From a virus: a stretch of 31,309 bases of DNA. The notes under the pieces were generated by a model that worked only from the letters and a program-made list of their open reading frames with translations, made no database searches and had not been told where the DNA came from. Positions 1 through 31,309 of this stretch are shown one piece after another; the first letter of the stretch is position 1; each line of letters begins with the position of its first letter. Location of the stretch: IMG/VR virus record IMGVR_UViG_3300036826_000477, positions 1-31,309 of that record, one strand, 5' to 3'. A program made the position numbers and the translations under genes.

Positions 1-91
1 TCAGATCCTCGGAGCGCCCAACCTGGAAGTTGGGATACAGCTCCATCCTTCCCTTCTTCGTTTCCCTCGATCGGATCTGATAGAAGTCCAT
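1..91 (-). CDS. Unrecognised phage protein, N-terminal 30 residues (cut by window edge)
   Basis: The reading frame opens with ATG at 91 and is still open at base 1, so only the N-terminus (MDFYQIRSRETKKG..., ending ...VGRSEDL) is visible. A strong AGGAGG lies 3 to 4 bases before the ATG, and the previous gene stops 10 bp upstream. It is the distal visible member of the overlapped operon that begins at 3030. The N-terminus looks like a conserved start I associate with larger gut-phage proteins, but I cannot assign a function from 30 residues. It is too short to have been picked up as a complete ORF, but the ribosome-binding site and operon position make it convincing. Confidence 0.8.
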   Translation of the reverse strand, partial: MDFYQIRSRETKKGRMELYPNFQVGRSEDL

Positions 92-101
92 ATCCCTCCT
101 T

Positions 102-620
102 TCAGTAATCTGGGTGGATCTCGTTCACATATGCGCCCATCTGGTACCAGAGCTCCACTTTCCTCTGGTCTTCCTCGGGCCACGCCAGGGGAAAGAAACC
201 TCCTGTCCCGTCGGGGTTGTAGGTCCTCTGGATCAGAGTGTCCAGCTTGTCGTTGACTCGGTTGACCTTGCGCTGGGAGAGTGGATCGGTCATGTACTCC
301 AGATCAAGATTGAGCAGGAGCTGCCAGGCCCATCCTTCTGGTGTGCCGTCGGTCATGAAGGCCAAGCGGCGTGAGAGCCCGATGAGTACCTCCAGCACGG
401 AGCACGGACCGAAGGACATGATGTCGAGATCCACCTTGCATTCGCGGAGAAACTCCACCCGCAAGTCCAGTCCGTCCCTCTGGCGATTGTCATCGTTGGG
501 GACGAACCAGGTGAACTCCCGGGCATGCATCATCGTCAGCAGGTCCGTGTACGTCCTGTGGGATTCGACCTTGACCTGGGCCTCCAGCCAGTGCAGATAT
601 GCCTCTGCCCAATCACTCAT
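102..620 (-). CDS. Conserved phage protein of unknown function (172 aa)
   Basis: A soluble 172-residue protein with no signal peptide or membrane segment. It is rich in Trp and acidic residues. Conspicuous blocks are FTWFVPNDDNRQRDG near residues 37-50, GPCSVLEVLIGLSRR near 71-85, GGFFPLAWPEEDQRKVELWYQM near 140-161. From memory these blocks recur in many gut-phage genomes, where the protein is left as hypothetical. I know of no established function. The ATG at 620 overlaps the end of the upstream gene by 8 bp, implying translational coupling. The gene after it starts 10 bp beyond its stop. I am confident it is a real gene and not confident about its role. Confidence 0.93.
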   Translation of the reverse strand: MSDWAEAYLHWLEAQVKVESHRTYTDLLTMMHAREFTWFVPNDDNRQRDGLDLRVEFLRECKVDLDIMSFGPCSVLEVLIGLSRRLAFMTDGTPEGWAWQLLLNLDLEYMTDPLSQRKVNRVNDKLDTLIQRTYNPDGTGGFFPLAWPEEDQRKVELWYQMGAYVNEIHPDY

Positions 621-1362
621 CCCAGCGCGGTCTCCTCTCCCGCGGCGGATCCGAATGCGTTATCCCGTGAACGTCCTCGGCAAACGTCCGGTCCGATTTC
701 ACCACCTCCACCTCGATGGCCAGATCGTCGTTGCGGATATAGACGATGTTCGGATCGCCGGAGCCGTGTCCGAATCTGTCCAGATTCATGACCCCTACGA
801 CAAGGTCTTGGTCCTCGATGATCTTGTCGCGTTCGTCGCAGAGGACATCATCCCCGGCGTAGTACGTCAGAGTCGACTCGGTGTAGCCGCTCTCGTGGCG
901 CTCGTCGACGTGGATCACGTAGGGCATTCGCGGGGTCCGCGACGCCTTCTCGTGCTCCATGTCCCAGTCATCGACGATCTCAGCATCCTTGAAGATGTTG
1001 TATGTCTCCTCCGCCACTTGCTCGGGGTTCTTGATCTCCGGCTGAGGGACGTATCCAAGGCGTTCCACCTTCTTGCCCAGGTCCGAAAGATCTGGCTTGG
1101 TCTCCTTGGCGACCAGACGGGAGCGAAAGTGCTCCCGCATCGAGTCGATCTCCTCCTCGGCGATCTTCTCGTACCTGGTCCGCAGACGCCTCTCCATGAA
1201 GAACGCGCCCATCGCTCCGCCGACGATCATCCCCGATCCGAGGCAGATGAGGACCAGACGCACTTCACGCCCGGACAACGACCGGCTCACCTCCGCCACC
1301 TCAAGGGCTTCGTCAGCCACCACTTCGGCCGCCTCTGCCACCGCTTCGGTCAGCTCTGCCAT
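613..1362 (-). CDS. Single-pass membrane protein, conserved phage unknown (249 aa)
   Basis: An Ala/Glu-rich N-terminus (residues 1-30) is followed by one clear hydrophobic segment at about 34-56 (LVLICLGSGMIVGGAMGAFF). A charged helical stretch to about residue 90 leads into a soluble C-terminal domain. That domain has two conserved-looking blocks: LTYYAGDDVLCDERD and RFGHGSGDPNIVYIRND. The protein is likely membrane-anchored with one large soluble domain. I recognise these blocks as recurrent in gut-phage hypotheticals without a known activity. The start at 1362 overlaps the upstream stop by 13 bp and its ribosome-binding site is weak, so expression is probably coupled to the gene upstream. 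Confidence 0.93.
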   Translation of the reverse strand: MAELTEAVAEAAEVVADEALEVAEVSRSLSGREVRLVLICLGSGMIVGGAMGAFFMERRLRTRYEKIAEEEIDSMREHFRSRLVAKETKPDLSDLGKKVERLGYVPQPEIKNPEQVAEETYNIFKDAEIVDDWDMEHEKASRTPRMPYVIHVDERHESGYTESTLTYYAGDDVLCDERDKIIEDQDLVVGVMNLDRFGHGSGDPNIVYIRNDDLAIEVEVVKSDRTFAEDVHGITHSDPPRERRPRWDE

Positions 1363-2258
1363 TGGACCCGCTCACCCCGGCTTTCCTTGATCCTGTCATA
1401 GATGACGCCGTCGACGTTGAAGTCCAGAAGGATGGACCCCTCTCGGCCGTTGACGAAGTCTCGGGCGCTCTGCTTGTCGTCGAAGATGCCGAAGTCGATG
1501 AAGTTGTCTCCGTCGTGGGAGATGACCCAGCCGACAACGGCGCCCGCCTTCGACCGTTCGATCCCGAGCATGTCGTAGACCTCGTTGAGGAAGATATGTC
1601 CTCGGGCCTTCAGAAGGTCGTTGGCATAGTTCTGCTGGCATCGGAGAAAGAGGAAGTTGTACTCCGGGTCCTTCGACCAGTTCGGCGAGTACTGATCGAA
1701 GAATCGCGCGTACATCGATTCCGATCCCGGGCCAACCATGGGAATGGTCTCAATCCGCCCCTTCTCGTCGAGGACCTCGACTTCCTCCGTCGAGTAGCGA
1801 AGCTCACGATCCGCGTCCACGCCATACTTGTCGACGACACGGGATCTGTACTCGTTGAATGCCCGGTCGACGGCAGCGTACGCGGCAGTAAGCGCCAGGT
1901 TCCTCTCGGTGAGGATGTTGTGCGACTTGGTCAGAGCCCCGATCGAGGCTGCTCCGAGCAGAAGCGCGGGACCGTACAGCCGGCCGACCTTGATGACGGA
2001 ACGCGTGTAGATGATCGCGATGTCCTTGTTACGGTCGTTTTCGCTGTACTCGCGATGTTCCAGCGTCCTGGCCGTTTTGAGATCGTTCTGAGACGTCTCG
2101 AGCACATCCTGGAGCTTCAAGGTGGCTCGGCAGGCCAGGACGGTTGCTCCAACCATTCCGACGACACCCGCTCCGAAGAGGAGCGTGGGCGAGTCCTTCT
2201 TGATGTACAGCATCTGACGCGTTGCCCGTCTGGCAACCGCGTTGGGAACGAACTTCAT
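1350..2258 (-). CDS. Membrane protein resembling the DUF6353 family, copy 1 (302 aa)
   Basis: Two hydrophobic segments are visible, at about residues 24-45 (LLFGAGVVGMVGATVLACRA) and 93-110 (LYGPALLLGAASIGALTKSH). They are separated by a charged loop (ENDRNKD). A long helical stretch (ERNLALTAAYAAVDRAFNEYR) and a soluble C-terminal domain follow. The layout matches the second membrane protein at 4191-4985: a basic N-terminus, a TM with an Ala-rich end, TM2, a helix beginning ERNL, and a soluble tail with NNPP or DFG-like ends. I think both belong to the phage family known as DUF6353; this is from memory and unverified. Function is unknown. The ATG overlaps the preceding stop as ATGA, so it is coupled in the 3030-to-1 operon. 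Confidence 0.92.
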   Translation of the reverse strand: MKFVPNAVARRATRQMLYIKKDSPTLLFGAGVVGMVGATVLACRATLKLQDVLETSQNDLKTARTLEHREYSENDRNKDIAIIYTRSVIKVGRLYGPALLLGAASIGALTKSHNILTERNLALTAAYAAVDRAFNEYRSRVVDKYGVDADRELRYSTEEVEVLDEKGRIETIPMVGPGSESMYARFFDQYSPNWSKDPEYNFLFLRCQQNYANDLLKARGHIFLNEVYDMLGIERSKAGAVVGWVISHDGDNFIDFGIFDDKQSARDFVNGREGSILLDFNVDGVIYDRIKESRGERVQWQS

Positions 2259-2431
2259 CTCGTCTCCTTGTACTTTCGGTAGATTTCTCGCAGGTCATCG
2301 AGATGCTTCTTGTAGATCTCGTGAACCCGCCATTCGGGAAGCTTTCGGACGACATCCGCCCACCACTCACCTGGATACATGGTGCTGACCACGTATCTCT
2401 TGAACTCCTCGTACCGCTGGTTGTCCCTCAT
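2255..2431 (-). CDS. Small conserved phage protein (58 aa)
   Basis: The frame is open further upstream, but the ATG at 2431 overlaps the stop of the previous gene as ATGA. That is the same coupling used at its own 3' end (ATGA with the 302-aa gene). I therefore take 2431 as the start, giving 58 residues instead of the longest 88. The protein is very basic and aromatic (YEEFKRYVVSTMYPGEWW near 7-24, then LPEWRVHEIYKKHLDDLREIYRKYK). It looks helical and soluble. No known domain is recognised. A nucleic-acid or membrane-surface contact would fit the charge, but that is speculation. Confidence 0.85.
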   Translation of the reverse strand: MRDNQRYEEFKRYVVSTMYPGEWWADVVRKLPEWRVHEIYKKHLDDLREIYRKYKETR

Positions 2432-3030
2432 CCCAAGGGTTCCGGTTCTGGTAGATTGAGCAGATATCCTCCTCCTCGCACTCGATTCACAGACGAGTGA
2501 CGCAGGCTCGTCCAGCCCCATCTGTGATCGGTATGAGAGCTGGCCAGTCCTGTCAGCTCGTAAAGATCTGCCACCGTGGCGGTGTCGTACTTCGAGATCA
2601 GATCGAAGAGCCTGTCCAGTACCTCCTCAGCCTCCTGCCTCGAGGATATGACGATCTCGTCGAAGGCAAACCTCGATCTGGCCTGCCTGGACATGGCCTG
2701 CGGCAGAGAGGGCCTCCCGCTCGATGGAGACATCCTGTGATAGCTGATCTGTCCAAGGGGATTGGACATCGGCCCCCGTCTTGGCCGGGCTTCTCCGTAC
2801 ACCAGCTTCTCGATGAAGCCCTGTCCTGCCTCGACTATTGAGTCCTTTGCTCCTGGGATCAGGACGTTGAAGATGACGTACTGCACGGCGGTATTGGCGT
2901 CTCCGCCGAAGAACGTGCGCTTGAACTGCTTGCCGAGAGGCTTTCTCCGCCTTACAGCTTCGGAGGTGACTCGCTCGACACGCTCCCGGTCAGAAGCCGC
3001 CTTCCGGCTGTTTGGTGGGAAATGTTCCAT
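2428..3030 (-). CDS. Conserved phage protein of unknown function (200 aa)
   Basis: A basic N-terminal third (residues 5-40, many Arg/Lys) leads into FFGGDANTAVQYVIFNVLIPGAKD (about 41-64), which could be an amphipathic or re-entrant helix. A Gly/Ser/Pro-rich middle and a C-terminal domain follow, with EAEEVLDRLFDLISKYDTATVADLYELTG and HRWGWTSLRH. The same succession of blocks is familiar to me from gut-phage hypotheticals. No catalytic motif is visible. The ATG at 3030 has AAAGGA 5 to 6 bp upstream. It is the first gene of an overlapped operon (2428, 2255, 1350, 613, 102, 1), and an intrinsic terminator ends only about 18 bp before its start. Confidence 0.92.
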   Translation of the reverse strand: MEHFPPNSRKAASDRERVERVTSEAVRRRKPLGKQFKRTFFGGDANTAVQYVIFNVLIPGAKDSIVEAGQGFIEKLVYGEARPRRGPMSNPLGQISYHRMSPSSGRPSLPQAMSRQARSRFAFDEIVISSRQEAEEVLDRLFDLISKYDTATVADLYELTGLASSHTDHRWGWTSLRHSSVNRVRGGGYLLNLPEPEPLG

Positions 3031-3047
3031 GGTTCCTTTCGAAATTT

Positions 3048-3078
3048 GAAAAACTGAAATCCCATGTGGGGACTCCAG
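3048..3078 (-). terminator. Intrinsic terminator after the 94-aa gene, just before the next start
   Basis: Reading the minus strand, a 10-bp stem (3069-3078 with 3054-3063, two G-U pairs) with a 5-base loop is followed directly by TTTTTC. It sits 9 bp beyond the stop of the 3087-3371 gene and about 18 bp before the ATG at 3030. Transcription of the downstream operon must therefore read through it or start within the tiny gap. It may act as an attenuator. Confidence 0.75.
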
Positions 3079-3086
3079 TCTGCCTG

Positions 3087-3371
3087 TTACACGACAGGCT
3101 CGGCGGTAACCTCTTCGGTATCGTCTTGCTTCTTGTTCTTCCGGTCGGACAGCCAGGTAGCGACACCATCCACCATCTTCTCCTGCAGGTCAGACGTCGC
3201 ACCACTCACGACACCGCCGATGAACGCGCTCATGAGCTCGATGGGGATTCCATCTTCCTTCATGTTCGTGTTCTTGGCGATGAGTGTGTGTGCGGCTCTG
3301 GCCACGCAGATCGAGACAGTGTAATGGGTCATGCCCTTGGCAATGTCGACCAAGTTGAGCTTGGATAGCAT
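3087..3371 (-). CDS. Small conserved phage protein (94 aa)
   Basis: The start ATG at 3371 has AAGGAG 7 bp upstream and lies about 20 bp from a copy of the 30-bp repeated element, like the other small genes of this region. Residues 15-32 (THYTVSICVARAAHTLIA) and 47-60 (MSAFIGGVVSGATS) are moderately hydrophobic but weak as transmembrane helices. The C-terminus (residues 75-94) is charged and disordered. I recognise the general layout from other phages but no function. It is flanked by a promoter-like element and a strong terminator, so it looks like a single-gene transcription unit. Confidence 0.85.
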   Translation of the reverse strand: MLSKLNLVDIAKGMTHYTVSICVARAAHTLIAKNTNMKEDGIPIELMSAFIGGVVSGATSDLQEKMVDGVATWLSDRKNKKQDDTEEVTAEPVV

Positions 3372-3391
3372 TACTACTCCTTAGATAGGGT

Positions 3392-3421
3392 TCTCATTAC
3401 ATACCATGTAATCTCCGCGAG
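3392..3421 (-). promoter_or_regulatory. 30-bp repeated element, copy H (promoter-like)
   Basis: This is the most distant copy of the family. On the minus strand it reads CTCGCG, GAG, ATTACATGG, then TATGTAATGAGA. The TGTAAT box ends about 25 bp before the ATG of the 94-aa gene. The CGCG, ACATG and TAATGAGA blocks keep the same spacing as in the other seven copies. Confidence 0.75.
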
Positions 3422-3425
3422 GAAA

Positions 3426-3453
3426 CCCGGGGACCCTTACTGGCGCCCCCGGG
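3426..3453 (-). terminator. GC-rich hairpin, probable terminator after the 183-aa gene
   Basis: CCCGGGG (3426-3432) pairs with CCCCGGG (3447-3453) around a 14-base loop, starting about 12 bp after the stop at 3466. On the minus strand it is followed only by TTTCC, so the T-run is poor. The next repeated element begins immediately afterwards. I call it a terminator by position and stability, with reservation. Confidence 0.5.
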
Positions 3454-3465
3454 CTGAGACCCTCT

Positions 3466-4017
3466 CTAGGAGAGCTTGTAGCGCCCCTCCGCCAAGCCAC
3501 TCCTGAGCTCGGCTTCGTCCATCTCGACCAGCTCCTTGCGAGTCAAGACGTGGGGGGGCTGCTGTTCGAAGACGTTTCCCATCCTCTCCGCAGGGGAAGT
3601 CGGCGCCGGCTGAGCCGCCGTGTCCGACGGATGTCCCAGCGCGGCCACATCCTGGTCGATCCCCTGCGGGACGATGCCGTTGACGAACTCGGCCGCTGCG
3701 CCGGCGTCCGTGCACAGATCGAGGAACAGCGTCGAATATGCCTCCGAGGACTGGAACTCGTCGCGCATCTCCTGCGTCTTGATGAACCTTCTCCCGTCGT
3801 CGGACTTGACGCCGTACGACTTGAGGATGAGGTTCCTGAACTCCGTGATGATCGCTGCCCCGTCCTGCGACTCTACGATCCTCTCCAGCCACTTGGCCAG
3901 CCCGCCCTGATGGCTCATCTCCATCTCCACAAGGTCCGCCTTGGAGAGGTGGAAGTAATGGTCCTCGGTGACGGTGTCGCCATTGAGGTCTGTGTAGGTG
4001 ATGCTCTTCTTGAGCAT
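3466..4017 (-). CDS. Conserved phage protein, possibly tail-assembly-chaperone-like (183 aa)
   Basis: The ATG at 4017 follows AAAGGAG and overlaps the upstream stop as TAATG. A longer frame to 4092 lacks a ribosome-binding site. The N-terminal two thirds (MLKKSITYTDLNGD..., FHLSKADLVEMEMSHQGG, LILKSYGVKSDDGRRFIK, EAYSTLFLDLCTDAGAAAEFVNG) resemble, from memory, small phage proteins sometimes labelled tail assembly chaperone. If so, its place among the small genes, about 6 kb past the tape measure, would be odd. Residues about 120-160 are Pro/Ala-rich. The C-terminus has NVFEQQPPHVLTRKELVEMDEAELRSGL, whose NVFEQQ also occurs in the capsid fusion protein. Gene certain, role uncertain. Confidence 0.88.
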   Translation of the reverse strand: MLKKSITYTDLNGDTVTEDHYFHLSKADLVEMEMSHQGGLAKWLERIVESQDGAAIITEFRNLILKSYGVKSDDGRRFIKTQEMRDEFQSSEAYSTLFLDLCTDAGAAAEFVNGIVPQGIDQDVAALGHPSDTAAQPAPTSPAERMGNVFEQQPPHVLTRKELVEMDEAELRSGLAEGRYKLS

Positions 4018-4190
4018 TACTCTCCTTTGTTGGTTTCTTCCAGGCCGTGGGTTGCTTCCTTTGCCCCTATGAAGCGGCCCCATGTCCGCCATTCGGGGAA
4101 CTCCAGGCGAACGATCGGTTGCTCTCCAACGTAACGCTGAAGCCGTTCTATGTCATCGGTCTCGATGTCAATGAGCAGGGTTATGCGCAT
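4017..4190 (-). CDS. Small hypothetical protein between DUF6353-like and chaperone-like genes (57 aa)
   Basis: This frame is under 60 codons. The ATG at 4190 abuts the TAG of the upstream gene (TAGATG), and its TAA overlaps the next ATG (TAATG), so it fits tightly in the operon. The product starts MRITLLIDIETDDIERLQ and ends ATHGLEETNKGE. It is acidic, soluble and looks like a small alpha/beta fold. No family is recognised. The perfect fit between two gene boundaries is the main evidence. Confidence 0.8.
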   Translation of the reverse strand: MRITLLIDIETDDIERLQRYVGEQPIVRLEFPEWRTWGRFIGAKEATHGLEETNKGE

Positions 4191-4985
4191 CTAATAGAGC
4201 TGGGTGTAGTCGGGCTTGGGCGGGTTGTTGAAGTCGATGGCGATGCATGGGCGATCGTCGGGCGAGGTCGTCGTGGAGAACCGGACCTCGAGCGCTCCGG
4301 TCTGGAACGTGTTCCATCCGACCTCGTCTGTGAAGTTGGTCGGTTGAAGGCCGATCTCCTCGTAGAACATGCTCAGGCTCGCATACTGATGATTGAACAG
4401 TTCCTGATTGATCCGGTTCTCGGCCTTCTTGATATTCTCGACCGTGCTCTGGAAGTACCGCCCCGTGAGCATGTCGTAGCAAAGGACATCACCGTTGGTG
4501 ATGATGATGACCTCCTTGGGGGGATTCTCGGTAACACGATCCTGAGCGATCTCGTCACGGAGTGCCTTCTCTTTGCCGACGCCGAGCTTCTCGGTGACCT
4601 TGTCCTTATACTCACGGAGATTCCGCTCGGACAGGCCATAGGCTGCGGCAAGCGCAGCCGCGCGCTTCGCCGACATCATGTTGGCTGCGACGATGCTGCC
4701 GATGGTCGCAGTGGCCACGAGCACCGGCGGGATGTACTGTGGCCAGACGAGCTTGACCTTCTCGGTCTTGGTCATCGGATAGTTCTCATCGTCAAGGCCA
4801 TTTTCGTTCCGGTGGTCGTCCCGAAGCGTCTCGATCTCTTGGATGAGCTCGGCAGCCTTGAACGTTGCCTTGGCGGTGAGGACGCCCGTTGCCACCGTCC
4901 CGGCGACTCCTACCGCCGTGAGGATGGACGAGGCGTTGTCGGTGAGGAACTGGCCAGCCTTCTGCTGGATGATGCTGAGGTTCAT
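4191..4985 (-). CDS. Membrane protein resembling the DUF6353 family, copy 2 (264 aa)
   Basis: There are two hydrophobic segments, near residues 18-38 (ASSILTAVGVAGTVATGVLT) and 83-106 (IPPVLVATATIGSIVAANMM). They are followed by AALAAAYGLSERNLREYKDKV, a helical region, and a soluble C-terminal domain with IIITNGDVLCYDMLTGRYFQS and AIDFNNPPKP. The same arrangement, including a helix beginning ERNL after TM2, occurs in the 302-aa protein at 1350-2258, so I regard the two as paralogs. I associate this architecture with the DUF6353 phage family (unverified). No function is known. An AAAGG lies about 9 bp upstream of the ATG. Confidence 0.92.
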   Translation of the reverse strand: MNLSIIQQKAGQFLTDNASSILTAVGVAGTVATGVLTAKATFKAAELIQEIETLRDDHRNENGLDDENYPMTKTEKVKLVWPQYIPPVLVATATIGSIVAANMMSAKRAAALAAAYGLSERNLREYKDKVTEKLGVGKEKALRDEIAQDRVTENPPKEVIIITNGDVLCYDMLTGRYFQSTVENIKKAENRINQELFNHQYASLSMFYEEIGLQPTNFTDEVGWNTFQTGALEVRFSTTTSPDDRPCIAIDFNNPPKPDYTQLY

Positions 4986-5005
4986 TTGGATACCTTTGAA
5001 TCGAG

Positions 5006-5176
5006 TTAGCGGTTCCGCATTTCGCGGACGAAGATCCAGATGAGCCAGATCCCACCAGTAAGAAACGTCATGAAGACGTCGAAGATGAACGACATACAGC
5101 CATACGGCTTCCGTGCCGAGTAAGACATGCGATCCGGGTACGTCCTTTCTGTGTAGGTGATGCGCGTCTTAGCCAT
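5006..5176 (-). CDS. Small single-pass membrane protein (56 aa)
   Basis: This frame is under 60 codons. It runs from ATG at 5176 to TAA at 5006-5008, beginning MAKTRITYTERTYPDRMSY. A hydrophobic aromatic segment at about residues 29-50 (SFIFDVFMTFLTGGIWLIWI) is followed by a positive tail FVREMRNR. That topology (short soluble N-terminus, one TM, basic C-terminus) is common for small actinophage membrane proteins. The start overlaps the upstream stop by 8 bp, with GGAG about 10 bp before it. Function unknown. Confidence 0.85.
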   Translation of the reverse strand: MAKTRITYTERTYPDRMSYSARKPYGCMSFIFDVFMTFLTGGIWLIWIFVREMRNR

Positions 5177-5327
5177 TGCGTTTGACTCCGATCGCGCTGG
5201 GATTGCGCTTCATGGCGCGCTTCTCCGCGGTTTCTCTCGATGTGGCCTGCACCATGACGGTCCGGGTCACGTCGTTCGAGAAATATAGAACGACCGAGTA
5301 CAGTCGCTTTGACTTCTTGAGGCGCAT
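5169..5327 (-). CDS. Small basic protein (52 aa)
   Basis: I place the start at ATG 5327, which has GGAGG 5 bp upstream; the longer frame to 5363 has none. The product, MRLKKSKRLYSVVLYFSNDV..., reads like a short beta-hairpin followed by a helix (SRETAEKRAMKRNPS), with net strong positive charge. The helix plus basic tail suggests a nucleic-acid or ribosome-type contact, but that is inference. It is the first gene after repeated-element copy G and its hairpin-bearing leader, and it overlaps the next small gene by 8 bp. Confidence 0.82.
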   Translation of the reverse strand: MRLKKSKRLYSVVLYFSNDVTRTVMVQATSRETAEKRAMKRNPSAIGVKRNG

Positions 5328-5347
5328 TCGCCCTCCTTGATTGGGAG

Positions 5348-5423
5348 AAATAAAAAGAGCCAACCGCTCGTGTGCTATGCACTCAAAGCGGGGCGTGCGC
5401 TATGCGCTCAACCTAATGGCTCT
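5348..5423 (-). ncRNA. Structured leader or small RNA with two covarying hairpins
   Basis: On the minus strand, directly after the TATAAT of element copy G, AGAGCCA (5417-5423) can pair with TGGCTCT (5356-5362), which is followed by TTTTTATTT. Inside lie two 16-base repeats (5394-5409 and 5369-5384). They differ at only two bases, and both changes preserve pairing: GCGC-ATA-GCGC versus GTGC-ATA-GCAC. CCGCT/AGCGG encloses the second. This looks like an RNA with a terminator-like closing stem, either an attenuator for the 52-aa gene or an independent RNA. The repeats could instead be paired protein operators. The closing stem may begin slightly before the predicted start of transcription. Confidence 0.45.
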
Positions 5424-5450
5424 CATTATACGACGTGTTTTCTTCGCGAA
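5421..5450 (-). promoter_or_regulatory. 30-bp repeated element, copy G (promoter-like)
   Basis: On the minus strand: TTCGCGAA, GAAAACACG, TCG, TATAATGAGA. It has a perfect TATAAT and a perfect TTCGCGAA palindrome. It begins right at the stop codon (5452-5454) of the preceding gene, with no terminator between. It leads into a 93-bp leader instead of the usual roughly 20 bp. Confidence 0.75.
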
Positions 5451-5451
5451 A

Positions 5452-5880
5452 TTAGACCGCCAGGCAGATCCTCTCGAAGTGAAGACCTTGGGCATTTTCC
5501 TGCAAGCCATTCAACTGCCTAGAGATATTGCTTGCAGTAACGCCCGTCGCGGCAGCAGCCGCTCTTTGCGAAGTGAAGATTTCTCCGGTCTCTTTCAATC
5601 TCACTACCCAGCTTGGTGATCCCTGCCTTTCGGCAGAAATGAAAGAGACATTGCGCATCACAATCCTCTTCCTGGCCACGATAGCATCACGGCCAGCAGT
5701 CACGATAACATCACGATTGATAGATTGTGAGGCAATGCCTCTCACTATAAGACATGTAATTCCCGCGAATGCAGCACCGCCTGTTGCGGCAAGATACGTT
5801 CTCTTGTTCTCCTGAAGATGCGTCTTGACCCTCTGATACTTCTCACCAGTTGCTATGGCTTCCATCTTTTCCTTGATCAT
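5452..5880 (-). CDS. Membrane-anchor plus IENR1/NUMOD1-like helix-turn-helix protein (142 aa)
   Basis: I choose ATG 5880 (GGAAGGG upstream) over an in-frame TTG at 5904. Residues 1-30 are charged, about 32-50 are hydrophobic (TYLAATGGAAFAGITCLIV), and about 75-142 form a separate domain. That domain, WVVRLKETGEIFTSQRAAAAATGVTASNISRQLNG...GLHFERI, has the pattern of IENR1/NUMOD1-type helix-turn-helix modules that accompany phage nucleases, but no nuclease is attached. A copy of the 30-bp repeated element lies inside the frame between the two halves. An internal ATG at 5658, with AGGAAGAGG 6 bp upstream, would give the 68-aa HTH alone. It looks like two small genes fused in frame. A DNA-binding role is inferred. 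Confidence 0.85.
   Translation of the reverse strand: MIKEKMEAIATGEKYQRVKTHLQENKRTYLAATGGAAFAGITCLIVRGIASQSINRDVIVTAGRDAIVARKRIVMRNVSFISAERQGSPSWVVRLKETGEIFTSQRAAAAATGVTASNISRQLNGLQENAQGLHFERICLAV
5740..5769 (-). promoter_or_regulatory. 30-bp repeated element, copy F, embedded in a coding region
   Basis: On the minus strand: TTCGCG, GGA, ATTACATGTCT, TATAGTGAGA. It is nearly identical to copy E although it also encodes residues of the host ORF. It is followed at once by a small inverted repeat (GAGGC-ATT-GCCTC). The next plausible start codon in the same direction is the internal ATG at 5658. Confidence 0.65.
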
Positions 5881-5900
5881 TGGTTCCCTTCCATGGGTTG

Positions 5901-6022
5901 ACAAATAAAAGAGAAGGAGGATACTGGTAGTTACGGGCTTTCACCGATTTAGCTCGATCCTTATAGTCCCGACGCGGTTAGTCTTCAAACATTACTGTTC
6001 TTGATACCGGGACTTCCTTCTC
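5901..6022 (-). ncRNA. Candidate structured RNA leader with three-way junction
   Basis: The 138 bp between element copy E and the ATG at 5880 hold no gene. On the minus strand it can fold as a compact junction. P1 pairs GAGAAGGA (6015-6022) with TCCTTCTC (5911-5918). P2 pairs AGTCCCG (6008-6014) with CGGGACT (5965-5971). P3 pairs GGAT (5957-5960) with ATCC (5919-5922). P1/P2 and P1/P3 abut without gaps, and P1 is followed by TTTTATTT. It could be a riboswitch-like attenuator or an independent small RNA. It is not a tRNA: there is no T-arm or anticodon arm. If transcription starts 6-7 bp after TATAAT, part of P1 would lie outside the transcript. Confidence 0.4.
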
Positions 6023-6048
6023 ATTATAAGACATGTAATTTTCGCGAA
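6019..6048 (-). promoter_or_regulatory. 30-bp repeated element, copy E (promoter-like)
   Basis: On the minus strand: TTCGCGAA, AATTACATG, TCT, TATAATGAGA. It has a perfect TATAAT at 6023-6028 and a perfect TTCGCGAA palindrome. Its 5' end continues from the T-run of the terminator at 6048-6075. It leads into the structured leader rather than directly into a gene. Confidence 0.78.
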
Positions 6049-6075
6049 AAACCTAAGCCCCTTTCGGGGCTGAGG
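6044..6075 (-). terminator. Intrinsic terminator after the 59-aa gene at 6084
   Basis: On the minus strand CCTCAGCCCC-GAAA-GGGGCTTAGG forms a strong stem with a GAAA tetraloop and one mismatch, followed by TTTTT. The T-run passes straight into TTCGCGAA of element copy E, so terminator and next element share sequence. Confidence 0.9.
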
Positions 6076-6083
6076 CTGAGTTG

Positions 6084-6263
6084 CTACTTGTCGGACTGCT
6101 TGATCCGGCGGTCGACTTCCTTAGCCCAGGCCAAGGAGTTCCGACGGTCGGTCACGGCGCCGATCAGCTGGCCCATCCCGGTGAGGACGGCAGCGACGAC
6201 ACCAAGAGCAAGCGCGGGGTTCTCCTCGGCCTGATGCTTCAGGTTCTCGTAAAACTGGTTCAT
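6084..6263 (-). CDS. Small conserved membrane-associated protein (59 aa)
   Basis: This frame is just below 60 codons. It runs from ATG 6263 (AAAGGAAG 6 bp upstream) to TAG at 6084-6086. The protein begins MNQFYENLKHQAEENP, has a hydrophobic stretch at about 17-37 (LALGVVAAVLTGMGQLIGAV), then a basic helix TDRRNSLAWAKEVDRRIKQ. Similar N-tail, TM and Arg-rich-tail proteins are frequent among gut-phage hypotheticals. It is a complete single-gene unit: element copy D about 20 bp upstream and a strong terminator downstream. Function unknown. Confidence 0.87.
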   Translation of the reverse strand: MNQFYENLKHQAEENPALALGVVAAVLTGMGQLIGAVTDRRNSLAWAKEVDRRIKQSDK

Positions 6264-6283
6264 GACACTTCCTTTGGTAGTGG

Positions 6284-6313
6284 TCTCATTACATACCGTG
6301 TAATTTTCGCGAA
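6284..6313 (-). promoter_or_regulatory. 30-bp repeated element, copy D (promoter-like)
   Basis: On the minus strand: TTCGCGAA, AATTACACGGTA, TGTAATGAGA. The box is TGTAAT instead of TATAAT. It is continued by CCACTACC before the AAAGGA of the 59-aa gene, 20 bp from its ATG. Copy C has the same CCACTA extension. Confidence 0.75.
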
Positions 6314-6339
6314 AAAGAGAAACCGTGATGATTTCTCTT
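6312..6339 (-). terminator. Intrinsic terminator after the 68-aa gene
   Basis: On the minus strand AGAGAAA (6332-6338) pairs with TTTCTCT (6316-6322) around a 9-base loop, followed by TTTT that runs into TTCGCGAA of element copy D. It lies about 8 bp after the stop of the 6347-6553 gene. Confidence 0.75.
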
Positions 6340-6346
6340 ATTGGGA

Positions 6347-6553
6347 TTACTCCTTGGTGGCAGCGAGGTACTGCTTCGCGGCCTCGAGCTTGATTCGTTG
6401 AACGTCCAGGTCGAACTGACGACGGTTCAGGTATGCTCGCATCGGAGGAAGATATCCGAGGATGGTCTTCCGTCCGTGGTCGATCATACGCTGAGCCTCG
6501 TCAAGCTCTCGTAAACGAACTTCAATTTCAACAGCGAGGGGCAAATCAGACAT
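6347..6553 (-). CDS. Small helical cytoplasmic protein (68 aa)
   Basis: The ATG at 6553 has AAAGG 7 bp upstream. The product (MSDLPLAVEIEVRLRELDEAQRM...) is predominantly charged helix, consistent with a coiled coil or helical hairpin broken near YLPPM. It has no membrane segment, unlike most of its neighbours. No family is recognised. It forms a single-gene unit between element copy C upstream (20 bp from the start) and a terminator downstream. Confidence 0.85.
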   Translation of the reverse strand: MSDLPLAVEIEVRLRELDEAQRMIDHGRKTILGYLPPMRAYLNRRQFDLDVQRIKLEAAKQYLAATKE

Positions 6554-6573
6554 GGTAGCCTTTCAATTAGTGG

Positions 6574-6603
6574 TCTCATTACAGGCCATGTTTTCGTCGC
6601 GAA
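6574..6603 (-). promoter_or_regulatory. 30-bp repeated element, copy C (promoter-like)
   Basis: On the minus strand: TTCGCGA, CGAAAACATGGCC, TGTAATGAGA, then CCACTA. It lies 20 bp before the ATG of the 68-aa gene, and its 5' end is fused to the T-run of the preceding terminator. Confidence 0.75.
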
Positions 6604-6631
6604 AAACCAAAGCCCCGTGAGGGGCTGAGGC
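6599..6631 (-). terminator. Intrinsic terminator after the 59-aa gene at 6633
   Basis: On the minus strand AGCCCC (6621-6626) pairs with GGGGCT (6611-6616) around TCAC. It is followed by TTGGTTTTT merging with TTCGCGA of copy C. The stem closely resembles the one at 6044-6075, suggesting the whole gene cassette was duplicated or exchanged. Confidence 0.88.
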
Positions 6632-6632
6632 T

Positions 6633-6812
6633 TTAGACTTCCATTCCGATGGCGTGAAACTCATCGTACAGGTTGTGCTCCTTCAGGAACTCGGCATACT
6701 GCTGACCGCATCGGTAGGTGAGGTACAGTCCGGCGCTGAGGCCGACCGCAACACCATACTTGAAGCGATGGCAAACGACGTGATTCTTGATGGAGACGAT
6801 CTTGTTCTTCAT
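6633..6812 (-). CDS. Small membrane-associated protein (59 aa)
   Basis: This frame is just below 60 codons. It runs from ATG 6812 (AAGGATAAAGCC upstream) to TAA at 6633-6635. It has a basic N-terminus MKNKIVSIKNHVVCHRFK, a short hydrophobic segment at about 19-34 (YGVAVGLSAGLYLTYR), and a soluble acidic tail with QYAEFLKEHNLYDEFHAIGMEV. No family is recognised. Element copy B lies 22 bp upstream and a strong terminator lies directly downstream, so it is a self-contained unit. Confidence 0.85.
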   Translation of the reverse strand: MKNKIVSIKNHVVCHRFKYGVAVGLSAGLYLTYRCGQQYAEFLKEHNLYDEFHAIGMEV

Positions 6813-6834
6813 GGCTTTATCCTTAGAATAGGGG

Positions 6835-6864
6835 TCTCACTATAAGCCATGTAAATCTCGCGAA
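6835..6864 (-). promoter_or_regulatory. 30-bp repeated element, copy B (promoter-like)
   Basis: On the minus strand: TTCGCGA, GATTTACATGGCT, TATAGTGAGA, followed by CCCCTA. It lies 22 bp before the ATG of the 59-aa gene at 6633-6812, with the preceding terminator's ATATTTTT at its 5' end. Confidence 0.75.
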
Positions 6865-6926
6865 AAATATAACCCCATGTAAAGCGAAGACACCATGTAT
6901 CTCTACACAGCGCCTTCGCCTTACCT
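6861..6926 (-). terminator. Long-stem terminator after the 93-aa gene
   Basis: GTAAGGCGAAG (minus strand, 6914-6924) pairs with CTTCGCTTTAC (6879-6889) as an 11-bp stem with one G-U. A 24-base loop can itself form a small hairpin (TGTA-GAGA-TACA). Downstream is GGGGTTATATTTTT, running into element copy B. The long loop and late T-run make it weaker than the neighbouring terminators. Confidence 0.65.
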
Positions 6927-6937
6927 TGGAGGGAGTC

Positions 6938-7219
6938 TTATCTCGGCTTCAGAACGAAGCTCAGAGCCTTCGATGTGATGACGTTGACACGCTCGTGATG
7001 TATGATCATGAAGATTCCCACGAGGTTGGCGCCCACGGTCAGGATCGTGTCGGGGCTGGGAAGATTCGGCTTCTCATCTTGCCTTATCTTCTGCAGCTTC
7101 CCGAGACGGTCCAGGAACGAGGCGTACTCCTCGGAGTCGATCTCCAGATCGTGCAGCTCGCGCACGGTTTTCGAAATCAGATCGTCGACATAAGTCTTCT
7201 TCTCTTTGAACGGCGACAT
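6938..7219 (-). CDS. Conserved phage protein with C-terminal hydrophobic segment (93 aa)
   Basis: I place the start at ATG 7219 (AAAGGAG 6 bp upstream); an upstream in-frame start at 7252 would lie inside element copy A. Residues 1-55 are charged and helical (KTYVDDLISKTVRELHDLEIDSEEYASFLDRLGKLQKIR). About 60-76 are hydrophobic (ILTVGANLVGIFMIIHH), followed by ERVNVITSKALSFVLKPR. I recognise this arrangement as a common gut-phage hypothetical. Function unknown. It is the first small gene after the lysis region, with its own element and terminator. Confidence 0.9.
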   Translation of the reverse strand: MSPFKEKKTYVDDLISKTVRELHDLEIDSEEYASFLDRLGKLQKIRQDEKPNLPSPDTILTVGANLVGIFMIIHHERVNVITSKALSFVLKPR

Positions 7220-7236
7220 TACTCTCCTTTGTTTGG

Positions 7237-7266
7237 TCTCACTATATGCCATGTTCTGGCCGCGAG
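7237..7266 (-). promoter_or_regulatory. 30-bp repeated element, copy A (promoter-like)
   Basis: On the minus strand: CTCGCGG, CCAGAACATGGCA, TATAGTGAGA. It is the first copy met in the direction of transcription. It lies 12 bp after the stop of the lysis-region membrane peptide and 17 bp before the ATG at 7219. There is no T-run at its 5' end, unlike copies B to E. Confidence 0.72.
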
Positions 7267-7277
7267 ACCACAGGAGA

Positions 7278-7367
7278 CTAGAGCCGGTATGCGATGATGA
7301 GGAGAACGACGATCAGTACGACGAAGATGACCATGTAGATCAGCAACATCAAGGCGCGATCAGGCAT
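7278..7367 (-). CDS. Tiny single-TM peptide next to the holin (29 aa)
   Basis: This frame is only 30 codons. It runs from ATG 7367, overlapping the holin stop by 8 bp, to TAG at 7278-7280. The sequence is almost wholly a transmembrane helix: short N-terminus MPDRAL, hydrophobic residues 7-26 (MLLIYMVIFVVLIVVLLIIA), and a YRL tail. An accessory or anti-holin role is a reasonable guess from the position, not shown by the sequence. No strong ribosome-binding site is seen, so translation is probably coupled to the holin gene. Confidence 0.7.
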   Translation of the reverse strand: MPDRALMLLIYMVIFVVLIVVLLIIAYRL

Positions 7368-7698
7368 TCTTTTGAACCTTGAAGAGGATCTGGTCTTTTC
7401 CCTCGAGATGGTATTCCGGGTCGTCATAGAGCTCCAGGGAGAAGTTTCTCTTTCCCGGAGCCGGCTCGGTGATGACAAGATTCCCGTCATACCTGGCATC
7501 GCTGGCGTTGTATGCCGTGGTAGAAATATGGAGAAGCACACCCAGGAAGGTGTCCACGGCCACGATGGTCCCCACCACCTTCTCCGCCGCCGGAAATCCC
7601 CAGATCCCAGCCAGAGCGAAATACAAAGTCCCCAGAGCCGGAAGCAGGACCTGCGCAAGAAACTTGAGCCGATCGTAGAGCTTGTTGTCCTTGATCAT
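7360..7698 (-). CDS. Holin, r1t-like (112 aa)
   Basis: Two hydrophobic segments lie at about residues 14-33 (LAQVLLPALGTLYFALAGIW) and 39-57 (EKVVGTIVAVDTFLGVLLHIS), with the short N-terminus LYDRLKF. The pattern of two TMs, LLPALGTLYFALAGIWG and a VVGTIVAVDTFLG block is that of r1t-type phage holins as I know them. The C-terminal 50 residues (NLVITEPAPGKRNF...) are soluble and longer than in the minimal family. Holins form membrane lesions at lysis time. The neighbours agree: two other membrane proteins upstream and a tiny TM peptide downstream. The ATG overlaps the previous stop as TGATG or similar. Confidence 0.85.
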   Translation of the reverse strand: MIKDNKLYDRLKFLAQVLLPALGTLYFALAGIWGFPAAEKVVGTIVAVDTFLGVLLHISTTAYNASDARYDGNLVITEPAPGKRNFSLELYDDPEYHLEGKDQILFKVQKNA

Positions 7699-8027
7699 CT
7701 GTTGATCCCCTTGCAGTTCACGTCCTGGAATGCCGCGGCAACCCGTCTCTGGTTGTCCAGTCCTTGCTTGATGGCTTCGGGCGAGATTCCCTGGACGCCT
7801 CTAGGATGCTCGATGAGGAAGAGCTCTCCCTGCTGGATACGCGCCTCCACGTCCGCCCGATACGTGCAGAGCGCCTTCTGGTTGTTCCTGGAGACGCTCC
7901 AGGTGTAGAGAACCCCCGAGACCAGGCCGACGAAGAGCACCACCGTGGCAATGACAAGCCGGCGCAAGGTCTTCTTGATGTCTCTCACAGCTTTGCTTGC
8001 GGTGTCGTCGTAGACGTCGCTAGTCAA
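7695..8027 (-). CDS. Lysis-region membrane protein (110 aa)
   Basis: Residues about 20-45 are hydrophobic (RRLVIATVVLFVGLVSGVLY) after a charged N-terminus. An extracytoplasmic-looking domain follows with two cysteines (CTYRADVEARIQQG... and FQDVNC) and GISPEAIKQGLDNQRR. I recognise the layout as a membrane protein commonly placed beside holins in actinophages; its role is not established. Two starts compete. GTG at 8033 has the AGGAGG almost touching it, while TTG at 8027 is spaced 7 bp from it, so I prefer TTG. It overlaps the upstream gene's stop by 8 bp. Confidence 0.82.
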   Translation of the reverse strand: MTSDVYDDTASKAVRDIKKTLRRLVIATVVLFVGLVSGVLYTWSVSRNNQKALCTYRADVEARIQQGELFLIEHPRGVQGISPEAIKQGLDNQRRVAAAFQDVNCKGINR

Positions 8028-8427
8028 CCTCACCCCTCCTCTTTCCTTCGAGAGCCACGATGTCCTGCTCGAGCTTCTGGATATTGTCGTCCGCCATGTT
8101 GAGCTGCTTGGTGAGGATGGCGACAGTCTTCCGGTTGGCCTCGAGTTCCTTCATGAGCCCCTGGATCTGGTCCAGCAGCTTGGCCTTGTCGTTCACCAGC
8201 GCAAGGTTGTGTCCCTCGACCACCTCCACGCGTTGCTCGAGCTCCGATACCTCTGCGGTAAGCGTGGCTATCCGTTCTGCGCTCCACTCCCGGATGCTGC
8301 GAGACTCATTCCAGAGCTCCGTGGCATCGGAGGTGTTGATCTTGCCGGAGAGCTTTCTGGCCACGGCGAGATATGATCCAAGAGCCCCCAGGGCCGCTGC
8401 CATGATGACGCCTATCACTGGATCCAT
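8020..8427 (-). CDS. Membrane-anchored coiled-coil protein, lysis region (135 aa)
   Basis: I start at ATG 8427 (GGAGG 6 bp upstream); the longer open frame lies inside the neighbouring tail gene. Residues 3-22 are hydrophobic (PVIGVIMAAALGALGSYLAV). From about 40 to 130 the sequence is a continuous heptad-rich coiled coil (LTAEVSELEQRVEVVEGHN..., KLLDQIQGLMKELEANRK). This is the shape of a spanin-like or membrane-tether protein. If the host is Gram-positive there is no outer membrane to fuse, so a classical i-spanin role is doubtful. It starts 11 bp after the stop of the Gp37-like tail gene. Confidence 0.88.
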   Translation of the reverse strand: MDPVIGVIMAAALGALGSYLAVARKLSGKINTSDATELWNESRSIREWSAERIATLTAEVSELEQRVEVVEGHNLALVNDKAKLLDQIQGLMKELEANRKTVAILTKQLNMADDNIQKLEQDIVALEGKRRGEVD

Positions 8428-8438
8428 CTCGCCTCCTC

Positions 8439-9551
8439 TCAGATGACGGAGACCGTCGGATAGGCACGTTCTCCGGTGGCATCCCTCGATCGGATGAACT
8501 CGGTGATCTGTGCCTTCTGGACCACGTTGTCCTGGCCGATCAGCTCGATGATGTCGCCCAGCATGTAGTCGGTTCCATACTTGAACTGGGCCTGTGGAAC
8601 CACCTCGCCATCGACGACCTTGGTGAAGTTGTTGTTGGCCAGGGCATCTTTCGCCTTCTGCGTCATCAGCGAAGCCAGTGTGACTCCGGGAACCGTAGGG
8701 GCCACCTGATCGCTGGTGATGTCCGTGGCTCTGGCCACGAGGATCCTCCGGTCGAAGCCTATCGCAGCCGGATCGGTGCCGGCGGCGTACTCCACGGCCG
8801 GTGGAGTGGCACTGGACCAATCCGGTGGGAATATGTAAGCCACCGTCTTGTAATCCGCAAGCGATCTCACTTCATTCACGCTGGTCATCGAATCCAGGGC
8901 CGATGAGAACTGGACAAGATTGTTTTCGAGCTGGTCGCTCGTCCTGTCCAGGCCCTTGTAGACGGTGAAGGTCAGCTCGTACCCGAACGAATCCGAACGG
9001 CTCAGATATACCTTCATACCGAGCCTATATGTCTCGGCGATCGGCTGCATGGCGTCGTACACGGGCCCGATGGGGATCTTGTAGCTGATAACCGGGTCTC
9101 CCGTATAGACATCGCCCACGATGAGATACGGGATCTCGTTGAGGCTTCCTCCGATTCCCAGAGCCGGGTTGTCCAGGATGGTTCCGTGGATGAGCATCTC
9201 CTGGACGATGGACTGGAGAAGCCCTCCCGGAGACTCTCTCAGGTTCCAGGTGCTCACGCTCGGATCGGTCGTGATCCAGACGACCCTCTGGTTGAAGAAC
9301 GTCTCGATCGTCTTGCCGACAATCGTCATCAGGCCGTTCTCGATCGACTGTGACTCGATGAGCATGGGTACGTCGGAGTCGAGCAGGCTCACGAACTTCC
9401 CTTCGGCGAGATTGCCGATCCGCTCCGGGGTGGCCGGCAGGACAATCTGCATATCGCCGTTCTTGGTGAATCGCTCCGTCCAGATGGCCGATATGTACTC
9501 GTCGACGACAGACTCCCTCTGGAAAGTCGAATCGAGGGTGAATATGTCCAT
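8439..9551 (-). CDS. Gp37-like tail protein (ReqiPepy6 Gp37 family), 370 aa
   Basis: The protein opens MDIFTLDSTFQRESVVDEYISAIWTERF and continues with blocks such as GDMQIVLPATPERIGNLAEGKFVSL, MTIVGKTIETFFNQR and YGTDYMLGDIIELIG. This matches the siphovirus ReqiPepy6 Gp37-like family, a tail protein encoded after the distal tail protein and thought to build the tail hub or baseplate. The final block is a typical beta-barrel/hub-type strand set. The ATG at 9551 overlaps the upstream stop as TGATG; an in-frame GTG is one codon earlier. Good confidence in the family, moderate in the exact role. Confidence 0.85.
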   Translation of the reverse strand: MDIFTLDSTFQRESVVDEYISAIWTERFTKNGDMQIVLPATPERIGNLAEGKFVSLLDSDVPMLIESQSIENGLMTIVGKTIETFFNQRVVWITTDPSVSTWNLRESPGGLLQSIVQEMLIHGTILDNPALGIGGSLNEIPYLIVGDVYTGDPVISYKIPIGPVYDAMQPIAETYRLGMKVYLSRSDSFGYELTFTVYKGLDRTSDQLENNLVQFSSALDSMTSVNEVRSLADYKTVAYIFPPDWSSATPPAVEYAAGTDPAAIGFDRRILVARATDITSDQVAPTVPGVTLASLMTQKAKDALANNNFTKVVDGEVVPQAQFKYGTDYMLGDIIELIGQDNVVQKAQITEFIRSRDATGERAYPTVSVI

Positions 9552-10408
9552 CACAACCCCCCGAATCGCTCATAGTATGTAAGAGTCCATGCCTTATCTG
9601 CCGCGGAGGAATCCAGGAGCACTCTGAACTTGTTCGTACCTGGCCTGAGAGAAAGCCAGGTGGAGTCCTGTGTCATCGAGTTGAGCAGGTTGATGTGCTC
9701 CGACCCGATGACATTCTCGGCCACCTTCGCCCCACGAGCGGAGTCGATGATGAGATCGAGCCCCTCGGCCACCGATCCGGTGATCTCGAACGTCTTGACC
9801 TCCGGAGCCAGAGTCTTGTGCTCCAGCGTGATCGTTCCGTCGTAGGTAGGGGCAGGATCATCCTCCAAGGTCGTGACGACGACCCTGCCGCTCGTATCGA
9901 CGTTCCCCACCAGGGTGAACGCGCTCTCCTCCGGGTCGGGCTGAGCAGTTCCCTCCACCACGGACGGCGAAACCGCGACGAAGTCCGGAAGCGGGCAGAT
10001 GACGGATACCTGCAGCTCCGGATCCTTCGAGAATATGTTCGGATCGACGCTCTCCGTGATGCCGTCGATCTTCACTGCTGGACCGTCATCCCTGAACAAC
10101 TGAAGAGTGACAGGCATCTTGGACATGAAATATCCGTAGACAACCTGCCGGAGGCTCGACACGGTGTGTGTCACGAAATCGGGATTGAATCCCAGCGTGA
10201 GCACGATGTTCCGCTTGCTGATGTTGCTGCCCGTATAGAAATCCCCGTCCTGGGACCCGTACGGGCTGGTGTTGACGTCTGCCTTGACAGGACCCAATCC
10301 CTCGATGTTCCGGATATGGATCGGGTCCTCGTCCGCCAGAGAGCCGACAACCAGAGGCAGATCCGGTGCCGACGACAGCGAACTATACACCTCCAGGTTG
10401 GTCAGCAC
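9551..10408 (-). CDS. Distal tail protein, Dit-like (285 aa)
   Basis: The N-terminal half (residues 15-140: GSLADEDPIHIRNIEGLGPVKADVNTS, NISKRNIVLTLGFNPDF, LRQVVYGYFMSKMPVTLQLF) is the phage-tail (Dit/SPP1 gp19-like) fold signature. It forms the hexameric ring joining tube and hub. The C-terminal half (VVTTLEDDPAPTYDGTITLEH..., WLSLRPGTNKF, AWTLTYYERFGGL) resembles the carbohydrate-module-like domain of Dit proteins. The start is GTG 10408 with AGGAG 5 bp upstream; the nearby ATG at 10410 is out of frame and hits a stop at once. It directly follows the tape-measure gene. Confidence 0.88.
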   Translation of the reverse strand: MLTNLEVYSSLSSAPDLPLVVGSLADEDPIHIRNIEGLGPVKADVNTSPYGSQDGDFYTGSNISKRNIVLTLGFNPDFVTHTVSSLRQVVYGYFMSKMPVTLQLFRDDGPAVKIDGITESVDPNIFSKDPELQVSVICPLPDFVAVSPSVVEGTAQPDPEESAFTLVGNVDTSGRVVVTTLEDDPAPTYDGTITLEHKTLAPEVKTFEITGSVAEGLDLIIDSARGAKVAENVIGSEHINLLNSMTQDSTWLSLRPGTNKFRVLLDSSAADKAWTLTYYERFGGL

Positions 10409-10421
10409 ATGATCTCCTTTG

Positions 10422-13400
10422 TCAGAAGGCTCTCTCTGACACGAACCCCAGCGCCTGCTTGATCTGCGAGAGCTGGTTGTTCGTCTGTCGGTAGACCTCG
10501 GTCGGGGTCAGCGACTCCGGCGAGTAGTTGTTCTGTTCGAAGGTGACCAGAGGACCTCTCTCTCCTCCCCCGAGCATCCCTGCGGACAGATTTGGAGTAG
10601 AGGCGATGGCGCTGGCCTGAACAGTGGAGGCATAGGCGAACTGAGGGCTTCCGCCCAACATCCGGTCTACATCCCTTGCCCCGGCCTTCACATTCGACAG
10701 ATCCACCACCGGGGTTATCGTCGGCTGAATATCCGTCATCTTGCCCAAGGCGTCCGGCACCTTGCCAAGCGTCGTCGACGCGGTGTCGAGAATATCGCTC
10801 GTGGCGACGGACATGGTCTTGTTCACGCCGTCGGCACCCTTGTCGATGCCCTTGCTGAGACCGGCCATGGTGTTCTCGCCTATCTCCTGGAACACCTTCG
10901 ACGGAGACGAGATGCCGAGGATCTTCTTGACAGATCCAGGCAGAAGGCGAACCAGAGCTCCGAGCTTCTCGACCACCTTGTGGCCGAGTTCCTCGATGCC
11001 CTGCCAGATCCCGTCGATGAGCGCATCGGCCACGTTGTAGCCGGCCGCCCTGAGCTCCGGTCCCTTGGTACGGATGGTGTCGGCCATGCCGTTCAGGAAG
11101 TTGATGACCGCATCCGCTCCCTTTCCGGTCAGCTTTACCAACGCCTTCGAGATGCCCTGCAGGAGCTTCCCGACGACCTCGACGCCCTTGTCGATGATCT
11201 TCGGGATCTGCCGCCCGATTCCGGTGAAGAAATTCAGGATGACATTGACGCCACCGGTTATGAGCTTTTGCTCATAGCTGGCGATGGCTCCGAGGAACTT
11301 GACCATGAGGTCGGCCCCGGCCTTGGCGATATCCTCCAGCTTGGACCCCACGGCGCCGATGAACTTCGTGATCAGGTCGGCTACCGACGTCACTACGTTC
11401 GCGAGATTATCCGCGATCCCCTTGAGGAAGGCGGTCAACGCGTCCAGACCGGCTTGGACAAGCTGAGGCGCTGAGTTGGTCAGGGACGTCAGGAACTCCG
11501 TGATGATCGCTGCAATCTGGGTAGTGACCTGCCCGATATTGCTGGCGATCCCGGACAGCAGATTCGTCAGCAGGGTAAGTCCAGCTTGGATGATCCCTTC
11601 GGAGTTCTGATTGATGACGGTCAGGATCGTCGTGATCAATGCCGTCACAGCCACGGCCAGCTTTGGTGCCTCCTTGATGACGAACGCGATGATCGCGTCG
11701 AGCATCGTCCCGATCGCCAGCAGGACCGGTGGTGCGATCTTGGCCACGGACTCGACGATCGACACCAATCCCTTGAGGAAGTCGATGACGATCTTCGGGA
11801 ACACCGCGACCAGGGCCGTGAGCGCGACTATGACCGCCGCGACAGCCTTCCCGCCTTCGTCGCCCATGATCTGGATCGCCTTGGCGAAGAGATACACCGA
11901 TCCAGCCACCAGCACCATGGCGGCACCGAGCGGCAGCAAGGCCACGCCAAGAGCCACCAGTCCCGAAGAGGCAACCGTCCCGACAACCGCTAAAGTGCCG
12001 AGAACGAGCGCAATCGAGGCCAGGCCCTTGAAGATGGTCTCCCACTTCATCGTCCCCAATAGACCGATGGCGGGAGCCAATATGGCCAATGCTGCCGCTG
12101 CGGCCAGCAACGCAGCCGAGCCGGGGAGGGTCCCGGCCATCGCTGTCAACCCGATTCCGAGGACAACGAGCGCTGCTCCCATGGCCGTGATGCCCTTGAC
12201 CAGGGTTCCTATGGCCAAGTTCCCCATCAAGGCTATGGCTCCGGCAATTCCTGTCAGAGCCACGGCCAATATGACCAGACCGGCAGCTTGGAGAGCGACT
12301 GTCGGCGGAATGGCCTGGATGGACAGCCCGATGGCCACGAGTGCCCCGGCGATGCCCAAGATGCCCAGACCAAGTGTCTTCAGATCCATGCTTCCGAACG
12401 ACGCGACAGCTCCGGAGAGGAGCGTCAAAGCAATGGCGGTGGCCACCAGCCCTGGGCCGATGAGCAATATCTCGGGTCCTATACCGACGAGCCCGATACC
12501 GATGGCGGTCAGAGCGCCACCGACACCGATCAATCCCTTGGCCAATTCCTCCCAGGACAGATCGGAGAATATCTTCACCGCCACGGCCAGGACGTTCATG
12601 GCCACCGCAATGGCCAAGAGCCCTGGACCGATCACCAACACATCGGGACCGATGAGCTTGACACCGGCACCTACCGCCACCAGGACTCCCGCAACCCCGG
12701 TAAGCCCCTTGATGATGTCCTCCCATGACATCGTGGCGAATATCTTCGTCGCCCCGGCCAGAATGGTCACTGCTGTGGCCAGCAGGACCAGAGATCCCGC
12801 GATGAGCGGCATGGTTACGAACGACGTGCCGCCCGCGAACTTCGACAGCAGCGCCAGCGCACCCACCAGCTCGCCAAGGCCGACTGCAACCGCCGTCATC
12901 GCCCGGGTGAGTGCTTCCGGGTCGATGGAGGCCAGGACCGCTATGCCCGCCGCCAATATGCCGATGGCGGCAGCGATCTTGAGCAGCGTTCCGGCCTGGA
13001 TGTTCTGCTGCATCGCCTTCAGGTTGCCGGTGAGAGCCTCGAACGACTTGCTGAGGTTCTCGAGCATGCCGCCGCCGAAGTCAACACCGACTCCACCGCC
13101 CAGACCCTTCTTGATGGCCAGGAATATCCCGCCGATCAATGTGGTCTGGATCGCGGCGAACACCGTGTCGAAATTGGCGTTCTGGAACGCGTTGGCGATG
13201 ACCTCGGTGAAGTTGCTGATCGCATCGCCGATTCCCTGCAGAGCAGGCCCGACCCGGTCCGCGACCTTGTCGAATATGCCCATGAGGTGGTCCCAGGCAT
13301 CCGAGACGACCGGCAGGACCTTTGCCAGGGGCTTCAGTCCCTCGCTGACCGTGCTCATGGAGTCGGAGACACCCTTGGCCTTGCTCGACGAGTCTCCGCC

Positions 13401-16145
13401 GAACAAGCCGGCGATGAGATGCGCAACCTGCCCGAGAAGCTGGATGGGCACCTTGAGGATTCCCTCGAGCCCGGTGAAGAACCCCTCCAGGCCCTTGCCC
13501 TTGGATATGGCCTCGTCGAGGGCGACGAAGAAGTCTCCGACTGCTCCCGTGATTGCCAGGAATCCCCCGGAGCCTTCTTCGGCCACGCCAAGGAGATCGG
13601 CGATGACTTTGGCCACGTCCTTGACGATGGTCCATCCGATATGGAGGACGGCGAAGAACCCCGCGAAGGTCCGTTTGAGCCCTTCCGCCGTCTCAGGACC
13701 TATCTTGAAGTTCTCCATCAGGTCCCGGAAACGGACCGTCAGGTCATAGAGGTCCTTGCCCGTCTTGGCCGGGAATATCTCCCGGAACGCATCGTGGATC
13801 GGCTTGACGATGGATCCGAGGGCCTCAAAGGCGTTGGTGATGCCGTCGATGAGGACCGTGCGACCGCCCAGGGCCTTCCAGTCCGAGAGGACCTGGTTAC
13901 GAGCGTTCGAATTCGTGTTGATGAAGCCGTTGATCTCGTTCGAAAGCCCGGTAAAGGTACCCTTGGCCTCGGTAAAATTGCCAAATATGGTCTGGAACGT
14001 CTGAGACCAGCCTGAGCCGATCGTCTCCTTGGCGACGTCGAAGACCTGCCCGAGCGTCTTGACCTCGGTCGCGGATGCCTTAGCCGTCTTGGCCGTGGCC
14101 TGGATCGACTTGATCTGCTCATCGGTAAAGCCCTGTGCCTTGAGCTGAGCATCCGACATATCGCCCGTGAACTGCTGAAGGGTCCTGGTCAGGACATCGG
14201 AAGTCAGCCAAGTATCCGGGCCCTTCTTGCTGATCGAGTCCCGGGCCGCGTTGATCTGCGCAGCCGCCTGCTTGTGAGCCTCGCCAACCTTCTCCTGGGC
14301 TTCCTTGATCGTCTCGGCCTGGTCCTTCTCGGCCTTGGCCAAGGCGGTTCCGGCCTTCTGCTGTGATTCGACGGATTTCCGGCGTGCATCCGCTACCTTG
14401 TCCGAAGCGGAGGCAATATCCTGCTGGGCCTTGACCTGGGCGTCCTTGTACTTCTGCGTGGCATCGGTAAGGGCGTCTTGGGCATCTTTGACGTTCTGGT
14501 CCTTCTTGGTGCCCTTCTCACGCGTTGCCTGGAGGTCTTTCTCCGCCTGGTCGACGTCACGGGTCGCGGCCCGTTGCTGGATCCTGGCTCGGGTCTGAGC
14601 ATCAGCCGAATCGGTGACACGCTTCTGCGCGTCCTCGACCGCCCGCTGAGCTGCCTGAATATCGGCAGCGCTTCCTCCAGCTGCCTGCACCGAGGTGAGC
14701 TTGGCCTGAGCGGTGGCAAGATCCTCCGAGGCACGAGTCTGCTCCTGCTGAGCCTGCGTAACCGCATCCGCCAGGTCGGCCTGGTCCAGCTGAGCCGTCT
14801 TGAGATTGTCCGCCGCAGCCTGGAGCTCGTCCTTGCTCGGGGGCTTCATCGCCTCGGCAAGCCGCTTCCGGGCCTCTCTTACTCCGTCGAGAGCGGATCT
14901 CACATCCTCGGCGGACTGCTTGACCGTGTCGGTCTGTGCCCTTACAGCGTCTGCGACATCCCGGGCTCCCTGCTTGGTCGCCTCGGTGACGCCATCCTGG
15001 GCATCCTTGACTCTGGTGGCAGCCTGTTCCGTTGCATCAGCTGCAGACTTCTGGGCATCCGAGACGGCTTTCGCAGCATTCTGCTGAGCTGTCTTGATCG
15101 CAGAAGTACCATCTGTGGCAGCCTTCTGAGTGGCACTCAGTGACTGACGGAAGCTGTTTCCCGCCTTCTTCCATTCCTCGAACGTCTGACCGACAGGAAC
15201 TCCGGTGAGAGTTCCCATTGCCTTGGCCGTGTTGAACAGGGCCTTCTGGAAGACCTCGCCACCCATTCCGGCATTGACGACGCTGTTCCAATCCTGAAGA
15301 TTGACCTTGCCCGCGGCGATGGCTTGCGACAACTGATACATCGCCGTCGAGGCCTGTTGCGAATTGGAACCAGAGAGAGCTGCCAGATTGGCAATGCCCT
15401 TGATAGCGTCTACGGCGGGCTGGAGCTTGACACCGGCAGCCGTGAAGGTGCCGATGTTCCGCGCCATCTCCGAGAAGTTGTAGATCGTCTGATCGGAGTA
15501 CTTGTTCAGCTGCTGCAGGGCCGAATTGACATCCTGCAGATTGGCACCCTGGGATTGGGTATTGGCCAGGATGGTCTGAATCGAGTTCAGATTGGTCGCA
15601 TATTCCTGAAGACCCCCGGTGATGGGATCCAGGGTGAGTGATTTGGCTAGTTGGCCTGCCTTGGACGCCACCTGAGTGACGAGTCCGCCCAGAGCCACTC
15701 CGGCAGCCACGGTCAGCGCGGAGAAATGTGATCCGATGCCGTCGATCGCGGAAGTGAGAGCCGAGAAGCTGACCTTCTGGGAAGCGCCCTCCATATCGGA
15801 GAACGTCGACCCGGCATTGGTCATGCCAAGCTTTTGCTTCAGCTTGTCCAGCGCCGACATCGGGCCATCAAGAGTGACCCGGTCGGAGGCTCGTTCCATA
15901 TCGTTGAAGGTCGTTCCAGCGTTTGTCACACCGAGCTTGGCCTTCAGCTTGTCCAGAGCCGACATCGGTCCCTGGAGAGTGACCTTGTTGGCATCAGCCT
16001 CGATATTGGAGAGACCAGACGTCTTACCGACGTTCTGGATCGTTACGTCGAGCTTGGTCAGCGTCGCCATGGTCGTGGCGACCTTGGCCTCGAACGAGGT
16101 GTTCTCGAAGCTCATCGCTACGACACGTTCGTCAATACTAGGCAC
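10422..16145 (-). CDS. Tail tape measure protein (1907 aa)
   Basis: This is the longest gene of the window. It sets tail length and occupies the tube lumen. Residues about 26-125 hold a 35-residue tandem repeat (GPMSALDKLK... twice, plus a diverged first unit). Residues 126-330 have the conserved TMP start, including SLDPITGGLQEYATNLNSIQTI. Residues 335-640 are an Ala/Gln-rich coiled coil. About 1065-1465 form a strongly hydrophobic block of roughly 57-residue repeats (SWEDIIKGLTGVAGVL...). After it come helical repeats, then the C-terminal ISSPSKVFQEIGENTMAGL signature near 1745. The start is GTG 16145 with AGGAGG 6 bp upstream, overlapping the previous stop by 8 bp. A 1907-residue TMP predicts a long tail. 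Confidence 0.97.
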   Translation of the reverse strand: MPSIDERVVAMSFENTSFEAKVATTMATLTKLDVTIQNVGKTSGLSNIEADANKVTLQGPMSALDKLKAKLGVTNAGTTFNDMERASDRVTLDGPMSALDKLKQKLGMTNAGSTFSDMEGASQKVSFSALTSAIDGIGSHFSALTVAAGVALGGLVTQVASKAGQLAKSLTLDPITGGLQEYATNLNSIQTILANTQSQGANLQDVNSALQQLNKYSDQTIYNFSEMARNIGTFTAAGVKLQPAVDAIKGIANLAALSGSNSQQASTAMYQLSQAIAAGKVNLQDWNSVVNAGMGGEVFQKALFNTAKAMGTLTGVPVGQTFEEWKKAGNSFRQSLSATQKAATDGTSAIKTAQQNAAKAVSDAQKSAADATEQAATRVKDAQDGVTEATKQGARDVADAVRAQTDTVKQSAEDVRSALDGVREARKRLAEAMKPPSKDELQAAADNLKTAQLDQADLADAVTQAQQEQTRASEDLATAQAKLTSVQAAGGSAADIQAAQRAVEDAQKRVTDSADAQTRARIQQRAATRDVDQAEKDLQATREKGTKKDQNVKDAQDALTDATQKYKDAQVKAQQDIASASDKVADARRKSVESQQKAGTALAKAEKDQAETIKEAQEKVGEAHKQAAAQINAARDSISKKGPDTWLTSDVLTRTLQQFTGDMSDAQLKAQGFTDEQIKSIQATAKTAKASATEVKTLGQVFDVAKETIGSGWSQTFQTIFGNFTEAKGTFTGLSNEINGFINTNSNARNQVLSDWKALGGRTVLIDGITNAFEALGSIVKPIHDAFREIFPAKTGKDLYDLTVRFRDLMENFKIGPETAEGLKRTFAGFFAVLHIGWTIVKDVAKVIADLLGVAEEGSGGFLAITGAVGDFFVALDEAISKGKGLEGFFTGLEGILKVPIQLLGQVAHLIAGLFGGDSSSKAKGVSDSMSTVSEGLKPLAKVLPVVSDAWDHLMGIFDKVADRVGPALQGIGDAISNFTEVIANAFQNANFDTVFAAIQTTLIGGIFLAIKKGLGGGVGVDFGGGMLENLSKSFEALTGNLKAMQQNIQAGTLLKIAAAIGILAAGIAVLASIDPEALTRAMTAVAVGLGELVGALALLSKFAGGTSFVTMPLIAGSLVLLATAVTILAGATKIFATMSWEDIIKGLTGVAGVLVAVGAGVKLIGPDVLVIGPGLLAIAVAMNVLAVAVKIFSDLSWEELAKGLIGVGGALTAIGIGLVGIGPEILLIGPGLVATAIALTLLSGAVASFGSMDLKTLGLGILGIAGALVAIGLSIQAIPPTVALQAAGLVILAVALTGIAGAIALMGNLAIGTLVKGITAMGAALVVLGIGLTAMAGTLPGSAALLAAAAALAILAPAIGLLGTMKWETIFKGLASIALVLGTLAVVGTVASSGLVALGVALLPLGAAMVLVAGSVYLFAKAIQIMGDEGGKAVAAVIVALTALVAVFPKIVIDFLKGLVSIVESVAKIAPPVLLAIGTMLDAIIAFVIKEAPKLAVAVTALITTILTVINQNSEGIIQAGLTLLTNLLSGIASNIGQVTTQIAAIITEFLTSLTNSAPQLVQAGLDALTAFLKGIADNLANVVTSVADLITKFIGAVGSKLEDIAKAGADLMVKFLGAIASYEQKLITGGVNVILNFFTGIGRQIPKIIDKGVEVVGKLLQGISKALVKLTGKGADAVINFLNGMADTIRTKGPELRAAGYNVADALIDGIWQGIEELGHKVVEKLGALVRLLPGSVKKILGISSPSKVFQEIGENTMAGLSKGIDKGADGVNKTMSVATSDILDTASTTLGKVPDALGKMTDIQPTITPVVDLSNVKAGARDVDRMLGGSPQFAYASTVQASAIASTPNLSAGMLGGGERGPLVTFEQNNYSPESLTPTEVYRQTNNQLSQIKQALGFVSERAF
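15774..16070 (-). repeat. Tandem 35-codon repeat in the tape-measure N-terminus
   Basis: Two nearly identical 105-bp units (about 15879-15983 and 15774-15878) encode VTLQGPMSALDKLKAKLG... and VTLDGPMSALDKLKQKLG.... A third, diverged unit lies just upstream (TLTKLDVTIQNVGKTSGL...). It is in-frame, so copy-number change would add or remove 35 residues. Confidence 0.85.
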
Positions 16146-16521
16146 GGGTCACCTCCTTCCACATGGCGTCGGCTATCTGGTCGAATATGGGACGCATAGC
16201 TGGATTTATGTAGTCCCTTCCCTGCACGTAACCGCCCTGCCTGGTGCCATGGCCGTACTGGATGAGCACGGCAATAGGAATATGGCCAGGCTCCTCCGTG
16301 TGGGTGTTGTACCACTGGATAGAGTAATATCCGGGCTTCTGGATGACTTCGTACATCCAGCTCTCGGCCGTCACCCCGGAATCGACAGGCGTGGCTTCCT
16401 TCAGAGCGGCGACTCCGAGGTTTCCATATTTCCCCAGAGACCTGAACTCGTCTCGGTTCTTCATACGCTGAAGAAATGCCATAGTGGTCTTGAAGGAGCC
16501 TCGAGTGGTGACCGTGATCAA
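16138..16521 (-). CDS. HK97 gp10-like neck/tail-completion protein (127 aa)
   Basis: Blocks such as KYGNLGVAALKEATPVDSGVTAESW (about 32-56), GYYSIQWYNTHTEE, IPIAVLIQYGHGTRQGGYVQGRDYINPAM (about 80-110) and a C-terminal helix match the HK97 gp10-like family. In that family APVDTG-type and YIxPA-type motifs are conserved. Such proteins usually act at the head-tail neck and lie between capsid and tail-tube genes. Here the gene directly precedes the tape measure, after the tail-tip proteins. The start is a TTG at 16521 with GGAGG 5 bp upstream. The next ATG (residue 14) would delete conserved sequence. Confidence 0.82.
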   Translation of the reverse strand: MITVTTRGSFKTTMAFLQRMKNRDEFRSLGKYGNLGVAALKEATPVDSGVTAESWMYEVIQKPGYYSIQWYNTHTEEPGHIPIAVLIQYGHGTRQGGYVQGRDYINPAMRPIFDQIADAMWKEVTRA

Positions 16522-16533
16522 GGCTCCTCCTTT

Positions 16534-17595
16534 CTAGGTGATGATGTAGGTCAGGCGGATGACGACCAGGCCGTTCTCGTGCGGTGTGGTAGCCAGGCCA
16601 CTGGACGTCTTGGATCCGTACTGGGCGTTCTCTCCGTTGATGAGAAACGGCTTGGCCCCTCCTCCAGCTCCGCCAGTGGCATTCAGAGCCTCGTAATGCG
16701 CGCCAACGAGGGTGTTGTATCCGGTGAGAACCCCGCCGACGGTCTCAGAGGTAACACGGGTATAATCCAGGCCGAAGCCTTCCGAGACCCGTCCGAGGCC
16801 CTTTGTGGTCGGATCGGCAGCAGACACAGCTCCATCGCCACCTGCTGTGCCGGAACCTCCTCCAGAAGCATAGGTTCCGTTCACAGCCAAGATCTTGGCC
16901 CCGGAACCCCCTCCGCCTCCGGAGCCGATCACACCATCCCAGGGACCGTTCTGACCCGGAGCTGCTCCACCGCCGCTCAATTCGGCGTTGCCGATTCCTC
17001 CCGCGCCCCCTCCCTGCCCGGGTGCTCCTTTTCCACCCGATGCTCGGCAGATCGTTCCACCGAAAGATGATGCTTCGCCATCTTCGCCAGGAGGAATCGT
17101 AACAGGTATCTCACCGGTTCCTCCGGAACTCCAATGGTGAAACGGCGCAACCACTTCCGAATATGCGCCATCTGCTCCTGCCTGTCCCACGACGACCGGC
17201 ACGATTGTCGGAAGCAGTGCAAGACGGCCCTTGACCCGATGAACTCCTCCGCCTCCGCCTCCGCCTCCGAAGAAATGGACGTAGGAATTGAAATAAAGAT
17301 CGTAGTCGAACGGAGGACTTTGTTTGTGCGGGGCGCTGTCCGGGATGGTCTGCTTCACATGGCCCGCATTTCCCCCGGCGGCACCTATGCACATGACGTC
17401 GAAGCGGTTGTACCCCATAGCCAGATAGTCAAGCTTGTGAAATTCCCCGGTCGCCAGGGTCAGGGTCAGCGGATCGGGAATGCTGGGATCATCCGGGTCT
17501 GGAGGGGGATCCGGATTCGGATCGATCGGATCAACCGGCTCGGTTCCAGGAACTGGTGGCCGCTCTCCTGAATATCCTACGAATCGAGTTCGCAT
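16534..17595 (-). CDS. Glycine-rich tail-tip/adhesin-like protein (353 aa)
   Basis: Residues 10-42 are a Pro/Asp linker (PPVPGTEPVDPIDPNPDPPP...). Next come short beta segments, an uninterrupted poly-Gly run near 109-116, and Gly-rich stretches (GGTGEIPVTIPPG, GGKGAPGQGGGAGGIGNAELSGGG, GSGGGGGSGA, ASGGGSGTAGGDGA). It ends ENGLVVIRLTYIIT. Such composition is typical of phage tip adhesins built from polyglycine-II helices and of glycine-rich PE-PGRS-like receptor binders. Receptor binding is inferred from composition and its place among tail genes. The C-terminal strand GLVVIRLTYIIT is common at the end of such tips. Strong ribosome-binding site AAAGGAGG. Confidence 0.82.
   Translation of the reverse strand: MRTRFVGYSGERPPVPGTEPVDPIDPNPDPPPDPDDPSIPDPLTLTLATGEFHKLDYLAMGYNRFDVMCIGAAGGNAGHVKQTIPDSAPHKQSPPFDYDLYFNSYVHFFGGGGGGGGVHRVKGRLALLPTIVPVVVGQAGADGAYSEVVAPFHHWSSGGTGEIPVTIPPGEDGEASSFGGTICRASGGKGAPGQGGGAGGIGNAELSGGGAAPGQNGPWDGVIGSGGGGGSGAKILAVNGTYASGGGSGTAGGDGAVSAADPTTKGLGRVSEGFGLDYTRVTSETVGGVLTGYNTLVGAHYEALNATGGAGGGAKPFLINGENAQYGSKTSSGLATTPHENGLVVIRLTYIIT
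17246..17269. repeat. Hexamer tandem repeat (CCTCCG)x4 in the poly-Gly segment
   Basis: Four perfect CCTCCG units on the plus strand lie inside the glycine-rich tip gene, where they encode the poly-Gly run near residues 109-116. Slippage by one unit changes the run by two Gly residues and keeps the frame. Confidence 0.8.
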
Positions 17596-17614
17596 CTCCC
17601 CTCCTTTCTAAGGT

Positions 17615-17654
17615 GGGAGGCCCAGTAACCGGTCCTGGTCAAACTGGGCCCCCC
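17615..17654 (-). promoter_or_regulatory. Strong intergenic stem-loop before the glycine-rich tip gene
   Basis: On either strand a 12-bp stem with one mismatch can form: GGGAGGCCCAGT (17615-17626) and ACTGGGCCCCCC (17643-17654), around 16 loop bases. It sits between the stop of the 65-aa gene (17660) and the ribosome-binding site of the tip gene (start 17595). There is no T-run in either direction, so it is not a standard terminator. It may limit read-through or protect the mRNA. Confidence 0.6.
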
Positions 17655-17659
17655 ATGTG

Positions 17660-17857
17660 TCAGCCTCCTCGGGGGAACACGAGGCCGACGTTTGAACGTG
17701 GTTCGCTTCCTGGAGGAAGCGGTGTCCGTGGCGATGGCTTCGTCACCATTTCCGGAGACCATTGCATCGGAGGCCTCTGGGTCCAGAGAGCGACCGTCAC
17801 AAAGCTCGTCACAGCCGGAACCGCCGGAGTGATGTTGGTCGTCGCGAAATCGGCCAT
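17660..17857 (-). CDS. Small Pro/Val-rich protein between tail genes (65 aa)
   Basis: The ATG at 17857 overlaps the stop of the upstream tail gene as TGATG, the same coupling used by other pairs here. The product (MADFATTNITPAVPAVTSFVTVALWT...) has a Val/Thr-rich first half and a Pro-rich second half ending SNVGLVFPRGG. It has no charge bias or domain that I recognise. It could be a small tail decoration or a decayed remnant. The overlap is the main support. Confidence 0.6.
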   Translation of the reverse strand: MADFATTNITPAVPAVTSFVTVALWTQRPPMQWSPEMVTKPSPRTPLPPGSEPRSNVGLVFPRGG

Positions 17858-18930
17858 CAGGCGGCGATCCCCGTGTCCGTGACCAGCATGAGCTGGGTAG
17901 TGCTGTCGTACTGATATGGCTGGACGAAGTTGATGTAGGGACCCATCGAGATAGTTCCGGTAGCCCAGATGACAACGTGATTCTTGCTATCGACGACTAT
18001 GTTGTCATATGCGACAGCCGCCTTGGGTCCCGTCGTGAATCGGATTCCCTTGAACTTCGCGCGGACGACGCCAAGCTTCTTCGGATCGTTGGAGGCATAG
18101 CTGCTCTCGTACGATCCTCTCATAAGTCCGACGACCTCGCTGGCCGCCACGCGATCTCCCTGATAACGGTCTGGGAAACCATATACCCCGGTGATGAACG
18201 CCTGATCCTGCATGGCAACGGATTCGATATATGGTTGTTGGGCGATCGGTTGAAGGGCGAACGGGTAATACGTGGAGAGAGGCGCGTCCGCCGCAGGAAT
18301 CGGATGCCGGGTGATTCCTCCGAACAATCCTGGTACTGATTGCAAGAGATTGCAGCAGGCGATGGCCGGAGTGGCCACCAGACCTGACTTCGGGACGATG
18401 AGATCCGTCATAGCGCCGACATAGAACGACGTGTTGTTGGCGTTGAGAATCGCGTAGTCCTTGTCGACACAGGTGAATATGCGCTCTGTGGCCGCATGTG
18501 CCGACCCTTGGAATTGCGGGTTTCCGTTGAAGTTGTCCACCCAGGTGTCGTTCAGGGTCCAGGTGGCGGCGGTCGGGTTGCCGTACGTGTCGTCAGCCAG
18601 GATCGTGCCTGTGCCATTGGACATCGGAACGTACTTGCTGAGCTGATTGGCCGCGGCGATATAGACCTCACCAACCATGACACCCATCTGCCCATCCGAG
18701 ACACGTCTCCCGATGCAGACATAGAAGTCGGTTCCGGCACCGGAGACGGAGTTGGAACACTTGACGACGACCCAGTGCATGATTGCGGTCGGTCCATCGA
18801 ATTCCTCTTCGAGTGTCCACGCCCCGGAGGCATGGTTGACCAGAGCATCTCGCCATGCACTCTGAACAGCTGCAGACGTCAGAGCAGCCGTGGCGTTTCC
18901 GATGCTGGTGTTCTGATGTTCGATCGCCAT
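17857..18930 (-). CDS. Putative tail/appendage structural protein (357 aa)
   Basis: The protein begins MAIEHQNTSIGNATAALTSAAVQSAWRDALV. Beta-rich sequence follows with many Asn/Gly/Thr turns (WVVVKCSNSVSGAGTDFYVCIGRRVSDG, MTDLIVPKSGLVATPAIACCN, SSYASNDPKKLGVVRAKFKGIRF). It closes with VVDSKNHVVIWATGTISMGP and an aromatic C-terminus. There is no signal peptide or TM. Position among tail genes, between the tube proteins and the tip protein, plus composition make a virion tail or appendage protein likely. No precise family is recognised. The ATG abuts the upstream TAG (TAGATG), with GGAG 6 bp before. Confidence 0.75.
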   Translation of the reverse strand: MAIEHQNTSIGNATAALTSAAVQSAWRDALVNHASGAWTLEEEFDGPTAIMHWVVVKCSNSVSGAGTDFYVCIGRRVSDGQMGVMVGEVYIAAANQLSKYVPMSNGTGTILADDTYGNPTAATWTLNDTWVDNFNGNPQFQGSAHAATERIFTCVDKDYAILNANNTSFYVGAMTDLIVPKSGLVATPAIACCNLLQSVPGLFGGITRHPIPAADAPLSTYYPFALQPIAQQPYIESVAMQDQAFITGVYGFPDRYQGDRVAASEVVGLMRGSYESSYASNDPKKLGVVRAKFKGIRFTTGPKAAVAYDNIVVDSKNHVVIWATGTISMGPYINFVQPYQYDSTTQLMLVTDTGIAA

Positions 18931-19359
18931 CTAGGTCTCCAGTACATGTTCGGTGAACGTGAAGTTGATGTCTCCCGTGTCCCCGTCGTTCACGATGGAG
19001 AAATATGTGAAGCCTGACTCCACGTATCCATGGGGCATCGGCAGAAGCAACATGGTCAGGAGATCTGGGACGGCGAACAGCTCCAGAATGCATCCGTGAT
19101 CACCCACCGGATCCTCATCCCGAGGACGATCAGCATCTGCGGAGCGATATCCCGAGGAGGCATACAGACGCAGCCGGCAGGGCTTGTCCACGACGAACTT
19201 GTCGAGGCGATACGCCTTGCCCAGCTCGAGACTCCCCTGAGCTCCGGTCCCGGCATCGACCGCGGGAACAAGTGCCGACACGTCGACCGAGGCCTGATGG
19301 ACCGACTCGGCCTCGATCTGCAGCATGCGCTCGGCCGTAAGGCCTGTAATGGTCCCCAT
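18931..19359 (-). CDS. Small tail-associated protein with TITGLTAERM N-terminus (142 aa)
   Basis: The N-terminus MGTITGLTAERMLQIEAESV is a pattern I associate with phage tail-fibre or connector proteins of gut phages, where a short helical head precedes beta-rich sequence. The remainder (LELGKAYRLDKFVVDKPCRLRLYASSGYRSADADRPRDED..., LFAVPDLLTMLLLPMPHGY, FTYFSIVNDGDTGDINFTFTEHVLE) is compatible with a jelly-roll or carbohydrate-binding-like sandwich. A capsid- or tail-exposed binding function is possible. AGGAGG lies 5 bp before the ATG. It follows the second tail-tube protein with an 8-bp gap. Confidence 0.72.
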   Translation of the reverse strand: MGTITGLTAERMLQIEAESVHQASVDVSALVPAVDAGTGAQGSLELGKAYRLDKFVVDKPCRLRLYASSGYRSADADRPRDEDPVGDHGCILELFAVPDLLTMLLLPMPHGYVESGFTYFSIVNDGDTGDINFTFTEHVLET

Positions 19360-19367
19360 GAGGCCTC

Positions 19368-20153
19368 CTAGTCGGTGGTTTCGATCTGATATGTATACCG
19401 ATCGATGTAGTTGACGGGTATGCCCTTTACCTGGAAGACGGTATCGCTGAGCAAGGAGACGGCACTGGCTCCGCCGATGGCGGTCCAGGTACCATCGCCG
19501 TTGTCGATGATGGACACTGGATTATCGATGGTGTCTATGAGCTCAGCAAGGGATGGAAGATACGGAACGTCGATGTCGGTCCCGTAGAGGATGTCTTCGA
19601 TGGTCTGGATCATGCCGAAGTCGAGATTCGTCGAGTTGATGCTGACATGAGCTGTGGGCCTGTGCCCGGATGCCGCTTCCGGGGTCCCGCTAACAGTCCA
19701 TGAGAACTCGATCGGAGAAACATCCTTACCGATCGAGGTGTACGATATGTCTCCCGGCACGGCACGAAGGTTGTAGAGGATATGGATCACGTATCCAAGT
19801 TCCAGGCCTTCGAGATCGTCTCCGAGCATGGTCCGGTAGGAAAGACCGAACGAGGTGGGCTTCTGATCGTGAAAAACAAGCCCGCTTCCCCGGGTAGCCA
19901 GGCCTATACACTGCTCGAACTCATCCGGGTAGGTGAAGGCCTTGAGTGTGGCGGAGTAGTCGCCCATCACCTGGTGATCGAGATACTTCACACCGTCCTG
20001 GTAGTATGTCTTCATCTCGATATCGAACTTTTCGTCGACACCGGTGAGACCATTCCAGGACACGGCTCTTCCATTAGGGAGATACAAGACCCCTCGGTCA
20101 ACTCCCGTCTGGAATTCCCGGTCTCCCGGTTTATCCCACTCGAGCTTGGGCAT
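19368..20153 (-). CDS. Major tail (tube) protein paralog 2, with extra C-terminal domain (261 aa)
   Basis: The N-terminal 195 residues track the tail-tube protein at 20721-21386 block by block: LEWDKPGDREFQTGVDRGVLYLPNG, SWNGLTGVDE, YYQDGVKYL, LKAFTYPDEFEQC, FGLSYRTMLGDDLEGLELGY, IHILYNLRAVPG, EFSWTVSGTP, RPTAHVSINSTNLD and IEDILYGT. Unlike that copy, it carries about 50 extra residues at the end (NPVSIIDNGDGTWTAIGGASAVSLLSDTVFQVKGI...), a small beta domain common at ends of phage tail proteins. Either it decorates the tube or it makes a specialised segment of it. The leader AAAGGATAGGTCATG resembles that of the other copy. Confidence 0.9.
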   Translation of the reverse strand: MPKLEWDKPGDREFQTGVDRGVLYLPNGRAVSWNGLTGVDEKFDIEMKTYYQDGVKYLDHQVMGDYSATLKAFTYPDEFEQCIGLATRGSGLVFHDQKPTSFGLSYRTMLGDDLEGLELGYVIHILYNLRAVPGDISYTSIGKDVSPIEFSWTVSGTPEAASGHRPTAHVSINSTNLDFGMIQTIEDILYGTDIDVPYLPSLAELIDTIDNPVSIIDNGDGTWTAIGGASAVSLLSDTVFQVKGIPVNYIDRYTYQIETTD

Positions 20154-20156
20154 GAC

Positions 20157-20699
20157 CTATCCTTTCGATCCCAGTTGTTGCCTCCTCTGGGCATTGAGCT
20201 CACGATTGCGAGCAGCTATCTCCGTACGGCTCATCTTCTTTGGCTTGGCCTGCTTAATGTTGCAGATCCGGATCAAGGTGAAAAGGCGGTTGAGATGCCA
20301 TTTCTCACACTCGAAAGGGATCTGGAAGATCGTCATCCAGTAGTAGATGAGCTCTGCGGTGATGACTTCTCGGGACTTCGGTGCTCCTGGTTGCTCACTG
20401 AACCACGTAGCACTCATCTTGGCATCGATATAGGTGTTTATGTCCTCGACATTCTCTTGGGAGAGTTTGTTGAAGATCTCCGGAGGAACATTGGAGGTCA
20501 AACACATGCATCGAACGTAGCCGAGGACCTCTTCCGGGGTCTTCGGCTTGGCTCCGAGGAAGGGCTTCTCGTACTCCGACTCCCATTTTGACATCGAGAC
20601 CAGGGAATGCTCCAGTTCCAGGACCACGTCGCCCTCCGTGGTGAATTCCTGCGCTCCGTCATCGAACATCTCGGCTCCTGAAACCGTTATAGTGAGCAT
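20157..20699 (-). CDS. Tail assembly chaperone-like protein (180 aa)
   Basis: The order of blocks is one I recognise from many gut siphoviruses: MLTITVSGAEMFDDGAQEF (1-19), LELEHSLVSMSKWESEYEKPFLG (27-49), EVLGYVRCMC, INTYIDAKMSATWFSEQPG, REVITAELIYYWMTIFQIPFECEKWHLNRLFTLIRICNIK, and a basic tail ELNAQRRQQLGSKG. There the protein follows the tail-tube gene and is labelled chaperone or hypothetical. The role of holding the tape measure before tube polymerisation is inferred from position. Here it lies between two tail-tube genes, not just before the tape measure. No slippery site or frameshift partner is evident. Confidence 0.78.
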   Translation of the reverse strand: MLTITVSGAEMFDDGAQEFTTEGDVVLELEHSLVSMSKWESEYEKPFLGAKPKTPEEVLGYVRCMCLTSNVPPEIFNKLSQENVEDINTYIDAKMSATWFSEQPGAPKSREVITAELIYYWMTIFQIPFECEKWHLNRLFTLIRICNIKQAKPKKMSRTEIAARNRELNAQRRQQLGSKG

Positions 20700-20720
20700 T
20701 CCCTGGTCCTTTCCGGAGGA

Positions 20721-21386
20721 CTAGCCTCCTCCGCCGCCGGCGGCGAACATGGCGATGACCTCGTCGGGGAGAGGAAGCCTCGCGGTGGCAGCTCCTCCGT
20801 AAAGGGCTTCCTCGAGATCTGACAGCCCGGTCGCATCGACCACGGTGGAGTCGACGACGATCAGAGAGGTGGGCTTGAGGTCGGTGACAGGAACTGGAGT
20901 GGTCGAGATCTCCCACGAGAACGAGATCGCCTCGGGCGAGTCGTTGATGGTCGCGTACGCCTTCTCCGACGGCGATGCCTGGGCGCCGTAGATCAGGTGC
21001 AGCTTGTACCCGTGGTCCGTCCCCTCCAGATCGTTGCCCAGCTGGGTCCTGTACGAGAGGCCGAAGACCTTTCGTCCCTGCTGGCCGACTGAGAGGCCCT
21101 CGGCGGGCGAGGCCGTGCCGTCGCACTGGCCGAACTCGTCCGGGTAGGTGAAGGCCTCGATCGTTCCGCCGAACTCCTCGGCGGAGAGGAGGTTCAGGTA
21201 CTTGATGTTGTCCGCATACTGCGGATTGGACTCGGCACCACCGGGCGACTCGGTGACGGTCGTGAGACCGTTCCACGCGAAACCCGTACCGTAGACGCCC
21301 GTTTCGTCGGGGATGTAGAGAACTCCGTGATCGACGCCGGTCTCGTAGAGGCGCTCACCGACCTGATCCCACACCAAAGGGGGCAT
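20721..21386 (-). CDS. Major tail tube protein, paralog 1 (221 aa)
   Basis: Blocks MPPLVWDQVGERLYETGVDHGVLYIPD, FAWNGLTTVTESPGGAES, DNIKYLNLLSAEEFGGTIEAFTYPDEFGQCDG, VFGLSYRTQLGNDLEGTDHGYKLHLIYGA, ISFSWEISTTP and SLIVVDSTVVDATGLSDLEEALYGG are those of a widespread family of siphovirus major tail proteins. The protein should stack as hexamers to form the tail tube. The C-terminus is a glycine run (AAGGGGG). The strong leader GAGAAAGGAACGTC precedes the ATG. It is the first of two tube paralogs and is expected to be abundant in the virion. Confidence 0.93.
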   Translation of the reverse strand: MPPLVWDQVGERLYETGVDHGVLYIPDETGVYGTGFAWNGLTTVTESPGGAESNPQYADNIKYLNLLSAEEFGGTIEAFTYPDEFGQCDGTASPAEGLSVGQQGRKVFGLSYRTQLGNDLEGTDHGYKLHLIYGAQASPSEKAYATINDSPEAISFSWEISTTPVPVTDLKPTSLIVVDSTVVDATGLSDLEEALYGGAATARLPLPDEVIAMFAAGGGGG

Positions 21387-21399
21387 GACGTTCCTTTCT

Positions 21400-21705
21400 C
21401 TAGAAGAAGAGGTTGAAGACGTAGTGGTTGAGGTTTTCTGCCACGAACGAACGGTCGAATCTGCACGTGGGCAGCTCTTCCACCTTGTCTGGCAGGTTGC
21501 TGTCGGGATTCCGGTCGATGACCGTCACCTGGTATCGCTTGATAAGCCTGTATGGCCTGTTGTCCGCGTGATGTGCGCCTTCCGGGACTCCATCCCGTTC
21601 GTAGACGATGCACGGATACTGCATTTGGATGTTTGCAGGAGGCTGAAAGTAAACGTGTCCCGTGAACGACTCAAGGAGCGTCTGAAGCTCCGGGCGTGGG
21701 TCCAT
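21400..21705 (-). CDS. Tail terminator / tail-completion protein (101 aa)
   Basis: MDPRPELQTLLESFTGHVYFQPPANIQMQYPCIVYERDG with RYQVTVIDRNPDSNLPDKVEELPTCRFDRSFVAENLNHYVFNLFF closely follows a common small protein of gut siphoviruses. It lies between head closure and tail tube, as tail terminators do (they cap the tube at the head end). The fold expected is a small alpha/beta. The ATG at 21705 lies 35 bp inside the previous gene, with GGAGG 6 bp upstream, so translation is overlapped. Family assignment is from pattern memory. Confidence 0.85.
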   Translation of the reverse strand: MDPRPELQTLLESFTGHVYFQPPANIQMQYPCIVYERDGVPEGAHHADNRPYRLIKRYQVTVIDRNPDSNLPDKVEELPTCRFDRSFVAENLNHYVFNLFF

Positions 21706-22012
21706 GGTACACCTCCCCCAGTGTGAGGATCAGACGGGGATTCTGAACTTCGACCTCTGAGACGATCCACAGAATCCCCATCCATTCCACGTATCGGATG
21801 GCGAAGAACTTCTCCCTCGCGTAGGGGTCGGCCACGATACTGATCGAATTCCCGGTGGAGATAGCCGAGTTGACGGTCTCTCCCTCGGTAAGCCTCCTGC
21901 TGTTCCGGATTATGTCACCGAAATATGCACGCTCGGTGATGCTATCCACGAACACACCAGGCGATTCCTCCACGGTCTCGGCATACCCGACCTTCCCGTG
22001 GTACCTCGCCAT
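21671..22012 (-). CDS. Head closure / head-tail connector protein (113 aa)
   Basis: The protein MARYHGKVGYAETVEESPGVFVDSITERAYFGDIIRNSRRL...ISIVADPYAREKFFAIRYVEWMGILWIVSEVEVQNPRLILTLGEVYHG matches the head-closure proteins found between capsid and tail-terminator genes in many gut siphoviruses. It should seal the capsid portal and join it to the tail. It begins 10 bp after the capsid stop without an obvious ribosome-binding site, so it may be translated by re-initiation. Its last 35 bases overlap the tail-terminator gene. Confidence 0.86.
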   Translation of the reverse strand: MARYHGKVGYAETVEESPGVFVDSITERAYFGDIIRNSRRLTEGETVNSAISTGNSISIVADPYAREKFFAIRYVEWMGILWIVSEVEVQNPRLILTLGEVYHGPTPGASDAP

Positions 22013-22022
22013 CTACGGCGAA

Positions 22023-24068
22023 CTAGGCAGCCGGCATCGAGAACGTCCACTGGTCCTCGACGTTGTTGGCGAAGTAGTGCCCCGAGGTGGCGACCGCGTA
22101 GATGGTGACCGAGGATCCCGGATCCACCGTGACCGTCCCGGAGACGACGGAATCGTCATCGGAGTTGTGGTACTCGACTCCCGAGACCGTCGGGATGGTG
22201 ATGTCACCGGATTCGTCATCGAACGACGGTGCCGTAGGAGCGACCAGCGTGCTGGACCCTGCGACCTTCTTGACGACCAGCGCGGACCGGATCTTGGTGA
22301 GCGCGCCCGAGAGACGGGTCTCCATCAGATACTTGTACTGGTTGTAGTCGATGTCGAAATCGTCGAACATCGAGACATCGCCGCCGCGATCCGCGCCGAC
22401 GGTGTAGTCCTGGAGATTGACGATGATGCCGACCAGGTCTTCCTGTCCCTCCATGACCTCGACGGCCACAATGGAGGAAACGCCCATCTCGGAGGCCAGA
22501 TCCGACACCGTCCTGTACAGCCGCCGGCCGAGCGTGTCGCGAGCGAGCAGCATCCGGGTGATCATGGGCAGCGTCGTGTACATCGTCGGCGAGCCCGTGC
22601 CCTTGTAGAACCGCATGGAGTCGATGACGGAATCGACAACCTCCGTGGGGCTCGAATTGGCGTCGTCGATGTTGACGTTGACCGTGGCCGCGTAGAGATC
22701 ATGGTCGTTGAGAATCGACCGGATCCCGGCGCCCTCAGTGGCGCCAGCGGGGTCCTTGATCTTGTCCTCGTCGTCGACCGCACGGCCGTCGCCGATCAGG
22801 ATCGCGCGCGCGAGCTCCTCGTCGAGCATGAGACGCATCTCGCCCTTGAGCCACGCGACGACATCGAAGTCGGTGATGTCGATGATGTCGTCACGGTCCA
22901 GCTTCTGCTTCTTGTAGACCGTCGACGGCGTGGTGACACGAGAGGTGAGCCCGAAGTACTCCTCCTTCTTCATGTTGCCCTTGATGTACCCCCGGGCCCG
23001 CGCTTCGTCGTGGGTGATGTCCGCGAGGATGGACTTGATGCGGGAGAACGGGGAGTGCTTCGTCCCGTTGATAACGGACGAGACCCACTCGGTACGCCTC
23101 TTGTCGAACTCGGGGGTGTCCGTGACGTTCCGGGCGTCGGGAAAGAGCACATCGATGTTCTCGATCCCGTGCTTCAGCGCGTATCCCTCGACGGCTTCCT
23201 TGAGAGAGCCGAGTCGGGTGGCATCGGCGACGATGCCCTTGATGTCGTCATGGGAGAGCTGCTGCTTCCCCCCGGCCTCCGACCCGGGATTCTGCTGCTC
23301 GAAGACGTTCCGCGTCATGGTGCGTCCGTTCTCCTTGTCGTTGCCCGGATTTCCGGAGTGGGTGATGGGTTCGTTGCTTCCGCTGCCGTTGGACTCGAGA
23401 GCTGCGCCCACCATGTAGTGGACGACTTCCTTCTGCTCGGGGGTCATGCCGTCGTAGACTTCCTGGACCGTGGTCTCGTCATCGTCCGAGGAAGGATCCG
23501 GGACTGTCGGCGGCTTTCCGGGCTCGCCCGTCCTCTCACCGTGCTGGAGCTCTTCGCCGGTGTAGATGACGGCCTCGTCCTCGAGGGTCACCATGTCACC
23601 ATCGGCATGCTGCAGCTCGATGTTGTCGATCAGAGCGCCGGGATTGGCGCCCGCCAGGACCAGCGAGACCTCACGGATGACGCCGTGCGAGACCTGCTTG
23701 GCCTTCTCGATGAGCTGATTGGCGAAGATCGACAAGTAGCTGATGTCCTTGTGGGACACGAGCGTCTTGGCGTTCTTCGCCTGATCGGTATCGTTGAAGT
23801 AGCCGTAGCAGTACACGCCCTCGTCGCGGTTCTCGAGGATCGTGTGCCCCAGCACGTTGCTAGGCTCGCTGTGGCCGTGCTGCCAGACCAGCGGCACTTG
23901 CGCCTTGTCCTGATGGGCGAAGGCGTTGGGCAGAATGGTCCGCCCGTCCGAGCACTTCAGATTGGCCTTCGTCGCCCAGCCCGAGAAGTCGGGCTTGATC
24001 GCGATAGCCGTGTGCATCAGGCTGTTCTCCGGCAAGTCACCGAAGACCAGACGGGACTTGTCTCCCAT
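22023..24068 (-). CDS. Fused prohead protease - major capsid protein - Ig-like domain (681 aa)
   Basis: Residues 1-150 look like an HK97-type prohead protease (S78): VPLVWQHGHSEPSNVLGHT around His64, and REVSLVLAGANPGA around Ser135. Residues 150-250 are acidic, Pro-rich and low-complexity, like the delta/scaffold region. From about 250 (TMTRNVFEQQN) to 600 is the HK97-fold major capsid protein (YFGLTSRVTTPSTVYKKQKLDRDDIIDITDFDVVAW, MLDEELARAILIGDGR). Residues 608-681 form an Ig-like domain (ITIPTVSGVEYHNSDDDSVVSGTVTV...YAVATSGHYF). In most relatives protease and capsid are separate genes. Here one frame encodes all, so self-cleavage near residue 250 is expected. AAAGGA lies 9 bp before the ATG. 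Confidence 0.93.
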   Translation of the reverse strand: MGDKSRLVFGDLPENSLMHTAIAIKPDFSGWATKANLKCSDGRTILPNAFAHQDKAQVPLVWQHGHSEPSNVLGHTILENRDEGVYCYGYFNDTDQAKNAKTLVSHKDISYLSIFANQLIEKAKQVSHGVIREVSLVLAGANPGALIDNIELQHADGDMVTLEDEAVIYTGEELQHGERTGEPGKPPTVPDPSSDDDETTVQEVYDGMTPEQKEVVHYMVGAALESNGSGSNEPITHSGNPGNDKENGRTMTRNVFEQQNPGSEAGGKQQLSHDDIKGIVADATRLGSLKEAVEGYALKHGIENIDVLFPDARNVTDTPEFDKRRTEWVSSVINGTKHSPFSRIKSILADITHDEARARGYIKGNMKKEEYFGLTSRVTTPSTVYKKQKLDRDDIIDITDFDVVAWLKGEMRLMLDEELARAILIGDGRAVDDEDKIKDPAGATEGAGIRSILNDHDLYAATVNVNIDDANSSPTEVVDSVIDSMRFYKGTGSPTMYTTLPMITRMLLARDTLGRRLYRTVSDLASEMGVSSIVAVEVMEGQEDLVGIIVNLQDYTVGADRGGDVSMFDDFDIDYNQYKYLMETRLSGALTKIRSALVVKKVAGSSTLVAPTAPSFDDESGDITIPTVSGVEYHNSDDDSVVSGTVTVDPGSSVTIYAVATSGHYFANNVEDQWTFSMPAA

Positions 24069-24103
24069 TTTGACTGTTCCTTTCCTATTTGGATCTTCGG
24101 TCC

Positions 24104-25387
24104 TCAGCCGGTTGGGGCAGGGACATTCTCGGGGTTACCGGATCCGTTCTCCGAAGTTCCTCCTCCGTCTCTCGGCGGCGGAACGCCGGTATCGGACTGA
24201 GGCATGTTGGAGTTGACCAGCTGATCCGCCTTCGCCTCCTTCGAAGGCTTCCATCCGATGATCTGTCGGATCTCGTTCGAAGACGCGATCTCGTTTCGAG
24301 TGAACTTGTCGGCGATGTCGGCGATGCCACCCTCACCACCGACGGGAATGAGCTTGAGACGATTGGCGAAGTACATGATCGTCTGCTTCTGCGTCCTGGC
24401 CGTCTTCGTCAGGAACGTGCGCCTCATGGCCTCGACCATGCCATCGAGAATAGGCTCGATCGTGCGAGCCCAGTAGTTGAGCATGGTCTTCTCGTCAGCC
24501 GTTCCGTTCATGACCTCCGGTGTCAGGCCGAGCTGGCTGTACAGCAGATTGGTCAGGTACTCGATCTGGGACATGAGGTTGTTCTCGGCCGGACGATTGA
24601 GCTGGGTGATCTTCTCCGTCCCATCCGTATAGGCAATTCCGTACTGGCTGCCCTTGAGCTGGAACTCGACGTCCTTCCGCCGTTGCTCAGCCTGCTGTCT
24701 CCTTGCTTCCGACTTGATGACGTACGGAAGCTGGATGATCAGATCGAGCTTCCCGGAAGCAGACTGCTCGTCGACCGCATCGAGAAGATTGAGCTTCCGG
24801 ATAAGCCGCTGCAACGTCGAGTTCGGCTCGTTCATGACCGAATAGAGAGGGTTCTCCACGATGGCGACAGTCGCCTTCGGCAGTGTGATCTCCTGTCGCC
24901 GGCCCAGATTCTCGTTGTAGAGGTTGATCCGGACGTGCTTGGGGAACCAGCCGACTATGTCACCGACCCGCATCGTCTGGATGTCGAAACCTCCAGATTC
25001 CAGAGGACTGATCGACGTGTCGACCGGGACAACAGCCGCGATGCCCTTGTCGAAGAGCGTCATGGCGATATCCTGGCGGAAGTGACGAGCTGCCTGATCT
25101 AAATTCGCTTCGAGAACCAGGCAGTTGTTCAGGCCACTGTCGATGTCCTCGAGATATCGACCCTGGTCATCGGTCCTGACATGCCGAACCTCGACTCCGG
25201 AGACATCGATCCCGAGACGGTTATAGATCGAGGAGATGATTGAGCGTTCGTTCGAGAAGTGAAGCCGTTGCCGGTCCGGCCGTCCGCCGTAGAACTCTCC
25301 GTACTCCCCGGTATAGGTTCGCAGCGGATCGCGCCCGGTCGTGAACGCGTTCCACGCATGTTTCAGCCGGTCACCGAGCTTGGCCAT
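24104..25387 (-). CDS. Portal protein (HK97-type, 427 aa)
   Basis: The order of blocks is typical of HK97-like portals: an N-terminal clip (LGDRLKHAWNAFTTGR), SIISSIYNRLGIDVSGVEVRHVRTDDQGRY, NCLVLEANLDQAARHFRQDIAMTLFDKGIAAVVP, an RLIRKLNLLDAVDEQSASGKLDLIIQLPYV crown, SQIEYLTNLLYSQLGLTPEVMNGTADEKTMLNYWARTIEPILDGMVEAMRRTFLT, and a disordered Gly/Ser/Pro C-terminus. It forms the dodecameric ring through which DNA passes. It is followed by the protease-capsid fusion, as in other HK97-type phages. AAAGGAGGTG lies just before the ATG at 25387. Confidence 0.95.
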   Translation of the reverse strand: MAKLGDRLKHAWNAFTTGRDPLRTYTGEYGEFYGGRPDRQRLHFSNERSIISSIYNRLGIDVSGVEVRHVRTDDQGRYLEDIDSGLNNCLVLEANLDQAARHFRQDIAMTLFDKGIAAVVPVDTSISPLESGGFDIQTMRVGDIVGWFPKHVRINLYNENLGRRQEITLPKATVAIVENPLYSVMNEPNSTLQRLIRKLNLLDAVDEQSASGKLDLIIQLPYVIKSEARRQQAEQRRKDVEFQLKGSQYGIAYTDGTEKITQLNRPAENNLMSQIEYLTNLLYSQLGLTPEVMNGTADEKTMLNYWARTIEPILDGMVEAMRRTFLTKTARTQKQTIMYFANRLKLIPVGGEGGIADIADKFTRNEIASSNEIRQIIGWKPSKEAKADQLVNSNMPQSDTGVPPPRDGGGTSENGSGNPENVPAPTG

Positions 25388-25399
25388 ACATCACCTCCT

Positions 25400-25864
25400 T
25401 TACGTGAACTCGATAACAACAACTCTGACGTTGCGAAACTGGATGGTCCCTTCTGGAGAAACAGAGTGGTCGAGATCCCATCGCCAGAAGCCGAAGGCAG
25501 GATGTAGCTCCACATCCCAGGTCGCGACAGTGAGGATCGGATCAACAGTCTGGAACATCCCCCAAGAATCTATCGTGTCTTCCATACCGATGTCCGTCCC
25601 GAACTGCTGGTTGTAGTCCTCTTCTCCCTCCGCCTTCACGACGATTGTGAAAGAGGCCTGATCATCGACCGTGTCGAACTTGCGCTCGGCTGTCGCCCAG
25701 AGGACGTATATCGAGTTCTTCGAGATCTTGATCCCTGGGAGAGATGGATCCACGAATGGATTGTTCACATCCGTCCAGTTGTCCGATTCGAACATCCGGA
25801 CCTGCCTGTCCTCGAGCAGGGTGACAGGACCAGACCTCGAGAAGATTCGATCCATGTTGTTCAC
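25400..25864 (-). CDS. Unknown protein between large terminase and portal (154 aa)
   Basis: The GTG at 25864 overlaps the terminase stop as GTGA and has AGGAGG 7 bp upstream; the ATG three codons later is 16 bp away, so GTG is preferred. The protein is acidic, aromatic and beta-rich (NSIYVLWATAERKFDTVDDQASFTIVVKAEGE, DSWGMFQTVDPILTVATWDVELHPAFGFWRWDLDHS) and ends VRVVVIEFT. It has no TM or known motif. From its position it could be a minor capsid, packaging or portal-associated protein. I do not recognise it. Confidence 0.9.
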   Translation of the reverse strand: MNNMDRIFSRSGPVTLLEDRQVRMFESDNWTDVNNPFVDPSLPGIKISKNSIYVLWATAERKFDTVDDQASFTIVVKAEGEEDYNQQFGTDIGMEDTIDSWGMFQTVDPILTVATWDVELHPAFGFWRWDLDHSVSPEGTIQFRNVRVVVIEFT

Positions 25865-27603
25865 TCGAACGCCTCCTTGTTCGCCTTGTATGCGACGTAG
25901 GCGTCCATGAGGGCCGCCACGTTGTCGATCTTCTCCTCCTGGCGCTTCTTGAGGAGCTTCCGGTTGCCGTTGGTGTCCTCCATGGTGATCGCGTTGCCCA
26001 TGGCGAACTGCATGAGAAGCTCGTCGAAGATGAGCAGTCGCTCCTCGCTGAGGATCTTGAGCTCTCCCAGTGGGACCGACTCCGTCTTAGCCCCCTGGAT
26101 AACCTTCTCGATCCCGAAGGGCCCGTTCTCGGCCTCCCAGCGAGTGACGAACACCTTGGCGTTGTACGGGTCGTAGCCAAGGGCCCTGACGTCGTACTCG
26201 GAGACCAGCACGAACTTGTCGAGATCCTCGTAGACCTCGTCGATGTCGAGCACGGTGCCCTCCATCACGTGAAGCGAGCCCTCGTTGATGAACTCCTCGT
26301 ACTTCTGCCGCATCGCGGCCTGGAGCTTCATCAGCGTCAGCGAAGTGATGTAAGATCTCGTCTTGACGCCGAAGCCGTGTCTCAGAGGGAAGAGGAACGT
26401 GAACGCGCAGAAGTCGTCGCCTTGCGAGAGGTCTGCTCCGAGCGCGCACGGGAGCTGCCAGAACTCCTGATGGCGATGCGGAAGAGTCTCCTCATAGGTG
26501 AAGAAATACGTGTACCCTTCCATCGGGATCCCGAAGCGCTTCGCCAGGATGTCATTACGTGAAGCCGGTGCTTTCTCCGCCCGCTCCACATCAAGATGAT
26601 ATGTTTCATACGTCACCGTCTGTCCGAGATTGGGATTGGCCTTCAGCCACGTCGACGGATCCCCTACTTCCTCGATCTCGTCCAGCTTGTAGTGCCAGAT
26701 CGAGATGTGCGGCGCGGTGTACTCGCCCTTGAGGATGTCCATGAGTTCCATTTTGATGGTATCGCCGGAACCAGCTCGGACCGTTCCCTCGGAGCTGATG
26801 GCGATGATCAAATAGTCCTCGAGCTTCGACGCGCCCTGCTCGACAGCGCCGATGACGTCCTCTCGGAGATCTCCGGACAGCCACTCGTCGATGGTGGCGA
26901 TCTTTGTCCGCAATCCCTGAAGCTTGTTGATGGCCATGGGCCGGATCTCGAACAGCGAACCGGTTAGGAAGTTCTCGATCCCCTTCTTCGTCGACGCCAG
27001 CTTCTGACGGAGCATCCGATTGCCCGTCGTGTTCTGCATCGATCCTTCGGTCAGAAACTGGAACAGCGGTCCCCGCGCGCGCGTGATCGCCGTCCTGATC
27101 GGCGACATGACCTCCTCGGCCTGCTTCATCGTCGGAGCCGTCGTGACCTGATGCGTGGTCGACGTATCGACGGTCATGAAGTAGGCCTGGATGAGAGCGG
27201 CGTACATCGACTTGGCTGCGCCTCTGGCCACGATGAGATACTGCTTGAGCGTCAGCCTCTTCTTGATCGTCCTCGTCTCGTAGTGGCCGCCCCGATCTCC
27301 TTCGGACGGGACATAGACGCTACGATCGACGAAGTAGTACCAGCCGAAGATCTGCTCGGACCACAGCTTGAACGTGAACAGGAGGTGGAGGTCCGCTCCG
27401 TCGGTGAGAGTCATCTCACCCTCACAGAACCGGATGAATCCCTCCACCGCCTGGTCGTCGTAGTAGATGTTCGGATTGGAGATGAGCGCGTCGATGCGGT
27501 TCATCTCCATGGAGATCTCCCGGTTGACCGGGATCTCGCCTCGGATGACGGCTTCGCGGAACTGTCCGTAATAGATCGGTGTCGCGGTGTTGGACAGTCC
27601 CAT
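25861..27603 (-). CDS. terL: Terminase large subunit (580 aa)
   Basis: The N-terminal ATPase has a deviant Walker A, VARGAAKSMYAA (about 126-137), and a Walker B/catalytic stretch KIATIDEWLSG near 236-246. C-terminal nuclease motifs with acidic residues are ALGADLSQGDDF, ALGYDPYNAKVF and the final NVAALMDAYVAYKA. Together these mark a DNA-packaging ATPase plus nuclease that docks on the portal. I start at ATG 27603 (GGAGG 5 bp upstream) rather than at GTG 27609, whose SD would touch it. The gene is followed by an overlapping 154-aa unknown, then portal. Size and gene order are typical of gut siphophages. Confidence 0.96.
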   Translation of the reverse strand: MGLSNTATPIYYGQFREAVIRGEIPVNREISMEMNRIDALISNPNIYYDDQAVEGFIRFCEGEMTLTDGADLHLLFTFKLWSEQIFGWYYFVDRSVYVPSEGDRGGHYETRTIKKRLTLKQYLIVARGAAKSMYAALIQAYFMTVDTSTTHQVTTAPTMKQAEEVMSPIRTAITRARGPLFQFLTEGSMQNTTGNRMLRQKLASTKKGIENFLTGSLFEIRPMAINKLQGLRTKIATIDEWLSGDLREDVIGAVEQGASKLEDYLIIAISSEGTVRAGSGDTIKMELMDILKGEYTAPHISIWHYKLDEIEEVGDPSTWLKANPNLGQTVTYETYHLDVERAEKAPASRNDILAKRFGIPMEGYTYFFTYEETLPHRHQEFWQLPCALGADLSQGDDFCAFTFLFPLRHGFGVKTRSYITSLTLMKLQAAMRQKYEEFINEGSLHVMEGTVLDIDEVYEDLDKFVLVSEYDVRALGYDPYNAKVFVTRWEAENGPFGIEKVIQGAKTESVPLGELKILSEERLLIFDELLMQFAMGNAITMEDTNGNRKLLKKRQEEKIDNVAALMDAYVAYKANKEAFE

Positions 27604-27612
27604 AGCCACCTC

Positions 27613-29049
27613 CTATCTGAATCCGAACTGCTTCTTCCCCTTCTTGAACAGCTGATTGGTCGCCGCCGTCGCAGCCTCGTTGGCCAGCCTCTGCGTCTGC
27701 TGCTTGCCGACACCGGTGAGCGTCTCTGCGACGAACTGCTTCCCAGGAGACGTGGCCTTGGTCGGGGTCGACATGAGCCGGGAAACCTGCTGCTCCAGAT
27801 TCAGCCGGTTGGCCAGATCCTGCAGCTCCTGATTGGAGAGCGAGGCATGACCGCTCTTCTTGAGCTTCTGCTTGAACGTCGCGGCCTTGATCGCGTCGAT
27901 ATGGGCTGGCTGGTTCTCCCCACCGGTGGCCTTGACCTTGGTCTTGCCGACAGACCTGACGACGCTCTGTGCCTGCGCCTCCCTGGGACTCGCAGCTCTA
28001 CGGACTCCCCACTTCATGCCTTTGACGCCGTAATGAGTCAGGACAAATTCCTCACCGAGGGCACTCTGAGTCATCTCGTCGATCTCGTAGCCCGTGATGT
28101 AGCCCTTCTTGTCCCGCTTGAGCGTACCGGTAATCACGTCGTCGTGCTTGACCTGCTTGGTCGTGATCTTGAACGTCCCGTCTCCCTGGAACTCGAGGTG
28201 GTACTGGAGGTTGCCGGACTTGCTGCGGATCCGATTGGCCGAGTTCTGGTAGGCCTTCTCCATCATCGACTCGACATCACGGTCGTAGGCGTCACGCTTC
28301 GCTCTGTTGCCGGCGGCGGTAAGGTCGATGTTCTTGTACTTCGCGTTGATAGCGCCGATCTTGTCGTTGAACTCGGCAACCGATCCGTTGTGGATCGCGA
28401 CGAAGGTCTTGGGGGTGCTGGCCTTTTTGGCGAACTTCTTGTCGCCCCGCTCCTCCTTGCTCCTACGCACACCCCACTTCATTCCCTTGACGCCGTAGTG
28501 GGCGACGAAGTCCTGCCCGCGCTCAACGCTCATGCCCACCTCCGCAAGGTCGTAGTTGTACTCGAGACGGTACTCCGGGCCCTCGTAGTCTCCGTACCAG
28601 AGGGCAACGCGGTCGAACTCGATCCACCGGATTCCCGGATAATCCCGGTCGTCCTTCTTGGCCGGGCTCGCCGGGTATCCCAGCGTGATATGCGGCGTCC
28701 ACCCGTCCGGATAGTCGTCATACTGCGGCGACGTCTCCCAGGCGGTCCTGATGGCGTTGTTCTTGAGGAGCTGACCACGGAAATCCGACACCCGGTTCAG
28801 GCTCCAGTCCTTGCGGAAGAACAGCACGTCGGCCTCATCCGGGCCAAGGGTGTCCCGGTAGTCGACATTGAGCATGAAGGGCCCGAACTCCAATATGCCG
28901 ACCGCGTGCTCGAGGAACTCCTGGATCTTATTCGGATTGGACACCGCGTCCCCGAGGAACAGCAGCGTCATGTGAGGCACCTTCTCGCTGGAGATCTTCC
29001 AGACGTAGTCGTCCTCGGAAGGAATGGCGACGATGACGAGATTAGCCAT
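27613..29049 (-). CDS. 2H-phosphoesterase fused to two HYGVKGMKWGVRR modules (478 aa)
   Basis: Residues 1-170 carry the paired HxT motifs of 2H phosphoesterases/LigT-like enzymes, PHMTLLFLG (His26, Thr28) and PHITLGYP (His120, Thr122), at the usual spacing of about 94. The motif HYGVKGMKWGVRR occurs twice, at 184-196 and 339-351, each after a Gly-acidic-Phe-Val lead-in (GQDFVAHYG, GEEFVLTHYG). Between and after are helical stretches (AEFNDKIGAINAKYKNIDLT; LSNQELQDLANRLNLEQQVSRLM). Phages carry the KGMKWG motif in head-region proteins without an agreed function. 2H enzymes cut 2'-5' or cyclic nucleotides, and one, Acb1, is an anti-CBASS protein. Virion entry with the genome is inferred. It overlaps the upstream stop by 8 bp. 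Confidence 0.88.
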   Translation of the reverse strand: MANLVIVAIPSEDDYVWKISSEKVPHMTLLFLGDAVSNPNKIQEFLEHAVGILEFGPFMLNVDYRDTLGPDEADVLFFRKDWSLNRVSDFRGQLLKNNAIRTAWETSPQYDDYPDGWTPHITLGYPASPAKKDDRDYPGIRWIEFDRVALWYGDYEGPEYRLEYNYDLAEVGMSVERGQDFVAHYGVKGMKWGVRRSKEERGDKKFAKKASTPKTFVAIHNGSVAEFNDKIGAINAKYKNIDLTAAGNRAKRDAYDRDVESMMEKAYQNSANRIRSKSGNLQYHLEFQGDGTFKITTKQVKHDDVITGTLKRDKKGYITGYEIDEMTQSALGEEFVLTHYGVKGMKWGVRRAASPREAQAQSVVRSVGKTKVKATGGENQPAHIDAIKAATFKQKLKKSGHASLSNQELQDLANRLNLEQQVSRLMSTPTKATSPGKQFVAETLTGVGKQQTQRLANEAATAATNQLFKKGKKQFGFR

Positions 29050-29425
29050 TGACGATCTCCTTCGGAGGATCCGGGTCCATCCAGGCGTAGGCCTCTCTCA
29101 GGACGTTGATCCGCCACTCGTGCTCTTTGATCTGCTCGTTGACCGCCTCGAGATGATATGACGTGTTCGGCGGATCGAAGAGGAGACGCACGCGCAGGTA
29201 GACGACTGTCTTGACCTCGCTGAGAACCGGGATCAACAAGATCCCGAGATCAGCCCACTCGGCACTCTCGTCCTCGATGATGAAGCCTTCCGAGGGGCCC
29301 ACGCCCAGCTGGCTGAGGTTGGAGAAGGCCGAGTTGATGTGCTGGATGACGTCCGGATCGAACGACTCGTCGTCCAGGCTGATGCCGAGGACCTTCTTGG
29401 TGCTCTTCAAAATGCTCTCTTCCAT
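29042..29425 (-). CDS. Head-tail adaptor, gp6-like (127 aa)
   Basis: MEESILKSTKKVLGISLDDESFDPDVIQHINSAFSNLSQLGVGPSEGF, then SEVKTVVYLRVRLLFDPPNTSYHLEAVNEQIKEHEWRINVLREA, reads as the helical head-tail adaptor family (HK97 gp6-like) common in gut siphophages. It would attach to the portal and extend it. I choose ATG 29425, which is 6 bp from AGGAGG; the TTG at 29431 would abut the SD. In most genomes this gene follows the capsid gene, but here it lies before large terminase. The stop overlaps the next start. Confidence 0.83.
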   Translation of the reverse strand: MEESILKSTKKVLGISLDDESFDPDVIQHINSAFSNLSQLGVGPSEGFIIEDESAEWADLGILLIPVLSEVKTVVYLRVRLLFDPPNTSYHLEAVNEQIKEHEWRINVLREAYAWMDPDPPKEIVNG

Positions 29426-29440
29426 CTCCAACCTCCTTTC

Positions 29441-29710
29441 TCACGTTATGCCCGGATCTTCCTCTTCTTCCGTCGGGGTCCCCCCCTGCGGTCGGCCCTG
29501 GGGATCGCTTCCGTCGGGGTTCAGCCCGGCTGCGACCATGGCCTGCTCCTTGGCAACCCGGATGGCCGTGAGGTCCTCGTGATAGGCCTTCTCGAGGTTG
29601 CCCTTCTCGTTGACGTACTGCTTCTCCCGCGCGTCGCGGTTGCCGTTGTGCTCGGACTCGATCCCGCTTCGCAGCTCCTCGTACTCGGCAGCGGTCATGG
29701 AATCTGGCAT
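29441..29710 (-). CDS. Small charged coiled-coil protein (89 aa)
   Basis: Residues 1-65 form one highly charged helix (MTAAEYEELRSGIESEHNGNRDAREKQYVNEKGNLEKAYHEDLTAIRVAKEQ). The remaining tail is Gly/Pro/Glu-rich and disordered (DPQGRPQGGTPTEEEEDPG). No family is recognised; a scaffold-like or packaging-accessory role would fit composition and place. The ATG overlaps the lysin stop by 1 bp (TGATG). Confidence 0.82.
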   Translation of the reverse strand: MPDSMTAAEYEELRSGIESEHNGNRDAREKQYVNEKGNLEKAYHEDLTAIRVAKEQAMVAAGLNPDGSDPQGRPQGGTPTEEEEDPGIT

Positions 29711-30210
29711 CAGATATACCTCCTGCTCATTCGCCGGTCCTTCCGGTAGTCCAGGTCGAGGATGTACGGTCCCCCCTCTGAGCCGTGTGAGAAGACCTTG
29801 CCGCCACCGACATACGTGGCCACGTGCTCAGGGATGCCCCCACCCTGGTCCCCGTAGAAGATCTGGTCTCCGATCTTCAGGTTCTCGTCATGAACGACGC
29901 GCTTGCCGTTCTGGTACATGGAGCCCGTCCAGCCGCCCTGCCAGGCCAGGTGCGAGACGAGGTCACGGACCCCGTAGGGGCGAGCCATGGCATCCCACAG
30001 CATCCAGTGCGACGTGCTCGAGCAGTCGCACCGCCTCGGGTACTGTCCCTTGGTGATGGTCAGCTTGTAGTTGATGCCCGCCCACCTGGTGGGACCCTGG
30101 GTGTAGTGGACCGAGCTCTTGTGAGCGACCATGACCCGCGCCGACTTGGCGATGATCACCCTGGCATGTGCTGCATGGTCGTCGCTCAGGCCGGAAACGC
30201 GTTCGCTCAT
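29710..30210 (-). CDS. NlpC/P60-family peptidoglycan peptidase (166 aa)
   Basis: YPRRCDCSSTSHWMLWDA places the probable catalytic cysteine at about residue 63 in the D-C-S motif. H129 (GGGIPEHVATYVG) and H142 (KVFSHGSEGGPY) are the following conserved histidines. This is the NlpC/P60 papain-like endopeptidase layout. VHYTQGPTRWAGI and the C-terminal YRKDRRMSRRYI are familiar from actinophage lysins. It has no signal peptide or separate wall-binding domain, so it would need a holin or virion delivery. It is placed near terminase, about 22 kb of gene order from the holin, which favours a virion or entry role but does not exclude endolysin. ATGA coupling to the gene before. Confidence 0.88.
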   Translation of the reverse strand: MSERVSGLSDDHAAHARVIIAKSARVMVAHKSSVHYTQGPTRWAGINYKLTITKGQYPRRCDCSSTSHWMLWDAMARPYGVRDLVSHLAWQGGWTGSMYQNGKRVVHDENLKIGDQIFYGDQGGGIPEHVATYVGGGKVFSHGSEGGPYILDLDYRKDRRMSRRYI

Positions 30211-30455
30211 CCCTTCTCGTCCACGTTGTCCGGTTGGATCTCCTCGTCGGGAGGAGTCACGTGAGGCTCCAGTTCCGCCGGCAGATCGTCTCCGGGCTCA
30301 TCGGCGTCGGGAGCAATGTCGTCATTCTCAGGCGTTTTGGGGCTCTCAGAGGGCTGAGAGGTATCCGGGGTCGGGGAAGGCTCTGGATGGCCCTCAGAAG
30401 GCCCGGAAGGGGCCTCTACGGGGCTCTCAGGGGGGTTAGGGGTCTCTGTTTCCAT
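30207..30455 (-). CDS. Pro/Glu-rich disordered small protein (82 aa)
   Basis: The sequence is almost wholly Pro, Glu, Asp and Ser (METETPNPPESPVEAPSG...), with no hydrophobic core, TM or signal peptide. It has an excellent ribosome-binding site (AGGAGG 6 bp upstream), and its stop overlaps the lysin start as ATGA. It is a real, probably well-translated, intrinsically disordered protein. It may be a lysin partner or a spacer or decoy in the packaging region. I know of no family. Confidence 0.8.
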   Translation of the reverse strand: METETPNPPESPVEAPSGPSEGHPEPSPTPDTSQPSESPKTPENDDIAPDADEPGDDLPAELEPHVTPPDEEIQPDNVDEKG

Positions 30456-30465
30456 GATTTTCCTC

Positions 30466-30882
30466 CTACCAGAGCTTCGTATCCCCTTTGGACCTCTCTA
30501 CGAAGTCTTGTGGGAGGAGGCTCCAGTCTCCGTAGTGGATTGCGTTGTGTGTCTGGAGAGATGTGGTGATCAGGTACTCCGGATTGATGATCCATTCCTC
30601 TCCGTTGACGATGTCGTCGATCAGGATCGGGTTCATGTGGTGGACGAGGATGGTTTGGCTGAGATGGATCTCGTGGCCGGCGCACCCCAGATCACAGCCG
30701 TTGTCACGGGCAATCACGTCGCGGCGAGCCCGTTTCCACATGGGTGATCGGTAAAATCGCTGATTCACCCACCGATCGAAGCCGAATGTGCTGGCTCCGA
30801 CCACGCCTCCCAGCTCGAGATAGCCGAAGCGCTCCTCGAAGGAGGGAAGCCGTCGGAGTTGCGAGTAGGTCCTAGTCCTCAT
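30466..30882 (-). CDS. HNH endonuclease beside the terminase (138 aa)
   Basis: I start at ATG 30882, overlapping the TerS stop; the longer frame reaches into TerS. The HNH core spans residues 54-117: RRDVIARDNGCDLGC, ILVHHMNPI (His81/His82), NPEYLIT (Asn100), LQTHNAIHYG (His112/His116). Established work shows HNH proteins next to terminases help cut cos sites in HK97-type phages. The location between TerS and later head genes fits that. A GGAG lies 10 bp upstream. It could also be a homing-type remnant, but the neighbourhood favours packaging. Confidence 0.86.
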   Translation of the reverse strand: MRTRTYSQLRRLPSFEERFGYLELGGVVGASTFGFDRWVNQRFYRSPMWKRARRDVIARDNGCDLGCAGHEIHLSQTILVHHMNPILIDDIVNGEEWIINPEYLITTSLQTHNAIHYGDWSLLPQDFVERSKGDTKLW

Positions 30883-31210
30883 CGCTGGGAGGCTCCAACT
30901 GGCCGGCATACGACCTCATGGCGTCGAGAGCGGACATGTAGAGCTCCTCGACCCTCTTCTGGGACTCGATCTGCTCCCGCTTCACCTCCATGAGCTCGTT
31001 CTCGTGCTGAATACGCTGTTGTTCGAGCAGTTCCCGGGTCGAACCCATCTTGAGGAAGTGCGTGATGACCTGCGAAGAGGCGGTTCCGGCCTGGATCTGC
31101 TCTTCGGCTAGGTCATAGGCGTAAGCAGCGATCTCCTGCTCCCGGGACTCCGGAGAAGTCGCCGGTCTACGACGTCTTTGACCGGTGTCCGGCCGTCTTA
31201 CCCGGGCCAT
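30872..31210 (-). CDS. Terminase small subunit-like protein (112 aa)
   Basis: The N-terminus is Arg-rich (MARVRRPDTGQRRRRPATSPESREQEI). Helical blocks follow: AAYAYDLAEEQIQAGTASSQVITHFLKMGSTRELLEQQRIQHENELMEVKREQIES and RVEELYMSALDAMRSYAGQ. This is a common phage small terminase type (N-terminal basic helix and HTH-like region, then a coiled coil that oligomerises). It should recognise the packaging site, and its position directly before HNH and near TerL fits. GGAGAAG precedes the ATG at 31210. It is the first gene in the phage direction inside the window. Confidence 0.82.
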   Translation of the reverse strand: MARVRRPDTGQRRRRPATSPESREQEIAAYAYDLAEEQIQAGTASSQVITHFLKMGSTRELLEQQRIQHENELMEVKREQIESQKRVEELYMSALDAMRSYAGQLEPPSDED

Positions 31211-31309
31211 TGGCGACTTCTCCTCTCTGATCTCAAGACTTCCACGATACTTCCGGCGGGAAAAAAGTGGAACCTTCGATCCAAAATCTCCCCCGGAGCA
31301 TTTTTGGGG
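31211..31309. other. 99-bp non-coding edge with inverted repeat, possible cos or late-promoter region
   Basis: CCAAAATCTCC (31281-31291) can pair with GGAGCATTTTTGG (31295-31307) apart from two extra bases. The arms carry CCAAAA/TTTTGG and CTCC/GGAG blocks around a C-rich loop. This and the run of A's near 31260 lie just upstream of TerS, where cos/pac sites and late promoters are usually found. I see no convincing -35/-10 pair. The window ends here, so the rest of the site is missing. Confidence 0.4.

Follow-up and report, generated by a model that had tools for sequence, protein, structure and literature searches.

A stretch of viral DNA of 31,309 nucleotides (IMG/VR record IMGVR_UViG_3300036826_000477; termed the window in the following) carries a repeated 30-bp element close to very small genes, which raises the question of what function the element serves and which RNA polymerase recognizes it.

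The element in the window

Eight copies on the minus strand with blocks at a fixed spacing had been listed in a first-pass annotation, and all of them were recovered at the same coordinates (Table 1): the pattern TCGCG-N6-ACAYG-N3-TRTARTGAGA fits the eight ungapped 30-bp copies with zero mismatches in a pattern search of the window. The second block, ACATG or ACACG, stands as described there, whereas the gap preceding it, given as about 7 bases, is exactly 6 in 8/8 copies. As also stated previously, the window holds no further copies; no ninth match was obtained when up to three mismatches were allowed (0.01 expected by chance), and with a matrix made from the eight copies, which themselves score 39–51, the next-best site of the window reaches 5.0. 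In the terminal TATA-like box, five copies have A at position 2 and the other three have G.

Five copies are located 17–22 nt upstream of an ATG, as had been noted, and a Shine-Dalgarno sequence accompanies the start codon in each case. The earlier proposal that the element drives tiny phage genes is supported. The remaining three (copies 5, 6, and 7) have structured RNAs downstream and no close start codon. An Rfam search of window positions 3000–7800 gave no match. Copy 3 is situated immediately 3' of a terminator-like hairpin (6626–6611), another such hairpin (6071–6056) lies 5' of copy 5, and copy 6 sits in frame within an ORF ending at 5452.

Table 1 Putative promoter element copies, associated genes, and predicted RNAs in the window
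Feature	Position	Strand	Basis or assignment	Context or predicted structure
Putative promoter element copy 1 (CTCGCGGCCAGAACATGGCATATAGTGAGA)	7237..7266	-	pattern and matrix	Shine-Dalgarno and ATG at 7219 follow
Putative promoter element copy 2	6835..6864	-	pattern and matrix	ATG at 6812
Putative promoter element copy 3	6574..6603	-	pattern and matrix	ATG at 6553
Putative promoter element copy 4	6284..6313	-	pattern and matrix	ATG at 6263
Putative promoter element copy 5	6019..6048	-	pattern and matrix	ORF-less RNA follows
Putative promoter element copy 6	5740..5769	-	pattern and matrix	
Putative promoter element copy 7	5421..5450	-	pattern and matrix	ORF-less RNA follows
Putative promoter element copy 8	3392..3421	-	pattern and matrix	ATG at 3371
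Small gene, 93 aa, phrog_5818	6938..7219	-	assigned to copy 1	
Gene, 59 aa, phrog_12653	6633..6812	-	assigned to copy 2	
Gene, 68 aa	6347..6553	-	assigned to copy 3	
Gene, 59 aa, phrog_18827	6084..6263	-	assigned to copy 4	
Gene, 94 aa, weak phrog_7539 match	3087..3371	-	assigned to copy 8	
Predicted 112-nt non-coding RNA	5911..6022	-		closing stem GAGAAGGA/TCCTTCTC, then TTTT; -30.4 kcal/mol, z -1.5
Predicted 101-nt hairpin RNA	5643..5743	-		closing stem GAGAGGCATTGC/GCAATGTCTCTT; -48 kcal/mol, z -5.3
Predicted 70-nt non-coding RNA	5355..5424	-		closing stem GAGAGCCA/TGGCTCTT, then T-run; -30.2 kcal/mol, z -3.2

Occurrence in other phages

A motif search in related phages showed that the element recurs with the same spacing (consensus yCRCR-N6-ACAYR-N3-TATARTRRRA) in phages of several Gram-positive host genera, namely Gordonia, Rhodococcus, Streptomyces, Arthrobacter, Microbacterium, and Lactococcus. 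The exact pattern is present in 111 stretches of viral_contigs, where by our own estimate about 1 would be expected by chance. Matrix matches were found in Kenosha (8), ReqiPepy6 (15), RavenPuff (4), Tribby (8), Meibysrarus (9), Gordon (9), DizzyRudy (7), and an oral caudovirus (8), and at least five, representing a diverged variant of the element, in the Lactococcus phage P1046; every named phage examined that encodes the polymerase described below has such matches. The element heads small genes as well as hairpin RNAs and genes for tRNAs, and in records chosen by polymerase or capsid all copies of one genome share one strand. The choice between TCGCG and TCGCA was considered as a marker of specificity and was dropped because many genomes mix both forms.

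A probable two-barrel RNA polymerase common to the element-bearing phages

The element-bearing phages have in common a core protein of about 900 amino acids (phrog_4291) with the catalytic motif SGADFDGD, which is invariant in 18 and in 79 sequences and contains the DxDGD signature of the second barrel. A sequence search of the PDB yielded only matches at the level of helix-turn-helix (HTH) domains and no polymerase, and a fold search was therefore needed. In an AF2 model (pLDDT 82.8), residues ~228–722 align with QDE-1 (Z 16.4 over 381 residues) and with gp62/gp64 of a Thermus phage (Z 13.1), and this modelled fold places the core with the single-chain two-barrel RNA polymerases. The match to the crAss phage vRNAP is weak (E 0.19), and a search for T7-type RNA polymerases (PF00940), which had no positive control and is only weak evidence, gave hits in 0 of 43 records. 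HTH domains are present at both ends of the protein, and in 12/12 records having an ORF of polymerase size, region-4-like HTH matches lie within it.

Because the window is a 31-kb fragment in which the polymerase gene was not found, the link between element and polymerase rests on its relatives. Among records selected by the element, the polymerase is encoded in 26 of the 29 with a length of at least 42 kb and in 15/15 of at least 50 kb. IMG/VR records picked only by the polymerase carry the element in 18 of 22 cases, always on one strand, with 0 matches to a control pattern, and those picked solely for a capsid protein similar to that of the window carry it in 18/18 cases and encode the polymerase in 11/11 cases when at least 42 kb long. 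Neither element nor polymerase was found in six control actinophages. Presence and absence of the two thus agree, the exceptions being fragments and three element-bearing records of 44–48 kb in which no polymerase was detected. Very probably, the element serves as promoter for an RNA polymerase of the single-chain two-barrel type (phrog_4291 family) that the phage itself encodes.

The polymerase gene belongs to the core set of the entire phage group, 245 records found by capsid and 250 found by polymerase being nearly coincident, and therefore co-occurrence alone cannot single it out among the core proteins. The same distribution would be expected if a separate core protein acted as initiation factor, reading the element and recruiting a phage or host polymerase. 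Such a factor is nevertheless unlikely, as a search of 20 records that detected its positive controls revealed no homologue of sigma region 2 (Sigma70_r2) and the region-4-like HTHs lie inside the polymerase ORF itself. With Sigma70_r2 absent from these 20 records, a phage-encoded sigma factor was rejected.

Predicted RNAs and predicted transcript start

Start sites were derived from RNA folding of ORF-less sites. The closing stem adjoins a T-run at 42 of 84 such sites (5.2 in shuffles) and begins exactly at the base that follows the box at 18 of them (0.2 in shuffles), the shuffles preserving base composition only. A start of the stem within -3 to +2 was found at 31 to 34 sites; half of the 84 lack a closing stem of this kind. 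Where the beginning of the stem varies, it is paired by a matching 3' end (GAGG/CCTC, GAAG/CTTC, GAAA/TTTC). The folding suggests a transcript start no more than about 3 nt away from where the box ends.

The element and host promoters

Promoters of the sigma70/sigmaA type possess a -35 hexamer 16–18 bp from the -10 hexamer and a start site about 7 nt past the latter, and sigma70 depends critically on an A as the second base of the -10 hexamer. The terminal box of the element had been described as -10-like without an accompanying -35; the missing -35 is borne out by the eight copies, none being conserved at 16–18 bp, whereas the -10 reading is not supported. A sigma70 consensus scan picks up 0/8 window copies, and the predicted stems, an indirect measure obtained by folding, begin directly past the box, at a point that a sigma70 transcript would not yet include. 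In addition, the box is TCTAAT in 8/8 copies of one related genome (G066) and T[TGA]A[GA]AT in 18 of 19 copies of another (G080), nearly all of these altered boxes lacking the A at position 2. Because the predicted start lies at or close to the end of the box and relatives have changed the box in concert, TATAAT is unlikely to be a sigma70 -10 hexamer.

It had further been suggested that a phage activator might be needed. The involvement of a phage factor is retained here, but a whole RNA polymerase is likelier than an activator. In a scheme modelled on the middle promoters of T4 and MotA, the host enzyme, carrying its principal sigma factor, would use TATAAT as -10, and an activator bound at TCGCR/ACAYR would replace the -35. 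The fit of TATAAT to the -10 consensus, the location of TCGCR at about -31 to -27 under such a scheme, and the sigma70 -10 label in published notes (PMC9671010, PMC10868162) are consistent with it; the predicted stems beginning directly past the box, the replaced boxes, the negative scan, and the conservation of the element between Lactococcus and Streptomyces phages argue against it, and we regard it as distinctly improbable.

A main role as operator, or as a recombination sequence associated with gene starts and marking exchangeable gene cassettes, would agree with the element being repeated, intergenic, and adjacent to terminators and small variable genes, and repeats could aid cassette exchange, but the fixed offset to the RNA start also in front of tRNA genes and hairpin RNAs and the single strand used by all copies of a genome leave this very little probability; a secondary role of this kind may exist. 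The start-associated sequence (SAS) of mycobacteriophages, with which a likeness had been suspected, has the 13-bp consensus GGGATAGGAGCCC; it is not enriched in the window (2 matches at 2 mismatches versus 1.4 expected) and has no match at the element, and identity with it was rejected.

Proposed mechanism and implications

For the promoter of the two-barrel polymerase we propose that the HTH domains fused to the enzyme would read TCGCR and ACAYR, that melting would take place at the TATA box and in the A/T-rich stretch, and that a purine-rich RNA (R-U-G-A-G-A...) would be initiated within about 3 nt of the box without a host sigma factor. The products would be tiny units, in many cases monocistronic, and several lie immediately 3' of an intrinsic terminator. 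TCGCR and ACAYR are 11 bp, i.e., one helical turn, apart, and the half-sites resemble each other as nCnYG. With less certainty, the polymerase may be packaged in the virion, and the element-driven genes would therefore be early genes. The most detailed version of this mechanism, in which a sigma-free single polypeptide binds the two half-sites by tandem N-terminal HTHs, starts RNA at the TATA box with its two-barrel core, enters with the virion to express structured RNAs and very small genes for host takeover, and has been conserved in phages infecting Actinobacteria as well as Firmicutes, is put forward tentatively, as a little short of probable.

Promoter recognition without sigma factors by the single-chain relatives of cellular RNA polymerase is a largely open question. 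Here hundreds of genomes, among them those of about 200 isolated phages, reveal a promoter together with its likely polymerase, and the question can therefore be put to a direct test that needs a single protein and a single 30-bp DNA. A core protein hitherto labelled as DNA-binding or 'HTH protein' or as 'RNA-dependent RNA polymerase' would receive a new label, start sites and small RNAs could be predicted genome-wide, and an orthogonal expression system for Gram-positive hosts is conceivable.

Comparison with known systems

For the Gordonia cluster DJ phages Vardy and Conley, intergenic motifs of 50 bp and 43 bp have been reported and interpreted as sigma70 -10 (PMC9671010, PMC10868162). They are MEME motifs that, like the present element, contain TATAAT and lie between small genes, and Kenosha, a close relative of Vardy, has the element eight times in the corresponding gene region. 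In contrast to our analysis, these reports treat single phages and a host promoter and do not include a polymerase, a start site, RNA products, or a range beyond cluster DJ. None of the 20 papers listed in a literature search with the core sequence TATAATGAGA dealt with these phages, and compared with the cluster DJ announcements the polymerase link, the start site, and the range appear to be new.

YonO of the Bacillus phage SPbeta is a single-chain RNA polymerase distantly related to the multisubunit enzymes and transcribes phage genes; its promoter sequence was still to be determined according to its authors in 2017 (PMC5467207). YonO falls into a different family, phrog_8308, whose match to the polymerase described here is weak (E 9.5e-4); no element-like site was found upstream of yonK in SPbeta.

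The Thermus phage P23-45 encodes a virion (gp96) and a non-virion (gp64) RNA polymerase with promoters of their own (PMC10770324). Shared features are single-chain two-barrel polymerases and phage-specific promoter motifs, and there, too, promoters were assigned in part by co-occurrence of motif and polymerase. In P23-45, however, the promoters were mapped by cappable-seq and ChIP-seq and the motifs are AT-rich and GC-rich (PMC10770324), and the HTH domains at both ends of the present polymerase distinguish it from the P23-45 enzymes. T7-type promoters resemble the element in having an A/T-rich part, a specificity block, a TATA sequence, and a start that is rich in purines and coincides with or adjoins the box, but the polymerase considered here is of the two-barrel type and the element possesses an additional upstream block, TCGCR.

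Copies of the element in the window

The window covers a virus record of 31,309 bases from end to end and has a GC content of 58.8%; its minus strand carries the genes for terminase, portal, capsid/protease, tape measure, tail and holin, followed by small genes. The first-pass annotation had placed eight copies of the 30-bp element between 3392 and 7266 and none elsewhere in the window, and both statements hold: all eight are present and fit TCGCG-N6-ACAYG-N3-TRTARTGAGA with no mismatch, and no ninth copy occurs in the window even when three mismatches are allowed (0.01 expected by chance), the element matrix giving the weakest copy a score of 39 and the next-best site only 5.0.

One ORF-less copy (5740-5769) lies in frame within the ORF of a conserved protein (phrog_27818) and codes for its hydrophobic segment FAGITCLIVRG; the phage stretch L063 shows the same element-in-ORF nesting (VIFAGITCYIVRD), and there a NUMOD-like C-terminal part comes after it. 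The longest ORF of another small gene begins at the ATG in the element's ACATG, upstream of the putative transcript start; its true start is probably ATG 7219, and comparable mis-starts are likely in annotated relatives. Two paralogous membrane proteins are also encoded in the window.

Features of the window with their coordinates
Feature	Position	Strand
Terminase	25861-27609	-
Holin	7360-7698	-
Longest ORF of a small gene, read from the ATG in ACATG	6938-7252	-
ORF-less copies of the element	6019-6048, 5740-5769, 5421-5450	-
Predicted RNA with tRNA-like pieces	5911-6022	-
phrog_27818 ORF	5452-5880	-
Paralogous membrane proteins (DUF6353 / phrog_2152)	1350-2258 and 4191-4985	-

Distribution of the element and co-occurrence with a polymerase

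A motif search, as proposed at first pass, found the exact pattern at 150 sites on 111 stretches of viral_contigs versus about one expected by chance, the latter figure being our estimate from about 37 bits of pattern and a rough collection size. Gordonia phage Kenosha carries eight copies. Its cluster DJ relatives Vardy and Conley were reported to have, between small genes, a motif of 50 bp or 43 bp that contains TATAAT, called '-10 sigma70' (PMC9671010, PMC10868162), so that the motif as such was already on record for these two phages. A broader matrix detects the element in Streptomyces, Arthrobacter, Microbacterium and oral phages and a diverged variant with unchanged spacing in Lactococcus phage P1046 (TTCACATGTTTTACACATGCTATAGTAGAA), where only the best five sites are safe because some score near the reversed-sequence control.

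A homologue of the polymerase phrog_4291 was found in 28 of 43 records, a set of 42 chosen for carrying the element plus the window; it is present in 26 of the 29 element records of at least 42 kb and in all 15 of at least 50 kb. Conversely, 18 of 22 IMG/VR records picked by the polymerase alone contain the element (up to two mismatches), always confined to one strand per record, and the pattern read backwards gave no match in these 22. Records picked solely by likeness to the window's capsid protein all possess the element (18/18), and those of at least 42 kb all possess the polymerase (11/11), the seven without it being shorter. The element is absent from six polymerase-less actinophages, among them ReqiPine5 and ReqiDocB7, which infect Rhodococcus; in another phage of this host genus, ReqiPepy6, element and polymerase are both present. 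Since capsid protein (245 records) and polymerase (250 records) mark almost identical phage sets, the co-occurrence indicates a core gene set rather than the polymerase alone. For the window's phage we infer the polymerase, whose gene sits in the right arm of relatives, a part that the window does not include.

Predicted transcript start and RNA products

Of 398 distinct element sites, 314 lie upstream of an ORF, with the start codon mostly 23-31 nt past the TATA box, and 84 have no ORF. At 42 of the latter, a stem of at least seven pairs is present whose 3' side adjoins a T-run 35-170 nt downstream; composition-preserving shuffles gave 5.2 stems overall and 0.2 at offset 0. The stem begins precisely at the first base past the box in 18 of the 42 and at offsets of -3 to +2 in 34 (7 at -3, 3 at -2, 2 at -1, 1 at +1 and 3 at +2). 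Variant ends of the element are mirrored at the 3' end of the predicted RNA in three phage stretches (GAGG/CCTC in L039, GAAG/CTTC in L057, GAAA/TTTC in L081). The position of the stems and the covarying 3' ends therefore suggest that the RNA includes GAGA and starts at or just before it. All three ORF-less copies of the window have such a stem, with predicted RNAs of 112, 101 and 70 nt and fold z-scores of -1.5, -5.3 and -3.2, respectively.

In ReqiPepy6, Gordon, P1046 and an oral phage, some copies directly precede a tRNA gene or a sequence resembling one; only the tRNA of ReqiPepy6 is annotated as such. Shared tRNA-like pieces (gAcACnAATGTg ... GGTGAAAnnCC) occur in some predicted element RNAs, of the window and of the phage stretches L008, L093, L096, L106, L143 and L228, and that of L106 contains a true T-arm sequence (GGTTCGAATCC); these RNAs may form one family of tRNA-like phage RNAs. 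The window RNA has no match in Rfam. In Kenosha (33325-33439; L112:18326-18440), the element stands directly 5' of a short tRNA-like sequence (gggaagta...ggttcgatccctggtacatccca); the announcement of its close relative Vardy reports no tRNA genes.

The TATA box and sigma70

The resemblance of the last box to a -10 hexamer, pointed out at first pass, does not extend to its function as judged from the predicted RNAs. At sigma70 promoters transcription begins about 7 nt past TATAAT, whereas the stems begin right past the box, too early for sigma70; with a start at or just before GAGA, the box would not be a -10 in the sigma70 sense. Moreover, the box is altered in concert in two phage records, reading TCTAAT in 8/8 copies of G066 and T[TGA]A[GA]AT in 18/19 copies of G080, with TCGCR, AC and the GA-rich start unchanged, these parts being set by the search pattern and the middle of the box left free. 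Host sigmaA requires A at position 2 of the box; a phage-encoded reader that changed together with its sites explains these sequences best.

The phrog_4291 polymerase

Kenosha gene 89, annotated as hypothetical, codes for a 900-aa protein with the motif ADFDGD; its match is phrog_4291, a family that carries the label RNA-dependent RNA polymerase. Among 50,697 phage records, 250 encode the polymerase; the hosts are mostly Arthrobacter, Gordonia, Streptomyces and Lactococcus, and the annotations are as diverse as HTH DNA-binding protein, RdRP, structural protein and hypothetical (e.g. GenBank MN010761 gene 89). SGADFDGD is invariant in two alignments, one with 18 members and one with 79. In an AlphaFold model of the member L082 (885 aa; mean pLDDT 82.8, pTM 0.71), residues ~228-722 align with QDE-1 (Z 16.4, 381 residues, 4.5 A), plant RDR2 (Z 17.1) and the Thermus phage polymerases gp62/gp64 (Z 13.1), all of them single-chain two-barrel polymerases; of these, gp64 is a phage RNAP that uses a DNA template (PMC10770324). 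The fold, as modelled, says that phrog_4291 is a polymerase of this type.

Outside the core, helices at 41-141 and 806-883 of the model contain helix-turn-helix-like segments, the HTH segments match phrog_664 and phrog_3855, and the alignment reveals two similar HTHs in tandem at the N terminus. Matches to sigma-70 region 4, all scoring below the curated cut-off of that family, were obtained in 12 of 20 records, each of the 12 having one within a polymerase-sized ORF, and P1046 has two additional ones in small ORFs. Sigma region 2 was absent from all 20 records searched, with positive controls detected.

Proposed model and comparison with known systems

TCGCR and ACAYR are 11 bp apart, that is one turn, and are alike as half-sites (nCnYG). 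In a putative assignment of domains to half-sites, the two tandem N-terminal HTHs of the polymerase would read them, the A/T-rich stretch and TATA would open, and the RNA would begin R-U-G-A-G-A or G-A-G-A. The homologue in Lactococcus phage 1706 (orf75), which is cited in the annotation of ReqiPepy6 gp106, is annotated as 'structural protein'; if this label stems from virion proteomics, the polymerase would come in with the phage DNA and the element-driven genes would be early genes, for which we see an even chance.

A distant relative of the polymerase is YonO of SPbeta, whose promoter its authors had yet to identify in 2017 (PMC5467207); the element is absent upstream of yonK in SPbeta. Phage RNA polymerases that use promoters of their own are a known kind. 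As far as the open-access literature shows, what appears to be new is the probable tie between the element and the phrog_4291 polymerase, the predicted start at the TATA box with its candidate RNA products, and the range of the element, judged by motif matches, across phages of two phyla.
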